Positions 1 through 64,000 of a stretch of 64,000 nt of DNA are shown piece after piece. The position numbers were made by a program, and so were the translations under genes. The stretch is taken from the NCBI RefSeq assembly GCF_009925085.1, contig NZ_JAABNR010000001.1, forward strand, positions 124,001-188,000. Reading direction: 5' to 3'. The notes under the pieces are model-generated. The model made no database searches. It was not told the DNA's origin and was given only the letters and a program-made list of their open reading frames with translations. The DNA is from Stagnihabitans tardus. Its GTDB lineage: Bacteria > Pseudomonadota > Alphaproteobacteria > Rhodobacterales > Rhodobacteraceae. How positions within the stretch are numbered: position 1 is the first letter of the stretch; every line of letters begins with the position of its first letter.

Positions 1-68
1 ATTGGACGCCGGGGACTTGGCAGAAAGCCAAGGCGCCGCTATCAGGCGAGGAAAATGAGAGGGACAAG

Positions 69-512
69 ATGCTCGACCGCCGCCTGATGATCCTTGGCCT
101 TGCGGCGCTCGCCGCCTGCGGCCGCCGCCGTGAACCCGAGGCGCGCTATGCCGGACGCACGCCCGCCATGGACCGGCTGGTGGCGAAATATGCGCGCCTC
201 TACGACATGCCCGAGAGCCTGATCCACCGCGTCATCCAGCGCGAAAGCGGCTATAACCCCGGCGCCCGCAACGGCCCCTATTACGGGCTGATGCAGATCC
301 TGCCGCAGACCGCCCGCACCATGGGCTTTCGCGGCGAGCCCGAGGACCTGCTCGATGCCGAAACCAACCTGAAATATGCGGGCAAATACCTGCGCGGCGC
401 CTGGCTCGTCTCGCGCCGGAACCAGGATCGCGCGGTGTCCTGGTATTCCAAGGGCTATTACTATGAGGCCAAGCGGATGGGGCTTTTGGAAGAGACCGGG
501 CTGCGTGGCTGA
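69..512 (+). CDS. Lipoprotein lytic transglycosylase (SLT domain)
   Basis: Predicted 147-aa murein lytic transglycosylase that would cleave the MurNAc-GlcNAc bond of peptidoglycan in the periplasm. The N-terminus is a lipoprotein signal with lipobox LAAC at residues 14-17, so the mature protein should be lipid-anchored. The SLT core follows: IQRESGYNP carries the catalytic Glu, then YYGLMQILPQTA, and a late AVSWYSKGYY segment. The domain is close to the minimum length and no other domain is present. The ATG is preceded by GAGAGGGACAAG. The frame is open to the left edge of the window, but the lipoprotein signal fixes this start. A different frame stops at 54-56 and could be the tail of an upstream gene, which cannot be judged here. 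The gene converges on pgm. Confidence 0.88.
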   Translation: MLDRRLMILGLAALAACGRRREPEARYAGRTPAMDRLVAKYARLYDMPESLIHRVIQRESGYNPGARNGPYYGLMQILPQTARTMGFRGEPEDLLDAETNLKYAGKYLRGAWLVSRRNQDRAVSWYSKGYYYEAKRMGLLEETGLRG

Positions 513-758
513 GGGATTGCGCCGCCTGGACGGCGTCGCCCAACCGGGGGGCTGCCGCCCCCCGGACCCCCTGCCTGGAGGGACCCACGGGGCCCCTCCA
601 GACCTCCCCCGGGATATTTGTGCAAGTATGAAAGACGAAGGGCGCCCTGATCGAGGCGCCCTTTGCGTTTCATCTTTTCATAAATATCCACGGGGGTTCC
701 AAGGGGGAGCGTGCTACCCCTTGGCGCAGGGGTTCGGGGGGCGCGCAGCCCCCCGACC
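513..758. repeat. Convergent 3'-end repeat block with terminator
   Basis: Intergenic region between slt and pgm. It holds a hairpin at 575-601, a GGGATATTTG...TGAAAG box at 606-634 on the plus strand, a GGGCGCC/GGCGCCC stem-loop at 640-661 followed by T-rich sequence, and an inverted box at 670-695 (CATCTTTTCATAAATATCC). Further GC hairpins follow up to about 755. Each box points away from the stop codon of its nearest gene. The same module recurs about 20 times in this window. Confidence 0.75.
640..668. terminator. Intrinsic terminator between convergent genes
   Basis: Perfect 7-bp stem GGGCGCC/GGCGCCC with a TGATCGA-type loop, followed on the plus strand by CTTTGCGTTT. It probably ends transcription from the transglycosylase gene and perhaps also from pgm on the other strand. 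An identical stem sequence recurs at about 63371-63394 in the last repeat block. Confidence 0.6.
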
Positions 759-4494
<3,736 letters not shown>

Positions 4495-4498
<4 letters not shown>

Positions 4499-5928
4499 GC
4501 CATCAACCCTTCGTAAAGGCTGGCATATTCGGCCGCCGAGGCCCCCCAGGAGACATCCTGCTTCATCGCGTTCTTCTGGACCTTGGCCCAGAGCTTGCGA
4601 TCGCCATGCAGGGCCACCAACTGCCGCAAGGCCTGCGCAAAGGCCGTGGCATCGGTCGGATGGAAGGTCACGCCGGTCGCCACACCAGCTGAAACGGCGG
4701 CCGGATTGGCATGGATCACCGTATCGGCAAGCCCCCCCACCGCCGCCACGACCGGCAAGCAGCCATAGCGCAGCCCATACATCTGCGTGAGCCCGCAGGG
4801 TTCAAAGCGCGAGGGCACCAGCACCGCATCGCCGCCTGCAAACATCCGGTGGCTCAGCGCCTCGTCATAGCCGATGCGCAGGCCGACGCGTCCGGGATAA
4901 CGCTCCGCCAGGTCGCGCATCGCGCTTTCCAGCTCTGGCGCGCCCGAGCCCAGGACGACAAGCCCGCCCCCCGCCGCGATGAAATCCGGCAGGACGGCGG
5001 GGATCAGGTCGATGCCCTTCTGATCGGTCAGGCGCGAGACGACGATGGCCAAGGGCCCCGGGACATCCAGGCCAAACTCGGCGCACAAGGCCGCCCGGGC
5101 CCCCGCCTTGCCGCCCATATCCTTGATGGTAAAGGGGGACACTTCGGTCTCCGGGTCCCACACCACGGTATCGACCCCATTGAGAATGCCGGAGACGACC
5201 GAGGCCCGGGCCTGGATCACGCCTTGCAGCCCCATGCCGAACTCGGGGCGGGAGAGCTCCGCCGCATAGGTCGGCGAGACCGTGGTGATCCGGTCCGCCG
5301 TCACCAGCCCGGCTTTCAGCGTCGAAAGCCCGCCGTAATACTCCAGCGCCCCGGGGTGGAACTGGTCGGGCGGCAGGCGCAACTCGCGCAAGAGGCTGGA
5401 GGGCGCCCAGCCCTGGAAGGCGATGTTGTGGATGGTCAGGACCGAGCCCACCCCGCCCGAGCCGTGATAGGCCAGGTAGGCGGGCGCCAGGGCCGCCTGC
5501 CAGTCATGGGCATGGAGCACATCGGGCTTCCAGCCATCCCCCAGCCCCTCGCGCGCAATCCTCGCCGCGATCCAGGAGAGCGCAGCAAAGCGCTGCGGAT
5601 TGTCCCACCAATCGCCGCCGGGCCCGTTGTAGATCCCGCCCTCGCGGTCATAAAGATGCGGCGCGTCCAGAAGCAGGACCTCGACGCCCCCGACCTCTCC
5701 GGCCAGAACCCGGCCCCGTCCGCCGAAAAGCCCCTCTTCGGCAAAGACCTCGCGCCAATCCCTGGCCCGCGCCAGAAGCGCGCGGTAGCCGGGCAAAAGC
5801 ACCCGCATCTCCCAGCCCAAAGGCGCCAAGGCCTGCGGCAAGGCCCCGACCACATCCGCCAGCCCCCCGGTCTTGACCAGGGGCACGCATTCCGAGGCCA
5901 CCGACAGAACCCGACCCTTCAGCTTCAT
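4495..5928 (-). CDS. glgA: Glycogen synthase (ADP-glucose type)
   Basis: Predicted 477-aa GT5 glycogen synthase transferring glucose from ADP-glucose to the non-reducing end of glycogen. The ADP-glucose-binding motif KTGGLADVVGALP is near the N-terminus, and the C-terminal Rossmann half has VPSRFEPCGLTQMYGLRYG. The frame is open 18 codons further upstream, but MKLKGRVLSVASE is the conserved family start and has a GAGGGCGCAGGT leader. It lies 129 bp downstream of glgC, and that gap contains a strong hairpin. The stop overlaps the glgX start. Confidence 0.95.
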
Positions 5929-6057
5929 ACCTGCGCCCTCTTTTCTTTCGCGCCAAAGGGCCGCAACCGCGCCCCTTCCCATTCATCTTTTCAAAAATAT
6001 CCCACGGAGGGGTCCGGGGAGGTGTGAAACCTCCCCGGCCGTTCCGCAAGACACACC
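5929..6057 (-). repeat. Intra-operon hairpin and 3'-end box between glgC and glgA
   Basis: On the minus strand, just after glgC, there is a perfect 9-bp stem CCGGGGAGG/CCTCCCCGG (6014-6038) followed by a GTGGGATATTTTTGAAAAGATGAA box (5981-6005). This is a member of the dispersed 3'-end family placed inside the glycogen operon. It could attenuate or stabilise the transcript and make glgA-glgX-pgm expression differ from that of glgPBC. Confidence 0.7.
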
Positions 6058-7329
6058 TCAGCCCAGTTTCGCCGCCCTGGCGTCCAGCATGGTCTGCGTC
6101 ACCAGCACGATCCCGGTCTCGGTCCGGCGGAACCACTTGGCATCCTCCTCCGGATCCTCGCCCACGACCAGGCCATCGGGGATGATCACGCCACGGTCGA
6201 TCACGCAATTCTTGAGGGAGGCATTGCGGTTGACCGTCACGTAAGGCAGGGCGACCACGTATTCCAGGGCGGAATAGCTGTGCGTGCGCACCCCGGTGAA
6301 CAGGAGCGAGTTGCGCACCTCCGACCCCGAGACGATGCAATCGCCCGAGACCAGCGAGGAAATCGCCTGGCCCCGGCGCCCATCCTCGTCATGGATGAAT
6401 TTGGCGGGCGGCACGATCTCGGCATAGGTCCAGATGGGCCAAGAGCTGTCATAGATATCCAGCTTCGGCACGAAGTCGGTCAGGTCGATATTGGCCTGCC
6501 AGAAGGCGTCGATCGTCCCCACATCGCGCCAATAGGGCTCGGTCTCCAAGCCGCTCTTCACGCAGGAATCGCTGAACTTGTGCGCCATGGCCTTGCCGCC
6601 CTTGACGATGGCCGGGATCAGGTCGAAGCCGAAGTCATGGGTGGAATTGGGGTTGTTCATATCCTCGATCAGCAGCGCCCGCAGGAACTTCCAGTCGAAG
6701 ACATAGATCCCCATGGAGGCCAGGGCATGGGTCGGATCGCCGGGCATGCCGGGCGGGTCCTTGGGCTTTTCCAGGAACTGGGTGATGCGCAGGGTGTCAT
6801 CCACCGCCATGACGCCGAAGGCACTCGCTTCGGCACGGGGCACGGTCAGGCAGCCGATGGTGACATCGGCCTTCGAGTTCACATGCTGCTGCAGCATGAC
6901 CTCGTAATCCATCTTGTAGATATGGTCGCCCGCCAGGACCACGACATAGTTGATGCCATAGCTGTCGATGATGTCGATGTTCTGGGCAATCGCATCGGCC
7001 GTGCCGCGGTACCAGTTGACCTCGTCCATGCGCTGAGACGCCGGCAGCACGTCGAGGTATTCGTTCCGCTCCGCCCGGAAGAAGCCCCAGCCGCGCTGGA
7101 TATGGCGGATCAGGCTATGCGCCTTGTACTGCGTCGCAATCGCCATCTTGCGGATGCCGGAGTTCAGCGCATTCGACAGCGCGAAGTCGATGATCCGCGT
7201 CTTGCCGCCGAAATAGACCGCCGGTTTGGCGCGGAAGTCGGTCAGCTCCTTGAGGCGGCTCCCCCGCCCCCCCGCCAGAACGAAAGCCATGGCCTGAGAC
7301 GAGAGCCTCGCATTGGGTTTCGGTTGCAT
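6058..7329 (-). CDS. glgC: Glucose-1-phosphate adenylyltransferase
   Basis: Predicted 423-aa ADP-glucose pyrophosphorylase, the committed and normally allosteric step of glycogen synthesis. The N-terminal nucleotidyltransferase has [16 protein letters not shown] and [16 protein letters not shown], the catalytic region reads [13 protein letters not shown], and a C-terminal left-handed beta-helix ends the protein. Two ATGs sit in tandem at 7330-7332 and 7327-7329. The second has the better distance from the GGGAGG ribosome site and is chosen. It follows glgB by about 30 bp. Confidence 0.95.
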
Positions 7330-7359
7330 CATATCCTCCCTCTCGCGGCTTTGCCGCTG

Positions 7360-9528
7360 TTATCCTTCACGAAAATACAAGGTCGCCAGGGGTGGCAGGG
7401 TCAGCATGGCCGATTGCGCCTGCCCGTTCCAGCCCTGATCTTCCACGACCAACCCTCCCAGATTGCCGCGGTTGCCGCCGCCATAGTGGCTCGCGTCGGT
7501 GTTCAGGATTTCCTCCCACTTCCGCCCGCCCGGCAGGCCGATCCGCATGCGCCGCTCCACCGGGGTCATGTTGGAGACCACCAGCACCGTCGGATGCCCC
7601 TTGGCCTTCCGCAGCCAAGAGAAGGTCGAGCCCTCGGCATCGCCACCGTCGATCCATTCGAAGCCCTCGGGCCGCGTGTCGTTGACATGCAACGCGGGGT
7701 TGTCGCGGTAGACCCGGTTCAGGTCGCGCACGAGGCTTTGCACCCCCGCATGTTCGGGGATTTCCAACTGGTGCCAGTCCAGCGACTGGTTGTGGTTCCA
7801 CTCGGCGCCTTGCGCGAATTCCTGGCCCATGAAGAGCAGCTTCTTGCCCGGGTGCCCCCACATGAACCCGTAATAGGCCCGCAGGTTGGCGAATTTCTCC
7901 CAAGCATTGCCCGGCATCTTGCCCAGCATCGAGCCCTTGCCGTGAACGACCTCGTCATGGGAGATCGGCAGGATGTAGTTTTCCGACCAGGCATAGACCA
8001 TGCCAAAGGTCATCTGGTTGTGGTGATACTTCCGGTAAAGCGGGTCCTTCTGCATGTAGGACAGGGTGTCGTTCATCCAGCCCATGTTCCACTTGAAGCC
8101 GAAGCCCAGGCCGCCCTGGTCCACCGGGCGGGAGACGCCCGGAAAGGCCGTGGATTCCTCGGCCACCATCATGATACCCGGAACCTCGCCGTAAGCCACG
8201 ATATTGGCGCGGCGCATCATGGCGATGGCCTCGTAATTCTCGCGGCCGCCGTCCTTGTTGGGGATCCACTCGCCATCCTTGCGCGAGTAATCGCGGTAAA
8301 GCATCGAGGCGACCGCATCGACGCGCAGCCCGTCGACGTGGAATTCCTCGAGCCAATACAAGGCGTTGCTGACCAGGTAATTCTGCACCTCGGTCCGCCC
8401 GTAATTGTAGATGAAGGTGTTCCAGTCCTGGTGGAACCCCTCCTTCGGGTCGGCATGTTCGTAAAGCGCTGACCCGTCGAAACGGCCGAGCCCATGGGCA
8501 TCGGTCGGGAAGTGGCCGGGCACCCAATCGAGGAGAATCCCGATCCCCTTCGCATGGGCCGCATCGACCAGGGCGCGGAACTCTTGCGGCGTGCCATGCC
8601 GCACCGTGGGGGCAAAGAGACCAACCGGTTGGTAACCCCAGGAGCCGTCGAACGGATATTCGGAAACCGGCAGCATCTCGATATGGGTGAAGCCCATGTC
8701 GGCCGCGTAATCGACCAATTGTTCGGCCATCTCGAGGTAAGACAGCATCCGGTTGCCCGGCGCCCGCTTCCAGGAGCCCAGATGCACCTCGTAAACCGAG
8801 ATCGGCGCGTCGACATGCAGAGTTTCCGAACGCGTCTTCAGCCACTCCGCATCCTGCCACTCACGCGGCGAGATATCGCGCACAACGCTGGCATTGGCGG
8901 GCGGATGTTCCGACCCAAAGCCCACCGGATCGGCCTTGAGGGGCTGGACCACGCCGTCATGGGTGCGGATCTCGTATTTGTAGGACACCCCATCCTTCAG
9001 CCCGGGAATGAAGACCTCCCAGACCCCCGTCGGACCGCGCCGCCGCATCGGGTGGCGCCGCCCGTCCCAGATGTTGAAATCGCCGACCACCGAGACCCTT
9101 TGCGCATTCGGCGCCCAGACCGCGAAATGGACGCCCGCGACACCCTCATGCGTGATCAGATGCGCCCCCAGGACCTGCCAGAGCCGCTGATGCGTGCCCT
9201 CGCCCAGGAGGTATTCGTCCATCTCGCCCAGAACGGGGCCGAAACGATAGGCGTCGTCGAACTCCCATTCGGCATGGTCATTGCCCGCCCGCAGACGATA
9301 TTCGACCCGCTTGGGCAGAAGACCGACGAAGAGGCCGGGGATCAGTTCCTCCATCTCGACCGGCTTCGACGCCTTGCCCTTGGGCAGGATCGAAACCCGG
9401 GTTGCGCCGGGGACGAAGACCGTCACCCGCCACTCTTTCCCCGCCAGGTGAGGCCCCAGAACGGCGAAAGGATCGCCATGTCGCCCCTCGACGACCGCCC
9501 AGGCGGCCCCCATGTCGATTGCAGTCAT
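7360..9528 (-). CDS. glgB: 1,4-alpha-glucan branching enzyme
   Basis: Predicted 722-aa GH13 branching enzyme introducing alpha-1,6 branches into glycogen. An N-terminal extension domain (from [11 protein letters not shown]) and a CBM48 module ([18 protein letters not shown]) precede the catalytic barrel. The barrel has [14 protein letters not shown], the nucleophile motif [12 protein letters not shown], the acid/base region VAEESTAFP and [13 protein letters not shown]. The ATG follows a GGGGAGGGGAGC site. Both intergenic distances (about 30 bp to glgP and to glgC) are operon-like. Confidence 0.96.
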
Positions 9529-9558
9529 GCTCCCCTCCCCCTTCAGCCCCCGGCGCCG

Positions 9559-11952
9559 TTACAGCGCCGAAGGGATATCCCAGATGTCTTTCATATAGGC
9601 CCGGATCGTGCGGTCCGACGAGAAAAAGCCCGAGCGCGCCGTGTTCAGGGCCGCCATCTTCGCCCAACGGTCGGTATCGGCAAAGGCGCGGTCAACCTCT
9701 TGCTGGGCCCGATCATAGGCGTCGAAATCCGAGGCCACGAGGAAATAGTCGTGGTGCCAGACCCGGTGGACGAGGCCATGATAGCGGTCGGTTTGGCCTG
9801 CCGAGAAGCGGCCCTCGGCGATCTGTTGCAGGACGAGGCTCAGCGCGGGCGAGGCTTCGATGGCCTTGCGCGAGTGGTCGGGGTCTTCGCGGCGCTTCCA
9901 GGCCTCCTCAGTGGTCATGCCGAAGAGGAAGAAGTTCTCTGCGCCCACCTCCTTCAGGATCTCGACATTGGCGCCGTCCAGCGTTCCGATGGTCGGCGCG
10001 CCGTTGATCATGAACTTCATGTTGCCGGTGCCGGATGCCTCTTTGCCGGCCGTCGAGATTTGCTCCGACAGGTCGGCGGCGGGCACCAGGTGCTCGGCCA
10101 TCGAGACGTTGTAATTGGCCGGATAGACGATCTTCAAAAGATCCCCCGTCACCGGATCAGCATTGATGACCGAGGCCACGTCGTTGATCAGATGGATGAT
10201 CTCTTTCGCCACCGCATAGCCCGGAGCCGATTTGCCGCCAAAGATCTTGACGCGCGGCACATGGTTGCCGCCGGGGTTCTCTTTCAGCCGGTTCCAATGG
10301 GCAACCGTCTGCAGGATGTTCAGAAGCTGGCGCTTGTATTCATGGATGCGCTTGATCTGCACATCGAAAAGCGCATCCGGAGAGACCGTGATGCCGCATT
10401 GCGCCTTGATCCAGGCGGCGGTGGCCACCTTGTTCTCGCGCTTGGCCGCCATGAAGTCCTTGCGGAAAGCCTTGGTCTCGATGGCGGGCTCCAGCTCGCG
10501 CAGGCGGTCGAGATTGTCTTCCCAACCCTCGCCGATGGTGCGCGTGATCAGCCCCGCGAGCGGCTGGTTGCACATCTTCAGCCAGCGGCGCGGGGTCACG
10601 CCATTGGTCTGGTTGATGATCCGCCCGGGGTGAAGCGCGTTCAGCTCGGGGAAAAGGCTCTGCTTCACCAGGTCGGAATGAAGCGCCGAGACCCCATTGA
10701 CCTTATGCGCCATGATGAAGGCGAGCTCCCCCATCCGCACCTCGTGGTGCTTGACGATGCCGACGTAATGCGGGCGCGAGTGGTGCTCGTCCTTGTGCCA
10801 GGCATCGATGCGCTCGACGATCTGCATATGGCGCGGCAGGGTGGTGCCGAAGGTGAAGGTCGCCCAACGCTCCAGCGCCTCGGGCAGAAGCGTGTGGTTG
10901 GTATAGCCCAGGCATTTCTGCGCGATATGGACGGCCTCGGTGAAATCGAGCCGATGCTCATCGACCAGAAGCCGCACGAGCTCGGGCCCGGCGATGGCCG
11001 GATGGGTGTCGTTCATCTGGATGGCGACATGCTTGGGCAAGGCGCGCAGGTCGGCATGGTTGGCGGTAAAGCGTCGCAGGATGTCTTGCAGCGCGGCAGA
11101 GGTCATGAAGAACTCTTGCTTCAGACGCAGCTCCTTGCCCTGGTAGGTCGTGTCGTCGGGATACAAGACACGGCTGAGGGTCCGCGCCAGGGCCTCGGGC
11201 TCGGCGGCGGCGGCATAGTCGCCCCGGTTGAAGCGTTCCAGGTCAAAGAGCGAGGTCGGCTTGGCCGACCACAGACGCAAGGTATTGGCCCATTTGCCCT
11301 GCCAGCCGATGACCGGCGTGTCATAAGCCTGGGCCTGGACCGTCTCTCCGGGAACCCAGACCTCGCGGCCGTCATGGGTCTCGACATGGCCCTTGAAGCC
11401 GATCGTATAGGCCGATTCCGGGCGCTCGAACTCCCAAGGATAGCGGTGGGTCAGCCAGTCTTCCGGCATCTCGGCCTGCTGGCCGCCGACGAAACGCTGG
11501 CGGAAGAGCCCGTGTTCATAGCGGATGCCATAGCCATAGGCCGGGCAGCCCACCGTCGCCATGCTCTCCATGAAACAGGCCGCAAGGCGCCCCAGGCCGC
11601 CATTGCCGAGCGCGGCATCCGGCTCGTCCTCGACCAGGGCGCGGAAATCCTGACCGAGATTCGCCATGACCTCGACGCAGGCCTCGCGCAAGCCGAGGTT
11701 GACGGTCGCATCCTCCAGGAGGCGGCCGATCAGGAATTCCATCGACAGGTAATAGACGCGCTTGCGGTCCTCGGCATAGGTCCGGCGGGTCGAGGCGAAC
11801 CAGGGCGCCACGATCCGGTCGCGGATGGCGAAAGACAGCGCCATGCGCCAATCGAACACCGAGGCATTGGGCTGGTCCTTGCCCAAGGTCGAGGTCAGGT
11901 GCCGCAGCACATCGGCCTGAAGGTCCTTGGAAGAGAGGGTGATCTGGTTCAC
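9559..11952 (-). CDS. glgP: Glycogen phosphorylase
   Basis: Predicted 797-aa GT35 phosphorylase releasing glucose-1-phosphate from glycogen, and the first gene of the glycogen operon. The PLP-lysine motif EASGTGNMKFMINGAPTIGTLDGANVEI-type region is intact, as are KIFGGKSAPGY and YPANYNVSMAEHLVPAAD. The open frame continues to a TTG at 12051, giving 33 more non-conserved residues. I prefer the GTG at 11952 (VNQITLSSKDL), which has a GGCGGA site and gives the usual family length of about 800. A promoter and two palindromic operator candidates lie upstream. Confidence 0.94.
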   Translation of the reverse strand: MNQITLSSKDLQADVLRHLTSTLGKDQPNASVFDWRMALSFAIRDRIVAPWFASTRRTYAEDRKRVYYLSMEFLIGRLLEDATVNLGLREACVEVMANLGQDFRALVEDEPDAALGNGGLGRLAACFMESMATVGCPAYGYGIRYEHGLFRQRFVGGQQAEMPEDWLTHRYPWEFERPESAYTIGFKGHVETHDGREVWVPGETVQAQAYDTPVIGWQGKWANTLRLWSAKPTSLFDLERFNRGDYAAAAEPEALARTLSRVLYPDDTTYQGKELRLKQEFFMTSAALQDILRRFTANHADLRALPKHVAIQMNDTHPAIAGPELVRLLVDEHRLDFTEAVHIAQKCLGYTNHTLLPEALERWATFTFGTTLPRHMQIVERIDAWHKDEHHSRPHYVGIVKHHEVRMGELAFIMAHKVNGVSALHSDLVKQSLFPELNALHPGRIINQTNGVTPRRWLKMCNQPLAGLITRTIGEGWEDNLDRLRELEPAIETKAFRKDFMAAKRENKVATAAWIKAQCGITVSPDALFDVQIKRIHEYKRQLLNILQTVAHWNRLKENPGGNHVPRVKIFGGKSAPGYAVAKEIIHLINDVASVINADPVTGDLLKIVYPANYNVSMAEHLVPAADLSEQISTAGKEASGTGNMKFMINGAPTIGTLDGANVEILKEVGAENFFLFGMTTEEAWKRREDPDHSRKAIEASPALSLVLQQIAEGRFSAGQTDRYHGLVHRVWHHDYFLVASDFDAYDRAQQEVDRAFADTDRWAKMAALNTARSGFFSSDRTIRAYMKDIWDIPSAL

Positions 11953-12060
11953 GTTTCTGTCCGCCGTTCTTGTTCTTGCTGCCACAAGCCTATCCCCTGC
12001 CTTGGCCTCGTCAAGCAAGCCCCCCCGGGCCCGACTGATTCCCGCTTTCAAACCGCGCTC

Positions 12061-12076
12061 ATGTTAGCGCAAACAT
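12061..12076. promoter_or_regulatory. CceR-like operator candidate upstream of glgP
   Basis: ATGTTAGCGCAAACAT is a 16-bp near-palindrome with 7 of 8 matching base pairs. It shares TGTTNGCGCNAACA with the perfect palindrome at 57317-57334 ahead of the aldolase gene. The core resembles the site described for the LacI-family central-carbon regulator CceR of Rhodobacter sphaeroides. It lies about 20 nt downstream of the predicted start of glg transcription. Confidence 0.55.
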
Positions 12077-12102
12077 TTCGCAAACTCACGGGCCTTGACA
12101 GC

Positions 12103-12130
12103 AGTATTTCACGCAATGTGACATTTTCAA
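12103..12130 (-). promoter_or_regulatory. Candidate sigma70 promoter of the glg operon
   Basis: On the minus strand, TTGAAA (12125-12130), a 16-nt spacer, then AATACT (12103-12108). Transcription would begin near 12096, leaving a leader of about 145 nt before the GTG of glgP. The -35 box lies inside the 16-bp palindrome at 12126-12141, a layout suited to repression. Confidence 0.4.
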
Positions 12131-12141
12131 AGCGCTTTGAA
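12126..12141. promoter_or_regulatory. 16-bp perfect palindrome, LacI-type operator candidate
   Basis: TTCAAAGCGCTTTGAA is perfectly symmetric with the central CG typical of LacI-family operators. It overlaps the predicted -35 box of the glg promoter. A partial copy with core AAGCGCTT is at 12203-12210. The cognate regulator is not in this window. Confidence 0.5.
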
Positions 12142-12442
12142 CGCACCCCTCTCCTTCAGCGCCCCCGGCAGGGTCAGAATGGCGAGGCGGACCCGAGATG
12201 ACAAGCGCTTTGCGTCTGTGCCCAAGATAAGGGCAGGCGGCAAAGACCTGACCGGGGCGTCTCCTGCCCGGCCTGGTCGCAAAGAGGTGAAGATGCGGCG
12301 GATTTTCCCCCTGCCTGAAAGATTGCACTTGGGCCACAGTCCCAGTATCTGACGCCGCAATGCCAGACCTTTGCCCCAATCGGGTGTAAGGTTGCAGAGA
12401 GTTGAAACGACAGGCAGAACGCCGCAGATACCAGGAGCAGAG

Positions 12443-12574
12443 ATGTCCTCTTCGAACCAGACGACCCAAAAGGACGCGGGCCAGCAGCAGCAACAGGGCC
12501 AGCAGCCCGCGACGCCGCAGCAGACCGGCGGCCAGGCGCCCCAGCCGATCTTCCGCGACTGGGCCGCGCTCTAA
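12443..12574 (+). CDS. Gln-rich 43-aa hypothetical protein
   Basis: Small open frame encoding a 43-residue, highly polar protein: a Ser/Asn/Thr start, a central run of Gln broken by Gly (GQQQQQGQQ), a Pro/Gln/Gly stretch, and a more hydrophobic end PIFRDWAAL. The ATG has a well-placed CAGGAGCAG site. There is no signal peptide, membrane segment or known motif, and the composition suggests intrinsic disorder. It lies between the glg promoter region and a TfoX-like gene on the same strand. Coding status is uncertain; the evidence is the ribosome site and non-random composition. Confidence 0.45.
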   Translation: MSSSNQTTQKDAGQQQQQGQQPATPQQTGGQAPQPIFRDWAAL

Positions 12575-12630
12575 GACCTTTTCGGTTCGGGCGGCAGGGT
12601 CTAGACTGACCGCCCGGACCGGAGGTTTCC

Positions 12631-12984
12631 ATGGCTGCCATATCGACGATCAGGAACCTTGGCCCCGCCTCGGAGGCGAGCTTTGCCAAGGCCGGCCTGA
12701 CCACGGCCGAAGAGCTTTATGCGCTCGGCGCCCATGAGGCCTATCGCAGGCTTCTCGCCGCAGGGCAGCCCCCGCATTTCATCGGCTATTACGTTCTGGT
12801 CATGGCGCTGCAAGGCCGGCCGTGGAACGACTGCAAAGGTGCCGAGAAGGCCGCGTTGCGGGCGAAATTCGACGCGCTGAAGGCCGAGGTCGAAGCCGCA
12901 GCCTATGCCGCGCCCCCCGGCGCAAAGACCCTGCCCCGCCCCCTGGACCAGGCCCTGCGCGCCATCGGCGTGATCCCGGCCTGA
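12631..12984 (+). CDS. TfoX C-terminal domain protein
   Basis: 117-aa protein whose first 80 residues match the TfoX/Sxy C-terminal fold: IRNLGPASEASFAKAGLTTAEELYALGA, a helix-hairpin-helix-like unit, then AYRRLLAAGQPPHFIGYYVLVMALQGRPWNDC. The N-terminal TfoX domain of enteric Sxy is absent. The remaining residues form a charged helix and a Pro-rich tail. In Gammaproteobacteria the family co-activates competence genes. Here no competence gene is nearby, so no function is assigned beyond the domain. The neighbours are unrelated in function. Confidence 0.8.
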   Translation: MAAISTIRNLGPASEASFAKAGLTTAEELYALGAHEAYRRLLAAGQPPHFIGYYVLVMALQGRPWNDCKGAEKAALRAKFDALKAEVEAAAYAAPPGAKTLPRPLDQALRAIGVIPA

Positions 12985-13417
12985 GGGGCAGCCCTGCCGA
13001 CTGCCAGGCCACGCCAGAGCCCCAACCTCGCCCCGCCGACTGCCGGGTCAGGCCCTGCCGACTGATGCGGCGCGGCAAAGACCCATGGTCGCCCTGCCGA
13101 AACCAGGTTCATCCCCGCGCGGTCCCTTCCCCCTGAGGCTCTCCGCCCGGAGGCGAGCCCTGCGCAAAGCGTCATGTCTTTCACACTGGCCCAAATATCC
13201 CGGGGGGAGTCCCGGAACGGGACGGGGGGGCAGCGCCCCCCTTCACCCTCCCCCGAAGAGGCACAACACTCGCCCTGATCGCGCCAGGACGCTGCCCCCC
13301 CAGTCGGCAGGGCCCAAGTTGGAGGACAAGACCCGGCCCCGCAGTCGGCAGGACCAAGCCAAAAGCAAAAGGGCCGCACCTCTCGGCGCGGCCCTCGAAG
13401 CGTCATGCGAAAACCGA
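12985..13417. repeat. Repeat region with CTGCCGACTG motifs and a 3'-end box
   Basis: 433 bp between the TfoX gene and ndk with no credible gene. The 10- to 11-mer (C)CTGCCGACTG, or the one-base variant CCGCCGACTG, occurs at 12993-13003, 13032-13042 and 13054-13064 on the plus strand and inverted at 13301-13311 and 13342-13352. A dispersed 3'-end box lies on the minus strand at 13176-13206 (CCGGGATATTTGGGCCAGTG orientation), downstream of ndk. Confidence 0.65.
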
Positions 13418-13840
13418 TCAGCCGACCAGTTCGAGACCCGAGAAGAAGAAGGCGATCTCGCGCGCGGCCGAGGCCGGGCTGTCCGAGCCATGGACCGAAT
13501 TCTCGCCCTTGGACAGCGCGAATTCCTTGCGGATCGTGCCCTCGGCGGCGGCGGCCGGATCGGTCGCGCCCATCACTTCACGGTTCTTGGCAATGGCATT
13601 CTCGCCTTCCAGGACCTGAACGACCACGGGCTCGGAGGCCATATAGGCCACCAGCTCGCCATAGAAGCCGCGCTCCTTGTGCTCGGCATAGAACTCGCCC
13701 GCGGTGGCGGTGGTCAGGGCGATGCGCTTGGAGGCGACAACGCGCAGGCCCGCATCCTCGAACTTGGCAACGATCTTGCCGGTCAGGTTGCGCTTGGTGG
13801 CATCAGGCTTGATGATGGAGAGGGTGCGTTCGATCGCCAT
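13418..13840 (-). CDS. ndk: Nucleoside-diphosphate kinase
   Basis: 140-aa nucleoside-diphosphate kinase transferring the gamma phosphate of NTPs to NDPs through a phosphohistidine. The family start [18 protein letters not shown], the active-site region [10 protein letters not shown] with the catalytic His, and the [10 protein letters not shown] loop are all present. The open frame begins 39 codons further upstream, but the true ATG has a GGAG site 6 nt away and gives the exact family length. It is a single gene, divergent from the ybaK-type gene. Confidence 0.97.
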
Positions 13841-14011
13841 GGGAAACTCCGGGTTTTGGGCGCCGTTTGGCGCCGAATTGCCCCGGGCATCTAACATGGG
13901 GCGGGCGGCTTGAAAAGGCCCCCGGCTTGTCGGCCTCCCCAAGGGAGCAAGCCGCATGGCGGCTTGCGGCAGGGCCTGCGGGGTGACAAAAGCATCGCCA
14001 AGGAGATGCCC

Positions 14012-14470
14012 ATGTCGAAAAGCCTTGCCCGCGTGACGGAGGCCCTGAAGGGGGTCGAGGTCACGATCCTTCAGACCCCCGCCTCGACCCGCACCGCCGC
14101 CGAGGCGGCAGCGGCGGCGGGCTGCGAGATCGACCAGATCGTCAAGTCGATCCTCTTCCAGGGTGAGCGCTCGCTTTGCCTCTTCCTGACGGCGGGCGGC
14201 AACCAGGTCGATGCGGGGCGCGCCTCGGTCCTGGCGGGCCAGGCGCTGACAAGGGCCGATGCGGCCCAGGTGCGTGCCGTGACCGGCTTTGCCATCGGCG
14301 GGGTCTCACCGGTGGGGCATCTCACCCAATCGCCGCTCTGGATGGACCCAAGGCTCATGGACTTCCCCCTGGTCTGGGCGGCGGCTGGCACGCCCAACCA
14401 TATCTTCTTGATCGCGCCCGCAGTGCTTTTGTCCCTGACCGGCGCCAAGCTCGCCCCCTTTACGGTGTAA
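14012..14470 (+). CDS. YbaK/EbsC-type aminoacyl-tRNA deacylase
   Basis: 152-aa member of the YbaK/ProX editing family, which hydrolyses mischarged aminoacyl-tRNAs (usually Cys-tRNAPro) in trans. Recognisable segments are [12 protein letters not shown] with the conserved Lys, [10 protein letters not shown], the glycine-rich [11 protein letters not shown] and the end APFTV. The start at 14012 is chosen over the ATG at 14006 because AAGGAG is then 6 nt away. Substrate specificity cannot be read from sequence. It ends 1 nt before rsmA, so the two are probably cotranscribed. Confidence 0.85.
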
Positions 14471-14471
14471 G

Positions 14472-15317
14472 ATGTCCTCTCCCGATGGAATGCCCCCTCT
14501 GAGTGCCGTGATCCGCGCCCATGACCTGGCGGCGAAGAAGGAGCTGGGCCAGAACTTCCTCCTGGACCTGAACCTGACCTCGAAGATCGCAAGGATGGCG
14601 GGGGATCTTCCGGGCTCGGATATCCTGGAGGTCGGCCCCGGCCCCGGCGGCCTGACGCGCGGGCTTCTGATGGAGGGCGCGCGGCGCGTCGTGGCGGTCG
14701 AGAAGGACCGCCGCTGCATCGCGGCCCTGGAGGAAGTGGCCGCCCATTACCCCGGGCGGCTGACGGTGATCGAGGGCGATGCCTTGCAGATCGACCCGCT
14801 GGAGCACCTGACCCCGCCGATCCGCATCGCCGCCAACCTGCCTTACAACGTGGGCACCGAGCTTCTGACCCGCTGGCTGACCCCGCCCTCCTGGCCGCCC
14901 TTCTGGACCTCGATGACCCTGATGTTCCAGAAAGAGGTCGCTTTGCGCATCACCGCCAAGGTGGGCGATGACCATTACGGGCGCCTCGCGATCCTCTGCC
15001 AATGGCGCAGCGACCCCAGGATCGTGATGCATCTGCCGCCCGAGGCCTTTACCCCGCCGCCCAAGGTCCACAGCGCCGTGGTCCATCTGAAAGCCTTGGC
15101 CCAGCCGCGCTTTCCGGCCGATGCCAAGGTGCTGAGCCGGGTCGTGGCCCAGGCCTTCGGGCAGAGGCGCAAGATGCTGCGGTCGTCCTTGAAGCCCCTG
15201 GGCGATGTCGAGCCCCTGCTGGAGCAGGTGGGCATCCCCCCCACCGCCCGGGCCGAGGAAATCGGGCTGGAGGCCTTTTGCGCCCTGGCCCGCGCGGTCG
15301 CTGCCCGTCAAACCTGA
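14472..15317 (+). CDS. rsmA: 16S rRNA (adenine1518/1519-N6) dimethyltransferase
   Basis: 281-aa KsgA/RsmA methyltransferase that dimethylates two adjacent adenosines in helix 45 of 16S rRNA during 30S maturation. The SAM-binding segments are [27 protein letters not shown] and VAVEKDRRC, and the catalytic motif is [13 protein letters not shown]. Length is normal. It follows the deacylase gene by one base and is followed by a dispersed 3'-end repeat. Confidence 0.96.
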
Positions 15318-15710
15318 CCCAAAGGCGCGGCTCTGCCGCAAGCTTTTCTGTCGCCTGCGGGCTTGCGCCCTCCGGCTCCGGGCGCGGCCTGGGCCGCGCC
15401 ATGCCTCCGGCGGGGATATTTGGGCCAGTGTGAAAGGGAAAGGGGGGCGCCGAAGGTCGAGGGGTGAGGTCAAGGCGGTTTCGGCAGGTGCCTGGTCTTG
15501 GCCATCGGATGTGGTCGTCGGCATGGGAGCCTGGGCTCAGGCCGCGATCTTGCGCGGCTTGGGCCTGAGTGAATGAAAAGGGGCGCTGACCCTGCGGCGC
15601 GACCCTCTTCGTCTGTTTCAACATATCCGCTGCGAACCAGCCTGAAGTTTCCGCGCCCTGGCGCGGAAGCTGAGGCAAAGGCTTGCGCGCCTTGGCGCGC
15701 TCCGCTGGGT
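15318..15710 (+). repeat. Intergenic 3'-end repeat module after rsmA
   Basis: 393 bp without a gene. Just after rsmA is a module of short stem-loops (about 15330-15380, CTGTCGCCTGCGGGCTTGCG and CCCTCCGGCTC). It is related to copies at 48918-48975, 52961-53015 and 53132-53186. It is followed by the box CGGGGATATTTGGGCCAGTG with TGAAAG at 15411-15436. Nothing recognisable lies in 15440-15710. Confidence 0.65.
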
Positions 15711-16841
15711 TCAGTCGGCACTGCCCTCGGATTTGGGGGCGGCATCGGCCTCTTTCTTCGGAGCCTTGCTGCGGGTCGAGGCGGCACGGGGCTTCTTCGC
15801 CGGAGCCGGAGTCTCGCCCTCGGCCGAGGGGAAGAGCGCGGGCTGCTCGGCCGCCGGAGCGGGTTTCGCAGCCTTGGCCGTGGCCTTGCGCGGCTCGGGA
15901 GCAGCGGGGGCCTCGGCCTGGACGGGCGCGGGTTGGACGGGAGCAGGCTGGAGGGGCGCGGCCTGGGTCACCGGCTTTTCAGCCTGGCGCTCTTCGAGGG
16001 GAGCGATTTCGGAACGGGGCGCCTCCGGGCGGACCTCGGCGCGCGGCCGATCCTCGCGGCGGGCTTCCTCACGGCGAGGCTCATCACGGCGGGGTTCATC
16101 ACGACGGGGTTCATCACGACGGGGCTCGTTGCGGTCGCCCCGGTTCTGGTCGCCCCGGTTCTGCTCTCCACGGTTCTGGTCGCGCTGATCGACGCGCGGC
16201 GGATAAGTGCGGCGCTGGTTGTTGCCATTGCCGTTGCGGTTGCCATCCCGGTTCTGATCGCCCCGGTTCTGCTCTCCCCGGTTCTGATCACCCCGGTTCT
16301 GGCCCTGGTTGCGGTCTCCCCGGTCCTGACCCCGATCCTGGCGGTCCCGATCCTGGCGCTCGCGATAGTCACCGCGCGGCTCGGGGCGGGCTTCGGGCGT
16401 GGCGACCAGGCCCACATCCTCATCGCCCATCACGTCGATCACGTCATGACCCGAGATATCGGGCTGCTCGTCACCATCCCGGTAGTCCTGGCGGAACTCG
16501 GGCCGATAGTCCTCGCGGCGTTGGCCGCCATTGCCATTGCCATTGCCACCGTTCTGCTGATGGGTCTGGTTCCGCGCCTCTTGCTCGGCCGACATCTCGC
16601 GCTGCGCCTCGGCGAGGAGGCGCGTGTAATGCTCTGCATGTTGCAGGAAGTTCTCGGCCGCCACCCGGTCATTCGACAGCTGGGCGTCGCGGGCGAGGAA
16701 CTGGTATTTCTCGATCAGCTGGGCCGGCGTGCCACGCACCTTGCCCTCGGGGCCCGAGCTGTCGAACACCCGGTTGATGATATTGCCGAGTGTGCGCGGG
16801 CGGTTCTGCTTCGAACGCGAGCGGGACTTGGAAGAGCGCAT
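15711..16841 (-). CDS. DUF4167 domain protein with RG/QN-rich repeat tail
   Basis: 376-aa alphaproteobacterial protein. The N-terminal 75 residues form the DUF4167 domain (RSSKSRSRSKQNRP, NIINRVFDSSGPEGKVRGTP, LIEKYQFLARDA, ENFLQHAEHY). The long central part is low complexity, with tandem DQNRGDQNRGEQ, RREEPRRDE-type and NGNGNGG units. The Ala/Pro/Lys-rich C-terminal part resembles a disordered linker. Composition suggests RNA binding, an inference from RG-rich tails in general. The start is the second Met of the frame, where the conserved domain begins. It is a single gene upstream of nothing functionally related. Confidence 0.88.
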   Translation of the reverse strand: MRSSKSRSRSKQNRPRTLGNIINRVFDSSGPEGKVRGTPAQLIEKYQFLARDAQLSNDRVAAENFLQHAEHYTRLLAEAQREMSAEQEARNQTHQQNGGNGNGNGGQRREDYRPEFRQDYRDGDEQPDISGHDVIDVMGDEDVGLVATPEARPEPRGDYRERQDRDRQDRGQDRGDRNQGQNRGDQNRGEQNRGDQNRDGNRNGNGNNQRRTYPPRVDQRDQNRGEQNRGDQNRGDRNEPRRDEPRRDEPRRDEPRREEARREDRPRAEVRPEAPRSEIAPLEERQAEKPVTQAAPLQPAPVQPAPVQAEAPAAPEPRKATAKAAKPAPAAEQPALFPSAEGETPAPAKKPRAASTRSKAPKKEADAAPKSEGSAD

Positions 16842-17014
16842 GGGGTCCTTTGATCCGATGATCCATCCCGCGCCCACAGGTCAAAGCGACCAAGGAAACT
16901 GCGGATGGAGGGGCAGGCGCGGGCGGCGTCTTGCACCTGCCTGCGTGGGGCTTGATAATCACAGGACGCGGGCCACGGCAAGGAGATTTTTCCTTGGATG
17001 CCGGACAATACGCC

Positions 17015-17863
17015 TCAGGTGGCGGCGCAGTCACGGTTTTCCGCCGGTTTTTCGGCTGAGACCACGCGGTCGCGGCCGTCGAGGTCCTTGAGGATGCGGA
17101 TATCGCCCAGGCCCTGGGCGGCGAAAAACCCGGCCACTTGCGCGCCCTGGGTCGGGCCGATCTCGACGATCAGTCGGCCGCCGGGCAGCAGGCGTGCGGG
17201 GGCGCCTCGGGCGATGATGCGGTAGGGCTCCAACCCATCGCCGCCGGGGGTCAGGGCCATAAGCGGCTCATGCAGGACTTCCGGCGAAAGCGCGGCCATC
17301 TCGGCCTCGGCGATATAGGGCGGGTTCGAGACGATGAGGTCGAAACGGCCCTGGACCGCGCCGAACCAGTCCGAGACCATGAAGCGTGCCTTGGCGCCAT
17401 GGGTCCGCGCGTTTTCTTCGGCGACCTTCAATGCCTCGGGCGCGAGATCGACGCCCAGGCCCCGCGCCATGGGCATCGACATAAGGCAAGAGATCAGGAT
17501 GCAGCCCGTCCCGGTGCCAAGGTCGAGCGCGTTGAAGAAGGGGCGCGAGATGGCCTCCTGGACCAGAACTTCCGTCTCGGGGCGCGGGTCGAGCGTGTCT
17601 TTCGTCACCTTGAAAGACCGGCCCCAGAAGAGCCTATGCCCCAGGATCTGCGCCATGGGCACGCGGGAGGCCCTCGTTTTCACGAGGGCAGCCAGGCGCT
17701 CTTGGGCGGGTTCAGGAATGGCGTCATGCAGGTGCATGTTCAGCCGGTCATAGGCGATCTCCAGCGCCTGGGCGAGGAGGAGGCGGGCGTCGCGGGCCGG
17801 GTCTTCGACCCCTGCCCCGCGCAAGGTCGCCACGGCGGCGATCAGCGCCTGTTGGGCCGTCAT
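17015..17863 (-). CDS. prmC: Peptide chain release factor glutamine methyltransferase
   Basis: 282-aa PrmC/HemK enzyme methylating the Gln of the GGQ motif in release factors 1 and 2. An N-terminal helical domain is followed by a Rossmann SAM domain with [15 protein letters not shown] and the signature VSNPPYIAE, whose NPPY recognises the glutamine side chain. Its ATG overlaps the prfA stop as ATGA, so the enzyme is translationally coupled to its substrate, a widely conserved arrangement. Confidence 0.95.
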
Positions 17864-18912
17864 TCGGCTTCGGCCAGTTTCGCCGCCTGGTCATGGGCGG
17901 TGAGCGCGTCGATGGTTTCGGTCAAGCCGCCCTCCATAATCTGGGCGAGCGAATAGAGCGTCAGGTTGATGCGGTGGTCGGTCATCCGGCCTTGGGGGAA
18001 GTTATAGGTGCGGATGCGCTCCGACCGGTCGCCTGACCCGATCTGGGACTTGCGGTCGGCGCTGCGGGCAGAGTCGATCCGCTCACGCTCCATGTCATGC
18101 AGGCGGGCCCGCAACACGGCCATGGCGGTGGCGCGGTTCTGGTGCTGGGACTTCATGGACGAGGTGATGATGATGCCGGTGGGCAAGTGGGTGATCCGGA
18201 CGGCAGAATCCGTGGTGTTGACGTGCTGGCCGCCGGCGCCAGAGGAGCGCATCGTGTCGATGCGGATGTCGCTGGCGGGGATGTCGATCTCGACCTCCTC
18301 GGCCTCGGGCAGGACGGCCACGGTGGCGGCGGAGGTGTGGATGCGGCCCTGGGCCTCGGTCGTGGGCACGCGCTGGACGCGGTGCACGCCGCTCTCGTAT
18401 TTCAGGCGGGCAAAGACCCCCTCGCCCGCGATGCGCACGGTCAGCTCCTTGATGCCGCCGAGGTCGGAATGTTGTTCCTCCAGCACCTCCCAGGACCAGC
18501 CCATGCGCTCGGCATGGCGCTGATACATCCGCGCGAGGTCGGCGGCGAAGAGGCTGGCCTCGTCGCCCCCGGTGCCGGGGCGGATTTCCAGGATGGCGGG
18601 CTTGGCATCGTCGGCATCCTTGGGCAGGAGCGCGAGGCGCAGGGCCTGCTCCATCTCGGGGATGCGTGCCTTCAGGCCTGGCAGTTCCTCTTCGGCCAGG
18701 GCGCGCATTTCGGGGTCAGCCAGCATCGCCTCGGCCTCGGCGAGGTCGGCGAGCGATTGCCGCCACTCGGCGATCTGGGAGACGACGGGACGCAGGTTGG
18801 TGTATTCGCGGGAAAGCTCCGCGATCTCCGAAGGCGCGCCCCCGGCGTTCAGCTTCGCCTCGACATATTCGAAGCGGGATTCGATCTGGGCGAGTTTGTC
18901 GGTTGGCAGCAT
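17860..18912 (-). CDS. prfA: Peptide chain release factor 1
   Basis: 350-aa class I release factor recognising UAA and UAG. The decoding-region segment is [17 protein letters not shown] with the PxT-type element VPTTE, and the peptidyl-hydrolysis motif GGQ lies in [22 protein letters not shown]-terminal [19 protein letters not shown] is conserved. The frame is open 42 codons upstream into a repeat, but [18 protein letters not shown] is the family start. It is cotranscribed with prmC. Confidence 0.97.
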
Positions 18913-19086
18913 GGGGCGGGTTTGGCCGGATTTCGGGCTTGGGTCAAGGAGACACCCCCGGGGCGCTGCCCCGGACCCCGGGATATTTGTGCCAAGGTGA
19001 AAGCGAAAGCGCGCCCAGCCCCTTTCAACTTGGCTCAAATATCCCGGGGGAGGTCTGGAGGGGGCCCGCGGCTCCCTCCAGTCTGT
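18913..19086. repeat. Facing pair of 3'-end boxes
   Basis: Intergenic region between the prfA start and the DUF1499 stop. A plus-oriented box (CCCGGGATATTTGTGCCAAG, tail TGAAAG) is at 18976-19003. A minus-oriented box is at 19021-19050, with its CTGGAGGG/CCCTCCAG hairpin at 19055-19081 directly after the DUF1499 stop. The plus-oriented copy has no plus-strand gene before it and is one of three orientation exceptions in the window. Confidence 0.65.
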
Positions 19087-19524
19087 TTACAACTGCCCCA
19101 GCCAGCCCTTGAGCCGCGCCCCATTCACCCCCAAATCCCCGCGCCCGAAGCGCAACCTTGCATAGATCGTCAGGCCCTGGGGGGTGATTTGCGCCGTCGT
19201 GTAGTCGGGGAAGCCCCAGAGGAGCGAGCGGGTGACCCAGGTGACATGGCCCTCGGCCACGGAGCCTGCGAAGACCGTGGTGCGGGGGGTCGCGGCTGCG
19301 ATCTCGGCGAGCCGGGCCAGGGTGGCTTGGGGGTCGGCAGGGGTGAGGTCGACGAAGGCGCCATCCACCTGGACCGTGATCTCTGGCGAGGGGTTGGGAA
19401 TCAGGCTTTCGGGCCGGGCTGTGGCGAGGTCGATGTGCCATTCGGCCGGGTCGGCCACGGCGAGGCGGATATAGATCTGCAGCCCTGCCAGGATGGTCAG
19501 GATGAGCAGGGCTGCAGATTTCAT
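19087..19524 (-). CDS. DUF1499 family protein
   Basis: 145-aa protein with an N-terminal hydrophobic segment (about residues 3-24), probably a membrane anchor or uncleaved signal. The rest matches DUF1499: TPRTTVFAGSVAEGHVTWVTRSLLWGFPDYTTAQI. No catalytic residues are known for the family and no function is assigned. It lies 16 bp downstream of the agmatinase-family gene on the same strand and may be cotranscribed with it, followed by a 3'-end repeat. Confidence 0.75.
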   Translation of the reverse strand: MKSAALLILTILAGLQIYIRLAVADPAEWHIDLATARPESLIPNPSPEITVQVDGAFVDLTPADPQATLARLAEIAAATPRTTVFAGSVAEGHVTWVTRSLLWGFPDYTTAQITPQGLTIYARLRFGRGDLGVNGARLKGWLGQL

Positions 19525-19540
19525 GGCTTACCCCAAGGGT

Positions 19541-20506
19541 TTATCGTTGTGTTCTGGCCCAGTGGTAGAGGCAGATCAGCTCATAAGCAACATGGGCCCC
19601 CGCGATGGCGGTGGCGCCGGTCGTGTCATAGGGGGGCGAGACCTCGACCACGTCGCCGCCCACCATGTTGATGCCCGCGAGGTCGCGGAGCATGGCGGCG
19701 GCTTGCCAGCTAGCCAGCCCGCCCCAGACCGGGGTCCCGGTGCCGGGCGCGAAGGCGGGGTCCAGCGCGTCGATGTCGAAGGTCACATAGGTCTGGTGGT
19801 CGCCCACGATCTCCTTCGCCCGCGCCACGGCCCAGTCGGTGCCCTTTTCATGCAGCTCGCGGGCGGTGATCACGTTGACGCCCAGGTAATCCTCGGTCGT
19901 GGTGCGGATGCCGATCTGGACCGAGCGCTTGGGGTCGACGAGGCCGGTCTTCACCGCCTTGTAGAACATGGTCCCGTGGTCGATGCGGGTCAGGTCGTCG
20001 TCCGGCCAGAGGTCGGAATGGGCGTCGAAATGGATGAGGGAGAGGGGCCCGAACTTCTCGGCATAGGCGCGCAGGATCGGGAAGGTGATGTAGTGATCTC
20101 CGCCCAAGGTGATCGAGCCCGCCCCTGCGGAGAGGATCTTGCGGATATGGGCGGTGAGCGTGTCGGGGAAATCGCTGACCTTGGCATAATCGAAGGCCAG
20201 GTCGCCGTAGTCGATGATATCGAGCTCTTCCAAGGGGTTGGTGGGCCAGCCCGCCGGGGGGTCATAGGGCATGAGGCTCGACGCCTCGCGGATCGCGCGG
20301 GGGCCAAAGCGGGTGCCGGTGCGGTGGGTCACCGCCTGGTCGAAGGGGACGCCGGTCACGGCGAGGTCAACGCCGGTCAGGTCCTTGGTATAGGTGCGGC
20401 GCAGGAAAGAGGTCGCGCCCCCAAAGGCATTTTCAAAGGCATAGCCCCTGTGCTGGGTGCGGGTGAAAGCGGTATCGACTTCAGATTTGGCGTCTTCGAG
20501 GGCCAT
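19541..20506 (-). CDS. Agmatinase-family ureohydrolase
   Basis: 321-aa arginase/agmatinase superfamily enzyme hydrolysing a guanidino or ureido compound with release of urea. The binuclear Mn site is complete: GGDHYITFP, HFDAHSDLW and TFDIDALDPAFAPGTGTP. Overall it looks like agmatinase or guanidinobutyrase. The start is set at MALEDAKSEV, with GGAG 6 nt upstream; the frame is open 34 codons further. It lies downstream of allE and the puuE-uraD gene, so a role on a ureide is possible. Substrate is not decided by sequence. Confidence 0.85.
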   Translation of the reverse strand: MALEDAKSEVDTAFTRTQHRGYAFENAFGGATSFLRRTYTKDLTGVDLAVTGVPFDQAVTHRTGTRFGPRAIREASSLMPYDPPAGWPTNPLEELDIIDYGDLAFDYAKVSDFPDTLTAHIRKILSAGAGSITLGGDHYITFPILRAYAEKFGPLSLIHFDAHSDLWPDDDLTRIDHGTMFYKAVKTGLVDPKRSVQIGIRTTTEDYLGVNVITARELHEKGTDWAVARAKEIVGDHQTYVTFDIDALDPAFAPGTGTPVWGGLASWQAAAMLRDLAGINMVGGDVVEVSPPYDTTGATAIAGAHVAYELICLYHWARTQR

Positions 20507-20741
20507 CGTCAACTCCATAAGTTGGGAGCCCCGTCGTTTTGGCCTCATGCCCCGGAGACGCAGCCTATCCGGTGGGGGTGGGATAGCTTGGTCCAGGGAT
20601 TCGGGCAAGGGCCAGGCCCATCCCCGCCCGACCGGGGGGAATGGCGAAGGGCGGGATTCATCGCGCCGTCCCCTTCGCGGTGTAGGGTGCGCTTCAGCGC
20701 ACCACTCCGGAGCGGTGCGCTGAAGCGCACCCTACGCCACC
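20507..20741. repeat. REP-like inverted repeat downstream of allE
   Basis: Perfect inverted repeat with 22-bp arms at 20682-20703 and 20714-20735 (arms begin GTAGGGTGCGC and end with its complement) and a 10-nt loop. It is placed 7 bp after the allE stop. It could be an extragenic palindrome that protects or terminates the allE transcript. The remaining roughly 175 bp before the ureohydrolase start shows nothing recognisable. Confidence 0.8.
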
Positions 20742-21566
20742 CTATCGCAAGACCCCGCGCAGCTTGGCATGGCGGTTCACGTCCTTGTAGAGGAGATAGC
20801 GGAACCGCCCCGGGCCTGCCGCATAGCAGGCCTGCGGGCAATAGGCGCGCAGCCACATGAAATCCCCGGCCTCGACCTCGACCCAATCGCGGTTCAGCTT
20901 GTAGACCGCCTTGCCCTCCAGCACGTAAAGCCCATGCTCCATGACATGGGTCTCCTCGAAGGGGATCACGCCGCCGGGCTCGAAGGTGACGATATTGACA
21001 TGGGCGTCGTGGGAGAGGTCCTGGGGGTCGACGAAACGCGTCGTGCCCCAGCGTTCGCCCGTGTCGGGCATCCAGCGGATGGGCGTCTCCTGGTCGGAGG
21101 TGATGAAGGGCGCAGGGGCCGCCACGCCGGGGGCGGGCTCGTAAAGCTTGCGGATCCAGTGGAAGCGGGTGGGCTCGCTCCCCTCGGCCCGCAGGCGCCA
21201 GGGCATGCCTGCGGGAATATAGGCGTAAGAGCCGGTGGAGACCTCGGTCGTGACCTCGGCCACGGTCAGGGAGGCTTTTCCGCTGGTGAAGAAAAGCCAG
21301 TGCTGGGCCTCCTCATCGGCATCCGGCGCGTCGGAGCCTCCGCCTGGGGCCACTTCCATCACATACTGACTGAAGGTCTCGGAAAAGCCCGACATGGGGC
21401 GCGCGATCAGCCAAAGGCGGGTCTGGGTCCAGCCCGGCAGGAAGCTCGTCACGATGTCGGAAAAGCAGCCCTTCGGGATGAAGGCGTAAGCCTCGGTGAA
21501 GACGGCCCTTTGGGTCATCAAGGCGGTTTGCGGCGGCAGGCCGCCCTGGGGGAGGTGATAGGTCAT
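20742..21566 (-). CDS. allE: (S)-Ureidoglycine aminohydrolase
   Basis: 274-aa bicupin enzyme releasing ammonia from (S)-ureidoglycine to give (S)-ureidoglycolate, the step after allantoate amidohydrolase. The C-terminal cupin has VNIVTFEPGGVIPFEETHVMEHGLYVLEGKAVYKLN and GDFMWLRAYCPQACYA, as expected for the Mn-binding domain. The N-terminal cupin is also present (WLFFTSGKASL, SYAYIPAGMPW). The ATG overlaps the puuE-uraD stop, so the two are coupled. The allantoate amidohydrolase itself is not in the window. Confidence 0.9.
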   Translation of the reverse strand: MTYHLPQGGLPPQTALMTQRAVFTEAYAFIPKGCFSDIVTSFLPGWTQTRLWLIARPMSGFSETFSQYVMEVAPGGGSDAPDADEEAQHWLFFTSGKASLTVAEVTTEVSTGSYAYIPAGMPWRLRAEGSEPTRFHWIRKLYEPAPGVAAPAPFITSDQETPIRWMPDTGERWGTTRFVDPQDLSHDAHVNIVTFEPGGVIPFEETHVMEHGLYVLEGKAVYKLNRDWVEVEAGDFMWLRAYCPQACYAAGPGRFRYLLYKDVNRHAKLRGVLR

Positions 21567-22966
21567 GGCAAAAGGGCTTTCAGTCGGAGGAGAGCGATGC
21601 GCTCGACCTGGGCGCAGGCGGTCTGGAACTCGGTGGGGGTGTCATTTGCGATGCGGGTCTGGAAGGCCTGGAGGATCGAAGCTTTCGAGTGGTCGCGCAC
21701 GGCGATGATGAAGGGAAAGCCGTGCCTTGCGGTGTAAGTCTCGTTCAATTCCGTGAACTTGGCCCGTTCTTCATCGGTAAGGGCATCCAGCGCGGCGGAG
21801 GCCTGTTCGGCCGTGCTCTCTGCCGTCAGGCGCTTGGCCGCCGCCAGTTTGCCTGCAAGGTCGGGATGGGCCTTGAGGACCCCCAGGCGCGCCTCGGGGG
21901 GCGCGCTGCGGAAGATGCGGGCGAGCGCATTGTGCAGGCCCACGGCGCAGTCATGGGCGGGCCCAAGCTCCAGGTCGAAGGCGCCCTCGGCGATCCATGG
22001 TGAGTGTTCGAAGATCCCGCCGTAAAGTGCTACAAAGCGCGCGCGGTCCATTTGGCTGGGCCGCTCGATCCGGCGATGGGGATGGGTCTGGGCCCAATGC
22101 GCCGCGATCTGCCCCCGCGTCGCGAACCAGACCCCGTCATGGGCCATGGCGTAATCGAGGAAACGCTTCAGCCCCGCCATCTTGCCAGGCCGCCCGATCA
22201 GCCGGTTGTGCAGGCCGATCGAGAACATCCGGCCGCCCTCCTCCATGAGCGTGTCGAAGGTATCGCGCAGATAGGTCTCGAACTGCTGGCCGTCGGTATA
22301 GCCCGGCGCCGTGGCGAAGCGCATGTCATTGGCCTCGAGCGTATAGGGGATGACCAACTGGTCCCTGTCGCCGATCTCGGCCCAATGGGGCAGATCGTCG
22401 TCGTAAGTGTCGGAAATCCAGTCGAAAGCCCCGGTCTCGGCCGTCAGCCGCACCGTGTTCATCGAACAGCGCCCGGTATACCAGCCGCGCGGCGGCGCGC
22501 CCACGACCTCGGTATGCAGGCGGATGGATTCGGCGATCTGCCGGGCCTCCTCGGCTGGATCCATGTCGCGGTGATCGACCCATTTCAGACCATGGGAGGC
22601 GATCTCCCAGCCCGCCTCCTTCATCGCCTCGACCTGTTCGGGGTTGCGCGCCAAGGCCGAGGTCACGCCATAGATCGTCACCGGCAGGCCAAGGCCGGTA
22701 AAGAGCCGATGCAGCCGCCAGAACCCGGCCCGCGCGCCATAGTCATAGATCGATTCCATGTTCCAATGCCGCATCCCCGGCCAGGGTGCGGCGCCCGCGA
22801 TGTCGGAGAGAAAAGCCTCGGACTGCTTGTCGCCATGCAGCAGATTGTTCTCGCCCCCCTCTTCGTAGTTCAGGACCAGCGAGATGGCGATGCGGGCACC
22901 ATTCGGCCAGTTGGCTTGCGGGGGATTGCGGCCATTGCCACGGAAGTCACGAGGGTAACGGATCAT
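21563..22966 (-). CDS. puuE: Allantoinase (PuuE type) fused to OHCU decarboxylase
   Basis: 467-aa fusion. Residues 1-300 are a polysaccharide-deacetylase-like, metal-independent allantoinase (LNYEEGGENNLLHGD, GWEIASHGLKWVDH, MFSIGLHNRLIGRPG). Residues about 305-467 are the OHCU decarboxylase UraD (FVALYGGIFEHSPWIAE, LKAHPDLAGKL, FPFIIAVRDHSKASIL). Together they convert OHCU to (S)-allantoin and on to allantoate. The ATG has a GGAGG site 5 nt upstream; the extra four codons from a TTG are rejected. It is divergent from uraH, whose product feeds the UraD half. Confidence 0.93.
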   Translation of the reverse strand: MIRYPRDFRGNGRNPPQANWPNGARIAISLVLNYEEGGENNLLHGDKQSEAFLSDIAGAAPWPGMRHWNMESIYDYGARAGFWRLHRLFTGLGLPVTIYGVTSALARNPEQVEAMKEAGWEIASHGLKWVDHRDMDPAEEARQIAESIRLHTEVVGAPPRGWYTGRCSMNTVRLTAETGAFDWISDTYDDDLPHWAEIGDRDQLVIPYTLEANDMRFATAPGYTDGQQFETYLRDTFDTLMEEGGRMFSIGLHNRLIGRPGKMAGLKRFLDYAMAHDGVWFATRGQIAAHWAQTHPHRRIERPSQMDRARFVALYGGIFEHSPWIAEGAFDLELGPAHDCAVGLHNALARIFRSAPPEARLGVLKAHPDLAGKLAAAKRLTAESTAEQASAALDALTDEERAKFTELNETYTARHGFPFIIAVRDHSKASILQAFQTRIANDTPTEFQTACAQVERIALLRLKALLP

Positions 22967-23102
22967 TTTCGCCTCCAATGGCGCCAGACTAGGCCCGGGC
23001 GGGCGCGGGGGGTATCAAATAATGCCGATAGGTGCTTTCTGGCACAGAGGGGCGCGACAGCGGGGCGGCCCCTGGCTAGAGTTGCGGAAAAGGGAGGCAA
23101 GG
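22967..23102. promoter_or_regulatory. Divergent puuE-uraD / uraH intergenic region
   Basis: 136 bp separating the two divergent operons of urate catabolism, so promoters for both directions must lie here or close by. The A/T-rich stretch TATCAAATAATGCCGATAGG near 23014-23033 is the only non-GC part and the likeliest promoter or operator location. No clear palindrome was found. Confidence 0.4.
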
Positions 23103-23462
23103 ATGGCAGAGGGGTTCCTGACGACGCATGTGCTGGATACGGGCCGCGGGGTGCCTGCGGCGGGCGTGCGGATCTGGCTTTACCGGGTGACGGGCAACAG
23201 CCACAAGAAGATCGCCGAGGTCGTGACCAATGCGGATGGCCGCAGCGATGTGCCGCTGCTGAAGGGCAAGGAGTTCCGGGCGGGCGGATATGAGCTGGTG
23301 TTTCACGCGGGCGATTACCTGAGGGCGACGGGCCAGGTCTCGGGCGAGGTCCTGTTCCTCGACCAGGTGCCGATCCGCTTCGGCATCTCGGATGAGACCG
23401 CGCATTACCATGTGCCGCTGCTGATCTCGGGCTTTGGCTATTCGACCTACCGGGGGAGTTGA
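23103..23462 (+). CDS. uraH: 5-Hydroxyisourate hydrolase
   Basis: 119-aa transthyretin-like hydrolase opening 5-hydroxyisourate to OHCU. Diagnostic parts are TTHVLDTGRGVPAAGV with the catalytic His, the internal Arg-bearing KEFRAGGYELVFHAGDYL, and the family's C-terminal tetrapeptide YRGS preceded by HYHVPLLISGFGYSTY. There is no signal peptide, so it is cytosolic. The start is the Met after GGGAGGCAAGG. The product is the substrate of the UraD half of the divergent fusion gene. Confidence 0.95.
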   Translation: MAEGFLTTHVLDTGRGVPAAGVRIWLYRVTGNSHKKIAEVVTNADGRSDVPLLKGKEFRAGGYELVFHAGDYLRATGQVSGEVLFLDQVPIRFGISDETAHYHVPLLISGFGYSTYRGS

Positions 23463-23825
23463 CCCGGGCCGGGGGGGCCTCGCCTTCGGCTCGGCCCGCG
23501 CGGCGGCGGTGACTGGAGAGGGCGCCGCCCTCTCCAGACCTCTCCCGGAATATTTGGACCAAATTGAAAGACGAATACGCCGAGGGACCGAAACCCTGAC
23601 CCTTCCCGCCGCCTCTCGTCAGCGGGCAAGTTTGCTCTTTCAGCTTGGCGCAAGTATTCCACGGAGGGGTCCGGGGAGGTGTGAAACCTCCCCGGGGCAT
23701 CCCCCGGAGCGACCGGATCGGCAGGCGCAATGGGGGTCCGGGGGCTTGCCCCCGGGCCGGGGCCGCCGCGCGGGCCGAGCCGCAGGCGAGGCCCCCCTTC
23801 TCCGGGATGCTTCGCTTCGACGCCG
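23463..23825. repeat. Paired 3'-end modules between convergent genes
   Basis: 363 bp without a gene. After uraH: a GC module GGCCTCGCCTTCGGCTCGGC at 23474-23508, hairpin 23513-23537 (CTGGAGAGGG arms) and a plus-oriented box at 23541-23570. After the aminotransferase, on the minus strand: another copy of the GC module at 23761-23794, the stem CCGGGGAGG/CCTCCCCGG at 23671-23695 and a minus-oriented box at 23637-23665. Each convergent gene therefore carries its own complete set. Confidence 0.75.
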
Positions 23826-25241
23826 TCAGCCCAGCTTGAACCCCTCGCGCACCAGGTCATCCGTGACGCGGGCGATGGCCCTCTCCAGCGTCTCGACCAC
23901 GAAATCCACCTGTCCCTCCGTGATCGTCAGGGGCGGAGACATGACGTTCAGATGGCCAATCGGGCGGACCAGGAGACCCATCTCCTCGCAGGCATTCGAG
24001 ATGCGCTTGCTCTCATTCGCCTCGTCCGGCAAGAGCGCCTTGGTGGCCTTGTCAGCCACATTCTCCACGCAGAGCATCAGCTTGCGGCCGCGCACATCGC
24101 CCACCAGGGGCAGATGCGACAGGGCTTGAAGCCGGGTCTCGAAATAGCTGCCCACCTTGGCGGCATGAGGCAAGAGACCCTCGCGCTCCATGATCTCGAT
24201 GTTCTTCAGGCCCGCCGCACAGGCCACGGGATGGCCGGAATAGGTATAGCCAGAGGTGAACCAGCCCGAGGGGCCCTGGGACATCGCCTGGTAGATCCGG
24301 TCCGAAAAGATCAAGGCGCCCAAAGGGATATAGCCCGAGGTCAAGCCCTTGGCGCAGGTGATCATGTCGGGCTGGACGCCAAATTCCGCGAGGCTCGCGA
24401 ACCAGTGGCCGATGCGGCCAAAGCCCGTGACGACCTCGTCGGCGATGAAGAGGATGTCGTGGCGCTGGCAGAGCTGCCACATGCGCTTCAGATAGCCTTC
24501 CGGCGGAATGATGATGCCGCCCGAAGCCTGGATCGGTTCGGCGATGAAGCCACCGATGCGGTCGGCCCCCACCCGCGCGATCAAGGCTTCGAACTCTGCC
24601 ACCAGCTCGTCACAGAACTGCGCCTCGGTCAGATGCGCCGGGCGGCGATAGGGGTTGGGGCAGCTCAGGTGATGGATGCCTTCCGTCTTGTAGCGGAACT
24701 CCTCGATCCGGTCGCCATTCCGCTTGCCCACCGATTGCGAGAGATAAGTCGAGCCGTGGTAGCTGTTCTCGCGGCTGACGATATCGGTCTTGCCGGGATT
24801 GCCCCGCGCGTGGTGGTAATAGCTGACCATCCGCACCGCCGTATCCACCGCCGTCGAGCCCCCGGTGGTGAAATGCACGCGGTTGAGGTCGCCGGGCGCG
24901 AGCTCCGCCAACCTGGCCGCCAGAAGCGCCGCCGGATCATTGGTCACATCGACGAAAGGATTGGCATAGGCGAGCTTCAGGGCCTGCGCGCCAATCGCCT
25001 CGGCCATCTCGCGCCGTCCCAACCCGATGTTGGTGCACCAGACCCCCCCCACCGCATCGAGGTAAGAGCGCCCCGTCGTATCGGTCACCATGCAGCCTTG
25101 CCCCTCGGTGATGACCAAGGGCACCTCGCGCGCCATGCCCTGGAAATGCTGCCAGGGATGCAGCGCATGGGCCTGGTCCAGGGCTGCGAAATCCTCGTTG
25201 CGACGCTCGGGACGGGGTTTGGGTGCGGCAGTCGGGGTCAT
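23826..25241 (-). CDS. Class III omega-aminotransferase
   Basis: 471-aa PLP-dependent class III aminotransferase, probably using pyruvate or an oxoacid with an omega-amino compound. Visible signatures are SYLDAVGGVWCTNIGLG, the phosphate-binding TTGGSTAVDTAVRMV, SYHGSTYLSQS, IAEPIQASGGIIIPPEGYL, FIADEVVTGFGRIG and the PLP lysine in TCAKGLTSGYIPLGA. Sequence alone does not separate putrescine, beta-alanine or taurine aminotransferases. An agmatinase-family gene 4 kb away makes a diamine plausible but unproven. The start is MTPTAAPKP with GGAG 7 nt upstream; the ribosome site sits in a small TGAAT/ATTCA inverted repeat. Confidence 0.88.
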   Translation of the reverse strand: MTPTAAPKPRPERRNEDFAALDQAHALHPWQHFQGMAREVPLVITEGQGCMVTDTTGRSYLDAVGGVWCTNIGLGRREMAEAIGAQALKLAYANPFVDVTNDPAALLAARLAELAPGDLNRVHFTTGGSTAVDTAVRMVSYYHHARGNPGKTDIVSRENSYHGSTYLSQSVGKRNGDRIEEFRYKTEGIHHLSCPNPYRRPAHLTEAQFCDELVAEFEALIARVGADRIGGFIAEPIQASGGIIIPPEGYLKRMWQLCQRHDILFIADEVVTGFGRIGHWFASLAEFGVQPDMITCAKGLTSGYIPLGALIFSDRIYQAMSQGPSGWFTSGYTYSGHPVACAAGLKNIEIMEREGLLPHAAKVGSYFETRLQALSHLPLVGDVRGRKLMLCVENVADKATKALLPDEANESKRISNACEEMGLLVRPIGHLNVMSPPLTITEGQVDFVVETLERAIARVTDDLVREGFKLG

Positions 25242-25317
25242 TTTGAATCTCCATTCAATACGTGAAGGATAGCAGAGCCCCGCCCCGCGCGCCAGCGTTT
25301 TGATCAAATGACGGAAA

Positions 25318-25344
25318 GCCCGCAGGTTCGACAGAACTGCGGGC
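25318..25344 (-). terminator. Terminator of the ntr-hfq-hflX transcription unit
   Basis: On the minus strand, about 27 bp after the hflX stop, a stem GCCCGCA/TGCGGGC with an inner GTTC/GAAC extension and a 4-nt loop is followed by TTTCC. It is a convincing stem with a short U tract, suited to ending the hfq-hflX transcript before the downstream aminotransferase gene. Confidence 0.65.
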
Positions 25345-25370
25345 CTGGAATATGATGGGAAATCCGTGGG

Positions 25371-26696
25371 TTACAGGCGACGATACAGCGCGGCCTGTCG
25401 GTCGGTCCATTCGACCGCCAGGCTCCAGCCCGCTTCGCCCTCGGTCTCTTGCCGCACCACACCCTGCTCATGCAGCCAGGCATGCTTGCGCCCCTCGGCA
25501 AAGGGCAGCTCCAGGTCCGCCTGGACCCGCGCCTCGGAGAGAACGCCCGAGATCGCCTCCAAAAGCGCCCCGATCCCCTCGCCGGTCAAGGCCGACAGCG
25601 CAAAGACCCCTGCCCGGCCCTCTTGCGCCAGCTCCAGGGCCGCCCGCGCATCGGGGGTGACAAGGTCGAGCTTGTTCCAGATCTCGAACTGCGGCGTGGC
25701 CGAAGTCACGCCAAGCGAGGTCAGGATATCGGCCACATCCGCCGCCTGCTCCGCCGTCTCGGGATGCGAGATATCCCGGACATGCAGGATCAGGTCGGCC
25801 TCGAGCACCTCTTCCAGGGTGGCGCGGAAGGCCGCGACCAATTGCGTCGGCAGGTCCGAGATGAAGCCTACGGTGTCCGACAGGATCACCTTTTGCCCCG
25901 AAGGCAGCTCCAGCCCCCGCATCGTGGGATCGAGGGTGGCAAAAAGCATATCCTTGGCCAGGACTTCCGCCCCGGTCATCTTGTTGAAAAGCGTGGATTT
26001 TCCGGCGTTGGTATAGCCCGCAAGCGCCACGATCGGAAAGGGAACCTTACGCCGTCCGGCGCGCTGCAACTCGCGGCGGCGGCTCACGGTTTCCAACTGC
26101 CGCTTCAGCTTCACGACCTGCTCATCAATCGCCCGCCGGTCGCTTTCGATCTGAGTCTCACCCGGGCCGCCCACGAAACCAAACCCGCCGCGCTGGCGTT
26201 CGAGGTGGGTCCAGGCCCGCACCAGGCGCGAGCGCTGATAGGTCAACGCCGCCAGTTCGACCTGCAAGACGCCTTCCCGCGTCCGCGCGCGGTCGGCGAA
26301 AATCTCCAGGATCAGCCCGGTCCGGTCCAGAAGCTTGATGCCCCATTCCTTCTCGAGGTTCCGCTGCTGCACGGGGCCCACCATGCCATCGACCAGCACG
26401 AGGTCGACCTCATGCTCCTTGATCCGCCCCTTGATCTCTTCGATCTTGCCGGTCCCAAAAAGCATCCCCGGATGCACCTTGGGCAGGCGCACGACCTCCG
26501 AGCCCACGACCTCCAGCCCCGGCAGCGCACGGGCCAGCGACACCGCCTCGGCCAGGCCATGCTCGGCCAGGCGGCGCTTTTTCGTCGTTTTCACATCGGG
26601 ATGCAGGACCCAGGCACGCGTCAGCTTTTCGGCCGTCTCATGACCGCTCCGCTTCTGGCGCTCTGCGAAGAAGTCTTCGTCCAGGTCCTCGGTCAC
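25371..26696 (-). CDS. hflX: Ribosome-associated GTPase HflX
   Basis: 441-aa GTPase that binds the 50S subunit and can split stalled ribosomes. The N-terminal HflX domain ([23 protein letters not shown]) is followed by the glycine-rich linker [20 protein letters not shown] and a G domain: [16 protein letters not shown] (G1), [10 protein letters not shown] and [12 protein letters not shown] (switch II), and EIWNKLDLV (G4). It starts with GTG in a GTGA overlap with the hfq stop. hfq-hflX is a conserved pair and is here attached to ntrX. Confidence 0.95.
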
Positions 26697-26926
26697 TCTT
26701 CGCCTTCATACAGCGTGATCGGCCCGCCCGGCATGATGGTCGAGATCGCGTGTTTATAGACGAGCTGGCTTTGCCCATCGCGGCGCAAAAGCACGCAGAA
26801 ATTGTCGAACCAGGTGATGACACCCTGCAACTTGACCCCGTTGATGAGGAAAATCGTCACCGGAACCTTTGCCTTGCGGACATGGTTCAGAAAGGCATCC
26901 TGCAAATTCTGTTTGTCGCCAGCCAT
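26693..26926 (-). CDS. hfq: RNA chaperone Hfq
   Basis: 77-aa Sm-like protein forming a hexameric ring for sRNA-mRNA pairing. Sm1 is [39 protein letters not shown]-like and Sm2 is [10 protein letters not shown], with the proximal-site Lys-His pair intact. The C-terminal tail is very short, as usual in Alphaproteobacteria. The frame is open 22 codons upstream but [10 protein letters not shown] is the family start. It lies 100 bp after ntrX and overlaps hflX. It may serve the sRNA candidate at 54227-54302. Confidence 0.97.
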
Positions 26927-27026
26927 GTTATAGCCCTTGTTTTTCTCTGTGGCGGGTCCGTTCTGCCCTGTCGCGGGGTCACCCGGCGCCACTATGGAAC
27001 GGCAAAGCCCGAGATTCCAGCCCTAT

Positions 27027-28415
27027 TTACACCTCATCCTCACCCTCACCCCCGCCTTTTGCCGAAGAAACGACGCCCAGAGACTTCAGCTTGCGATGCA
27101 GCGCCGAGCGTTCCATGCCGACAAAACCCGCCGTCCGGCTGATATTGCCGCCGAAACGGTTGATCTGGGTCAGCAGGTATTCCCGTTCGAAGACCTCGCG
27201 CGCCTCGCGCAAAGGCAGCGTCGCCATGGCACCGCCGAGGACCAGCCGCGCGCCCGAATCACTTTGCGCCTCGGGCTGCGGCAGTTCGCGCGCCTCGATC
27301 GGGCCCGCGCCATCGCCGAGGATCAGGACCCGCTCGATCACGTTGCGCAGCTGGCGGACATTGCCGGGCCAGGCCATGGTCTGCAAGACGGCCTCCGACT
27401 CCGGCGTCAGGCGGCGCAGGGGCAGGCCCTGGGTCTTGTGGAACATCTCGATGAAATGCGCGGTCAGCTCGGGGATATCCTCGCGCCGCTCCTCCAGCGA
27501 GGGGACCTGGATCGGCACGACGTTCAGCCGGTCGTAAAGCTCTTGCCGGAAGCGGCCGGCGGCGATTTCCGCCCGCAGATCGCGCGAGGTGGAGGAGATC
27601 ACCCGCAGATCGACCCGCACCTTGTCCGACCCGCCAAGCCGCGTGAACTGCTGCTCGACCAGCACCCGCAGGATTTTCGACTGCGTTCCCAAGGGCATGT
27701 CGGCCACTTCGTCGAAATAGACGATGCCGCCATGGGCCTGCTCCAGAAGCCCCTTTTCCACGCCACGATCCGCCGTTTCGCGGCCAAACAGCACCTCCTC
27801 CATCCGCTCCGGCTCGACCGAGGCGGAAGAGACCGAGACGAAGGGGGCCGAGGCGCGGGCCGATTGCGCGTGAATTTGCCGCGCCGCAAGCTCTTTGCCT
27901 GAACCGGCAGGCCCGGTCAGCATCACGCGGCCGTTGGACTTGGTGACCTTTTCGATGTTCGATTTCAAGACCTTGAAGGCAGGACTTGATCCAATCATCT
28001 CGGCCGAAGTCACCTCGCGCCGCCTGAGTTCAGAGTTTTCGCGCCGCAGCCGCGCCGTCTCCATCGCGCGACTGACCACAACCATCAGCTGATCGATGTT
28101 GAAGGGCTTTTCGATGAAGTCGTAAGCGCCCTGCTTGATGGCGGCGACCGCGATCTCGATATTGCCATGGCCCGAGATGATGACGATGGGCACGTCCGGG
28201 TTGTCGCGCTTGACCGCCTTGAGGATGTCGATCCCGTCCATCCGGCTGTCCTTCAGCCAGATATCCAGGATCATCAGGCTCGGCGGCTCCGCATTGATCT
28301 GCGCCATGCAGTCGTCGGAATTTCCTGCCATACGAACGGCATAGCCCTCGTCCTTCAGGATATCGGCGATCAACTCGCGGATGTCTTTTTCGTCGTCGAC
28401 AATAAGGATACTCAT
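27027..28415 (-). CDS. ntrX: Nitrogen response regulator NtrX (no GAFTGA loop)
   Basis: 462-aa NtrC-family regulator. The receiver domain has the phosphoacceptor Asp at about residue 51 (MILDIWLKD). The AAA+ domain has an altered Walker A GPAGSGKE and Walker B GGIVYFDEVADMP. The C-terminal HTH has NRFGGNISRTAGFVGMERSALHRKLKSLG. Where sigma54 activators carry GAFTGA, this protein reads LFGRETADRGVEKG, so contact with sigma54 is unlikely. The start overlaps the ntrY stop (ATGA), so it is coupled to its kinase. Confidence 0.94.
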   Translation of the reverse strand: MSILIVDDEKDIRELIADILKDEGYAVRMAGNSDDCMAQINAEPPSLMILDIWLKDSRMDGIDILKAVKRDNPDVPIVIISGHGNIEIAVAAIKQGAYDFIEKPFNIDQLMVVVSRAMETARLRRENSELRRREVTSAEMIGSSPAFKVLKSNIEKVTKSNGRVMLTGPAGSGKELAARQIHAQSARASAPFVSVSSASVEPERMEEVLFGRETADRGVEKGLLEQAHGGIVYFDEVADMPLGTQSKILRVLVEQQFTRLGGSDKVRVDLRVISSTSRDLRAEIAAGRFRQELYDRLNVVPIQVPSLEERREDIPELTAHFIEMFHKTQGLPLRRLTPESEAVLQTMAWPGNVRQLRNVIERVLILGDGAGPIEARELPQPEAQSDSGARLVLGGAMATLPLREAREVFEREYLLTQINRFGGNISRTAGFVGMERSALHRKLKSLGVVSSAKGGGEGEDEV

Positions 28416-30670
28416 GCTCCCCCTCCTTGCTGGGCTTGCAAAACTGGACTGCGCCCCCTGGCCCGCGTCGCGCGCGGAAGCCGGATTTCCGCCATCGCGC
28501 CGTGATGGGTGCAGCCGTCAAAAACCGGAGCATCGGTCAGGACCAGGGTCCCGCCGTGCTCTTCGATGATCTTCTTCACGATGGGCAGGCCAAGACCGGT
28601 GCCCTTTTCCTTGGTCGTCATATAGGGTTCGAAAAGCCGCGTGCGATCATGCGGCAGCCCGGGGCCGTTGTCCTCGATCCGGATCAGGGAATGGGTCTCG
28701 GACGCGGTCAAAGTGACCTTGATCACCGGCTCCATCCCTGGAGTCTTTTCACGTTGTTCGTCAATGGCTTCCCCGGCATTCTTGATAAGGTTCGTCAGCG
28801 CCTGGCCGATCATCGTGGCGTCGATCTCGATCATGTCCGGCGTCGCGGGAAGGTCGCGGATGAACTGCACGCCCGGCAGGCCGTTTTCCTGCAACATCAC
28901 CGCGGCCTTGACGAGCGCGGTCAGGTCAGTCTCGCGGCGGTCGGGTTCGGGCATCCTCGCAAACTTCGAGAACTCGTCCACGATCCGGCGCAGGTCATTG
29001 GTCTGGCGGATGATCACATCGGCCAATTGTTCAAGATCATCAGGCTCTTGCACCTGGGTCCTGAACTTGCGGCGGATGCGTTCGGCCGAAAGCTGGATGG
29101 GCGTCAGCGGGTTCTTGATCTCATGCGCGATGCGCCGCGCCACATCGCCCCAGGCCGCCATCCGCTGCGCCGAGACAAGGTCGGTCACATCGTCGAAGGC
29201 CACGACGTAGCCCTCGACCTCGCCCGTCTCACCGCGCCGTTCGGACATGCGAACCAGCAGGCTTTCCAGCTGACCCCGGCGCGAGAGGCGGATTTCGTCT
29301 TGCACCGCTGCTCCAAGTTCGACGTGCAGCCTGCTGAAAAGGCTAAGAAACTCCGGAGCCACATCGGCAAGGGTCTTGCCCGATGCCTCCGTCACGTCCA
29401 AGAGCCGCAGGCCGGCGCGGTTGATCACATCGACCCGGCCCTCGGCATCCAGACCGATCACCCCCGCCGTCACGTTGGACAGAACGCTGTCGAACAGCCG
29501 CCGCCGGTCCTCGGTCCGGTCATGCGCCTCGACCAGCGCTTTCCGCTGGCCGTGCAGTTGCCGGGTCATCTGGTTGAAAAGCCGCCCCAGCATGGCGATC
29601 TCGTCCTCGCCCTCGTCTTCCGGGACCTGGACGTCGAGGTCCCCCGCGCCAACCCGCTGCGCCGCCCCCGCCAGCCGCCCCACCGGACGCGAGAGCCGCT
29701 CAGCGAACCAAAGCCCGCCCCAGACCGAGGCCACGATCAAAATCACAGCGAATCCAAGGTATAGAAGGCCGAAGTTGAAGAGGATCTTGCCCCGCTCCGC
29801 CTCCAGCTGCTGATAAAGCGTCGCGGTTTCCTGCGTCTCGTCCAAAAGCCCCAGGATCCGCCCATCCACCCGGCGCGAGACGTAAAGCAGCCGGTCCGGA
29901 TAGCCCGGAAGGTCCGCCAGGGCGCGCAGCTCGGAATTCGGCCAATCGGGGATCATGACGACCGAGCCGCCCTCGGCCTGGGCGATCTCGGCCTGGGTCG
30001 GGGCCTCGAAATCGAAGAGATAGGACTTGTCGCCGCGCACCCTGATCTCGCCCTTGGTCGAAACCAGGTAGGCCTCTTTCAGCCCGCGCTGGATCTGGCT
30101 TTGCCCCTGGACCAGGACGGAACGGATTTCTCCATCCGATACAAGGCCCTGGGTGTCATGGGCCTGGACCAGAAGCGCGGCCAGGGCCTGGACATCGGCC
30201 TCCAGGTTGGCGGTCTGCTCGGCCTCATAGGCCTCGGCCGCGTCCAGCGAGGCCCCGATCACCCCCCGCACCCGGTCGGAAAACCAGCCCTCGAGACCGA
30301 TGTTGACGGTCAGAACGCCGAAGATCGCGACGAGCACGGTGGGAATCAGCGCGACGGTCGCAAAGACAAGCGTCAGCCGCAGGTGAAGCCGAGAGCCCGC
30401 GCTGGCCGAGCGGCGGTCGGCGACGATCTGGATGATGCGGCGCAGGACCATGGTCGCGATGACCAGGACATAGACGAGGTCGGCCAAAAGCACCAAGCGC
30501 AGCGCCGTCGATGAGGCGCCGAGGTTCAAGGGCCCAAGGGTCAGAAAGGTCGCCACGGCAAGCGCAGGCCCCAAAAGCGCAAGCCCCAGCGCCATCGCGG
30601 TCTGGACCTGTCTTTGCCGGCGCAGACGCGTCAGGCGCGTCAACCAGCGGGGCTCCGCCGTCTTTCTCAA
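28412..30670 (-). CDS. ntrY: Nitrogen-regulation sensor kinase NtrY
   Basis: 752-aa membrane histidine kinase partnered with NtrX. Two N-terminal hydrophobic stretches (about 25-45 and 58-80) plus one at 100-125 precede an extracytoplasmic sensor region to about 300. A further membrane segment at 300-322, a HAMP domain (about 322-375), a PAS domain (about 385-500), the phosphorylation His in [14 protein letters not shown] (His516) and the ATPase motifs DNGPGLP and KGTGLGLPI follow. The start is a TTG 4 nt after GGGAGG, so the exact N-terminus is uncertain. It follows a long hairpin after ntrC. Confidence 0.93.
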   Translation of the reverse strand: MRKTAEPRWLTRLTRLRRQRQVQTAMALGLALLGPALAVATFLTLGPLNLGASSTALRLVLLADLVYVLVIATMVLRRIIQIVADRRSASAGSRLHLRLTLVFATVALIPTVLVAIFGVLTVNIGLEGWFSDRVRGVIGASLDAAEAYEAEQTANLEADVQALAALLVQAHDTQGLVSDGEIRSVLVQGQSQIQRGLKEAYLVSTKGEIRVRGDKSYLFDFEAPTQAEIAQAEGGSVVMIPDWPNSELRALADLPGYPDRLLYVSRRVDGRILGLLDETQETATLYQQLEAERGKILFNFGLLYLGFAVILIVASVWGGLWFAERLSRPVGRLAGAAQRVGAGDLDVQVPEDEGEDEIAMLGRLFNQMTRQLHGQRKALVEAHDRTEDRRRLFDSVLSNVTAGVIGLDAEGRVDVINRAGLRLLDVTEASGKTLADVAPEFLSLFSRLHVELGAAVQDEIRLSRRGQLESLLVRMSERRGETGEVEGYVVAFDDVTDLVSAQRMAAWGDVARRIAHEIKNPLTPIQLSAERIRRKFRTQVQEPDDLEQLADVIIRQTNDLRRIVDEFSKFARMPEPDRRETDLTALVKAAVMLQENGLPGVQFIRDLPATPDMIEIDATMIGQALTNLIKNAGEAIDEQREKTPGMEPVIKVTLTASETHSLIRIEDNGPGLPHDRTRLFEPYMTTKEKGTGLGLPIVKKIIEEHGGTLVLTDAPVFDGCTHHGAMAEIRLPRATRARGRSPVLQAQQGGGA

Positions 30671-30710
30671 TCAACCTCCCGCCGGGTTCTGCGACCCGTT
30701 TGTCACAGGG

Positions 30711-30744
30711 CGCGGCTTTCCGGTAACGTCACCGGAAAGCCGCG
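30711..30744. terminator. Long perfect hairpin between ntrC and ntrY
   Basis: Perfect 14-bp inverted repeat CGCGGCTTTCCGGT/ACCGGAAAGCCGCG with a 6-nt loop, starting 14 bp after the ntrC stop. No U tract follows on either strand, so it may act as an attenuator, a partial terminator or an mRNA-stabilising 3' structure that separates ntrBC from ntrYX expression. Confidence 0.7.
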
Positions 30745-30757
30745 TCCTGTTGCGAGA

Positions 30758-32128
30758 TTACATCAGCTTGCGACGCCGAGTCACGCGGATATCGAGATCG
30801 GTGATCTTCTTGCGCAAGGTATTGCGGTTGATCCCCAGAAGATCGGCACATTTGGCCTGGTTGCCGGCGGTGGCATCAAGCGCGATCTCGATCAGGGGCA
30901 GCTCGATTTCGCGCAGGACGCGGTCATAGACGCCTGCAGGCGGAAGCTGGCCGTTGTGCAGGTCGAAATAGCGCTTCAGGTGGCGGGCCACGGATTGCGA
31001 GAGCTTTTCATTTTCGACCGCCCCGGCCTTGGCGGGCTCGGTCGGCTGCGGGCCGCCCAAAGTCGCCTCGAGCTCTGCCGCCGAAATGTCGGGCTCCGAC
31101 GAGGTCACCAGGAGCCGCTTCAGCACATTCTCCAACTGGCGCACGTTGCCGGGCCAGGGAAAGGCGCGCAGGATCGCCCGCGCCTCGGGCGTCAGGCGGC
31201 GCACGGCGCCCAGCTCGCGCTCGGCCTTGGCGAGGAAATGGTCGGTCAGAAGCGGGATATCCTCGACCCTTTCGCGCAGCGGGGGGACGTTGAAAGAGAC
31301 CCCGCCCAGGCGATAGAAGAGGTCCTTGCGCAGCTTGCCCTCTTCGACCTTGGCCGCAAGATCGGCCTGGCTGGTCGCCAGGACGCGGGGCGCGTGGTCG
31401 TCGGCCACATCCAGCATCCGCACCAGGCGCGCCTGGCCGTCCTCGTCGAAATCGGCGACCTCGTCGATCAGAAGCGTGCCGCCCTTGGCCTTGGCGACCA
31501 GTTGCGCGATGCCGTCGACGCCGCCCAAATCCGCCGCTTGCGCCACGACGAAGGGCTGCGACCGGCGGTCGCTGAAATCATGGATCGCCTTGGCGATCAG
31601 GCTCTTGCCGGTGCCCGATTCGCCGGTGATCAGGACGGGAAGGTCGGTGTTCATCACCTTGGCGACCAGCCGATAGAGCGCCTGCATCGCCCCCGTGCGC
31701 CCGACCAGCGGCAGATCGTCCCCCGGCTCGCGCGGGGGGTTGACCACGGCCGCCGCCGCCCGGCGTTTCGAATCCAGCGCCCGGGCCGAGCGTTTCATCA
31801 GGTCGGGCAGGTCGAAGGGTTTGGGCAGATAGTCGAAAGCCTCGGCCTCGGCCGCCTGGATCGCCGTCATGATCGTGTTCTGCGCCGAGATCACGATGAC
31901 CGGCAGGCCGGGCCGGATGCGGCTGATGCGCGGAAGGGCCTCGAGCCCATTGCCGTCGGGCATGATCACGTCGGAAATCACCAGGTCGCCCTTGCCCTCT
32001 TCGACCCAGCGCATCAGCGTCATCAAGGACGATGTGGCATGGACCTTGCAGCCCGCCCGGGTCAGCGCCTGGGTCAGGACCGTGCGGATCGTGCGGTCGT
32101 CATCCGCCACCAGAACCGTGCCATCCAT
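30758..32128 (-). CDS. ntrC: Nitrogen regulator NtrC (NifR1 type, no GAFTGA)
   Basis: 456-aa response regulator of the NtrBC system. The receiver has an acidic pocket and phosphoacceptor Asp53 (ISDVIMPDG). The AAA+ domain has Walker A GESGTGKS and Walker [13 protein letters not shown]. The Fis-type HTH is [25 protein letters not shown]. The segment between Walker A and B is shortened ([11 protein letters not shown]) and lacks GAFTGA. Rhodobacter capsulatus NtrC is known to lack it and to act with the housekeeping polymerase. Its ATG directly abuts the ntrB stop. Confidence 0.95.
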
Positions 32129-33193
32129 TTACAACTCCTTCTTTTCCTTGGGCGCCATGGGCAGCGAGATGCGGAAGACCGTCTTGCCGGGGACAGATTC
32201 GACCCCGATCAATCCGCCATGGTCGGTGATGATTTTCGAGACCAGCGCGAGGCCAAGCCCCGTGCCATTCTCGCGGCCCGAAACGAAGGGCTCGAAGATG
32301 TCGGCGGCGATGTCGGGCGGGATGCCGGGGCCGTCGTCGATGATTTCCACCTGAAGCGGCAGGCTGGCCCCGGTGCCGTCGCGGCGGCGCAGGCGGAGGC
32401 TCAGGTCATAGAAGGTCCGCAGCCGGATGACACCGCGCCGGTCCTTCGAGGCCTCGGAGGCGTTCTTGATCAGGTTCAGGAAGACCTGCATCAGCTGATC
32501 GGCATCGGCCCAGGTGGCGGGCAGCGAGGGGTCGTAATCCTCGACGAACATCATGTGACTGCCATAGCCCATCTGGGCCGAGCGGCGGGCGCGGTCCAGG
32601 GCGTCGTGGATATTGACCGCGCGGCATTCGGGCGGGCGGACATTGCCGAAATGCTCGACCTGCTCCAGGAGCTTCACGATGCGGCGGGTTTCCTCGACGA
32701 TCAGGTCGGTCAGCTCGCGATCTTCCGCCGTAAGGCCCATCGACAGAAGCTGCGCCGCGCCGGAGATGCCCGCCAGCGGATTCTTGATCTCGTGGGCCAG
32801 CATCTCGGCCATGCCGATGGCCGACTTGGCCGCAGAGGAGGCATGGCGCGCGCGGCCGATCCGGTCGGCCATGATCCGGGGCGAGATCATCAGAAGCAGC
32901 GAGCCCGTGTCATGGATCGGCGCGATCTGGATCTGGGCCTGGACCGAGCCGCGTTCATGGGTCGCAACCTGGGCCTCGTTGATGTTGATATCGGCCTGGT
33001 TGACCCGCGCCCTGGCGCAAGAGGCCAGGATGTCGATGTCGATCGACAGTTTCTCGGTCAGCCGATGGCCGATCAGCATCCTGGCCGAGGCGTTCAGAAA
33101 GGTCTCCGCCGCCGAATTGGCATCGGTGATCAGGTCATCCTTGCCCACGAGAAGCGCAGGCATCGGCAAAGAGGCGAAGACCTGGTCAGTCAT
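32129..33193 (-). CDS. ntrB: Nitrogen sensor kinase NtrB
   Basis: 354-aa cytosolic histidine kinase/phosphatase controlling NtrC according to PII status. An N-terminal PAS domain (residues about 5-110) is followed by the H box [12 protein letters not shown] (His134), the N box NLIKNASEA, and G boxes [11 protein letters not shown] and [13 protein letters not shown]. There are no membrane segments. The start at [10 protein letters not shown] overlaps the dusB stop as ATGA; the frame upstream is open but non-conserved. The order dusB-ntrB-ntrC matches the nifR3-ntrB-ntrC operon of R. capsulatus. Confidence 0.95.
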
Positions 33194-34158
33194 GCGGCGC
33201 GGGCCTCCTCGGTGAAGATCTCGGACAGGCGGGTGATGACCTCGGCGGGGTCGGTCAGGGTCAGGACCTCGTCGCGGTGATGGGGCAGGCCCGCGGCTTC
33301 CAGGTACCAGCCCAGGTGCTTGCGGGCGCAGCGCAGGCCCAATTGCAGGCCATAGAAGGCCAGCATCGCCTCGTAATGGGCGATCACCAGATCGGCGAGG
33401 TCGGCGCCTTGGGGGATGCGCGGCGGCTTTTGGCCGTAAAGCGCGGCCGCGATTTCGGCGAGCTTCCAGGGCGCGCCCTGCGCCCCGCGCCCCACCATGA
33501 CCCCATCGGCGCCGGAGTGTTCCAGGGCCATGCGGGCCTCGCTCGCCCCGGTGATGTCGCCATTGGCAATGACCGGGATCGAGACCGCCTCCTTGACCGC
33601 CCGGATCTTGGCCCAATCGGCGCGGCCCTTGTAGAACTGGCAGCGCGTGCGGCCGTGAATGGTGATCATCTGGATGCCCGCGCCCTCGGCCCGCTTGGCC
33701 AGGATATGGGCGTTGAGGCTGTCGTCATCCCAGCCAAGCCGCGTCTTCAAGGTGACCGGCACCTTGACCGCGCCCACCACCGCCTCGATCAGGGACATGG
33801 CCTGGTCGAGATCCTTGAGCAGCGCCGAGCCACAAGCCCCCGTCGTCACCCGTTTCGCCGGACAGCCCATGTTGATGTCGATGATCTGCGCGCCATTGGC
33901 CTCGACCATGCGCGCGGCCTCGGCCATCCAATGCGGCTCGCGGCCGATGAGCTGGATCGAGGCCAGGCCATGGTCCCCCATCTCGGCCCGGGCCTTCATC
34001 TCGGGGTGGTCGCGCATGACCTCTTCGCTGGCCACCATTTCGCTGACCACCAGCCCCGCGCCGAAGCCCGCCACGACCCGGCGAAAGCACAGGTCGGTGA
34101 TCCCCGCCATGGGGGCGAGAAGAACGGGGGTGGCAAGGGGATGGCTGGCAATCTGCAC
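33190..34158 (-). CDS. dusB: tRNA-dihydrouridine synthase B (NifR3)
   Basis: 322-aa flavin-dependent tRNA-dihydrouridine synthase. The TIM barrel begins [18 protein letters not shown]. The catalytic Cys is in ACGSALL, after the conserved [10 protein letters not shown] segment. FMN-contact parts are [13 protein letters not shown] and VIANGDI with [12 protein letters not shown]. The GTG at 34158 (VQIASHPL) is preferred because GAGGATCC lies upstream and homologues start there; the frame runs 29 codons further. It heads the ntrBC operon. Confidence 0.93.
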
Positions 34159-34393
34159 GGGGGATCCTCGGGTTAAGCGCAATCTGCGGGGGCTTGGGGG
34201 CAGAGGCAAGGAAAGCGGGCGCATTCCTGCCTTTAAATCAGGCAATGCCTATATTTTACGCAGCACCCCGGGGCCAGCGGCATTTTCCGCGCCCTTCCTG
34301 CCCGGATAGAGGCGCATTGCGGCCCCGGGCCTCGGCTTTTGACCCCGCTGGCTTTCGCGGCTAAGTTGGCGCCGAAGCCGGGAACGAGGCCCC
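34159..34393. promoter_or_regulatory. Divergent dusB-ntrBC / ispDF promoter region
   Basis: 235 bp between divergent genes. The only A/T-rich stretch, TTTAAATCAGGCAATGCCTATATTTTACGC near 34232-34261, contains short inverted repeats (TGCCT/AGGCA) and is the likely location of promoters for one or both directions. I cannot assign exact boxes. Confidence 0.35.
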
Positions 34394-35518
34394 ATGACCA
34401 CCGCCGCCATCATCGTCGCCGCAGGACGCGGCACCCGCGCCGGAGAGGGCCTGCCCAAGCAATGGCGCCTCCTGGCGGGTCAACCCGTGGTTTCCCATGC
34501 GCTGCAAGCCTTTGCAGGCCATTTGCGGGTCCTGGTCATCCATCCCGGGGACCGCGCCCGCGCCGAGGGTCTGCCCGCCGAGCTGGTGGTCGAGGGCGGC
34601 GCCACGCGGCAGGATTCGGTCCGGGCGGCGCTGGAGGCGCTGGCGGGGCGCGGGGTGACCCGGGTCCTGATCCATGACGGCGCACGGCCCCTGGTCTCTC
34701 CTGCCCTGATCGCGCGGGTCCTGGGGGCCCTGGACAGCGCTTCGGGGGCGGCGCCCGCGCTGGCGGTGACCGATGCGCTTTGGACCGGGGCTTCGGGCCA
34801 AGTGACCGGCACGCGCGACCGGACCGGCCTTTACCGCGCCCAGACGCCCCAGGGCTTCCGCTATGACGCGATCCTCGCCGCCCACCGCGCCCATGGCGGA
34901 GGGGCGGCCGATGATGTCGAGGTCGCGCGGCAGATGGGGCTTGACGTGGCCATGGTCGAGGGCGAGGAAACCAATCTCAAGCTGACCTTTGCCGGTGATT
35001 TCGCAAGGGCCGAGGCGCTGATGGCGAAGGGGACGAGGGCGATGGATGTGCGGATGGGCAATGGCTATGACGTCCATGCCTTTTGCGAGGGCGATCATGT
35101 CTGGCTTGCGGGGGTCAGAATCCCGCATGGCCGCGGGCTCTTGGGCCATTCGGATGCCGATGTGGCGATGCACGCCCTGACCGATGCGATCTATGGCGCG
35201 CTGTCGGAGGGCGACATCGGCCGCCATTTCCCGCCCAGCGACCCGCAGTGGAAGGGCGCGGATTCGGCGATCTTCCTGGCCCATGCCATGGGCCTTGCGC
35301 GGGCGCGCGGCTTTGATCTTGGCAATTGCGACGTGACCATCGTCTGCGAGCGCCCGAAGATCGGCCCCCATGCCGGGGCGATGCAGGCCAGGCTCGCCGA
35401 GATCATGGGGGTCGATGCGACCCGGGTCAGCGTCAAGGCCACGACCTCCGAACGCCTGGGCTTCACGGGGCGCGAAGAGGGAATCGCGGCCCTGGCCACG
35501 GCGGTGCTTTTGAGCTGA
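34394..35518 (+). CDS. ispDF: Bifunctional IspD/IspF (MEP isoprenoid pathway)
   Basis: 374-aa fusion catalysing two steps of the MEP pathway. The N-terminal IspD domain (1-215) makes CDP-methylerythritol: [32 protein letters not shown] and QTPQGFRY. The C-terminal IspF domain (216-374) makes MEc[15 protein letters not shown] with metal-binding Asp and His, [21 protein letters not shown], and [22 protein letters not shown]. IspE is not fused or nearby. The fusion is common in Alphaproteobacteria. Confidence 0.96.
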
Positions 35519-35605
35519 TCCCGCCGACTGCGCCCCCGGCGCCCAAGGCCCACCGCCGCCCCGCCGACTGTTGGCCGGTTTCTGGCTGAAGGAGTTCCCC
35601 GCGTC

Positions 35606-36184
35606 ATGGTCTATCTCGTCTCCACCGTCTTCGGGATCGGGAAGTTGCGCCCTGCCCCCGGCACCTGGGCCAGCCTGGCTTCGGTCCTGGTCGGGGTCGT
35701 CCTCTTCAAGCTCTCGTTCTGGGTTCTGCTGGCGGCCACGGTCCTGGCGACGGCCCTGGGCTTTTGGGCCTGCCGCGCGCGGCTTTCGCCCGGCGAGGAC
35801 CCCTCGGAAGTCGTGATCGACGAGGTTGCGGGCCAGTGGCTGGCCCTGCTGTTCCCGACGGCGGGCTTCACCTTCTCGGCCAATGGCGCGGCTTTCCTCG
35901 CGCGGATGCGGGAGGATTGGACCTGCGATTCGGGCGGGCTTCTGTCGCAGGCCGCCTGCCAGGTCGGCGGGGCCTTCCATGACCTGCCCTGGCCCGCCTG
36001 GGTCTTTGCCTTTGCGCTCTTCCGCCTTTTCGACATCTGGAAGCCCTGGCTGGTGGGCCGGGCCGACCGCAAGGGAACCCCGGATGGGGTGATGGAGGAC
36101 GACCTTTGGGCGGGGCTCTTCGCGGGCCTCGCCAGCGTGGTCCTGGCCGCGCTCTACCACATTCCGCTGGTGCTGATGCGCTGA
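35606..36184 (+). CDS. pgpA: Phosphatidylglycerophosphatase A
   Basis: 192-aa inner-membrane phosphatase converting phosphatidylglycerophosphate to phosphatidylglycerol. Family features are FGIGKLRPAPGTWASL at the start, VVIDEVAGQWLAL with the acidic metal site, FRLFDIWKPWLVGRADRK, and GVMEDDLWAGLFAGL at the end. There are about four hydrophobic segments. The ATG lies 11 nt from GGAG, a longer spacing than usual, but no better start is visible. It lies between ispDF and pncC on the same strand. Confidence 0.93.
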   Translation: MVYLVSTVFGIGKLRPAPGTWASLASVLVGVVLFKLSFWVLLAATVLATALGFWACRARLSPGEDPSEVVIDEVAGQWLALLFPTAGFTFSANGAAFLARMREDWTCDSGGLLSQAACQVGGAFHDLPWPAWVFAFALFRLFDIWKPWLVGRADRKGTPDGVMEDDLWAGLFAGLASVVLAALYHIPLVLMR

Positions 36185-36244
36185 CACCTTGCCCCGCGAC
36201 ATTCAAGGCCCCGAGAGGCCGGCCCTCCAGAGCGAGACCTTTCC

Positions 36245-36718
36245 ATGACGCCAACCGACCCCCTGTCCCTGCTTGCCGCCGCCCGAGCCCGGGGCTGGCG
36301 CATCGCCACGGCCGAAAGCTGCACCGGGGGCCTGGTGGCCGTGGCCCTGACCGATATCCCGGGCTCGTCGGATGTCTTCGACCGGGGCTTCGTCACCTAT
36401 TCCAACGCCGCCAAGATCGAGATGCTGGGCGTTCTGGCGGCCACGCTTGCCGCCCATGGCGCCGTGTCCGAACCCGTCGCCCGCGAGATGGCAGAGGGCG
36501 CGCGTCGGCAGTCGGGCGCCGATCTCGCGGTCTCGATCACCGGCATCGCGGGCCCCGGCGGCTCCGAGTTCAAGCCCGAGGGCCGCGTCTGCTTCGGTCT
36601 CGCGACCCCGGCGGGCACCGCGACCGAGACGCTGGACTTCGGCCCCCAGGGTCGCGCGCAGGTCCGCAGCCTTGCCCGCGACCACGCGCTCGGCCTTCTG
36701 GCCCGCGCCCTGTCCTGA
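36245..36718 (+). CDS. pncC: CinA C-terminal domain, nicotinamide-nucleotide amidase
   Basis: 157-aa stand-alone CinA C-terminal domain, which in characterised members deamidates NMN to nicotinate mononucleotide for pyridine nucleotide recycling. Motifs are TAESCTGGLVAVALTDIPGSS, RGFVTYSNAAKIEMLGV and SITGIAGPGGSEFKPEGRVCFG. There is no N-terminal CinA domain. It lies 60 bp after pgpA and is followed by a repeat-filled 481-bp gap. Confidence 0.92.
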   Translation: MTPTDPLSLLAAARARGWRIATAESCTGGLVAVALTDIPGSSDVFDRGFVTYSNAAKIEMLGVLAATLAAHGAVSEPVAREMAEGARRQSGADLAVSITGIAGPGGSEFKPEGRVCFGLATPAGTATETLDFGPQGRAQVRSLARDHALGLLARALS

Positions 36719-37199
36719 CCTCACCGCCGAGGCTTCCGCTTGGAAATATCCCGCGAGAGGTCTGGAGAGGGGTCGCACCCCTCTCCAGCGGGGGTCGGGG
36801 GGCTGGCCCCCCGCGTCCTCCCCCCAGGCACCGCCCCCAAACTCCACCCCAAACGCGAGAGGTCTGGAGAGGGGTCGCACCCCTCTCCAGCGGGGGTCGG
36901 GGGGCTGGCCCCCCGCGTCCTCCCCACAGGCACCGCCCCCAAACTCCACCCCAAACGCGAGAGGTCTGGAGAGGGGTCGCACCCCTCTCCAGCGGGGGTC
37001 GGGGGGCTGGCCCCCCGCGTCCTCCCCCAGGCACCGCGCTTCCCATTTCGCCCGCAAAAGGTCATCCTCACCCGCATTCCGCCCATTTTTGCATCACATC
37101 GCAAATCGCCCGCATTTTCACCCCATCTGGCGCGCAAAGCCCATTTCCAAGGCAGCCCGGAATCGGCACCCCATCCCAGTCCCTGCGAACGGAGCCGCC
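36719..37199. repeat. 102-bp tandem repeat array upstream of amtB
   Basis: 481 bp without a gene. After a degenerate box at 36737-36756, a 102-bp unit is repeated nearly perfectly at 36753, 36855 and 36957; the third copy ends near 37045. Each unit holds a 12-bp perfect stem (CTGGAGAGGGGT and its complement, 3-nt loop), a second GGGGGG/CCCCCC hairpin and a short linker. The last 150 bp before amtB (37046-37199) must contain its promoter. It includes TTTGCATCACATCGCAAA at 37088-37105, an imperfect inverted repeat. Confidence 0.85.
37088..37105. promoter_or_regulatory. Possible operator upstream of amtB
   Basis: TTTGC and GCAAA separated by 8 nt, about 95 bp before the amtB start, in the only A/T-rich stretch of the upstream region. 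It does not match the CGCC-N9-GGCG-type NtrC site I know from R. capsulatus, so assignment to NtrC is not supported. Confidence 0.25.
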
Positions 37200-38387
37200 A
37201 TGACCCCCGAGATCAACCCGGCCGACACGGCCTTCATCCTGATCGCCACCGCCCTTGTCCTCTTCATGACCCTGCCCGGCCTTGCCATGTTCTACGGCGG
37301 CCTCGTCCGGGCGCGGAACGTGCTCTCGGTCTTCACCCAGACCTTTGCCATCGCGGCGCTGATGTCGGTCCTGTGGCTCGCGATCGGCTATTCCCTGGCC
37401 TTCACCCCGGGACCCTGGATCGGAGACCTCTCGCGCGTCATGCTCCTCGGCCTCGACGCCAACACGGCCAAGGGCAACCTGCCCGAGATCCTGTTCTTCG
37501 CCTACCAGATGACCTTCGCCGTCATCACCCCCGCGCTGATCCTCGGCGCCTGGGTCGAGCGCGCGGGCTTCGCTTTTACGCTGCTCTTCACTGGGCTCTG
37601 GATGGTGCTGGTCTATGTGCCCGTGGCGCACTGGATCTGGGGCGGGGGCTTCCTGTCGGACGGCGGGATCTTCGGCGAGACCGGGGTGCGCGACTTTGCC
37701 GGCGGGATCGTGGTGCATGAGACGGCGGGCCTCGCCGCGCTGATCGTCGCAGCCCTCCTCGGGCCGCGCCGCAGCAAGACCACGCCGCCGCATAGCCCCG
37801 GCATGGTGATGATCGGCGCGGGCATGCTCTGGGTCGGCTGGTTCGGCTTCAACGGCGGCTCGGCGCTCGCCGCCAATGGCCAGGCCGCCATGGCGATCAC
37901 CGTGACGCATCTCTCGGCCGCCGCCGCCACCCTCTCCTGGGCGCTCTGGGAGCGCATCAAGTTCGGCCGCGTCTCGACCATCGGCGTGGTGACGGGGACG
38001 GTGGCGGGCCTGGCCTCGATCACCCCGGCCTCGGGCTATGTCACGCCCTGGGAGGCCCTGGTGATCGGCGCTGTCGCGGGGGTTCTCTGCCAAGAGGCGG
38101 TGATCGTGGTCAAGCAACGCTGGAAGATCGACGACACGCTCGATGTCTTTGGCGTCCATGGCGTCGGCGGGATCTTCGGCACGGTCATGGTCGCGGTCTT
38201 TGGCGCAGGCACCTGGGCCGCGCAGCTCGGCGGCCTGGTCGTGGTCGGCCTCTGGACCGCCGCAGTGACCTTTGCCCTGGTGAAGCTCTGCGCCGCCCTG
38301 ACCCGCTTCCGCGTCGACGCCGAGACCGAGGTCAACGGCCTCGACCTCTCCGTCCATGGCGAACGTGCCTACGAGATGAACTCCTGA
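37200..38387 (+). CDS. amtB: Ammonium transporter AmtB
   Basis: 395-aa trimeric ammonium channel with 11 predicted membrane segments. The pore residues are present: Asp165 and the first pore His173 (DFAGGIVVHETAGL), and the second pore His near residue 323 (VFGVHGVGGIFGT). The start is ATG after CGGAGCCGCC; the longer open frame to 36372 crosses the repeat array and is not coding. There is no glnK next to it, unlike the usual glnK-amtB operon, and no cleavable signal peptide. Confidence 0.95.
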   Translation: MTPEINPADTAFILIATALVLFMTLPGLAMFYGGLVRARNVLSVFTQTFAIAALMSVLWLAIGYSLAFTPGPWIGDLSRVMLLGLDANTAKGNLPEILFFAYQMTFAVITPALILGAWVERAGFAFTLLFTGLWMVLVYVPVAHWIWGGGFLSDGGIFGETGVRDFAGGIVVHETAGLAALIVAALLGPRRSKTTPPHSPGMVMIGAGMLWVGWFGFNGGSALAANGQAAMAITVTHLSAAAATLSWALWERIKFGRVSTIGVVTGTVAGLASITPASGYVTPWEALVIGAVAGVLCQEAVIVVKQRWKIDDTLDVFGVHGVGGIFGTVMVAVFGAGTWAAQLGGLVVVGLWTAAVTFALVKLCAALTRFRVDAETEVNGLDLSVHGERAYEMNS

Positions 38388-38661
38388 GCCGGGAGGGCGC
38401 GGCGTTCCCCCCCTTGGGGGCGCCCCCCAGTGCGCCGGGCCGCCAGGCCCGCGCCCCCGCCGGGGCCGCCGCGCGGGCCGAGCCGAAGGCGAGGCCCCTC
38501 CCTCTCGGCAAGCGCCCCCCTTCAAGGAGAGACGCACCCGTCTCCCCGCGTAGCCCGGGGTATACCCCGGGTCTCCGCCCCGCAGCTTGCCCACCCTTAC
38601 AGCATAAGGCCACCCACTTACCCCGTAAGCAGACGGCCTTGCACTGTATAATCCTCAGCCC
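38388..38661. repeat. Convergent intergenic repeats after amtB
   Basis: 274 bp between convergent genes. It holds a GC module GGGCCGAGCCGAAGGCGAGG at 38463-38498, a GAGACG/CGTCTC stem-loop at 38529-38544 and an 18-bp perfect palindrome CCCGGGGTATACCCCGGG at 38554-38571. No dispersed ATATTT box is present in this gap. It probably terminates both genes. Confidence 0.6.
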
Positions 38662-39321
38662 TCAGCCACCGAGGACCTGCCGGATGAAGCCCAGCATCTG
38701 CGCCAGCCCGTCTTGCGCAATGCCATGGCCCGTCCCCTCCATCACATGGCCATAGGTCGGAAAGCCGTTCTCGACCAAGGCATTGCAGGCCTCGGCCATC
38801 GAGGCGAAGGGCACGACCTCGTCCTCGTCGCCATGCATGACCAGGAAGGGCGGCTTCGATACCGCCACGGCCAGACCCGGCGGATGCAGAAGCTGCCCCG
38901 AGATCGCCACGACCGCCGCCACCGGCGCCTCCCGCATCGGGATCGCGTTGAAGGACAGCATGGCGCCCTGTGAAAAGCCCACCACGACGACCCGATCCGC
39001 GCCGATCCCCTCGTAACCCGCGCGCTGGTCGATGAAAGCGTTCAGATCCTCGGAGGAGGCCGCAAGCCCGGCCCGCGCCCGCTCCTCAGATGTCCCGTCG
39101 AACCGGGGGATGCCGAACCACTGGCGGCCAAAGGGCGCGCCGGGGATGGCTTCGGGCGCATCGGGCGCCACGAAGGCGGTGTCGGGCAGGTGATCGCCCA
39201 AGACATCGCCGAGGCTCAGAAGGTCGGACCCATCCGCCCCATAGCCATGGACAAAGACCACCAGGCTCTTCGCCTGGCCATTGGCCGCCGCCTTGCGGCC
39301 GAATCGCAATATCCTGCTCAC
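38662..39321 (-). CDS. Alpha/beta-hydrolase, phospholipase/carboxylesterase family
   Basis: 219-aa cytosolic serine hydrolase of the phospholipase/carboxylesterase family. The oxyanion region is VVFVHGYGADGSDL, the nucleophile elbow VVGFSQGAML with catalytic Ser, the acid MHGDEDEVVPF, and the base GTGHGI. There is no signal peptide. The start is GTG (VSRILRFGRK) in a GTGA overlap with the stop of the glycosylase gene, so the genes are coupled. The natural ester substrate is unknown. Confidence 0.88.
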   Translation of the reverse strand: MSRILRFGRKAAANGQAKSLVVFVHGYGADGSDLLSLGDVLGDHLPDTAFVAPDAPEAIPGAPFGRQWFGIPRFDGTSEERARAGLAASSEDLNAFIDQRAGYEGIGADRVVVVGFSQGAMLSFNAIPMREAPVAAVVAISGQLLHPPGLAVAVSKPPFLVMHGDEDEVVPFASMAEACNALVENGFPTYGHVMEGTGHGIAQDGLAQMLGFIRQVLGG

Positions 39322-39941
39322 CTGATGCCCTCGCGCTGGTTGACGGCGCGGTAGTAAGCCCAGAGCGCGCGGGCCGCAACCGCTGCCCAAGGGCTCCAGG
39401 CCCGGGCCATCTCGGCAAGCTCCGCCGCTTTCGGCCGCGCCTCCAGCCCATAGGCCACCCGCGCCGCCTCTTGCAGCGCCAGATCGCCCGAGGCGAGCAC
39501 ATCCGCCCTTCCCAGGGCGAACATCGCATAGATCTCCGCCGTCCAGGGCCCGACCCCGGGGAGCGCCACCAGCCGCGCGATGACCTGGTCGTCGGGCATG
39601 TCGCGCAAGGCCGCCCAATCCACCCCCGCCCGCGCCACGGCCAGGGCATAGCGCGCTTTCGGCCGCGAGAGGCCAAGCGCCCGAAGCGCCTCCTCCTCGG
39701 CCGCAGCCACCGCCCCTTCCTCCACCATCCCCGCCGCCTGAAGCCGCCCCCAGATCGCCGCAGCCGAAGCGGTCGAGACCTGCTGGCCCACGATCGCATC
39801 GAGGATCGCGCCAAACCCATCCGGACGCCTGCGCAGGGGCAAGGGCCCGACCCGCGCCAGGACCCCCGCCATCACCGGGCAAGCGCGGGCCAGCCACTCC
39901 GCCCCCTCGGCCAGGTCCTCCGGCCCCTGAATGATCCTCAT
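39318..39941 (-). CDS. DNA-3-methyladenine glycosylase (AlkA-like, HhH-GPD)
   Basis: 207-aa base-excision repair glycosylase. It has the HhH-GPD fold with DAIVGQQVSTASAAAIWGRL, the helix-hairpin-helix LVALPGVGPWTAEIYAMFALG, and the catalytic Asp in VLASGDLALQEAA. The N-terminal AlkA domain of E. coli is absent, as in the shorter bacterial members. There are no iron-sulfur cysteines, which argues against endonuclease III or MutY. It is cotranscribed with the esterase and divergent from an MFS gene. Confidence 0.9.
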   Translation of the reverse strand: MRIIQGPEDLAEGAEWLARACPVMAGVLARVGPLPLRRRPDGFGAILDAIVGQQVSTASAAAIWGRLQAAGMVEEGAVAAAEEEALRALGLSRPKARYALAVARAGVDWAALRDMPDDQVIARLVALPGVGPWTAEIYAMFALGRADVLASGDLALQEAARVAYGLEARPKAAELAEMARAWSPWAAVAARALWAYYRAVNQREGIR

Positions 39942-39994
39942 GTCCCCCCCTCAGCCCCTTGTGGTGCGGAGAATGTCGTTCTACGCCTGTCCCC

Positions 39995-41203
39995 ATGACA
40001 AGCGCAGCCCAACCTGACGACTCCCTCGCCAAACGCAACCTGATCGTGCTGATCCTGGCCCAGGCCACGCTTGGCGCCCAGATGCCCTTGATCTTCACCA
40101 TCGGAGGTCTTGCGGGCAAGATGCTGGCACCCAATGCCTGCCTGGCAACGCTGCCCATCACCGCGACCGTCGTGGGCTCGATGATGAGCGCCAATCCGCT
40201 CTCCGCCCTCATGTCGCGCTACGGCCGCCGCGCCGGTTTCATCGCAGGCACCATGGGCGGCATGGCCGGCGCCGCCCTTTGCGCCCTGGCCCTGTCGCTG
40301 GGGTCCTTCCCGCTCTTCCTCCTGGGCGCCTTCTGTTCGGGCATCTACCAGTCAAGCCAAGGCTTCTTCCGCTTTGCCGCCGCTGACACCGCCAGCGCCG
40401 CCTTCCGCCCCAAGGCCATCTCCTGGGTCACCGCCGGGGGCCTTGTCGCCGCCATCACTGGCCCCGAGATCGTCAAGCTGACCGCCGAATCCGCCGCTGT
40501 TCCCTTCCTCGGCAGCTATATGACCGTCATCGCGCTGAACCTGGTCTTCGTCTGGCTGTTCTTCCTGCTCAAGATCCCGACCCCGGTCCAGCACAAGGGC
40601 GCCGCCGGAGGCCGCACGCGCCGCCAGCTCCTGTCCGACCCGCGCATCCGAGTGGCGGTGATCGTGGCCGCCGTGTCCTATGCGCTGATGAACCTGGTGA
40701 TGACCTCATCGCCGCTCGCCGTCGTGGGCTGCGGCTATCAGACCTCGGATGCCGCCAATGTCGTCGCCGCCCATGTGCTGGCCATGTTCGTGCCCTCTTT
40801 CTTCACCGGCAACCTGATCGCCCGCTTTGGCGTGGAAAAGATCATGGGCATCGGCCTTTTCATCCTGGCTGCCGCCGGAGCCGTTGCCATCGCGGGTGTC
40901 GAGCTCGAGAACTTCTTCGTGGCCCTCATCCTTCTGGGCATCGGCTGGAACTTCGGCTTCATCGGGGCGACCACGATGCTGACGGCCTCCCACAGCCCCG
41001 AAGAGCGCGGCAAGATGCAGGGGCTGAACGATTTCCTGGTCTTTGGCGGCGTGACCATCGCCTCGATGTCATCGGGCGGGTTGATGAATTGCTCGGGTTC
41101 CTCGGTCATCGCGGGCTGGCAGGCGGTCAACCTCGCCATGCTGCCCTTCCTGATCCTGGCGGGCGGCTCGCTGATCTGGCTGGCCTTCCGCCGCCCGGAG
41201 TGA
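39995..41203 (+). CDS. Major facilitator superfamily transporter
   Basis: 402-aa membrane protein with 12 predicted helices in two halves. The MFS loop motif appears as SRYGRRAGFIAG between helices 2 and 3, and a central cytosolic loop contains RTRRQLLSDPRIR. A second-half loop reads FGVEKIMGIG. The substrate cannot be inferred. The start at 39995 lacks a clear ribosome site, so it may begin slightly elsewhere. It stands alone, 103 bp before the DsbA-like gene. Confidence 0.85.
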   Translation: MTSAAQPDDSLAKRNLIVLILAQATLGAQMPLIFTIGGLAGKMLAPNACLATLPITATVVGSMMSANPLSALMSRYGRRAGFIAGTMGGMAGAALCALALSLGSFPLFLLGAFCSGIYQSSQGFFRFAAADTASAAFRPKAISWVTAGGLVAAITGPEIVKLTAESAAVPFLGSYMTVIALNLVFVWLFFLLKIPTPVQHKGAAGGRTRRQLLSDPRIRVAVIVAAVSYALMNLVMTSSPLAVVGCGYQTSDAANVVAAHVLAMFVPSFFTGNLIARFGVEKIMGIGLFILAAAGAVAIAGVELENFFVALILLGIGWNFGFIGATTMLTASHSPEERGKMQGLNDFLVFGGVTIASMSSGGLMNCSGSSVIAGWQAVNLAMLPFLILAGGSLIWLAFRRPE

Positions 41204-41306
41204 TTGGTGCCGACTAGCAGCCTTGCGCCCATGCCGCGGATTTTCACCGCTTGGCGCTTGACCCTGCGTCAGGCATCGGGAAAACCCGCATAAAAGGGAG
41301 AGCCCC

Positions 41307-41936
41307 ATGAAGCTTGATATCTTCTCCGACCCCGTCTGCCCTTGGTGCTACCTGGGCAAGGCCAATCTCGACCGCGCGATGGAGGCCCATGCCGACCACC
41401 CGTTCGAGGTCGAATGGCATCCCTTCCAGCTGAACCCCGATATGCCTGAGGGCGGGGTGGACAAGCGCGACTACCTCTCGCGCCGTTTCGGTGCGGCGCA
41501 ACTGGACCAGATCCACCAGCGCTTCCGCGACATCGCGGCCAAGGCGGGGGTGCAGATGGACCCCGATACGCCCAAGCGCATCCCCAACACGCTGGACGCC
41601 CATCGCCTGATCCATTGGGCCGGGCTCGAGGGGCGGCAGACGCCCATGGTCTCGGCCCTGATGCGGGCCTATTGGGTCGAGGGCCGCGACATCGGTGACC
41701 ACGCCACCCTGGCCGATATCGCCGAGGAAGCGGGCCTGGACCGTGCCGCCATGGCGCGGCTTCTGGCCACCGATGCCGACCGCGCCGATATCCTGGCACG
41801 CGAGAGCCATGCCCGGGGGCGCGGCGTCAATGCCGTGCCGACCTTCGTCATCGCCAATGAATATGTCCTCTCCGGCGCGCAGCCGCCCGAGCTCTGGGGC
41901 CAGGTCATCGCGGAACTGGCGGCCGAGAAGGGCTGA
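41307..41936 (+). CDS. DsbA-family (FrnE-like) oxidoreductase
   Basis: 209-aa thioredoxin-fold protein of the FrnE/HCCA-isomerase-like group. The redox motif CPWC is at residues 11-14 (FSDPVCPWCYLGK), a helical insert fills the middle, and the cis-Pro loop is GVNAVPTFVIANEYVLSGAQP near residue 175. There is no signal peptide, so it is cytosolic rather than a periplasmic DsbA. It overlaps the next gene by one base, and the three genes from here to 43580 look like one operon. Confidence 0.9.
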   Translation: MKLDIFSDPVCPWCYLGKANLDRAMEAHADHPFEVEWHPFQLNPDMPEGGVDKRDYLSRRFGAAQLDQIHQRFRDIAAKAGVQMDPDTPKRIPNTLDAHRLIHWAGLEGRQTPMVSALMRAYWVEGRDIGDHATLADIAEEAGLDRAAMARLLATDADRADILARESHARGRGVNAVPTFVIANEYVLSGAQPPELWGQVIAELAAEKG

Positions 41937-42385
41937 TGCTGATCGCCCACCTGCCCTCGGGCTATCTCCTGGCCCGGGGCGCGGGATGGCGCATGGCGGC
42001 TTGCCTTGCGGGCGCGGTCTTTCCCGACCTCGACATGATCCGCTTCTGGCTGGAGGGGGGGAGGATCCACCACCACGCCTATTTCACCCACCTGCCCGCC
42101 TTCTGGGCCGGGGTGAGCCTTGTGGCGCTGGTCGTCCTGCGCGGGGCAAGGCTGGGATGGGCGCTGGCCTTCCTTGCCGGGGTCTGGCTGCATCTGTGCC
42201 TTGATACCGTGGCGGGGGATGTCATGTGGCTCTGGCCCTGGTCGGACAGGATGATCCACCTGGCCGAAGTGCCTGCGACATATGACAGTTGGGTGATTTC
42301 TTTCGTCCTGCACTGGACCTTCCTTCTGGAATTGGGCATCACGGCTGCGGCGGCAGGCCTTTTCCTGCGCCACCGGAAAACCTGA
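41936..42385 (+). CDS. Small membrane protein, YdjM/DUF457-like
   Basis: 149-aa inner-membrane protein with about four hydrophobic segments. Acidic and His residues at membrane borders recall the YdjM group of putative metal-dependent hydrolases: AGAVFPDLDMIRFWLEG, RIHHHAYFTHLP and WLHLCLDTVAGDVMWLWP. The family's activity is not established. The TGATG overlap with the DsbA-like gene and 2-bp gap to the Bcr-type transporter suggest cotranscription. Confidence 0.7.
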   Translation: MLIAHLPSGYLLARGAGWRMAACLAGAVFPDLDMIRFWLEGGRIHHHAYFTHLPAFWAGVSLVALVVLRGARLGWALAFLAGVWLHLCLDTVAGDVMWLWPWSDRMIHLAEVPATYDSWVISFVLHWTFLLELGITAAAAGLFLRHRKT

Positions 42386-42386
42386 C

Positions 42387-43580
42387 ATGACCAAAGCCCT
42401 GATGTCGCAGCGCGAGTTCGTCGCGCTCAATGCCATGCTCTTCGCGGTCGTGGCGCTGGCCATCGACTCGATGCTGCCCGCCCTGCCGCAGATCGCGGCC
42501 AGCCTCTCGCCCGATGCTCCCAACCTGGCGCAGCTGGTCATCACCAGCTTCATCTTCGGCATGGGGGTGGGGACGCTGATCTCGGGCCCCCTGTCGGACA
42601 GCTTCGGGCGCAAGCCCGTCATGCTGGCCTGCGCGGGGCTCTACATCCTGGGGGCCGCGGTCTGCTTCATGGCGCCGACGCTCGAGACCCTTCTCGCCGC
42701 CCGCGTCCTGATGGGCCTGGGCGCGGCAGGCCCCCGCGCGGTGGGGGCGGCGTTGATCCGAGACATGTACAAGGGCTCGGCCATGGCGCGGATCATGTCC
42801 TTCGTCATGATGGTCTTCACCCTGGTCCCCGCCGTGGCCCCCCTGATGGGCCAGGGCGTGATCCTGGTGGCGGGCTGGCGGGCCTTGTTCCTGGTTTTCA
42901 TGGTCTTCTCGCTGGTGGTCCACACCTGGTTCCTCCTCCGCCAAGTCGAGACCCTGCCCCCCGAGGCGCGCCGCCCCCTGTCGCTGTCCAAGCTGGCCCA
43001 GGCCGCGCGCGAGCTGGTGACCCACCGCATCGCGCTCATCTCGACCGCGGCCCAGGCCCTGACGGCGGGGGCGCTTTTCGCCAACCTCTCCTCGATGGAA
43101 GGCATCTTCCGCGAGTATTTCGACCGTGCGGCCAGCTTCCCCCTGTGGTTCACCGTGATCGCGGTCTGCGCCATGAGCGGATCGGCCATCAATGCCCGCT
43201 TCGTCGTGCGGTTCGGCATGCGCCAGATGGTCCGCCGTGCCTATGGGGCCCAGGTCGTGCTGACCCTGGCGACGCTGGGGCTTTTCCACTTCGGACTGGT
43301 CTCGGGCAACCTGGCCTTCGCGCTTTTCCTCTTCTGGACGATCAGCGGCTTTGCCGCCATGGGCCTGACCATGGGCAACCTGAACGCCATGGCGATGGAG
43401 AGCCTGGGCCATATCGCGGGCTTTGCCTCGTCCTTGATCGCGGCGACCTCGACCGTGGGCTCGGTGCTCCTGGCCATTCCGGTGGGCCAGGCCTTCGACG
43501 GCACGCCCTTGCCCTTGATGATCGGCTCGCTGGTCTTCTCGATCCTGGCCTTTGGTCTTTCGGGACTGCTCAGAAAGTAG
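42387..43580 (+). CDS. Bcr/CflA-family multidrug efflux transporter
   Basis: 397-aa MFS exporter with 12 predicted helices. It has the DHA1-type loop GPLSDSFGRKPVMLACAG between helices 2 and 3. The family's acidic first-helix residue is in AIDSMLPALPQIA, and RVLMGLGAAGPRAVGAALIRDMYKG contains the drug-antiporter motif C-like segment. Closest by pattern to Bcr/CflA proteins that export bicyclomycin or chloramphenicol; the real substrate is unknown. Last gene of the DsbA-like operon, followed by a 3'-end box. Confidence 0.88.
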   Translation: MTKALMSQREFVALNAMLFAVVALAIDSMLPALPQIAASLSPDAPNLAQLVITSFIFGMGVGTLISGPLSDSFGRKPVMLACAGLYILGAAVCFMAPTLETLLAARVLMGLGAAGPRAVGAALIRDMYKGSAMARIMSFVMMVFTLVPAVAPLMGQGVILVAGWRALFLVFMVFSLVVHTWFLLRQVETLPPEARRPLSLSKLAQAARELVTHRIALISTAAQALTAGALFANLSSMEGIFREYFDRAASFPLWFTVIAVCAMSGSAINARFVVRFGMRQMVRRAYGAQVVLTLATLGLFHFGLVSGNLAFALFLFWTISGFAAMGLTMGNLNAMAMESLGHIAGFASSLIAATSTVGSVLLAIPVGQAFDGTPLPLMIGSLVFSILAFGLSGLLRK

Positions 43581-43721
43581 GGGCGCTGCCCCTCGGCCCT
43601 GCGGGCCTCACCCCGGGATATTTGGAAAAAGATGAAATCAGGTCCGGCGCCCGCTTTCTCTTCATCTTTTCATAAATATCCCACGGGAGGGTCCGGGAGG
43701 GTGTGAAACCCTCCCGGGGGT
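43581..43721. repeat. Facing 3'-end boxes between bcr-like gene and mfd
   Basis: A plus-oriented box (CCCCGGGATATTTGGAAAAA, tail GATGAAATC) is at 43611-43640 after the transporter. A minus-oriented box (TTCATCTTTTCATAAATATC) is at 43661-43690, with its 9-bp stem CCGGGAGGG/CCCTCCCGG at 43693-43717 immediately after the mfd stop. The minus half is nearly identical to the block at 63401-63459. Confidence 0.75.
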
Positions 43722-46700
43722 TCAGCCAGCGATGGCCTTGGCCTTGGGAGAGGCCTTCTCGGCCAGGTCGCGCGCGATGGCATGGGCGGCCTTGATCCGC
43801 TCGGCCTCGGTCTTCATGTCGCCGATCAGCACGATCTTGTTGCCCGCCACCCGGGCGCCGGAGCCTTGCGCCTTGACGAATTCCACCAGCCCCGCCGGAT
43901 TGGCGAATTTGTCGTTGTGGAACTGCACATTGGCGCCCTTGGGGCCGCAGTCCAGGCGCGAGATGCCCGCCTTCTTGCAGAGCGCCTTGATGCGGACGAT
44001 GACCATCAGCGTGTTGACCTCTTTCGGCAGGGGGCCGAAGCGGTCGATGAGTTCGGCGGCGAAGCCTTCGAGCTCCACCTTGGTCTGCAGGGAGGACAGG
44101 CGGCGATAAAGCCCGAGGCGGATATCGAGGTCAGGGATGTAATCCTCGGGGATCATCACGGGCACGCCGAGGTTGATCTGGGGGCTCCAGTTGTCATCGA
44201 CCTGGCTCAGGCCATTGATTTCGCCCGATTTGATCTTGGCAATCGTCTCTTCCAGCATCTGCTGGTAAAGCTCATAGCCCACTTCCTTGATATGGCCGGA
44301 CTGCTCCTCGCCCAGAAGGTTGCCAGCGCCGCGCAGGTCGAGGTCATGGGAGGCGAGGTTGAAGCCCGCGCCCAGGGTATCCAGGGAGCCCAGGAGGCGC
44401 AGGCGCTTGGTGGCCTGAGGCGTCAGGGGCGCGCGGGGTTTGGTGGTCAGGTAGCAATAGGCGCGGGTTTTCGCCCGCCCCACGCGGCCTCGGATCTGGT
44501 AGAGCTGGCTCAGGCCGAACATATCGGCGCGGTGGATGATCATCGTGTTGGCGGTCGGGATATCGAGGCCCGATTCCACGATCGTCGTCGCCAGAAGCAC
44601 ATCGTATTTGCCGTCGTAGAACTCGTTCATCCGCTCGTCGAGCTCTCCGGCGGCGAGTTGCCCATGGGCGATGACGTAAGTGACTTCCGGGACATGGGTC
44701 TTCAGGAAATCCTCGATTTCGTGCAGGTCAGAGATGCGGGGGACGACATAGAAGCTTTGCCCGCCGCGGTAGTGTTCGCGCAGAAGGGCCTCGCGGATGG
44801 TGATGGAGTCGAACTCCGAGACATAGGTGCGGATGGACAGGCGGTCCACCGGGGGCGTCGCGATGATCGAGAGGTCGCGCACCCCGGTCAGCGAGAGTTG
44901 CAGGGTGCGGGGGATGGGCGTGGCGGTCAGGGTCAGGACGTGGATTTCGCTCCGCATCTCTTTCAGCCGCTCTTTATGGCCGACGCCGAAATGCTGTTCC
45001 TCGTCCACGATCATCAGGCCGAGGCGTTTGAAACTGACCCCCTTGGCCAGAAGCGCATGGGTGCCCACGACGATATCCACCGTGCCATCGGCGAGGCCTG
45101 CGCGGGTCGCATTGGCCTCCTTGGTGGAGACGAAACGCGAGAGGGGTTTCACCTGCATCGGGAAGCCCCGGAAGCGCTCGGCAAAGCTGCGGTAGTGCTG
45201 GCGGGCGAGGAGCGTCGTCGGGCAGATCACCGCGACTTGCTGCCCCGCCAGCGCCGCGACAAAGGCCGCGCGCATGGCAACCTCGGTCTTCCCAAACCCC
45301 ACATCGCCGACGATCAGCCGGTCCATGGGCGAGCCCTTCTCCAGGTCGCTGACCACATCGGCAATCGCGGCCAATTGGTCATCGGTCTCGGTATAGGGGA
45401 AGCGGGCGGCGAAGGCCTCCCAGAGGCTGTGCGGCGCCTCCAGGATCGGCGCGTGACGCAAAGCGCGCTCGGCGGCGACCCGCATCAGGCGGTCGGCAAT
45501 TTCGCGGATGCGCTCTTTCAGCTTGGCCTTCTTGGCCTGCCAGGCGCCGCCGCCGAGACGGTCCAAAAGGCCCTCTTCATGGCCATAGCGGCTGAGGAGT
45601 TCGATATTCTCGACCGGCAGGTAAAGCTTGGCGCTTTCGGCATATTCCAAAGCGACGCAGGCATGGGGGGCGCCAAGGGCGGTGATCGTCTCCAGCCCCA
45701 GGTAGCGGCCAACGCCATGTTCGACATGGACCACCAGGTCGCCAGGGGTCAGGGTATCGACCTCGCGCAGGAAGTTTTCCGCTTTCCGCTTCTTGCGCGG
45801 CTTGCCGACCATGCGCTCGCCAAGCACATCCTGTTCGGAGATCACCGTCAGGCCCGGTGCGGTAAACCCCGCCTCCAGGGGCCAGACCATCAGGAAGAGA
45901 TCGCCCTTGCCCTCAGGGACTTCGCGGAAGTCCTTGACCTCGCGGCCCTTGATCCCCTGGTCCTGCAAGAGGCCCGAAAGCCGCTCCCGCGCACCCTCCG
46001 AGAAGGAGGCGATGACCACCTGACCCTCGCGAAGCCGCGCTTTAAGATGATCGGCCAAGGCGCCGAAAAGGCTTATGCTTTCCTGCTGACGCTCCGGCGC
46101 GAAAGACCGCCCGATCTCCCCGCCTGCATCGAGGCAACCCGGCCCCGGCGGCTGGTGCAGGGGCGAGAGCTGGATCACGCGGTGCCCCGCCACGGCCGCC
46201 TCAAACCCCGCATCGTCCAGGTAGAGCAACCCCGGCGCCGAGGGCTTGTAGACCGAATCCATCCGCCCCTTGGCGCTCATCGCCTCGCGGCGGCTGTCGT
46301 ATTGATCCTCGATCCCCTCCCAGCGGGAAAGCCGCATGGCGGTCACCTGGTCGTCCAGCATGACAGCGGCAGAGGGCAGATAGTCGAAGAGCGTCTCCAG
46401 CCGCTCATGGAAGAAGGGCAGCCAGTGCTCCATCCCCTGGTGCTTGCGGCCCGCGCTGACGGCCTCGTAAAGCGGGTCATCCGAGCCGCCTGCCCCGAAC
46501 TCCACCCGGTAGTTCTGGCGGAAGCGCGAGATTGCGGCGGGGTCCATCAGGACCTCTGACATCGGCGCGAATTCCACCGATTTCAGCTTGCCGACGGTCT
46601 TCTGCGTCTCGGGGTCAAAGCGGCGGATGCCGTCGAGCTGGTCGCCGAAGAAATCGAGCCGCACCGGCCCGCCGCGCCCCGGCGGGAAGATATCGACGAT

Positions 46701-47168
46701 GCCGCCGCGCAGGGCATAATCCCCGGGCTCGGCCACGGTGGAGACGGGCGAGAAGCCCATATTGGCGAGGAAGGCTTTCAGCTTCTTCTCATCCACCCTG
46801 TCGCCGACCGAGGCGATGAAGGAGGCGCCCGCGACCACCTCCCGCGCGGGGACGCGCTGGGTCGCGGCATTGACGGTGGTCAAGAGAACGAAATTGCCCG
46901 GGATACCCGCGACCAGGGCCGCCAGGGTGGACATCCGGCGCGAGGCGATCTCGGGGTTGGGCGAGACGCGGTCATAGGGCAGGCAGTCCCAGGCCGGGAA
47001 GTCCAAGACGGTCAGCCCCGGCGCCAGGACGGCCAAGGCTGCGCGCATCGCCTCGGCCCGGCGGTCGTCGCGGGCGATATGGAGGACGGGATGGGCCTGT
47101 GCCTCACGCGCCAGGAGCCGCGCGTCATAGCCCTCGGGGGCGCCGCCAAGCAGGATCCGTGTCGTCAT
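43722..47168 (-). CDS. mfd: Transcription-repair coupling factor
   Basis: 1148-aa SF2 translocase that releases stalled RNA polymerase and recruits UvrA. An N-terminal UvrB-like module (from YDARLLAREAQAHPVLHIARDD) is followed by a CarD-like RNAP-interaction domain (TPGDLVVHVEHGVGRYLGLETI) near residue 480. The helicase motifs are VGDVGFGKTEVAMRAAF (Walker A), VDEEQHFGVGHKERLK (Walker B) and LTLTATPIPRTLQLSLTGVRD. A C-terminal TRCF domain ends the protein. Full length. The ATG overlaps the stop of the membrane-protein gene. Confidence 0.97.
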   Translation of the reverse strand: MTTRILLGGAPEGYDARLLAREAQAHPVLHIARDDRRAEAMRAALAVLAPGLTVLDFPAWDCLPYDRVSPNPEIASRRMSTLAALVAGIPGNFVLLTTVNAATQRVPAREVVAGASFIASVGDRVDEKKLKAFLANMGFSPVSTVAEPGDYALRGGIVDIFPPGRGGPVRLDFFGDQLDGIRRFDPETQKTVGKLKSVEFAPMSEVLMDPAAISRFRQNYRVEFGAGGSDDPLYEAVSAGRKHQGMEHWLPFFHERLETLFDYLPSAAVMLDDQVTAMRLSRWEGIEDQYDSRREAMSAKGRMDSVYKPSAPGLLYLDDAGFEAAVAGHRVIQLSPLHQPPGPGCLDAGGEIGRSFAPERQQESISLFGALADHLKARLREGQVVIASFSEGARERLSGLLQDQGIKGREVKDFREVPEGKGDLFLMVWPLEAGFTAPGLTVISEQDVLGERMVGKPRKKRKAENFLREVDTLTPGDLVVHVEHGVGRYLGLETITALGAPHACVALEYAESAKLYLPVENIELLSRYGHEEGLLDRLGGGAWQAKKAKLKERIREIADRLMRVAAERALRHAPILEAPHSLWEAFAARFPYTETDDQLAAIADVVSDLEKGSPMDRLIVGDVGFGKTEVAMRAAFVAALAGQQVAVICPTTLLARQHYRSFAERFRGFPMQVKPLSRFVSTKEANATRAGLADGTVDIVVGTHALLAKGVSFKRLGLMIVDEEQHFGVGHKERLKEMRSEIHVLTLTATPIPRTLQLSLTGVRDLSIIATPPVDRLSIRTYVSEFDSITIREALLREHYRGGQSFYVVPRISDLHEIEDFLKTHVPEVTYVIAHGQLAAGELDERMNEFYDGKYDVLLATTIVESGLDIPTANTMIIHRADMFGLSQLYQIRGRVGRAKTRAYCYLTTKPRAPLTPQATKRLRLLGSLDTLGAGFNLASHDLDLRGAGNLLGEEQSGHIKEVGYELYQQMLEETIAKIKSGEINGLSQVDDNWSPQINLGVPVMIPEDYIPDLDIRLGLYRRLSSLQTKVELEGFAAELIDRFGPLPKEVNTLMVIVRIKALCKKAGISRLDCGPKGANVQFHNDKFANPAGLVEFVKAQGSGARVAGNKIVLIGDMKTEAERIKAAHAIARDLAEKASPKAKAIAG

Positions 47169-47689
47169 TGCGGGATAAAATGCGTCAGGTTGACATACAT
47201 GCCGACCATGGCGGCCACGAAGATCGAGACCATGCCCAACCCCTGCACCATGAGCCGCGTGAGGAAAAGGCGACGAAAGAGCGCCTCGCCCCGCCCCTCG
47301 CCCCCTTCGATCAGGAGGGCCGCGCGCAGGGAGAGATAGAACAGCACGAAGAGCGGCGCCATGATCAGCAGAAGCGCCAGGGCGAATTCGCTGTCGTAAA
47401 GCGCGGCCAGGGTCAAGAGCATGGCCAGGATGAAGGTCGCGATGCCGACGAGCCAGGGCCCGTATTCGCGGGAATGAAACAGCATCCGGTCGGTGTTGAT
47501 GCGGACGAGAAGCTCCAGGTCCTCTTGCGCCTGCCCGCCATGGCGCTTGGCCCGGCTCACCATGTCATGGGGCACGCCCAGGACCCAATGGCTGGCCGAA
47601 GACCAGATGACGCAAAGCGCGATCCAGTACCAGAGATTGGAAAAGGACCGGAAGTCGATCAGATCGAGGAGGAGCGTCGGGTCGGACAT
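47165..47689 (-). CDS. Uncharacterised membrane protein upstream of mfd
   Basis: 174-aa protein with about four hydrophobic segments (near 17-38, 78-98, 100-126 and 146-168). Conserved-looking parts are IDFRSFSNLWYWIALCVIWSSASHWVLGVP and DLELLVRINTDRML. As I recall, Rhodobacteraceae homologues are often labelled component of SufBCD complex; nothing in this sequence or its neighbours supports an Fe-S role. The ATG is at MSDPTLLL, and the TGA overlaps the mfd ATG, so it is coupled to mfd. Divergent from hemB. Confidence 0.75.
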   Translation of the reverse strand: MSDPTLLLDLIDFRSFSNLWYWIALCVIWSSASHWVLGVPHDMVSRAKRHGGQAQEDLELLVRINTDRMLFHSREYGPWLVGIATFILAMLLTLAALYDSEFALALLLIMAPLFVLFYLSLRAALLIEGGEGRGEALFRRLFLTRLMVQGLGMVSIFVAAMVGMYVNLTHFIPQ

Positions 47690-47896
47690 CAGCGTTTCAC
47701 CTTGAGCCTGCGTGCATTCCATGTCAGTCGTTTGCGAAAGCTGCAAGCCGTTTTCCGTAAAGCGCTTGCCCCCGGGGCCGGACCATGCCACCCGGAGAGG
47801 GGCGCGCACCGGAGCCAGACGGCCTGTGGCCATACGCCACCCGCCAGCCCTCTCGCGCCCCCGGGCCAAGGGCCAGCCCTGCACCCGGACCTGCCC
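47690..47896. other. Divergent region upstream of hemB
   Basis: 207 bp between the membrane-protein gene and hemB. It contains GTTTGCGAAAG at 47730-47740 and a TAAAGCGCTTGC segment around 47758-47769 whose AAGCGCTT core matches those upstream of glgP. This may be chance in GC-rich DNA. No clear -35/-10 pair was identified. Confidence 0.3.
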
Positions 47897-48907
47897 ATGC
47901 GCCCCATCTCTGCCCCCTTCCCCACGACCCGCTTCCGCCGTCTGCGGTCCAGCGCCCCCCTGCGCGCCCTGGCCCAGGAGAACAGCCTGTCGGTGGGCGA
48001 CCTGATCTGGCCGGTCTTCCTGTGCGACGGGGTGGGGGTGACGCAAGAGATCGCCTCGATGCCGGGCGTGGTGCGGCGCTCGGTCGACCTGGTGGTCAAG
48101 GCGGCTGAAGAGGCGGCCAGTCTGGGGATTCCGGCCATTTGTCTCTTTCCCTATACCGACCCTGCGGTGAAGACCGAGACCTGCGAAGAGGCCTGGAACC
48201 CCGATAACCTGTCGAACCGCGCGATCCGGGCGATCAAGGCGGCGGTGCCCGAGATCGCGGTGATGACGGATGTGGCGCTGGACCCCTACAATTCAAACGG
48301 CCATGACGGGCTGGTCCGCGACGGGGTGATCCTGAACGACGAGACGGTGGAGGCCCTGGTGAAGATGGGTCTCGCCCAGGCCGAGGCGGGGGCCGATATC
48401 CTGGGGCCCTCCGACATGATGGATGGCCGGATCGGCGCCTTGCGGGGCGCCTTGGAGGCGGCAGGTCACAAGGATGTGGCGATCATGTCCTATTCGGCCA
48501 AATATGCCTCCGCCTTTTACGGACCCTTCCGCGATGCGGTGGGCGCTTCGGGCGCGCTCAAGGGCGACAAGAAGACCTACCAGATGAACCCCGCCAACAG
48601 CGACGAGGCCCTGCGGCTGATCGAACGCGACCTCGCCGAGGGCGCCGACATGGTGATGGTGAAGCCCGGCATGCCCTACCTGGATATCTGCCGGAGGGTG
48701 AAGGACAGGTTCGGCGCTCCGACCTATGCCTACCAGGTGAGCGGCGAATATGCGATGATCATGGGCGCGGCAGAGCGCGGCTGGATCGACGGGAAGAAGG
48801 CCATGATCGAGAGCCTGATGGCCTTCCGCCGCGCCGGCTGCGACGGGGTCCTGACCTATTTCGCCCCCGAAGCCGCCAAGGCGATCCGTGCGGGTCTGAC
48901 CTGGTAA
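47897..48907 (+). CDS. hemB: Delta-aminolevulinic acid dehydratase (Mg type)
   Basis: 336-aa porphobilinogen synthase condensing two 5-aminolevulinate molecules in tetrapyrrole synthesis. The Schiff-base lysines are in SYSAKYASAFYGPFRDA and MVMVKPGMPYLD. The metal segment reads DVALDPYNSNGHDG, with aspartates in place of the zinc-binding cysteines, so this is the Mg/K-dependent form seen in Rhodobacter and Pseudomonas. The start is MRPISAPFPTTRFRRLR; the frame upstream is open but non-conserved. Confidence 0.96.
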   Translation: MRPISAPFPTTRFRRLRSSAPLRALAQENSLSVGDLIWPVFLCDGVGVTQEIASMPGVVRRSVDLVVKAAEEAASLGIPAICLFPYTDPAVKTETCEEAWNPDNLSNRAIRAIKAAVPEIAVMTDVALDPYNSNGHDGLVRDGVILNDETVEALVKMGLAQAEAGADILGPSDMMDGRIGALRGALEAAGHKDVAIMSYSAKYASAFYGPFRDAVGASGALKGDKKTYQMNPANSDEALRLIERDLAEGADMVMVKPGMPYLDICRRVKDRFGAPTYAYQVSGEYAMIMGAAERGWIDGKKAMIESLMAFRRAGCDGVLTYFAPEAAKAIRAGLTW

Positions 48908-49678
48908 GGTTTCCAGGCGGAGCGGCCTTGCGGCCGCATTCCTGTCCCTCGCCTGCGGGCTGACGCCCTCCGGCTCGACCGGGCGCCAGGGGCGCCAGGG
49001 GTGCCTCCGGCGGGACTATTTGGGCCAAGTTGAAAGGGAAGAAGGGGACTGGCGGGCGCGGCGCCTGCGGTGCGGCTGGATGCCTCCGGCGGTGATATTT
49101 GGGCCAATGTGAAAGGCAAGCGGGCGGCAGGCGGGCCGCTGGTGATATGCGCGCCAGAGTCACGCCTTCAGCGCGCCCGCCAGGGTCCAAGAGTCCCAGG
49201 CGGCAAGAGGTCACCTCACCAAACCCCGGGACACCTGCAACCCGGCACCCTGCCCCCCTCACGCTTTCGCAAAACCCCGGGAGAGGTCCGGAGAGGGCAG
49301 CGCCCTCTCCGGCCACCGCCGCCGCGCGGGCCGAGGGCTTGCCCGAGGCCACCCTCGCAAGCAGCTCTGAACTCCGCCGGCTTCCAGCAAACCCCTCCAG
49401 CCCGCCCCCAAGTGACCTTCCCGGCGCCCCCCCCGGACCTCTGTCCTCCCTCCCCTTTCAACTTGGCCCAAATACTCCGGGAGAGGTCCGGAGAGGGCAG
49501 CGCCCTCTCCGGCACCCGCCGCCGCGCGGGCCGAGGGCTTGCCCGAGGCCCCTCCGCCGCCAAGCGCCCCATCGGCAGGCCTTCGCCAGTGCAAAGCAGA
49601 ACCCTTGGAGAGGCAGGGGGCTCCTGCTATCCTCTTCTCCAAGGGCCTGAAGAAGCCCAGCAACCGATGAGGCGAAAC
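48908..49678. repeat. 771-bp repeat-rich intergenic region
   Basis: No gene seen. In order: a GCGGCC-type hairpin module after hemB (48918-48975), a plus-oriented box at 49011-49036 and a second at 49090-49115 (ATATTTGGGCCAATGTGAAAG). Then come two copies of a CCGGAGAGGG/CCCTCTCCGG stem (49288-49312 and 49488-49512), each followed by a GCCGCGCGGGCCGAGGGC module (49313-49350 and 49513-49550). A minus-oriented box lies at 49455-49485. The two later halves form a direct duplication of about 70 bp. The YSC84-type promoter must lie in the last 100 bp. Confidence 0.75.
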
Positions 49679-50242
49679 ATGATTTCTCGACGGAATTTCG
49701 TGGTCCTGGGCGCGGGCGCCATGGGGCTTGCGGCCTGCGATGCGGGGCTCTTGGGCAATGGCGTCGGCTCGAATGGAGCGGCCAGGATCGATGCGCGCGT
49801 CGATGCCACGCGCGATTACCTGCAGTCGGTCTATCCCAACACCCGCGCCATCGCCCAGAACGCGCGCGGCATCCTTTACATGCCCTTGGTCACCGAAATG
49901 GGCATCGGCATCGGCGGCTCCTTTGGCCGCGGCGCGCTCAGGATCAATGATGTCACGGTGGATTACTATTCCGCCACCTCGGCCTCGATCGGGCTGCAGA
50001 TCGGCGCCCAGCAATATGCCCATGCGATCTTCTTCATGACCGATGCGGCGCTGGAGAACTTCCGCCGCTCGAACGGCTGGGTCGCAGGCGCGGGCGTCGA
50101 ATATGCCACGCCCGAAGAGGGCGGCAACTTCGGCAAGGACACGACCGAGCTTGACCCCGTCACGGTCTTCGTCTTTGGCCAGCAGGGCCTGATCGTCGGC
50201 GCCACGATCGAGGGCGTGAAATACTCGCGCATCATCCCGTGA
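49679..50242 (+). CDS. SYLF/YSC84-domain lipoprotein
   Basis: 187-aa secreted protein. The N-terminus MISRRNFVVLGAGAMGLAAC carries twin Arg before a hydrophobic segment and a lipobox ending in Cys20, so export, perhaps by Tat, and lipidation are likely. The remainder is a YSC84/SYLF lipid-binding domain: ARGILYMPLVTEMGIGIGGSFGRGAL, IGLQIGAQQYAHAIFFMTDAALENFR and the end FGQQGLIVGATIEGVKYSRI. The ATG at 49679 has GAGG 6 nt upstream and is preferred to 49667. Function unknown beyond possible phospholipid binding. Confidence 0.85.
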   Translation: MISRRNFVVLGAGAMGLAACDAGLLGNGVGSNGAARIDARVDATRDYLQSVYPNTRAIAQNARGILYMPLVTEMGIGIGGSFGRGALRINDVTVDYYSATSASIGLQIGAQQYAHAIFFMTDAALENFRRSNGWVAGAGVEYATPEEGGNFGKDTTELDPVTVFVFGQQGLIVGATIEGVKYSRIIP

Positions 50243-50306
50243 GCCCAGGGGAAGCGGCCCCCGCTTCCCCCTTGCTTCGCCCCGCGCCCCGGTGCATGAC
50301 GCGGCC

Positions 50307-51205
50307 ATGAGCGCCCTTGCCCCCAAGCCAGATATTCTCTGCATCGGTTCGGTCCTTTGGGACATCATCGGCCGCGCCTCCGTGCCGCTTGGCGCGGGCG
50401 GCGATGTGCCCGGCCGCATCACCCGCCTGCCGGGGGGCGTGGCCCTGAACATCGCCCTGACGCTCGCCCGCCTTGGCCTGCGCCCCGGGCTCCTGACCGC
50501 CGTGGGCCGCGATGCCGAGGGCCAGGACCTGGTCGCCGCCTGCGCCGCGCGGGGGATGATCACCGATTACATCCACCGCACCGACAGGCCCACCGACCGC
50601 TACATGGCCATCGAATCCGGCGGAGGCCTGGTGGCCGCCATCGCCGATGCCCATACGCTGGAGGCCGAGGGTGCGGCCATCCTGAAGGCGCTCTCGGACG
50701 GGCGCCTCGGCACGCCATCCGCGCCCTGGGCGGGCATGATCGCGCTGGATGGCAACCTGACCGAAGCGCTTCTGACCGAGATCGCGGGCTCTGCGCTTTT
50801 CGAGCGCGCCGATTTGCGGGTGGCCCCGGCCTCTCCGGGCAAGGCCCTGCGGCTTAGGCCCCTCCTGACCCATCCCGGCACCACGCTTTACGTCAACCTC
50901 GCCGAGGCGCGCCAGATCGGCGACTGCCCGGATGCCGATGCCCCTGCCGCAGCCGAGGCCATGCTTGCGCGCGGTGCGGCCCGGGTCCTGGTCACCGATG
51001 GCGCCAACCCCTGCGCCAAGGGCATGGCCGGAGAAGGCATCCACATCGGCCATCCGCCCAAGGTCCAGGTCCGCCGCATCACCGGGGCGGGCGATACGTT
51101 CATGGCCGCCCATATCGTGGCCGAACGCGAGGGCGCCTCGCCCAAGGCGGCGCTTGACGCCGCGCTGAAGGCCGCCGCCGATTACATTTCCAAGGAGGTG
51201 GGCAC

Positions 51206-51209
<4 letters not shown>
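50307..51209 (+). CDS. psuK: PfkB-family kinase, probable pseudouridine kinase
   Basis: 300-aa ribokinase-family sugar kinase. It has the N-terminal CIGSVLWDIIGR, the glycine-rich LPGGVALNIALTLARLGL and the C-terminal anion-hole motif ITGAGDTFMAAHI with the catalytic Asp. The direct ATGA overlap with psuG indicates the pseudouridine kinase PsuK, which makes pseudouridine-5'-phosphate. An ATG 15 nt upstream is an alternative start. The pair salvages pseudouridine from RNA turnover. Confidence 0.88.
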
Positions 51210-52129
<920 letters not shown>

Positions 52130-52273
52130 AAGAGCCAAAGGCGGGGGGCATCGGGCCCCCGGGTCGAACATCTGGCGAGGTCTGCCCATCTCCCGGGCAG
52201 GCCAGGCCCCGGGTGACCATTTTTCGCCAAGCCAGCCTTCCCCAAAGCCGCAAGCCCTGCCATAAGAGGCGCC

Positions 52274-52951
52274 ATGTCCGATCCCATCCGCTCCCGCAGC
52301 CTTGTCGCCACGCTCAGGGCCTCCTTCCTGACCGGCCTCGTCGTCGTCCTGCCCATCGGGCTGACCTTCTACCTGATCTGGTCGGTGGTGGGTTACCTGG
52401 ATGGCTGGATCCTGCCCCTGATCCCGCAGGGCTATCACCCCCAGGCGCTGACGGAATATTACTTCGGCCCGGGCCATTCCTTCCCCATCCGGGGCGTGGG
52501 GGTCATCGTCTTCCTGATCTTCACCACGGCGGTGGGCTGGGTGGCCAAGGGGCTGATCGGGCGGACGGTCTTGGGCAAGCTCGATGGGCTGGTCGACCGG
52601 ATGCCGGTGGTGCGGTCCTTGTATTCCGCGCTGAAGCAGGTGGCCGAGACGGTCTTCAACAAGACCGAGTCGTCCTTCGAAAAGACCTGCCTGGTCGAAT
52701 TCCCCAGGCCCGGGGTCTGGACGCTGGGCCTGATCTCGGCCCGTCCCAAGGGCGAGATTGCGACGCGGCTGGGGCCCGATGTGATCTCGGTCTTCATCGG
52801 GTTGACGCCCTTCACCAGCGGCTTCGTGGTCTTCGTGCCGCGCAAGGATGTGATCGAGCTGGACCTGACGCCGGAAGAGGCGGCCAAACTCGTGGCCTCG
52901 GGCGGGTTGGTCTATCCCGTGACCAAGGATGGCGCGGGCGGACAGGCCTGA
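52274..52951 (+). CDS. DUF502 membrane protein
   Basis: 225-aa protein with two N-terminal membrane segments (about 14-40 and 75-95) and a C-terminal soluble domain. The DUF502 pattern is clear: LRASFLTGLVVVLPIGLTFYLIW, GLVDRMPVVRSLYSALKQVAETVF and FIGLTPFTSGFVVFVPRKDVIELDLTPEEAAKLVASGG. No biochemical function is established for the family. It stands alone, 144 bp after psuG, followed by a 3'-end module. Confidence 0.88.
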   Translation: MSDPIRSRSLVATLRASFLTGLVVVLPIGLTFYLIWSVVGYLDGWILPLIPQGYHPQALTEYYFGPGHSFPIRGVGVIVFLIFTTAVGWVAKGLIGRTVLGKLDGLVDRMPVVRSLYSALKQVAETVFNKTESSFEKTCLVEFPRPGVWTLGLISARPKGEIATRLGPDVISVFIGLTPFTSGFVVFVPRKDVIELDLTPEEAAKLVASGGLVYPVTKDGAGGQA

Positions 52952-53191
52952 CCTGGTAGCGCGCCTGCGGCGCATTGTTTTTCTCTCGCCTCTGGCGCGA
53001 CGCGCCAACCGGCTCAAGCCTGCCTCCGGCGGGGATATTTGGGCCAGTGTGAAAGAGGAAACGGGGGCGCGGCAGGTTTGCGGCGCCCCCATTTCATTTG
53101 GTCAGAAACTTCTCCAGCAGAGCCAATCTCCGAGCCGGTTGGCGCGCAGCGCCAGAGGCGAGATGACAAGCATGCGCCGCAGGCGCTCCGC
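52952..53191. repeat. 55-bp inverted module pair plus 3'-end box
   Basis: Two 55-bp copies, 52961-53015 on plus and 53132-53186 on minus, are near-identical inverted repeats (GCGCCTGCGGCGCAT ... CGCGCCAACCGGCTC). One follows DUF502, the other follows bdhA, each in the orientation of its gene. A plus-oriented ATATTTGGGCCAGTGTGAAAG box is at 53030-53056. There is no gene in the gap. Confidence 0.8.
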
Positions 53192-53968
53192 TTACAGGGC
53201 CGTCCAGCCGCCATCCACGCTGATCGTCGTGCCGGTGACCTGGTCGGCGGAGGGCGAGCACAGATAGACCGTCGTCCCGCCGATCTGCTCCACCGTCGCG
53301 AATTGGCGCGAGGGTTGGCGCAGGAGCATGACCTCGCGGATCACCCTCTCGCGGTCCATGCCATGGACCTTCATCTGGTCGGGGATCTGCGCCTCGACGA
53401 GGGGCGTCAGAACATAGCCCGGGCAGATCGCATTGGCGGTGATGCCCATCCCCGCCACTTCCAGCGCCGTGGTCTTGGTGAAGCCCACGACCCCATGCTT
53501 GGCCGCGATATAGGCCGATTTGAAGGGCGAGGCGGTCAGGCCATGGGCCGAGGCGATGTTCACCACCCTGCCCCAGCCTTTTGCCTTCATCCCCGGCAGG
53601 GCCGCCGCCGTGGTGTGAAAGGCCGAGGACAGGTTGATCGCGATGATCCGGTCCCACATCGCCGGGGGGAAGTCCTCTATCGGCGCCACATGCTGGATGC
53701 CCGCATTGTTCACCAGGATGTCGCAGCCCCCCGCCGCTGCCACCAGCGCCCGGCAAGCGGCCCCATCGCTCATGTCGGCGGCGATGTAGCGCACCTCGAC
53801 CCCGTGGCGGGCGGAGAGGTCGGCGGCGAGGGCGTGATCCTCGGGCCGGTCGGTGAAGGAGTTCAGGACGACCGAGGCCCCCGCCGCCGCCAGCGCCTCT
53901 GCCACGCCCAGCCCGATCCCCGAGTTCGACCCGGTCACCACGGCCCGCTTGCCTGAAAGTTCCGCCAT
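53192..53968 (-). CDS. bdhA: 3-Hydroxybutyrate dehydrogenase
   Basis: 258-aa short-chain dehydrogenase converting D-3-hydroxybutyrate to acetoacetate with NAD, a step in polyhydroxybutyrate turnover. It has the Rossmann motif VVTGSNSGIGLGVAEAL, the NNAGIQHVAPIEDFP segment typical of HB dehydrogenases, the catalytic SAYIAAKHG (Tyr and Lys), and AICPGYVLTPLVEAQI. The start is MAELSGKRAV with AAGGAGAGCATC upstream. It stands alone, convergent with DUF502, with the sRNA candidate 258 bp upstream. Confidence 0.93.
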   Translation of the reverse strand: MAELSGKRAVVTGSNSGIGLGVAEALAAAGASVVLNSFTDRPEDHALAADLSARHGVEVRYIAADMSDGAACRALVAAAGGCDILVNNAGIQHVAPIEDFPPAMWDRIIAINLSSAFHTTAAALPGMKAKGWGRVVNIASAHGLTASPFKSAYIAAKHGVVGFTKTTALEVAGMGITANAICPGYVLTPLVEAQIPDQMKVHGMDRERVIREVMLLRQPSRQFATVEQIGGTTVYLCSPSADQVTGTTISVDGGWTAL

Positions 53969-54226
53969 GATGCTCTCCTTCGTGTTCATGCCCATTCGGC
54001 CCCATGGGCCCAAGGCTAATGCTGCGCTGCGGAGAATGCAAAGGGCGGGGCGCGGTTCGTGATTCGACTTGCGCGATTCGCCCTGGCTTGCCGTTGGCGC
54101 AGCGCCTGGTCCCCGGGGCCCAACCCGAGCCTTCGTCGTGGCCCGCCGCTTCCGACCGCGTCCCGGCCGATCAAGATTCCTTGAACCCCGCCCCGCAAGA
54201 CCTTGCACCCGCCCGCCGCGAGGGCC

Positions 54227-54254
54227 AAAAAAAACGCCAGCGCGAGGCTGGCGT
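54227..54254 (-). terminator. Rho-independent terminator of the sRNA candidate
   Basis: On the minus strand, a perfect 8-bp stem ACGCCAGC/GCTGGCGT with a 5-nt loop directly followed by eight T residues. It is the strongest classical intrinsic terminator in the window. Confidence 0.85.
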
Positions 54255-54302
54255 CAAGTCGTTGAGGCAGGTTTCATACAGGCAAGAAACCTATCGAGCA
54301 GT
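54227..54302 (-). ncRNA. Candidate trans-acting small RNA, about 76 nt
   Basis: Independent minus-strand transcription unit without an ORF. A promoter TTGAAG-N17-TATATA lies at 54309-54337 and would start transcription near 54302. The RNA would contain a 5' stem-loop AGGUUUC/GAAACCU (54269-54292, loop UUGCCUGUAU) and an unpaired CCUGCCUCAACGACUUG-like stretch. The intrinsic terminator is ACGCCAGC/GCUGGCGU followed by eight U (54227-54254). The 3' U tail fits Hfq binding. I do not recognise the family. The unit lies between bdhA (same strand, downstream) and a solute-binding-protein gene (opposite strand). Confidence 0.7.
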
Positions 54303-54308
54303 GAGTTC

Positions 54309-54337
54309 TATATAGCCCTCCCGGATTAACACTTCAA
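54309..54337 (-). promoter_or_regulatory. Strong sigma70-type promoter of the sRNA candidate
   Basis: On the minus strand, TTGAAG (54332-54337), an exact 17-nt spacer, then TATATA (54309-54314). The -35 matches the E. coli consensus at five of six positions and the -10 box at five of six, unusual in this GC-rich genome. Confidence 0.65.
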
Positions 54338-54410
54338 GCTAAAGGTTTGAAAAGGGCCGCGCAGGGGCTTAGTCTTCAACCATGTTCGGAAGTTGAAAGG
54401 ATTGTTGACG

Positions 54411-56255
54411 ATGCGCCCCCAGATGCGCCCAATCATGCGGCCCGCGATTGCCCGCCTGGCCCGGGTCTCGGCCCTTTGCCTGATCTCGGGGCTCCTTGCC
54501 CTGCCTGCCCAGGCCGAGCCCAGCCATGGCATAGCTATGTATGGCGCCCCCGCGCTTCCACCGGATTTTGTGGCCCTGCCCCAGGCCAACCCCCAGGCGC
54601 CCAAGGGTGGCAAGCTGACCCTGGGCGAGGCGGGCAGTTTCGATTCGCTCAACCCTTTCATCACCAAGGGCCAGGCGCCGGGCGCGGTCTCGCCCCTGAC
54701 GGTCGAGACGCTGATGGGCCGGTCCTATGACGAGCCCTTCTCGCTTTACGGGCTTCTGGCCGAATCGATAGACACCGACGAAGAGCGCAGTTTCGTCGAA
54801 TTCACCCTGCGCGAGGGGGCCCGATTCTCGGATGGCTCGCCCGTCACGGTCGAGGACGTGCTCTGGTCGATGGAGACCCTGGGCACGCCCGACAAGGGGG
54901 CCGCGCGCTATCTGACGGCCTGGAAGAAGGTGGCCAAGGCCGAGGCCACCGGCCCGCGTTCGGTGCGCTTCACCTTTGCCGCCCCCGACCGCGAGTTGCC
55001 GCTGCTTCTGGGCCTGCGTCCGATCCTGAAGAAGGCGCAGTTCGAAACCCGCGACTTCGCCGCCTCTTCGCTGGAGCCGGTCATCGGCTCGGGCCCCTAT
55101 GTCGTGGACCAGGTCGAAGCGGGCGCCAAGATCAGCTTCAAGCGCAATCCCGACTGGTGGGGCAAGGATCTGGCCTTCAACCAGGGCCTGTGGAATTTCG
55201 ATGCGATCGAATATCTCTACTTCGCCGATCCGACCGTCATCCAGCTGGCCCTGAGCGCGGGCGACATCGACCTTTACCGCGAGAGCAATGCCACCAAGTG
55301 GGAGACGGATTACGACTTCCCCGCCGTGGCCTCGGGCGAGGTGGTCAAGGAAGAGATCGCCCACCAGCGGCCCTCGGGGATGAACGGCTTCGTCTTCAAC
55401 ACCCGCAAGGCCAAGTTCGCCGATTGGCGGGTGCGCGAGGCGCTGATCCAGAGCTTCAACTTCGAGTTCATGAACCTCTCGCTGAACGCGGGCAAGCTGC
55501 CGCGCATCACGAGCTATTTCTCCAACTCCGAACTGGCGGGGGATGTGGCCAACCCCGCCTCGGCGCCCGTTGCGGCGCTCTTGGAGCCCTGGAAGGCCGA
55601 CCTCTTGCCTGGCGCGCTCGAGGGCTATGCCCTGCCGGTCAGCGACGGGACCGAGGCCAACCGGGCCGCGATCCGCAAGGCCGCTGGCCTTCTGGAGGAG
55701 GCAGGCTGGACGGTGCAGGACGGTGTCCTGAAGAATGCCGCCGGTGAGGCCATGGAGATCGAGATGCTCCTGGCCGTCGGCGCCGAGGATGCCATCGCCT
55801 CGGCCAATTTCTGGGCCCAGTCGCTGGAGAAGCTGGGGATCAAGTTGACGATCACCACCAAGGACAGCGCCTCTTACAAGGAGCAGGTCACGAAATACGA
55901 CTATGACATGATCTGGAATGCCTGGTCCTTGAGCCTCTCGCCCGGCAACGAGCAGCTACTGTACTGGGGCTCGGATGGGGTGACGGCGGAGGGGACGCGC
56001 AATTACATGGGCGTGGGCTCGGCGGCCGTGGATGGGCTGGTGGCGACCATGGTGGGGTCAAAAGACCGCGAGGACTTCGTGACGGCGGTGCAGGCTCTTG
56101 ACCGCGTGCTGACCTCGGGGCGATATGTGATCCCGTTCTGGTATTCCGATGTCAGCCGCGTGGCCCACAAGGCCAGCCTGCATCACCCCGAACGCCTGCC
56201 GCTTTATGGCGACTGGCTGGGGTTCCTGCCGGATGTCTGGTGGTATCAAGAATAA
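54411..56255 (+). CDS. Family 5 extracellular solute-binding protein (YejA-like)
   Basis: 614-aa periplasmic binding protein of an ABC peptide importer. The N-terminal Sec signal ends near ALPAQAEPSH. The binding domain begins HGIAMYGAPALPPDFVALPQANPQAPKGGKLTLGEAGSFDSLNPF-like, typical of YejA, and continues with EFTLREGARFSDGSPVTVEDVLWSM and VIGSGPYVVDQVEAGAKISFKRNPDWWGKD. The oligopeptide specificity of YejA (microcin C uptake) suggests peptides. No permease or ATPase genes follow, so it is orphaned here. The start could be 54393 (TTG) or 54423 instead. Confidence 0.88.
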   Translation: MRPQMRPIMRPAIARLARVSALCLISGLLALPAQAEPSHGIAMYGAPALPPDFVALPQANPQAPKGGKLTLGEAGSFDSLNPFITKGQAPGAVSPLTVETLMGRSYDEPFSLYGLLAESIDTDEERSFVEFTLREGARFSDGSPVTVEDVLWSMETLGTPDKGAARYLTAWKKVAKAEATGPRSVRFTFAAPDRELPLLLGLRPILKKAQFETRDFAASSLEPVIGSGPYVVDQVEAGAKISFKRNPDWWGKDLAFNQGLWNFDAIEYLYFADPTVIQLALSAGDIDLYRESNATKWETDYDFPAVASGEVVKEEIAHQRPSGMNGFVFNTRKAKFADWRVREALIQSFNFEFMNLSLNAGKLPRITSYFSNSELAGDVANPASAPVAALLEPWKADLLPGALEGYALPVSDGTEANRAAIRKAAGLLEEAGWTVQDGVLKNAAGEAMEIEMLLAVGAEDAIASANFWAQSLEKLGIKLTITTKDSASYKEQVTKYDYDMIWNAWSLSLSPGNEQLLYWGSDGVTAEGTRNYMGVGSAAVDGLVATMVGSKDREDFVTAVQALDRVLTSGRYVIPFWYSDVSRVAHKASLHHPERLPLYGDWLGFLPDVWWYQE

Positions 56256-56271
56256 GAGAAGGGGCAGAGCC

Positions 56272-56391
56272 ATGAAGAAACTGATGATCCTCGCCGTGTT
56301 GACGGCGCTTGCGGGCTGCAACACCGTTTCGGGCGTGGGCCAGGATATATCCGCCGGGGCCAATACCGTCTCGGGCTGGATGGGCGGCTGA
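56272..56391 (+). CDS. Entericidin A/B-family lipoprotein
   Basis: 39-aa small lipoprotein. MKKLMILAVLTALAGCNTV has a lipobox LAGC, so the mature peptide starting CNTVSGVGQDI is only 24 residues and lipid-anchored. NTVSGVGQDISAGANTVSGW matches the entericidin family, best known from the enterobacterial ecnAB antidote/toxin pair. A single member is present here. It starts 16 bp after the solute-binding-protein stop, with GGGGCAGAGCC upstream, and is probably cotranscribed. Confidence 0.85.
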   Translation: MKKLMILAVLTALAGCNTVSGVGQDISAGANTVSGWMGG

Positions 56392-56606
56392 GGGACGCCG
56401 GGGCTGCCGCGCCCCGGACCCCGCCTGGAGGGACCCGCGGGGCCCCTCCAGACCTCCCCCGGGAAATTTGGCCAGCATGAAAGCAAAGGGGGCACCACGG
56501 CCAGGGGCGCCCCTTTCCAATCATCTGTTCATCAATATCCACGGGGTTTCCAAAGGGGAGCGTGCTCCCCTTTGGGCGGGGGGTCCGGGGGGCGGCAGCC
56601 CCCCGG
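56392..56606. repeat. Facing 3'-end modules after the entericidin-like gene
   Basis: A plus-oriented set: hairpin at 56425-56451 (CTGGAGGGACC arms) and the box CCCGGGAAATTTGGCCAG with TGAAAG at 56456-56482. A minus-oriented box (TCATCTGTTCATCAATATCC) is at 56519-56546, with hairpins around 56550-56603, after the XRE-cupin stop. A G/C stem near 56488-56513 may terminate transcription. Closely resembles the block at 513-758. Confidence 0.7.
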
Positions 56607-57236
56607 CTACGAGAGGGATGTTACCCAGAGGATCGTCGCATCCTCTTCCGACAGGCTGACGACGTTATGGCCCATGGTGGCGTCGTAATAGGCGCTGTCG
56701 CCGCGCTTGAGGTCCACGGGTTCGTAGAACTCGGTATAGAGGCGGACGATGCCGGTGAGGACATAGAGGAACTCTTCGCCCTCGTGACGGACCCAGCCGT
56801 CGAAATCCTCCATCGACCGCGCGCGGATCGTGGCGCGGTAGGGCAGCATCTGCTTGGTGCGCAGGCCCCCGGCGAGGAGTTCGTGTTCGTAAGTGGCCGT
56901 CACATGGGCCTGGCCCGTGGCCAACTTGGTCACCGCCATGCGCCCGGAGACCTGGGCCTTGGCGGCGGGCGTGAACAGCTGCGGGACGGAAATCTTCAGC
57001 CCCTCGGCCAGCTTCCTCACCGCGTCATAGGTGGGCGACATCTGGCCGTTTTCGATCTTGGAGAGCGTGGACCGCGCCAGCCCGGCCTGGGCGGCGGCCT
57101 GGTCCAGGGTCCAGCCTTTCGCTTTCCGCAGCTCGCGCACGCGCAGGCCGAGGTCCAAGGGTTCGGGCGGCGGCTCGGCGGCATCGGGCGTCTCGCGCGC
57201 GATGCGGATCAGTCGGCGGGGATCGGAATTGGTCAT
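56607..57236 (-). CDS. XRE-cupin transcriptional regulator
   Basis: 209-aa regulator with an N-terminal Cro/CI-type HTH (about residues 27-85: LRKAKGWTLDQAAAQAGLARSTLSKIENGQMSPTYDAVRKLAEGL pattern) and a C-terminal cupin sensor domain (about 130-205: HEGEEFLYVLTGIVRLYTEFYEPVDLKRGDSAYYDATMGHNVV). Such proteins commonly control catabolic genes in response to a small molecule bound in the cupin. It is divergent from the aldolase gene and may regulate it or itself. The start at 57236 has GAGGG 4 nt upstream; 57257 is an alternative. Confidence 0.9.
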   Translation of the reverse strand: MTNSDPRRLIRIARETPDAAEPPPEPLDLGLRVRELRKAKGWTLDQAAAQAGLARSTLSKIENGQMSPTYDAVRKLAEGLKISVPQLFTPAAKAQVSGRMAVTKLATGQAHVTATYEHELLAGGLRTKQMLPYRATIRARSMEDFDGWVRHEGEEFLYVLTGIVRLYTEFYEPVDLKRGDSAYYDATMGHNVVSLSEEDATILWVTSLS

Positions 57237-57316
57237 GAGCCCTCTTAGCTTTTGCATGGGCATCCTGCAACTGGCGCGAAAGTCACGGCGCCGCCCCCTG
57301 CGGCGACTTCGTCGGA

Positions 57317-57334
57317 GATGTTTGCGCAAACATC
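57317..57334. promoter_or_regulatory. CceR-like operator upstream of the aldolase gene
   Basis: GATGTTTGCGCAAACATC is an 18-bp perfect palindrome, 60 bp before the aldolase start and 80 bp before the divergent regulator start. It shares the TGTTNGCGCNAACA core with 12061-12076 upstream of glgP. This resembles the published CceR motif of Rhodobacter, which controls glycolytic and gluconeogenic genes. The adjacent XRE-cupin protein is an alternative binder. Confidence 0.65.
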
Positions 57335-57394
57335 ATGGACAGCGCGGAAACCCGCGTGAATAAAGGCCCGGCAAAGTCATTCAGGGAGGCCAAG

Positions 57395-58324
57395 ATGCGC
57401 ACCACCCGGATCGTCCAAAAGATCCTGTCCCATTACGAGGGGGAGACCCCCGGCGTGAAGGGGAACCTCGCCCGCATGCTGATGGAGGGCAAGCTCGGCG
57501 GCACGGGCAAGATGATCATCCTGCCGGTCGACCAGGGCTTCGAACATGGGCCCGCGCGGTCGTTCAGCGTCAACCCCGCCGCCTATGACCCGCATTACCA
57601 TTACCAGATGGCGGTGGATGCGGGGCTTTCGGCCTATGCCGCGCCCCTGGGGCCGCTGGAGGCCGGGGCCGATACCTTTGCGGGCCAGATCCCGACGATC
57701 CTGAAGGTGAACTCCTCCAACTCGCTGCTGCCCAAGGTGGCGCCGAAGACCCAGGCCATCACGGCGAGCGTGGATGATGCGCTGCGGCTGGGCTGCTCGG
57801 CCATCGGCTTCACGATCTATCCGGGCTCTTCGGCCAGCCTCGAGATGTTTTCGGACATCGCCGAGATGCGGCGCGAGGCTGCGGCCAAGGGGATTGCGAC
57901 GATCATCTGGTCCTATCCGCGCGGCGAGGACCTGGACAAGGATGGCGAGACGGCGGCCGATGTGACGGCCTATGCCGCCCATATCGCGGCTTTGCTTGGC
58001 GCTCATATCATCAAGGTCAAGCTCTCGACCGATCACCTGAGCCAGCCCGAGGCCAAGAAGGCCTTCCAGGCGGGGCATATCCCGCTGGCGACCCAGGCAG
58101 ACCGGGTGCGGGAATGCGTGCGCTCGGTGATGAACGGCAAGCGGCTGATCGTCTTTTCGGGCGGGGCGGCCAAGGGCGCGGATTCGGTCCTGGACGATGC
58201 CCGCGCGATCCGGGATGGCGGCGGCAACGGCTCGATCATCGGGCGCAACTGCTTCCAGCGCCCGCGCGACGAGGCCATGGGCCTGTTGCAGACCATGGTC
58301 GATATCTACAAGGGCAAAGCCTGA
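57395..58324 (+). CDS. fbaB: Class I fructose-bisphosphate aldolase (DhnA type)
   Basis: 309-aa DeoC/LacD-superfamily aldolase cleaving fructose-1,6-bisphosphate by Schiff-base chemistry. Typical parts are MIILPVDQGFEHGPARSF, CSAIGFTIYPGSS, the Lys-bearing AHIIKVKLSTDHL, FSGGAAKG and the phosphate-binding GGGNGSIIGRNCFQRP. The start is MRTTRIVQKIL with GGGAGGCCAAG upstream; 20 further upstream codons are open. Followed by a terminator at 58386-58410, so probably monocistronic. Confidence 0.93.
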   Translation: MRTTRIVQKILSHYEGETPGVKGNLARMLMEGKLGGTGKMIILPVDQGFEHGPARSFSVNPAAYDPHYHYQMAVDAGLSAYAAPLGPLEAGADTFAGQIPTILKVNSSNSLLPKVAPKTQAITASVDDALRLGCSAIGFTIYPGSSASLEMFSDIAEMRREAAAKGIATIIWSYPRGEDLDKDGETAADVTAYAAHIAALLGAHIIKVKLSTDHLSQPEAKKAFQAGHIPLATQADRVRECVRSVMNGKRLIVFSGGAAKGADSVLDDARAIRDGGGNGSIIGRNCFQRPRDEAMGLLQTMVDIYKGKA

Positions 58325-58385
58325 GACAGGGGCGACCTGGCCGGGATGGGGCGGCCGGAAGACATCCTGTCTTGACGTCAGAGAG

Positions 58386-58418
58386 CGGCCCGGGGAGACT
58401 TCCCGGGCCGTTTCCCTT
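58386..58418 (+). terminator. Terminator of the aldolase gene
   Basis: Perfect 9-bp stem CGGCCCGGG/CCCGGGCCG (58386-58410, 7-nt loop) followed by TTTCCCTT on the plus strand, 61 bp after the aldolase stop and just before the next gene. Confidence 0.75.
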
Positions 58419-58427
58419 GGAGCAACC

Positions 58428-59030
58428 ATGCGTTTGATCCTGCCCGTTCTTCTGCTTGCCGCCCTGCCCCTGACCCTGCACCCCCTGGCCGCCCAGGTCG
58501 TCCTAGAGCCCTCGGCGGAGGATCTGCCGCCTGGCTACCCGCCCAAGCTCGGCCTTGCCGAACTGGTCGAGGGCGGCAAGACCCAGGTCCTGACCACCTA
58601 TGATTTCTCGATCGGCGCCTTCGATGCCTCGGCCTGGTTCGGCGAGGGGATCGAGGCGCGCGGCTTTTACCTGACGGCCTATCCCGACGACAATCCCGAT
58701 GCCCGGAAGGGCGTGTTGCGCATCTATGGCCATTACGAGAGCTGGACGCCGGGCCAGGCGCCCGGGGCCACGACCGAAGGGCTGGTGGAGTGGTCCATCA
58801 CCGAGGGCTTCCGCGGGCGGCGCTGGACCTCGGCGGGCAAGCCGGTCGAGGTCGTGGTGGACAGCTTCGTTCCGCAAGAGCCGGGCCAGACATCCGGCTA
58901 TGGCCATGTGACCGGGCATTATTCGGCCAGGGTCTGTTCGGGCGACAAGGACCCCGTGGTCGTGGCGCCCAATGCGCGCTGCCGCGAGATCTCGGGCCAG
59001 TTCGAGACGGATGTGCAGTATTCCCCCTGA
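58428..59030 (+). CDS. Secreted hypothetical protein
   Basis: 200-aa protein with a Sec signal peptide (MRLILPVLLLAALPLTLHPLAAQ, cleavage near AAQ). The mature part is acidic and beta-rich in appearance, with several Gly/Trp/Tyr-containing strands (YGHYESWTPG, GYGHVTGHYSARVC). It has two Cys, at VCSGDK and NARCRE, which could form a disulfide. I do not recognise a family. It lies between the aldolase terminator and the FtsB-like gene on the same strand and probably begins a new transcript. Confidence 0.7.
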   Translation: MRLILPVLLLAALPLTLHPLAAQVVLEPSAEDLPPGYPPKLGLAELVEGGKTQVLTTYDFSIGAFDASAWFGEGIEARGFYLTAYPDDNPDARKGVLRIYGHYESWTPGQAPGATTEGLVEWSITEGFRGRRWTSAGKPVEVVVDSFVPQEPGQTSGYGHVTGHYSARVCSGDKDPVVVAPNARCREISGQFETDVQYSP

Positions 59031-59104
59031 TTTTGCTTGGAATTTCTGGGTGGCTTTGGCAAGATGCCCCCAAGCCCCGCAAGTGGGCGGCAGAGGCAAG
59101 ACGC

Positions 59105-59404
59105 ATGACCCAGACCAATCCGCGCCGGATGGCCTCGATGGCCTATTTCGCGATCATCGCCACGATCGGCGGCAACTTCGGCTTTGCCGCGATCCAGGGC
59201 GATTACGGCGTCTTTCGCCAGGCCCAGACCGCCGGGGAAATCGCGGCGCTGACGGCAGAGCGGGACCGGCTGGCGGGGGAGCTGGACGAGCTGAAGAACC
59301 TGACGCGGCGGCTGTCGGATCATTACCTCGACATGGATCTCCTGGACGAGCAGGTGCGCTCGGTCCTGGGCTATGTGCGCGCCGACGAGATCGTCATCCG
59401 CTGA
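59105..59404 (+). CDS. FtsB/DivIC-type septum formation initiator
   Basis: 99-aa single-pass membrane protein of the FtsB/DivIC family. One hydrophobic segment at about 12-30 is followed by a coiled coil (TAGEIAALTAERDRLAGELDELKNLTRRLSD) and the family end DMDLLDEQVRSVLGYVRADEIVI. It should act in the divisome with FtsL and FtsQ. An ATG 24 nt downstream is an alternative start. Its position upstream of the pyruvate dehydrogenase operon is, to my knowledge, common in Rhodobacterales. Confidence 0.88.
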   Translation: MTQTNPRRMASMAYFAIIATIGGNFGFAAIQGDYGVFRQAQTAGEIAALTAERDRLAGELDELKNLTRRLSDHYLDMDLLDEQVRSVLGYVRADEIVIR

Positions 59405-59555
59405 CCTGCGCTTGAACCAGGCGGAGCGGCGTTCCGCCGCAAGCCTTTGCGTCGGGGGGCGCTGCCCCCGAGGCCCTTGCGGGCCTCTCCCCCGGGATAT
59501 TTTGACCAATGTGAAAGCCATGCAGGCAGCGCAGGGGCGCCATGCGCTGCGCTGT

Positions 59556-59583
59556 TTGCTTTGTTTCGCCGATGTGGTATAAG
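59556..59583 (+). promoter_or_regulatory. Promoter of the pyruvate dehydrogenase operon
   Basis: TTGCTT (59556-59561), a 16-nt spacer, then TATAAG (59578-59583) with an extended -10 TGG directly before it. Transcription would start near 59590, about 31 nt before the TTG start of pdhA, inside the palindrome at 59584-59601. Confidence 0.6.
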
Positions 59584-59601
59584 TAGTTCAACGTTGAACT
59601 A
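59584..59601. promoter_or_regulatory. 18-bp palindromic operator at the pdhA promoter
   Basis: TAGTTCAACGTTGAACTA is a perfect palindrome immediately downstream of the -10 box, covering the predicted transcription start, so a bound protein should block initiation. The TTCAAC...GTTGAA form is typical of MarR-family operators, but the regulator is not in the window and GntR-type PdhR is not excluded. Confidence 0.7.
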
Positions 59602-59620
59602 TCTTTCATGGGAGGCGCCA

Positions 59621-60610
59621 TTGGCCGGCAAGAAAGAGGCTGCGAAATCCAATGTTTCGCGGGAAGAGCTGCTGAAATACTACCGCGAGATGCTGTTGAT
59701 CCGCCGATTCGAAGAGAAGGCGGGGCAGCTTTACGGCATGGGGCTGATCGGCGGCTTCTGTCACCTTTACATCGGGCAAGAGGCCGTCGTCGTCGGGCTC
59801 GAGGCCTGCACGAAAGAGGGCGACAAGCGCGTCACCTCTTACCGCGACCACGGGCATATGCTGGCCTGCGGCATGGATGCCAATGGTGTCATGGCCGAAC
59901 TGACGGGGCGCGAGGGCGGCTATTCCAAGGGCAAGGGCGGCTCGATGCACATGTTCTCCCGCGCCAAGCACTTCTATGGCGGGCATGGGATCGTGGGGGC
60001 GCAGGTGCCGCTGGGCGCAGGGCTGGCCATGGCCGACAAGTACAAGGGCAACGACAACGTCACCTTCACCTATTTCGGCGACGGCGCGGCCAACCAGGGC
60101 CAGGTCTATGAGACCTATAACATGGCCGAGCTCTGGCAGCTGCCGGTGATCTTCGTCATCGAGAACAATGGCTATGCCATGGGGACCTCGGTGAAGCGGT
60201 CGACCAAGTCGACGACGCTGTTTGGCCGCGGGCTGGCCTATGGCATCCCGGGCGAGCAGGTCGATGGCATGGACGTTCTGGCGGTCAAGGCTGCGGGCGA
60301 GAAGGCCGTGGCGCATTGCCGTGCGGGCAACGGGCCTTACATCCTTGAAATGATGACCTATCGCTATCGCGGCCACTCGATGTCGGACCCGGCCAAGTAT
60401 CGGACCCGTGAAGAGGTCGAGAAGATGAAGGCCGAGAAGGACGCGATCGAACATGTCCGCGACCTGCTGCTGACCCCCGGCCTGGCCTCGGAAGAGGATC
60501 TCAAGGCCATCGACCGCGAGATCAAGGACGTGGTCAATGCGAGCGCAGAGTTCGCCAAGGAAAGCCCGGAGCCTTCGGTTTCGGAACTCTACACCGACAT
60601 TTACGCCTGA
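59621..60610 (+). CDS. pdhA: Pyruvate dehydrogenase E1 alpha subunit
   Basis: 329-aa thiamine-diphosphate-dependent E1 alpha subunit, which with PdhB decarboxylates pyruvate. It has [18 protein letters not shown], the ThDP/Mg motif [32 protein letters not shown], and the regulatory-loop-like [15 protein letters not shown]. The start is a TTG ([17 protein letters not shown] follows) with GGAGG 5 nt upstream; the ATG at 59608 is out of frame. First gene of pdhA-pdhB-pdhC. Confidence 0.95.
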
Positions 60611-60621
60611 GGGGGATGACC

Positions 60622-61968
60622 ATGGCAGTTGAAGTTCTGATGCCGGCGCTCTCGCCCACGATGGAAGAGGGCACGCTGGCGAAATGGCTGGTGAAGGTGG
60701 GGGATCAGGTCAAGTCCGGCCAGATCATCGCCGAGATCGAGACCGACAAGGCGACGATGGAATTCGAGGCGGTGGACGAGGGGCGCGTTGGGGCGCTTCT
60801 GGTCGCCGAGGGGACATCGGGGGTGAAGGTGAACACGCCGATCCTCTTGATGGGCGAAGAGGGGGAGACGGCGGCACCCAAGGCCGCCCCTGCCCCGGTC
60901 GCTGCGGCCCCCGTGGTGGCGGCTGCGCCTGCCGCGCCGGTGGCGGTGGTCTCCAAGGCCTCGCCCGATTGGGCGGAAGGCACGCCGATGAAGACCATGA
61001 CCGTGCGGGAAGCCTTGCGCGAGGCCATGGCCGAGGAAATGCGCGCCAATCCCAACGTCATGCTGATGGGCGAAGAGGTGGGCGAATACCAGGGCGCCTA
61101 CAAGATCTCCCAAGGTCTCCTTGATGAGTTCGGGCCGAAGCGCGTGGTCGATACGCCGATCACCGAAATGGGCTTCACCGGCATCGCGGTCGGCGCGGCC
61201 TGGGGCGGTCTGAACCCGATCGTCGAGTTCATGACCTTCAACTTCGCCATGCAGGCCATCGACCATATCCTGAACTCGGCCGCGAAGACGAATTACATGT
61301 CCGGCGGTCAGCTCGGCTGCCCCATCGTCTTCCGTGGCGCCAATGGGGCTGCGGCCCGCGTCGGCGCCCAGCACTCCCAGGATTACGCCGCCTGGTATGC
61401 GGCGATCCCGGGGCTGAAGGTGGTGATGCCCTATTCGGCCTCGGACGCGAAGGGTCTGTTGAAGCAGGCGATCCGCGATCCGAACCCGGTGGTCTTCCTG
61501 GAAAACGAGATCCTTTACGGTCAGAGCTTCGAGGTCCCCGACCTGCCCGACTTCACCATCCCCTTCGGCAAGGCCCGCATCTGGCGCGAGGGGAAAGACG
61601 TCACCATCGTCTCCTTCGGCATCGGGATGAAGCACTCCCTGGCCGCCGCGGACGAATTGGCCAAAGAGGGCATCAGCGCCGAGGTCATCGACCTGCGCAC
61701 GCTGCGGCCCATCGACTATGACACGGTGCTCGCCTCGGTCCAAAAGACCAACCGCTGCGTGACGGTGGAAGAGGGCTTCCCGGTGGGCTCCATCGGCGAT
61801 CACCTGGCCTCGACGATCATGCAGCGCGCCTTTGATTACCTGGACGCGCCCGTAGTGACCTGCACCGGCAAGGACGTGCCGATGCCCTATGCGGCGAACC
61901 TGGAGAAGCTGGCGCTGATCACGCCGGCCGAGATCGTCGCCGCCGTCAAATCCGTCTGCTATCGGTGA
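60622..61968 (+). CDS. pdhB: Pyruvate dehydrogenase E1 beta with N-terminal lipoyl domain
   Basis: 448-aa E1 beta subunit carrying its own lipoyl domain, an arrangement seen in Alphaproteobacteria. Residues 1-78 are the lipoyl domain with lipoyl-Lys in [14 protein letters not shown]. An Ala/Pro-rich hinge (about 85-115) follows. The transketolase-like domain has [41 protein letters not shown] and [19 protein letters not shown], and the C-terminal domain has [17 protein letters not shown]. The lipoyl-domain DNA is nearly the same as that at the start of pdhC. Confidence 0.96.
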
Positions 61969-61977
61969 GGGTGAACC

Positions 61978-63258
61978 ATGGCTGTTGAAATTCTGATGCC
62001 GGCGCTCTCTCCGACGATGGAGGAAGGGACGCTCGCGAAATGGCTGGTCAAGGAGGGCGATGTGGTCAAATCCGGCCAGATCCTCGCCGAGATCGAGACC
62101 GACAAGGCGACGATGGAATTCGAGGCGGTGGATGAAGGCACCATCGGCAAGATCCTCGTGGCCGAGGGCACCTCGGGGGTGAAGGTGAACACCGCCATCG
62201 CCACGCTGATCGAAGAGGGCGGCTCGGCGGAAGTGGCCGTGAAGGCGGCGCCGGTGGCAGCTGCGCCCGTGGCAGTGGTTGCGGCCCCCGTGGCCGCGCC
62301 CAAGGCCCCCGTGGCCCAGGGCGCCCGCGTCTTCGCCTCGCCGCTGGCCCGCCGGATTGCTGCGGAAAAGGGTCTGGACCTGACCAAGGTCCAGGGCTCG
62401 GGTCCGCATGGCCGGATCGTGCGCTCGGATGTCGAGGGCGCCAAGGCCGCCCCGGCTCCGGTCGCCATCGCGGCCCCTGCCCCTGCCCCCGTGGCAGCGG
62501 CTCCGGCAAAGGCCGCGATGCCCACCGGCATGGCGGCGGAAACGGTCATGAAGATGTACGCCGACCGCGCCTATACCGAGGTGCCTCTGGACGGCATGCG
62601 CCGCACCATCGCGGCGCGGCTGACCGAAGCCAAGCAGACCATCCCGCATTTCTACCTGCGCCGGGAAGTCCGCCTCGATGCGCTGATGGCCTTCCGCGAG
62701 CAGCTGAACAAGGGGCTCGAGGCGCGCGGCGTCAAGCTCTCGGTCAATGACTTCATCATCAAGGCCTGTGCGGCGGCGCTGCAAGCCGTGCCCAATGCCA
62801 ATGCGGTCTGGGCAGGCGACCGGATCCTCAAGCTGAAACCCTCGGATGTCGCGGTCGCCGTGGCCATCGAGGGCGGGCTCTTCACCCCGGTCTTGAAGGA
62901 TGCCGACAAGAAGACGCTCTCGACCCTTTCGGCCGAGATGAAGGACCTGGCATCCCGGGCCAAGACCAAGAAGCTCGCGCCCCATGAATACCAGGGCGGC
63001 AGCTTTGCGATCTCGAACCTTGGCATGATGGGGGTGGAGAATTTCGACGCCGTCATCAACCCGCCGCATGGCGCGATCCTGGCGGTCGGTGCGGGGCTGA
63101 AGAAGCCCGTCGTCCTGAAGGATGGCACCCTGGGCGTGGCGACGGTCATGTCGATGACCCTCTCGGTCGATCACCGCGTCATCGACGGGGCGCTCGGGGA
63201 CGAGCTTCTGAAGCATATCGTCGAGCTTCTGGAAAACCCCATGGCCATGCTGGCCTGA
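61978..63258 (+). CDS. pdhC: Dihydrolipoamide acetyltransferase (E2)
   Basis: 426-aa E2 core of the pyruvate dehydrogenase complex. One lipoyl domain (1-78, Lys in [14 protein letters not shown]) is followed by a hinge, the E1/E3-binding domain ([30 protein letters not shown]), a second Ala/Pro linker and the catalytic domain ([23 protein letters not shown] to the active site [12 protein letters not shown]). E3 is not in the window. It follows pdhB by 9 bp and is followed by a terminator. Confidence 0.96.
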
Positions 63259-63278
63259 GGCCGAAGCGCAAGAGATCA

Positions 63279-63311
63279 AAAGGCCCGGGGGAAACCTCGG
63301 GCCTTTGTCTC
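63279..63311 (+). terminator. Terminator of the pdhABC operon
   Basis: Perfect 9-bp stem AAAGGCCCG/CGGGCCTTT (63279-63306) with a 10-nt loop, in which the 3' arm itself ends in TTTGTCT, located 20 bp after the pdhC stop. Confidence 0.75.
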
Positions 63312-63508
63312 ATCCGGGAGCTCTCTTCGCGTAGAGGCCCCGGGTCAAGCCCGGGGCGGCGGGGAGAAAAGGGCGCCCCGTCACCGAGGCGCCCTCTTTC
63401 CATTCATCTTTTCACAAATATCCCACGGGAGGGTCCGGGAGGGTGTGAAACCCTCCCGGGGGTCAGGACAAAAGCGACCGACGACGATCTTCGCAGCCCG
63501 GGGCCCCC
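63312..63508 (-). repeat. 3'-end module downstream of cysE
   Basis: On the minus strand, after the cysE stop: a 9-bp stem CCGGGAGGG/CCCTCCCGG at 63435-63459, then the box GTGGGATATTTGTGAAAAGATGAA (63401-63425), then a GGGCGCC/GGCGCCC stem-loop (63371-63394). This order (hairpin, box, second hairpin) equals that of the block at 513-758. Confidence 0.7.
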
Positions 63509-64000
63509 TCAAAGATCCCCGCAGTCGCAATCCTTCAACCGCTGATCCATCGAGACCGAGGGCTGGGCACAGCCCGCCTCGCCCACGATCTTGGCCGGAA
63601 CACCCGCGACCGTCTTGCAGGGCGGGACTTCCATCAGCACGACCGAGCCCGCCGCAATCCGCGAGCAATGGCCGATGGTGATATTGCCCAGGACCTTGGC
63701 CCCGGCTCCGATCAAGACGCCGTCACCGATCTTGGGGTGACGGTCGCCATCCTCTTTGCCCGTGCCGCCCAGGGTCACCGAATGCAGCATCGAGACATTG
63801 TCGCCCACCACCGCTGTCTCGCCGATCACGATGGAATGGGCGTGGTCGATCATCAGGCCCCGCCCGATCCGGGCGGCAGGATGGATATCGACGCCAAAGA
63901 CCTCTGACACCCGCATCTGCACGAAATAGGCAAGATCCCGGCGGCCCTGGTTCCAGAGCCAATGGCCGATCCGGTAGGCCTGAACCGCCTGGAAGCCCTT
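63509..64000 (-). CDS. cysE: Serine O-acetyltransferase (partial, cut by window end)
   Basis: C-terminal 163 residues of a serine acetyltransferase; the 5' end lies beyond 64000. It makes O-acetylserine for cysteine synthesis. The visible part begins KGFQAVQAYRIGHWLW and continues into the left-handed beta-helix: IHPAARIGRGLMIDHAHSIVIGETAVVGDNVSMLHSVTLGGTG with the catalytic His. It then runs through GDRHPKIGDGVLIGAGAKVLGNI and VAGVPAKIVG. The end CGDL resembles a C-terminal tail able to bind O-acetylserine sulfhydrylase, although the usual final Ile is replaced by Leu. Confidence 0.92.
   Translation of the reverse strand, partial: KGFQAVQAYRIGHWLWNQGRRDLAYFVQMRVSEVFGVDIHPAARIGRGLMIDHAHSIVIGETAVVGDNVSMLHSVTLGGTGKEDGDRHPKIGDGVLIGAGAKVLGNITIGHCSRIAAGSVVLMEVPPCKTVAGVPAKIVGEAGCAQPSVSMDQRLKDCDCGDL

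Follow-up and report, generated by a model that had tools for sequence, protein, structure and literature searches.

Does the intergenic stretch between a 3-hydroxybutyrate dehydrogenase gene (53192–53968, minus strand; TIGR01963, 365 bits against a cut-off of 307) and a divergent ABC solute-binding protein gene of the peptide/nickel class (54411–56255, plus strand; NCBIfam matches below cut-offs) hold a free-standing small RNA (sRNA) gene, and if so, for which RNA? In the window, that is, the whole 64,000-nt stretch of Stagnihabitans tardus DNA that was analysed, direct reading of the minus strand confirmed the elements listed in an earlier note, namely a −35 element TTGAAG (54332–54337) spaced by 17 nt from a −10 element TATATA (54309–54314), a hairpin at the 5′ end, and a terminator whose tail has eight T. 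Downstream of TATATA, positions 54302 to 54227 read ACTGCTCGATAGGTTTCTTGCCTGTATGAAACCTGCCTCAACGACTTGACGCCAGCCTCGCGCTGGCG followed by the eight T. The predicted transcript (54228–54302, minus strand), whose size and 5′ end are deduced from the sequence, would start at A54302 and end in the T run after 75 nt, between the flanking genes. Its 5′ hairpin (54268–54293) folds with eight pairs and a 10-nt loop, UUGCCUGUAU, at 54285–54276, and its intrinsic terminator (54227–54255) consists of a nine-pair stem (54255–54233) with a 5-nt loop and a T8 tail (54234–54227) that is compatible with Hfq binding. Folding of 54303–54228 yielded −24.2 kcal/mol (z −3.59), and none of 200 shuffled sequences folded equally well. 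Two plus-strand open reading frames in a mechanically generated list overlap the sRNA and were taken for chance ORFs. The window also contains a dispersed plus-strand element, GCCTCCGGCGGGGATATTTGGGCCA, with four copies at no more than three mismatches (15403–15427, 49003–49027, 49082–49106, and 53022–53046) and none in 100 shuffles.

Promoter and terminator alone would be insufficient proof of a gene, since a generic sigma-70 scan returned no promoter between 50000 and 60000, and terminator-like sites numbered five against 5.9 expected, that of the sRNA having the most pairs among the five. The case for more than a chance arrangement comes from conservation. A blastn search with the 110-nt element matched 36 of 61 genomes, that is, 36 of the 37 from the same family (the window's genome included) and none of the 24 from other families. 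The sole same-family genome without a match, G003, belongs to the window's genus and yielded no copy in a later search either; its assembly comprises 200 contigs and is 95% complete, so that either loss or an assembly gap may account for the missing copy. Across 30 aligned loci, nucleotides (nt) 1–39 were invariant, with the invariance starting at A54302 and the RNA closed by the T run, and the terminator varied with compensatory changes (columns 54/65 being GC in 16, CG in 9, and AU in 5 loci). The alignment is neutral on the 5′ hairpin because its pairs never vary.

A covariance model extended this distribution to all 390 genomes drawn from the order, which span 140 genera, are all labelled as members of the window's family and are all at least 90% complete. 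Among 240 genomes of the class it produced nine matches, three of them in the family (104–108 bits) and six in outsiders (28–33 bits); by eye, the latter have only the terminator in common with the sRNA and were rejected, as were weak second matches inside the family (29–34 bits), judged from their scores alone to be of the same terminator-only kind. The remaining 231 class genomes had no match; 211 of these are unlisted, and kinship is given for the rest only. We next inspected 98 loci taken from 97 genomes; sequence counts refer to 97 distinct sequences. The loci were 30 from blastn, 5 and 6 from further searches, the 30 best of the order draw, 2 from the class draw, and 25 extra ones, which were mainly the lowest scorers of the order draw, together with the genomes bearing second matches and, again, the R. 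sphaeroides-like genome. The 39-nt core (54264–54302, minus strand) was identical in 94 of the 98 loci and carried one difference in three; in the remaining locus, L170, the hairpin loop begins with one T fewer (TTTCTG in place of TTTCTTG), which is the only change of core length in the set. Directly upstream of the −35 element lies a further conserved box, TCAAACCTTT (54341–54350, minus strand), which 74 of 97 distinct sequences share in the form CAAACnTTT and which is possibly an UP element or a regulator site. Judged by its conservation, which reaches well beyond the species, we regard the element as a real sRNA gene; alignment and conservation likewise support its having its own promoter and terminator and a predicted 5′ end at 54302.

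In Rfam 15, which the earlier note had also named for checking the element, none of the families scored at or above its gathering cut-off anywhere in the window. Weak matches to SorY (RF02651; 15.3 bits where 111 is the cut-off) and to Hrs12 were judged to be chance. SorY itself sits at a different place in G065, a genome that we take for R. sphaeroides, its PufX being identical to R. sphaeroides PufX, and scores 115 there.

The earlier note had called the RNA undescribed. Instead, it probably corresponds to a known riboregulator: we put at roughly 0.9 the probability that the window RNA is the orthologue of StsR (RSs0827) of R. sphaeroides, an identity argued from properties, StsR being compared by its published description. 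As described in the literature drawn on here, StsR is a 72-nt, RpoHI/RpoHII-dependent RNA whose binding partners are Hfq, UpsM, the dcw 5′ UTR, and rpoE mRNA, the last contacted just inside its reading frame (PMC8307010); it is called an "orphan sRNA" (PMC8625941), its pairing with UpsM leads to RNase E cleavage (PMC8625941, PMC11354728), and RSs0827 is upregulated under iron limitation and in late or prolonged singlet-oxygen stress (PMC3413700, PMC3688512). RpoHI/RpoHII promoters are characterized by TTG at −35 and TAT at −12 (PMC10673084). By pattern, the locus displays this signature: of the 97 distinct sequences, 93 have TTG and 95 have TAT, and the longer forms CTTG and TATA occur in 82 and 88, respectively. 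The size of the predicted RNA, a stretch of which reads ACTGCTCGATAGGTTTCTTGCC... on the minus strand, and its intergenic location also agree with the orphan StsR. Another report lists Paracoccus sRNAs that show conservation within the family, and these possibly include the window RNA (PMC5107571).

A further property that agrees with StsR is complementarity to the UpsM/dcw leader. MraZ was present in 37 of 42 genomes searched, and 30 mraZ loci were compared, including five from Cereibacter-type genomes and five from the window's genus; because these leaders are related, the counts that follow are not independent. In 23 of the 30 loci, the 700 nt upstream of mraZ contained an exact complement of at least 11 nt to the core, versus 2 of 600 shuffles and none of the 30 downstream controls of 700 nt. 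In gapped local alignments, scores of at least 20 were obtained for 28 of the 30 leaders, with G029 as a borderline case, against 6 of 600 shuffles, and 27 scored at least 28, with no shuffle above 21. The site was not found in G023 and G032 among the 30, the G032 contig being cut. A free-energy duplex scan of the same 30 leaders was discarded, as it separated them poorly from downstream and shuffled controls, some of which did equally well or better; long bulged duplexes score high in such a scan, so we relied on the exact-complement and local-alignment counts.

In G065, the sRNA maps to C4:1443996-1444071 with the same core as the window RNA, and the leader upstream of mraZ contains GCAGGCTTCATACAGGCA, complementary at 17 of 18 nt to nt 19–36. 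Taken alone, this R. sphaeroides leader is weak evidence, its ungapped score being 39 where the best of 100 shuffles reached 36; its predicted binding gain is 15.9 kcal/mol. By eye, the mraZ leader of the window's genome holds a terminator besides the complementary site, GAGGCAGGTTTCATCAGGC (G000:C12:149498-149516), which would form 14 bp with nt 26–39 and 5 bp with nt 20–24 around a bulged U25 (54264–54283 of the window, minus strand). Here the predicted gain, the one of the two that was set against shuffled cores, was 22.7 kcal/mol, which none of 100 such cores reached (best, 19.8). The duplex of the window's genome is therefore shifted with respect to that of most relatives, in which nt 19–36 are engaged. 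Its dcw leader retains the common site minus one base, with further complementarity at the leader's other end, and three congeners (G005, G013, and G015) share GAGGCAGGTTCATCAGGC, the common site minus two bases. The common register is kept in another congener, G012, so that four of the five genus leaders read pair in the shifted register. Since these leaders are shifted against an unchanged core, it is the leader register that varies and the sRNA that stays fixed. The putative pairing, apparent in the window's genome and across the leaders compared, makes the hairpin loop plus the 3′ arm the likely seed, rather than the single-stranded middle suggested as a possible seed in the earlier note.

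A second leader site would engage the 5′ end of the sRNA, CUGCUCG (nt 2–8; 54295–54301, minus strand). Its complement, CGAGCAG, follows the first site by 20–80 nt in 22 of the 28 leaders with a first site, the window's genome included, and in 19 of 30 it gives the best match, located at +35 to +44. Within 130 nt, 22 of the 30 leaders carry some complement of at least 7 nt to nt 1–13, versus 72 of 1500 shuffles; the surrounding block is conserved as a whole, so something else may explain the second site. The two sites follow each other in an order that fits a single antiparallel complex. For reference, the dcw leader measures 268 nt and its 5′ region, R1, is hardly conserved, according to a 2016 report on UpsM (PMC5089854).

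By extension from published R. sphaeroides work, an RpoH-type sigma factor would transcribe the sRNA in stress or stationary phase, Hfq would bind it, and the RNA would pair with UpsM and the dcw mRNA leader, opening their structure to RNase E, after which dcw expression would fall and division would slow. To this scheme our comparison would add that the 10-nt loop may nucleate pairing before the 3′ arm invades, and that the 5′ end may clamp the second site ~35–45 nt downstream.

That the window RNA is instead a different sRNA also targeting UpsM, with StsR encoded elsewhere in R. sphaeroides, seems unlikely to us. In its favor, StsR is known here by description, and the number RSs0827 might indicate a different map position: as a guess, if RSs numbers follow gene order, counting from UpsM (RSs0682) would put RSs0827 near 0.85 Mb rather than at 1.44 Mb. 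However, size, promoter type, orphan location, and UpsM complementarity all agree with StsR, and a scan of 790–890 kb and 2590–2650 kb of the G065 chromosome recovered the sRNA itself and no other element of the same make, although these 160 kb are a small part of its 3.19 Mb. A text search of the literature drawn on here for the literal sRNA sequence found no occurrence, and one for RSs numbers 12xx–14xx brought up no relevant paper. Pairing at the rpoE start was not evident in the window's genome, where the longest exact complement is 6 nt; no rpoE gene turned up in the stretches of G065 examined.

Other readings tie the element to its surroundings. The earlier note had pointed to the adjoining solute-binding-protein gene as one of a class often regulated by sRNAs, and a divergent homologue indeed adjoins the sRNA in 97 of the 98 loci, but the window holds no complement of at least 10 nt to the core besides the sRNA gene itself; we consider it improbable that regulating this neighbor is, or is also, the conserved job, a role that would be compatible with StsR identity. 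It is more improbable still that the element serves as a 5′ leader or attenuator of the dehydrogenase gene and not as a trans-acting sRNA. Of the 98 loci, 84 carry a same-strand dehydrogenase homologue downstream, and the T run ends ~260 nt before the gene in the window, but the homologue is absent from 14 loci within the stretch examined (~1.5 kb or less), 13 of which keep the exact core, and the sRNA is complementary in trans to the dcw leader. We give scarcely any credence to a peptide encoded by the mini-ORF ATGAAACCTGCC... (MKPAS...): its start and first codons do fall within the invariant core and a stop follows within eight codons in 74 of 98 loci, but the other 24 lack that stop, no ribosome-binding site is visible by eye, and the start codon sits next to the hairpin stem.

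Even with the window RNA read as StsR, UpsM pairing appears to explain the unusually rigid 39-nt core only in part. Exact leader complements leave out nt 9–18, except for nt 18 in a few leaders, and the bulged free-energy duplexes pair some of these positions. Tentatively, the core may act as a hub with several fixed partners, either conserved mRNAs or a protein, in which case the targets would adapt and not the sRNA. Its near-absolute invariance and the shifted duplex offer precise mutations for separating the parts that serve UpsM from those that serve other partners, and the sRNA sequence provides a standard by which annotation can find the RNA.

Collectively, what is added here is the order-wide conservation, the lack of an Rfam 15 family at its cut-off, the shifted register within the genus, and the second downstream site. 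The StsR reading would extend an RNA switch that links stress to cell division, and that has been studied in a single species, to nearly all sampled genomes of a large environmental order. Among known systems, SorY is likewise a Rhodobacter stress sRNA of similar size (PMC8307010), and UpsM (RSs0682) is the target partner and not the window RNA. From StsR of R. sphaeroides the window RNA differs in its genus and in the shifted leader duplex, and the published rpoE pairing was not evident in the window's genome; it resembles StsR in its length of ~72–75 nt, its orphan location, its RpoH-type promoter pattern, and its complementarity to the UpsM/dcw leader.
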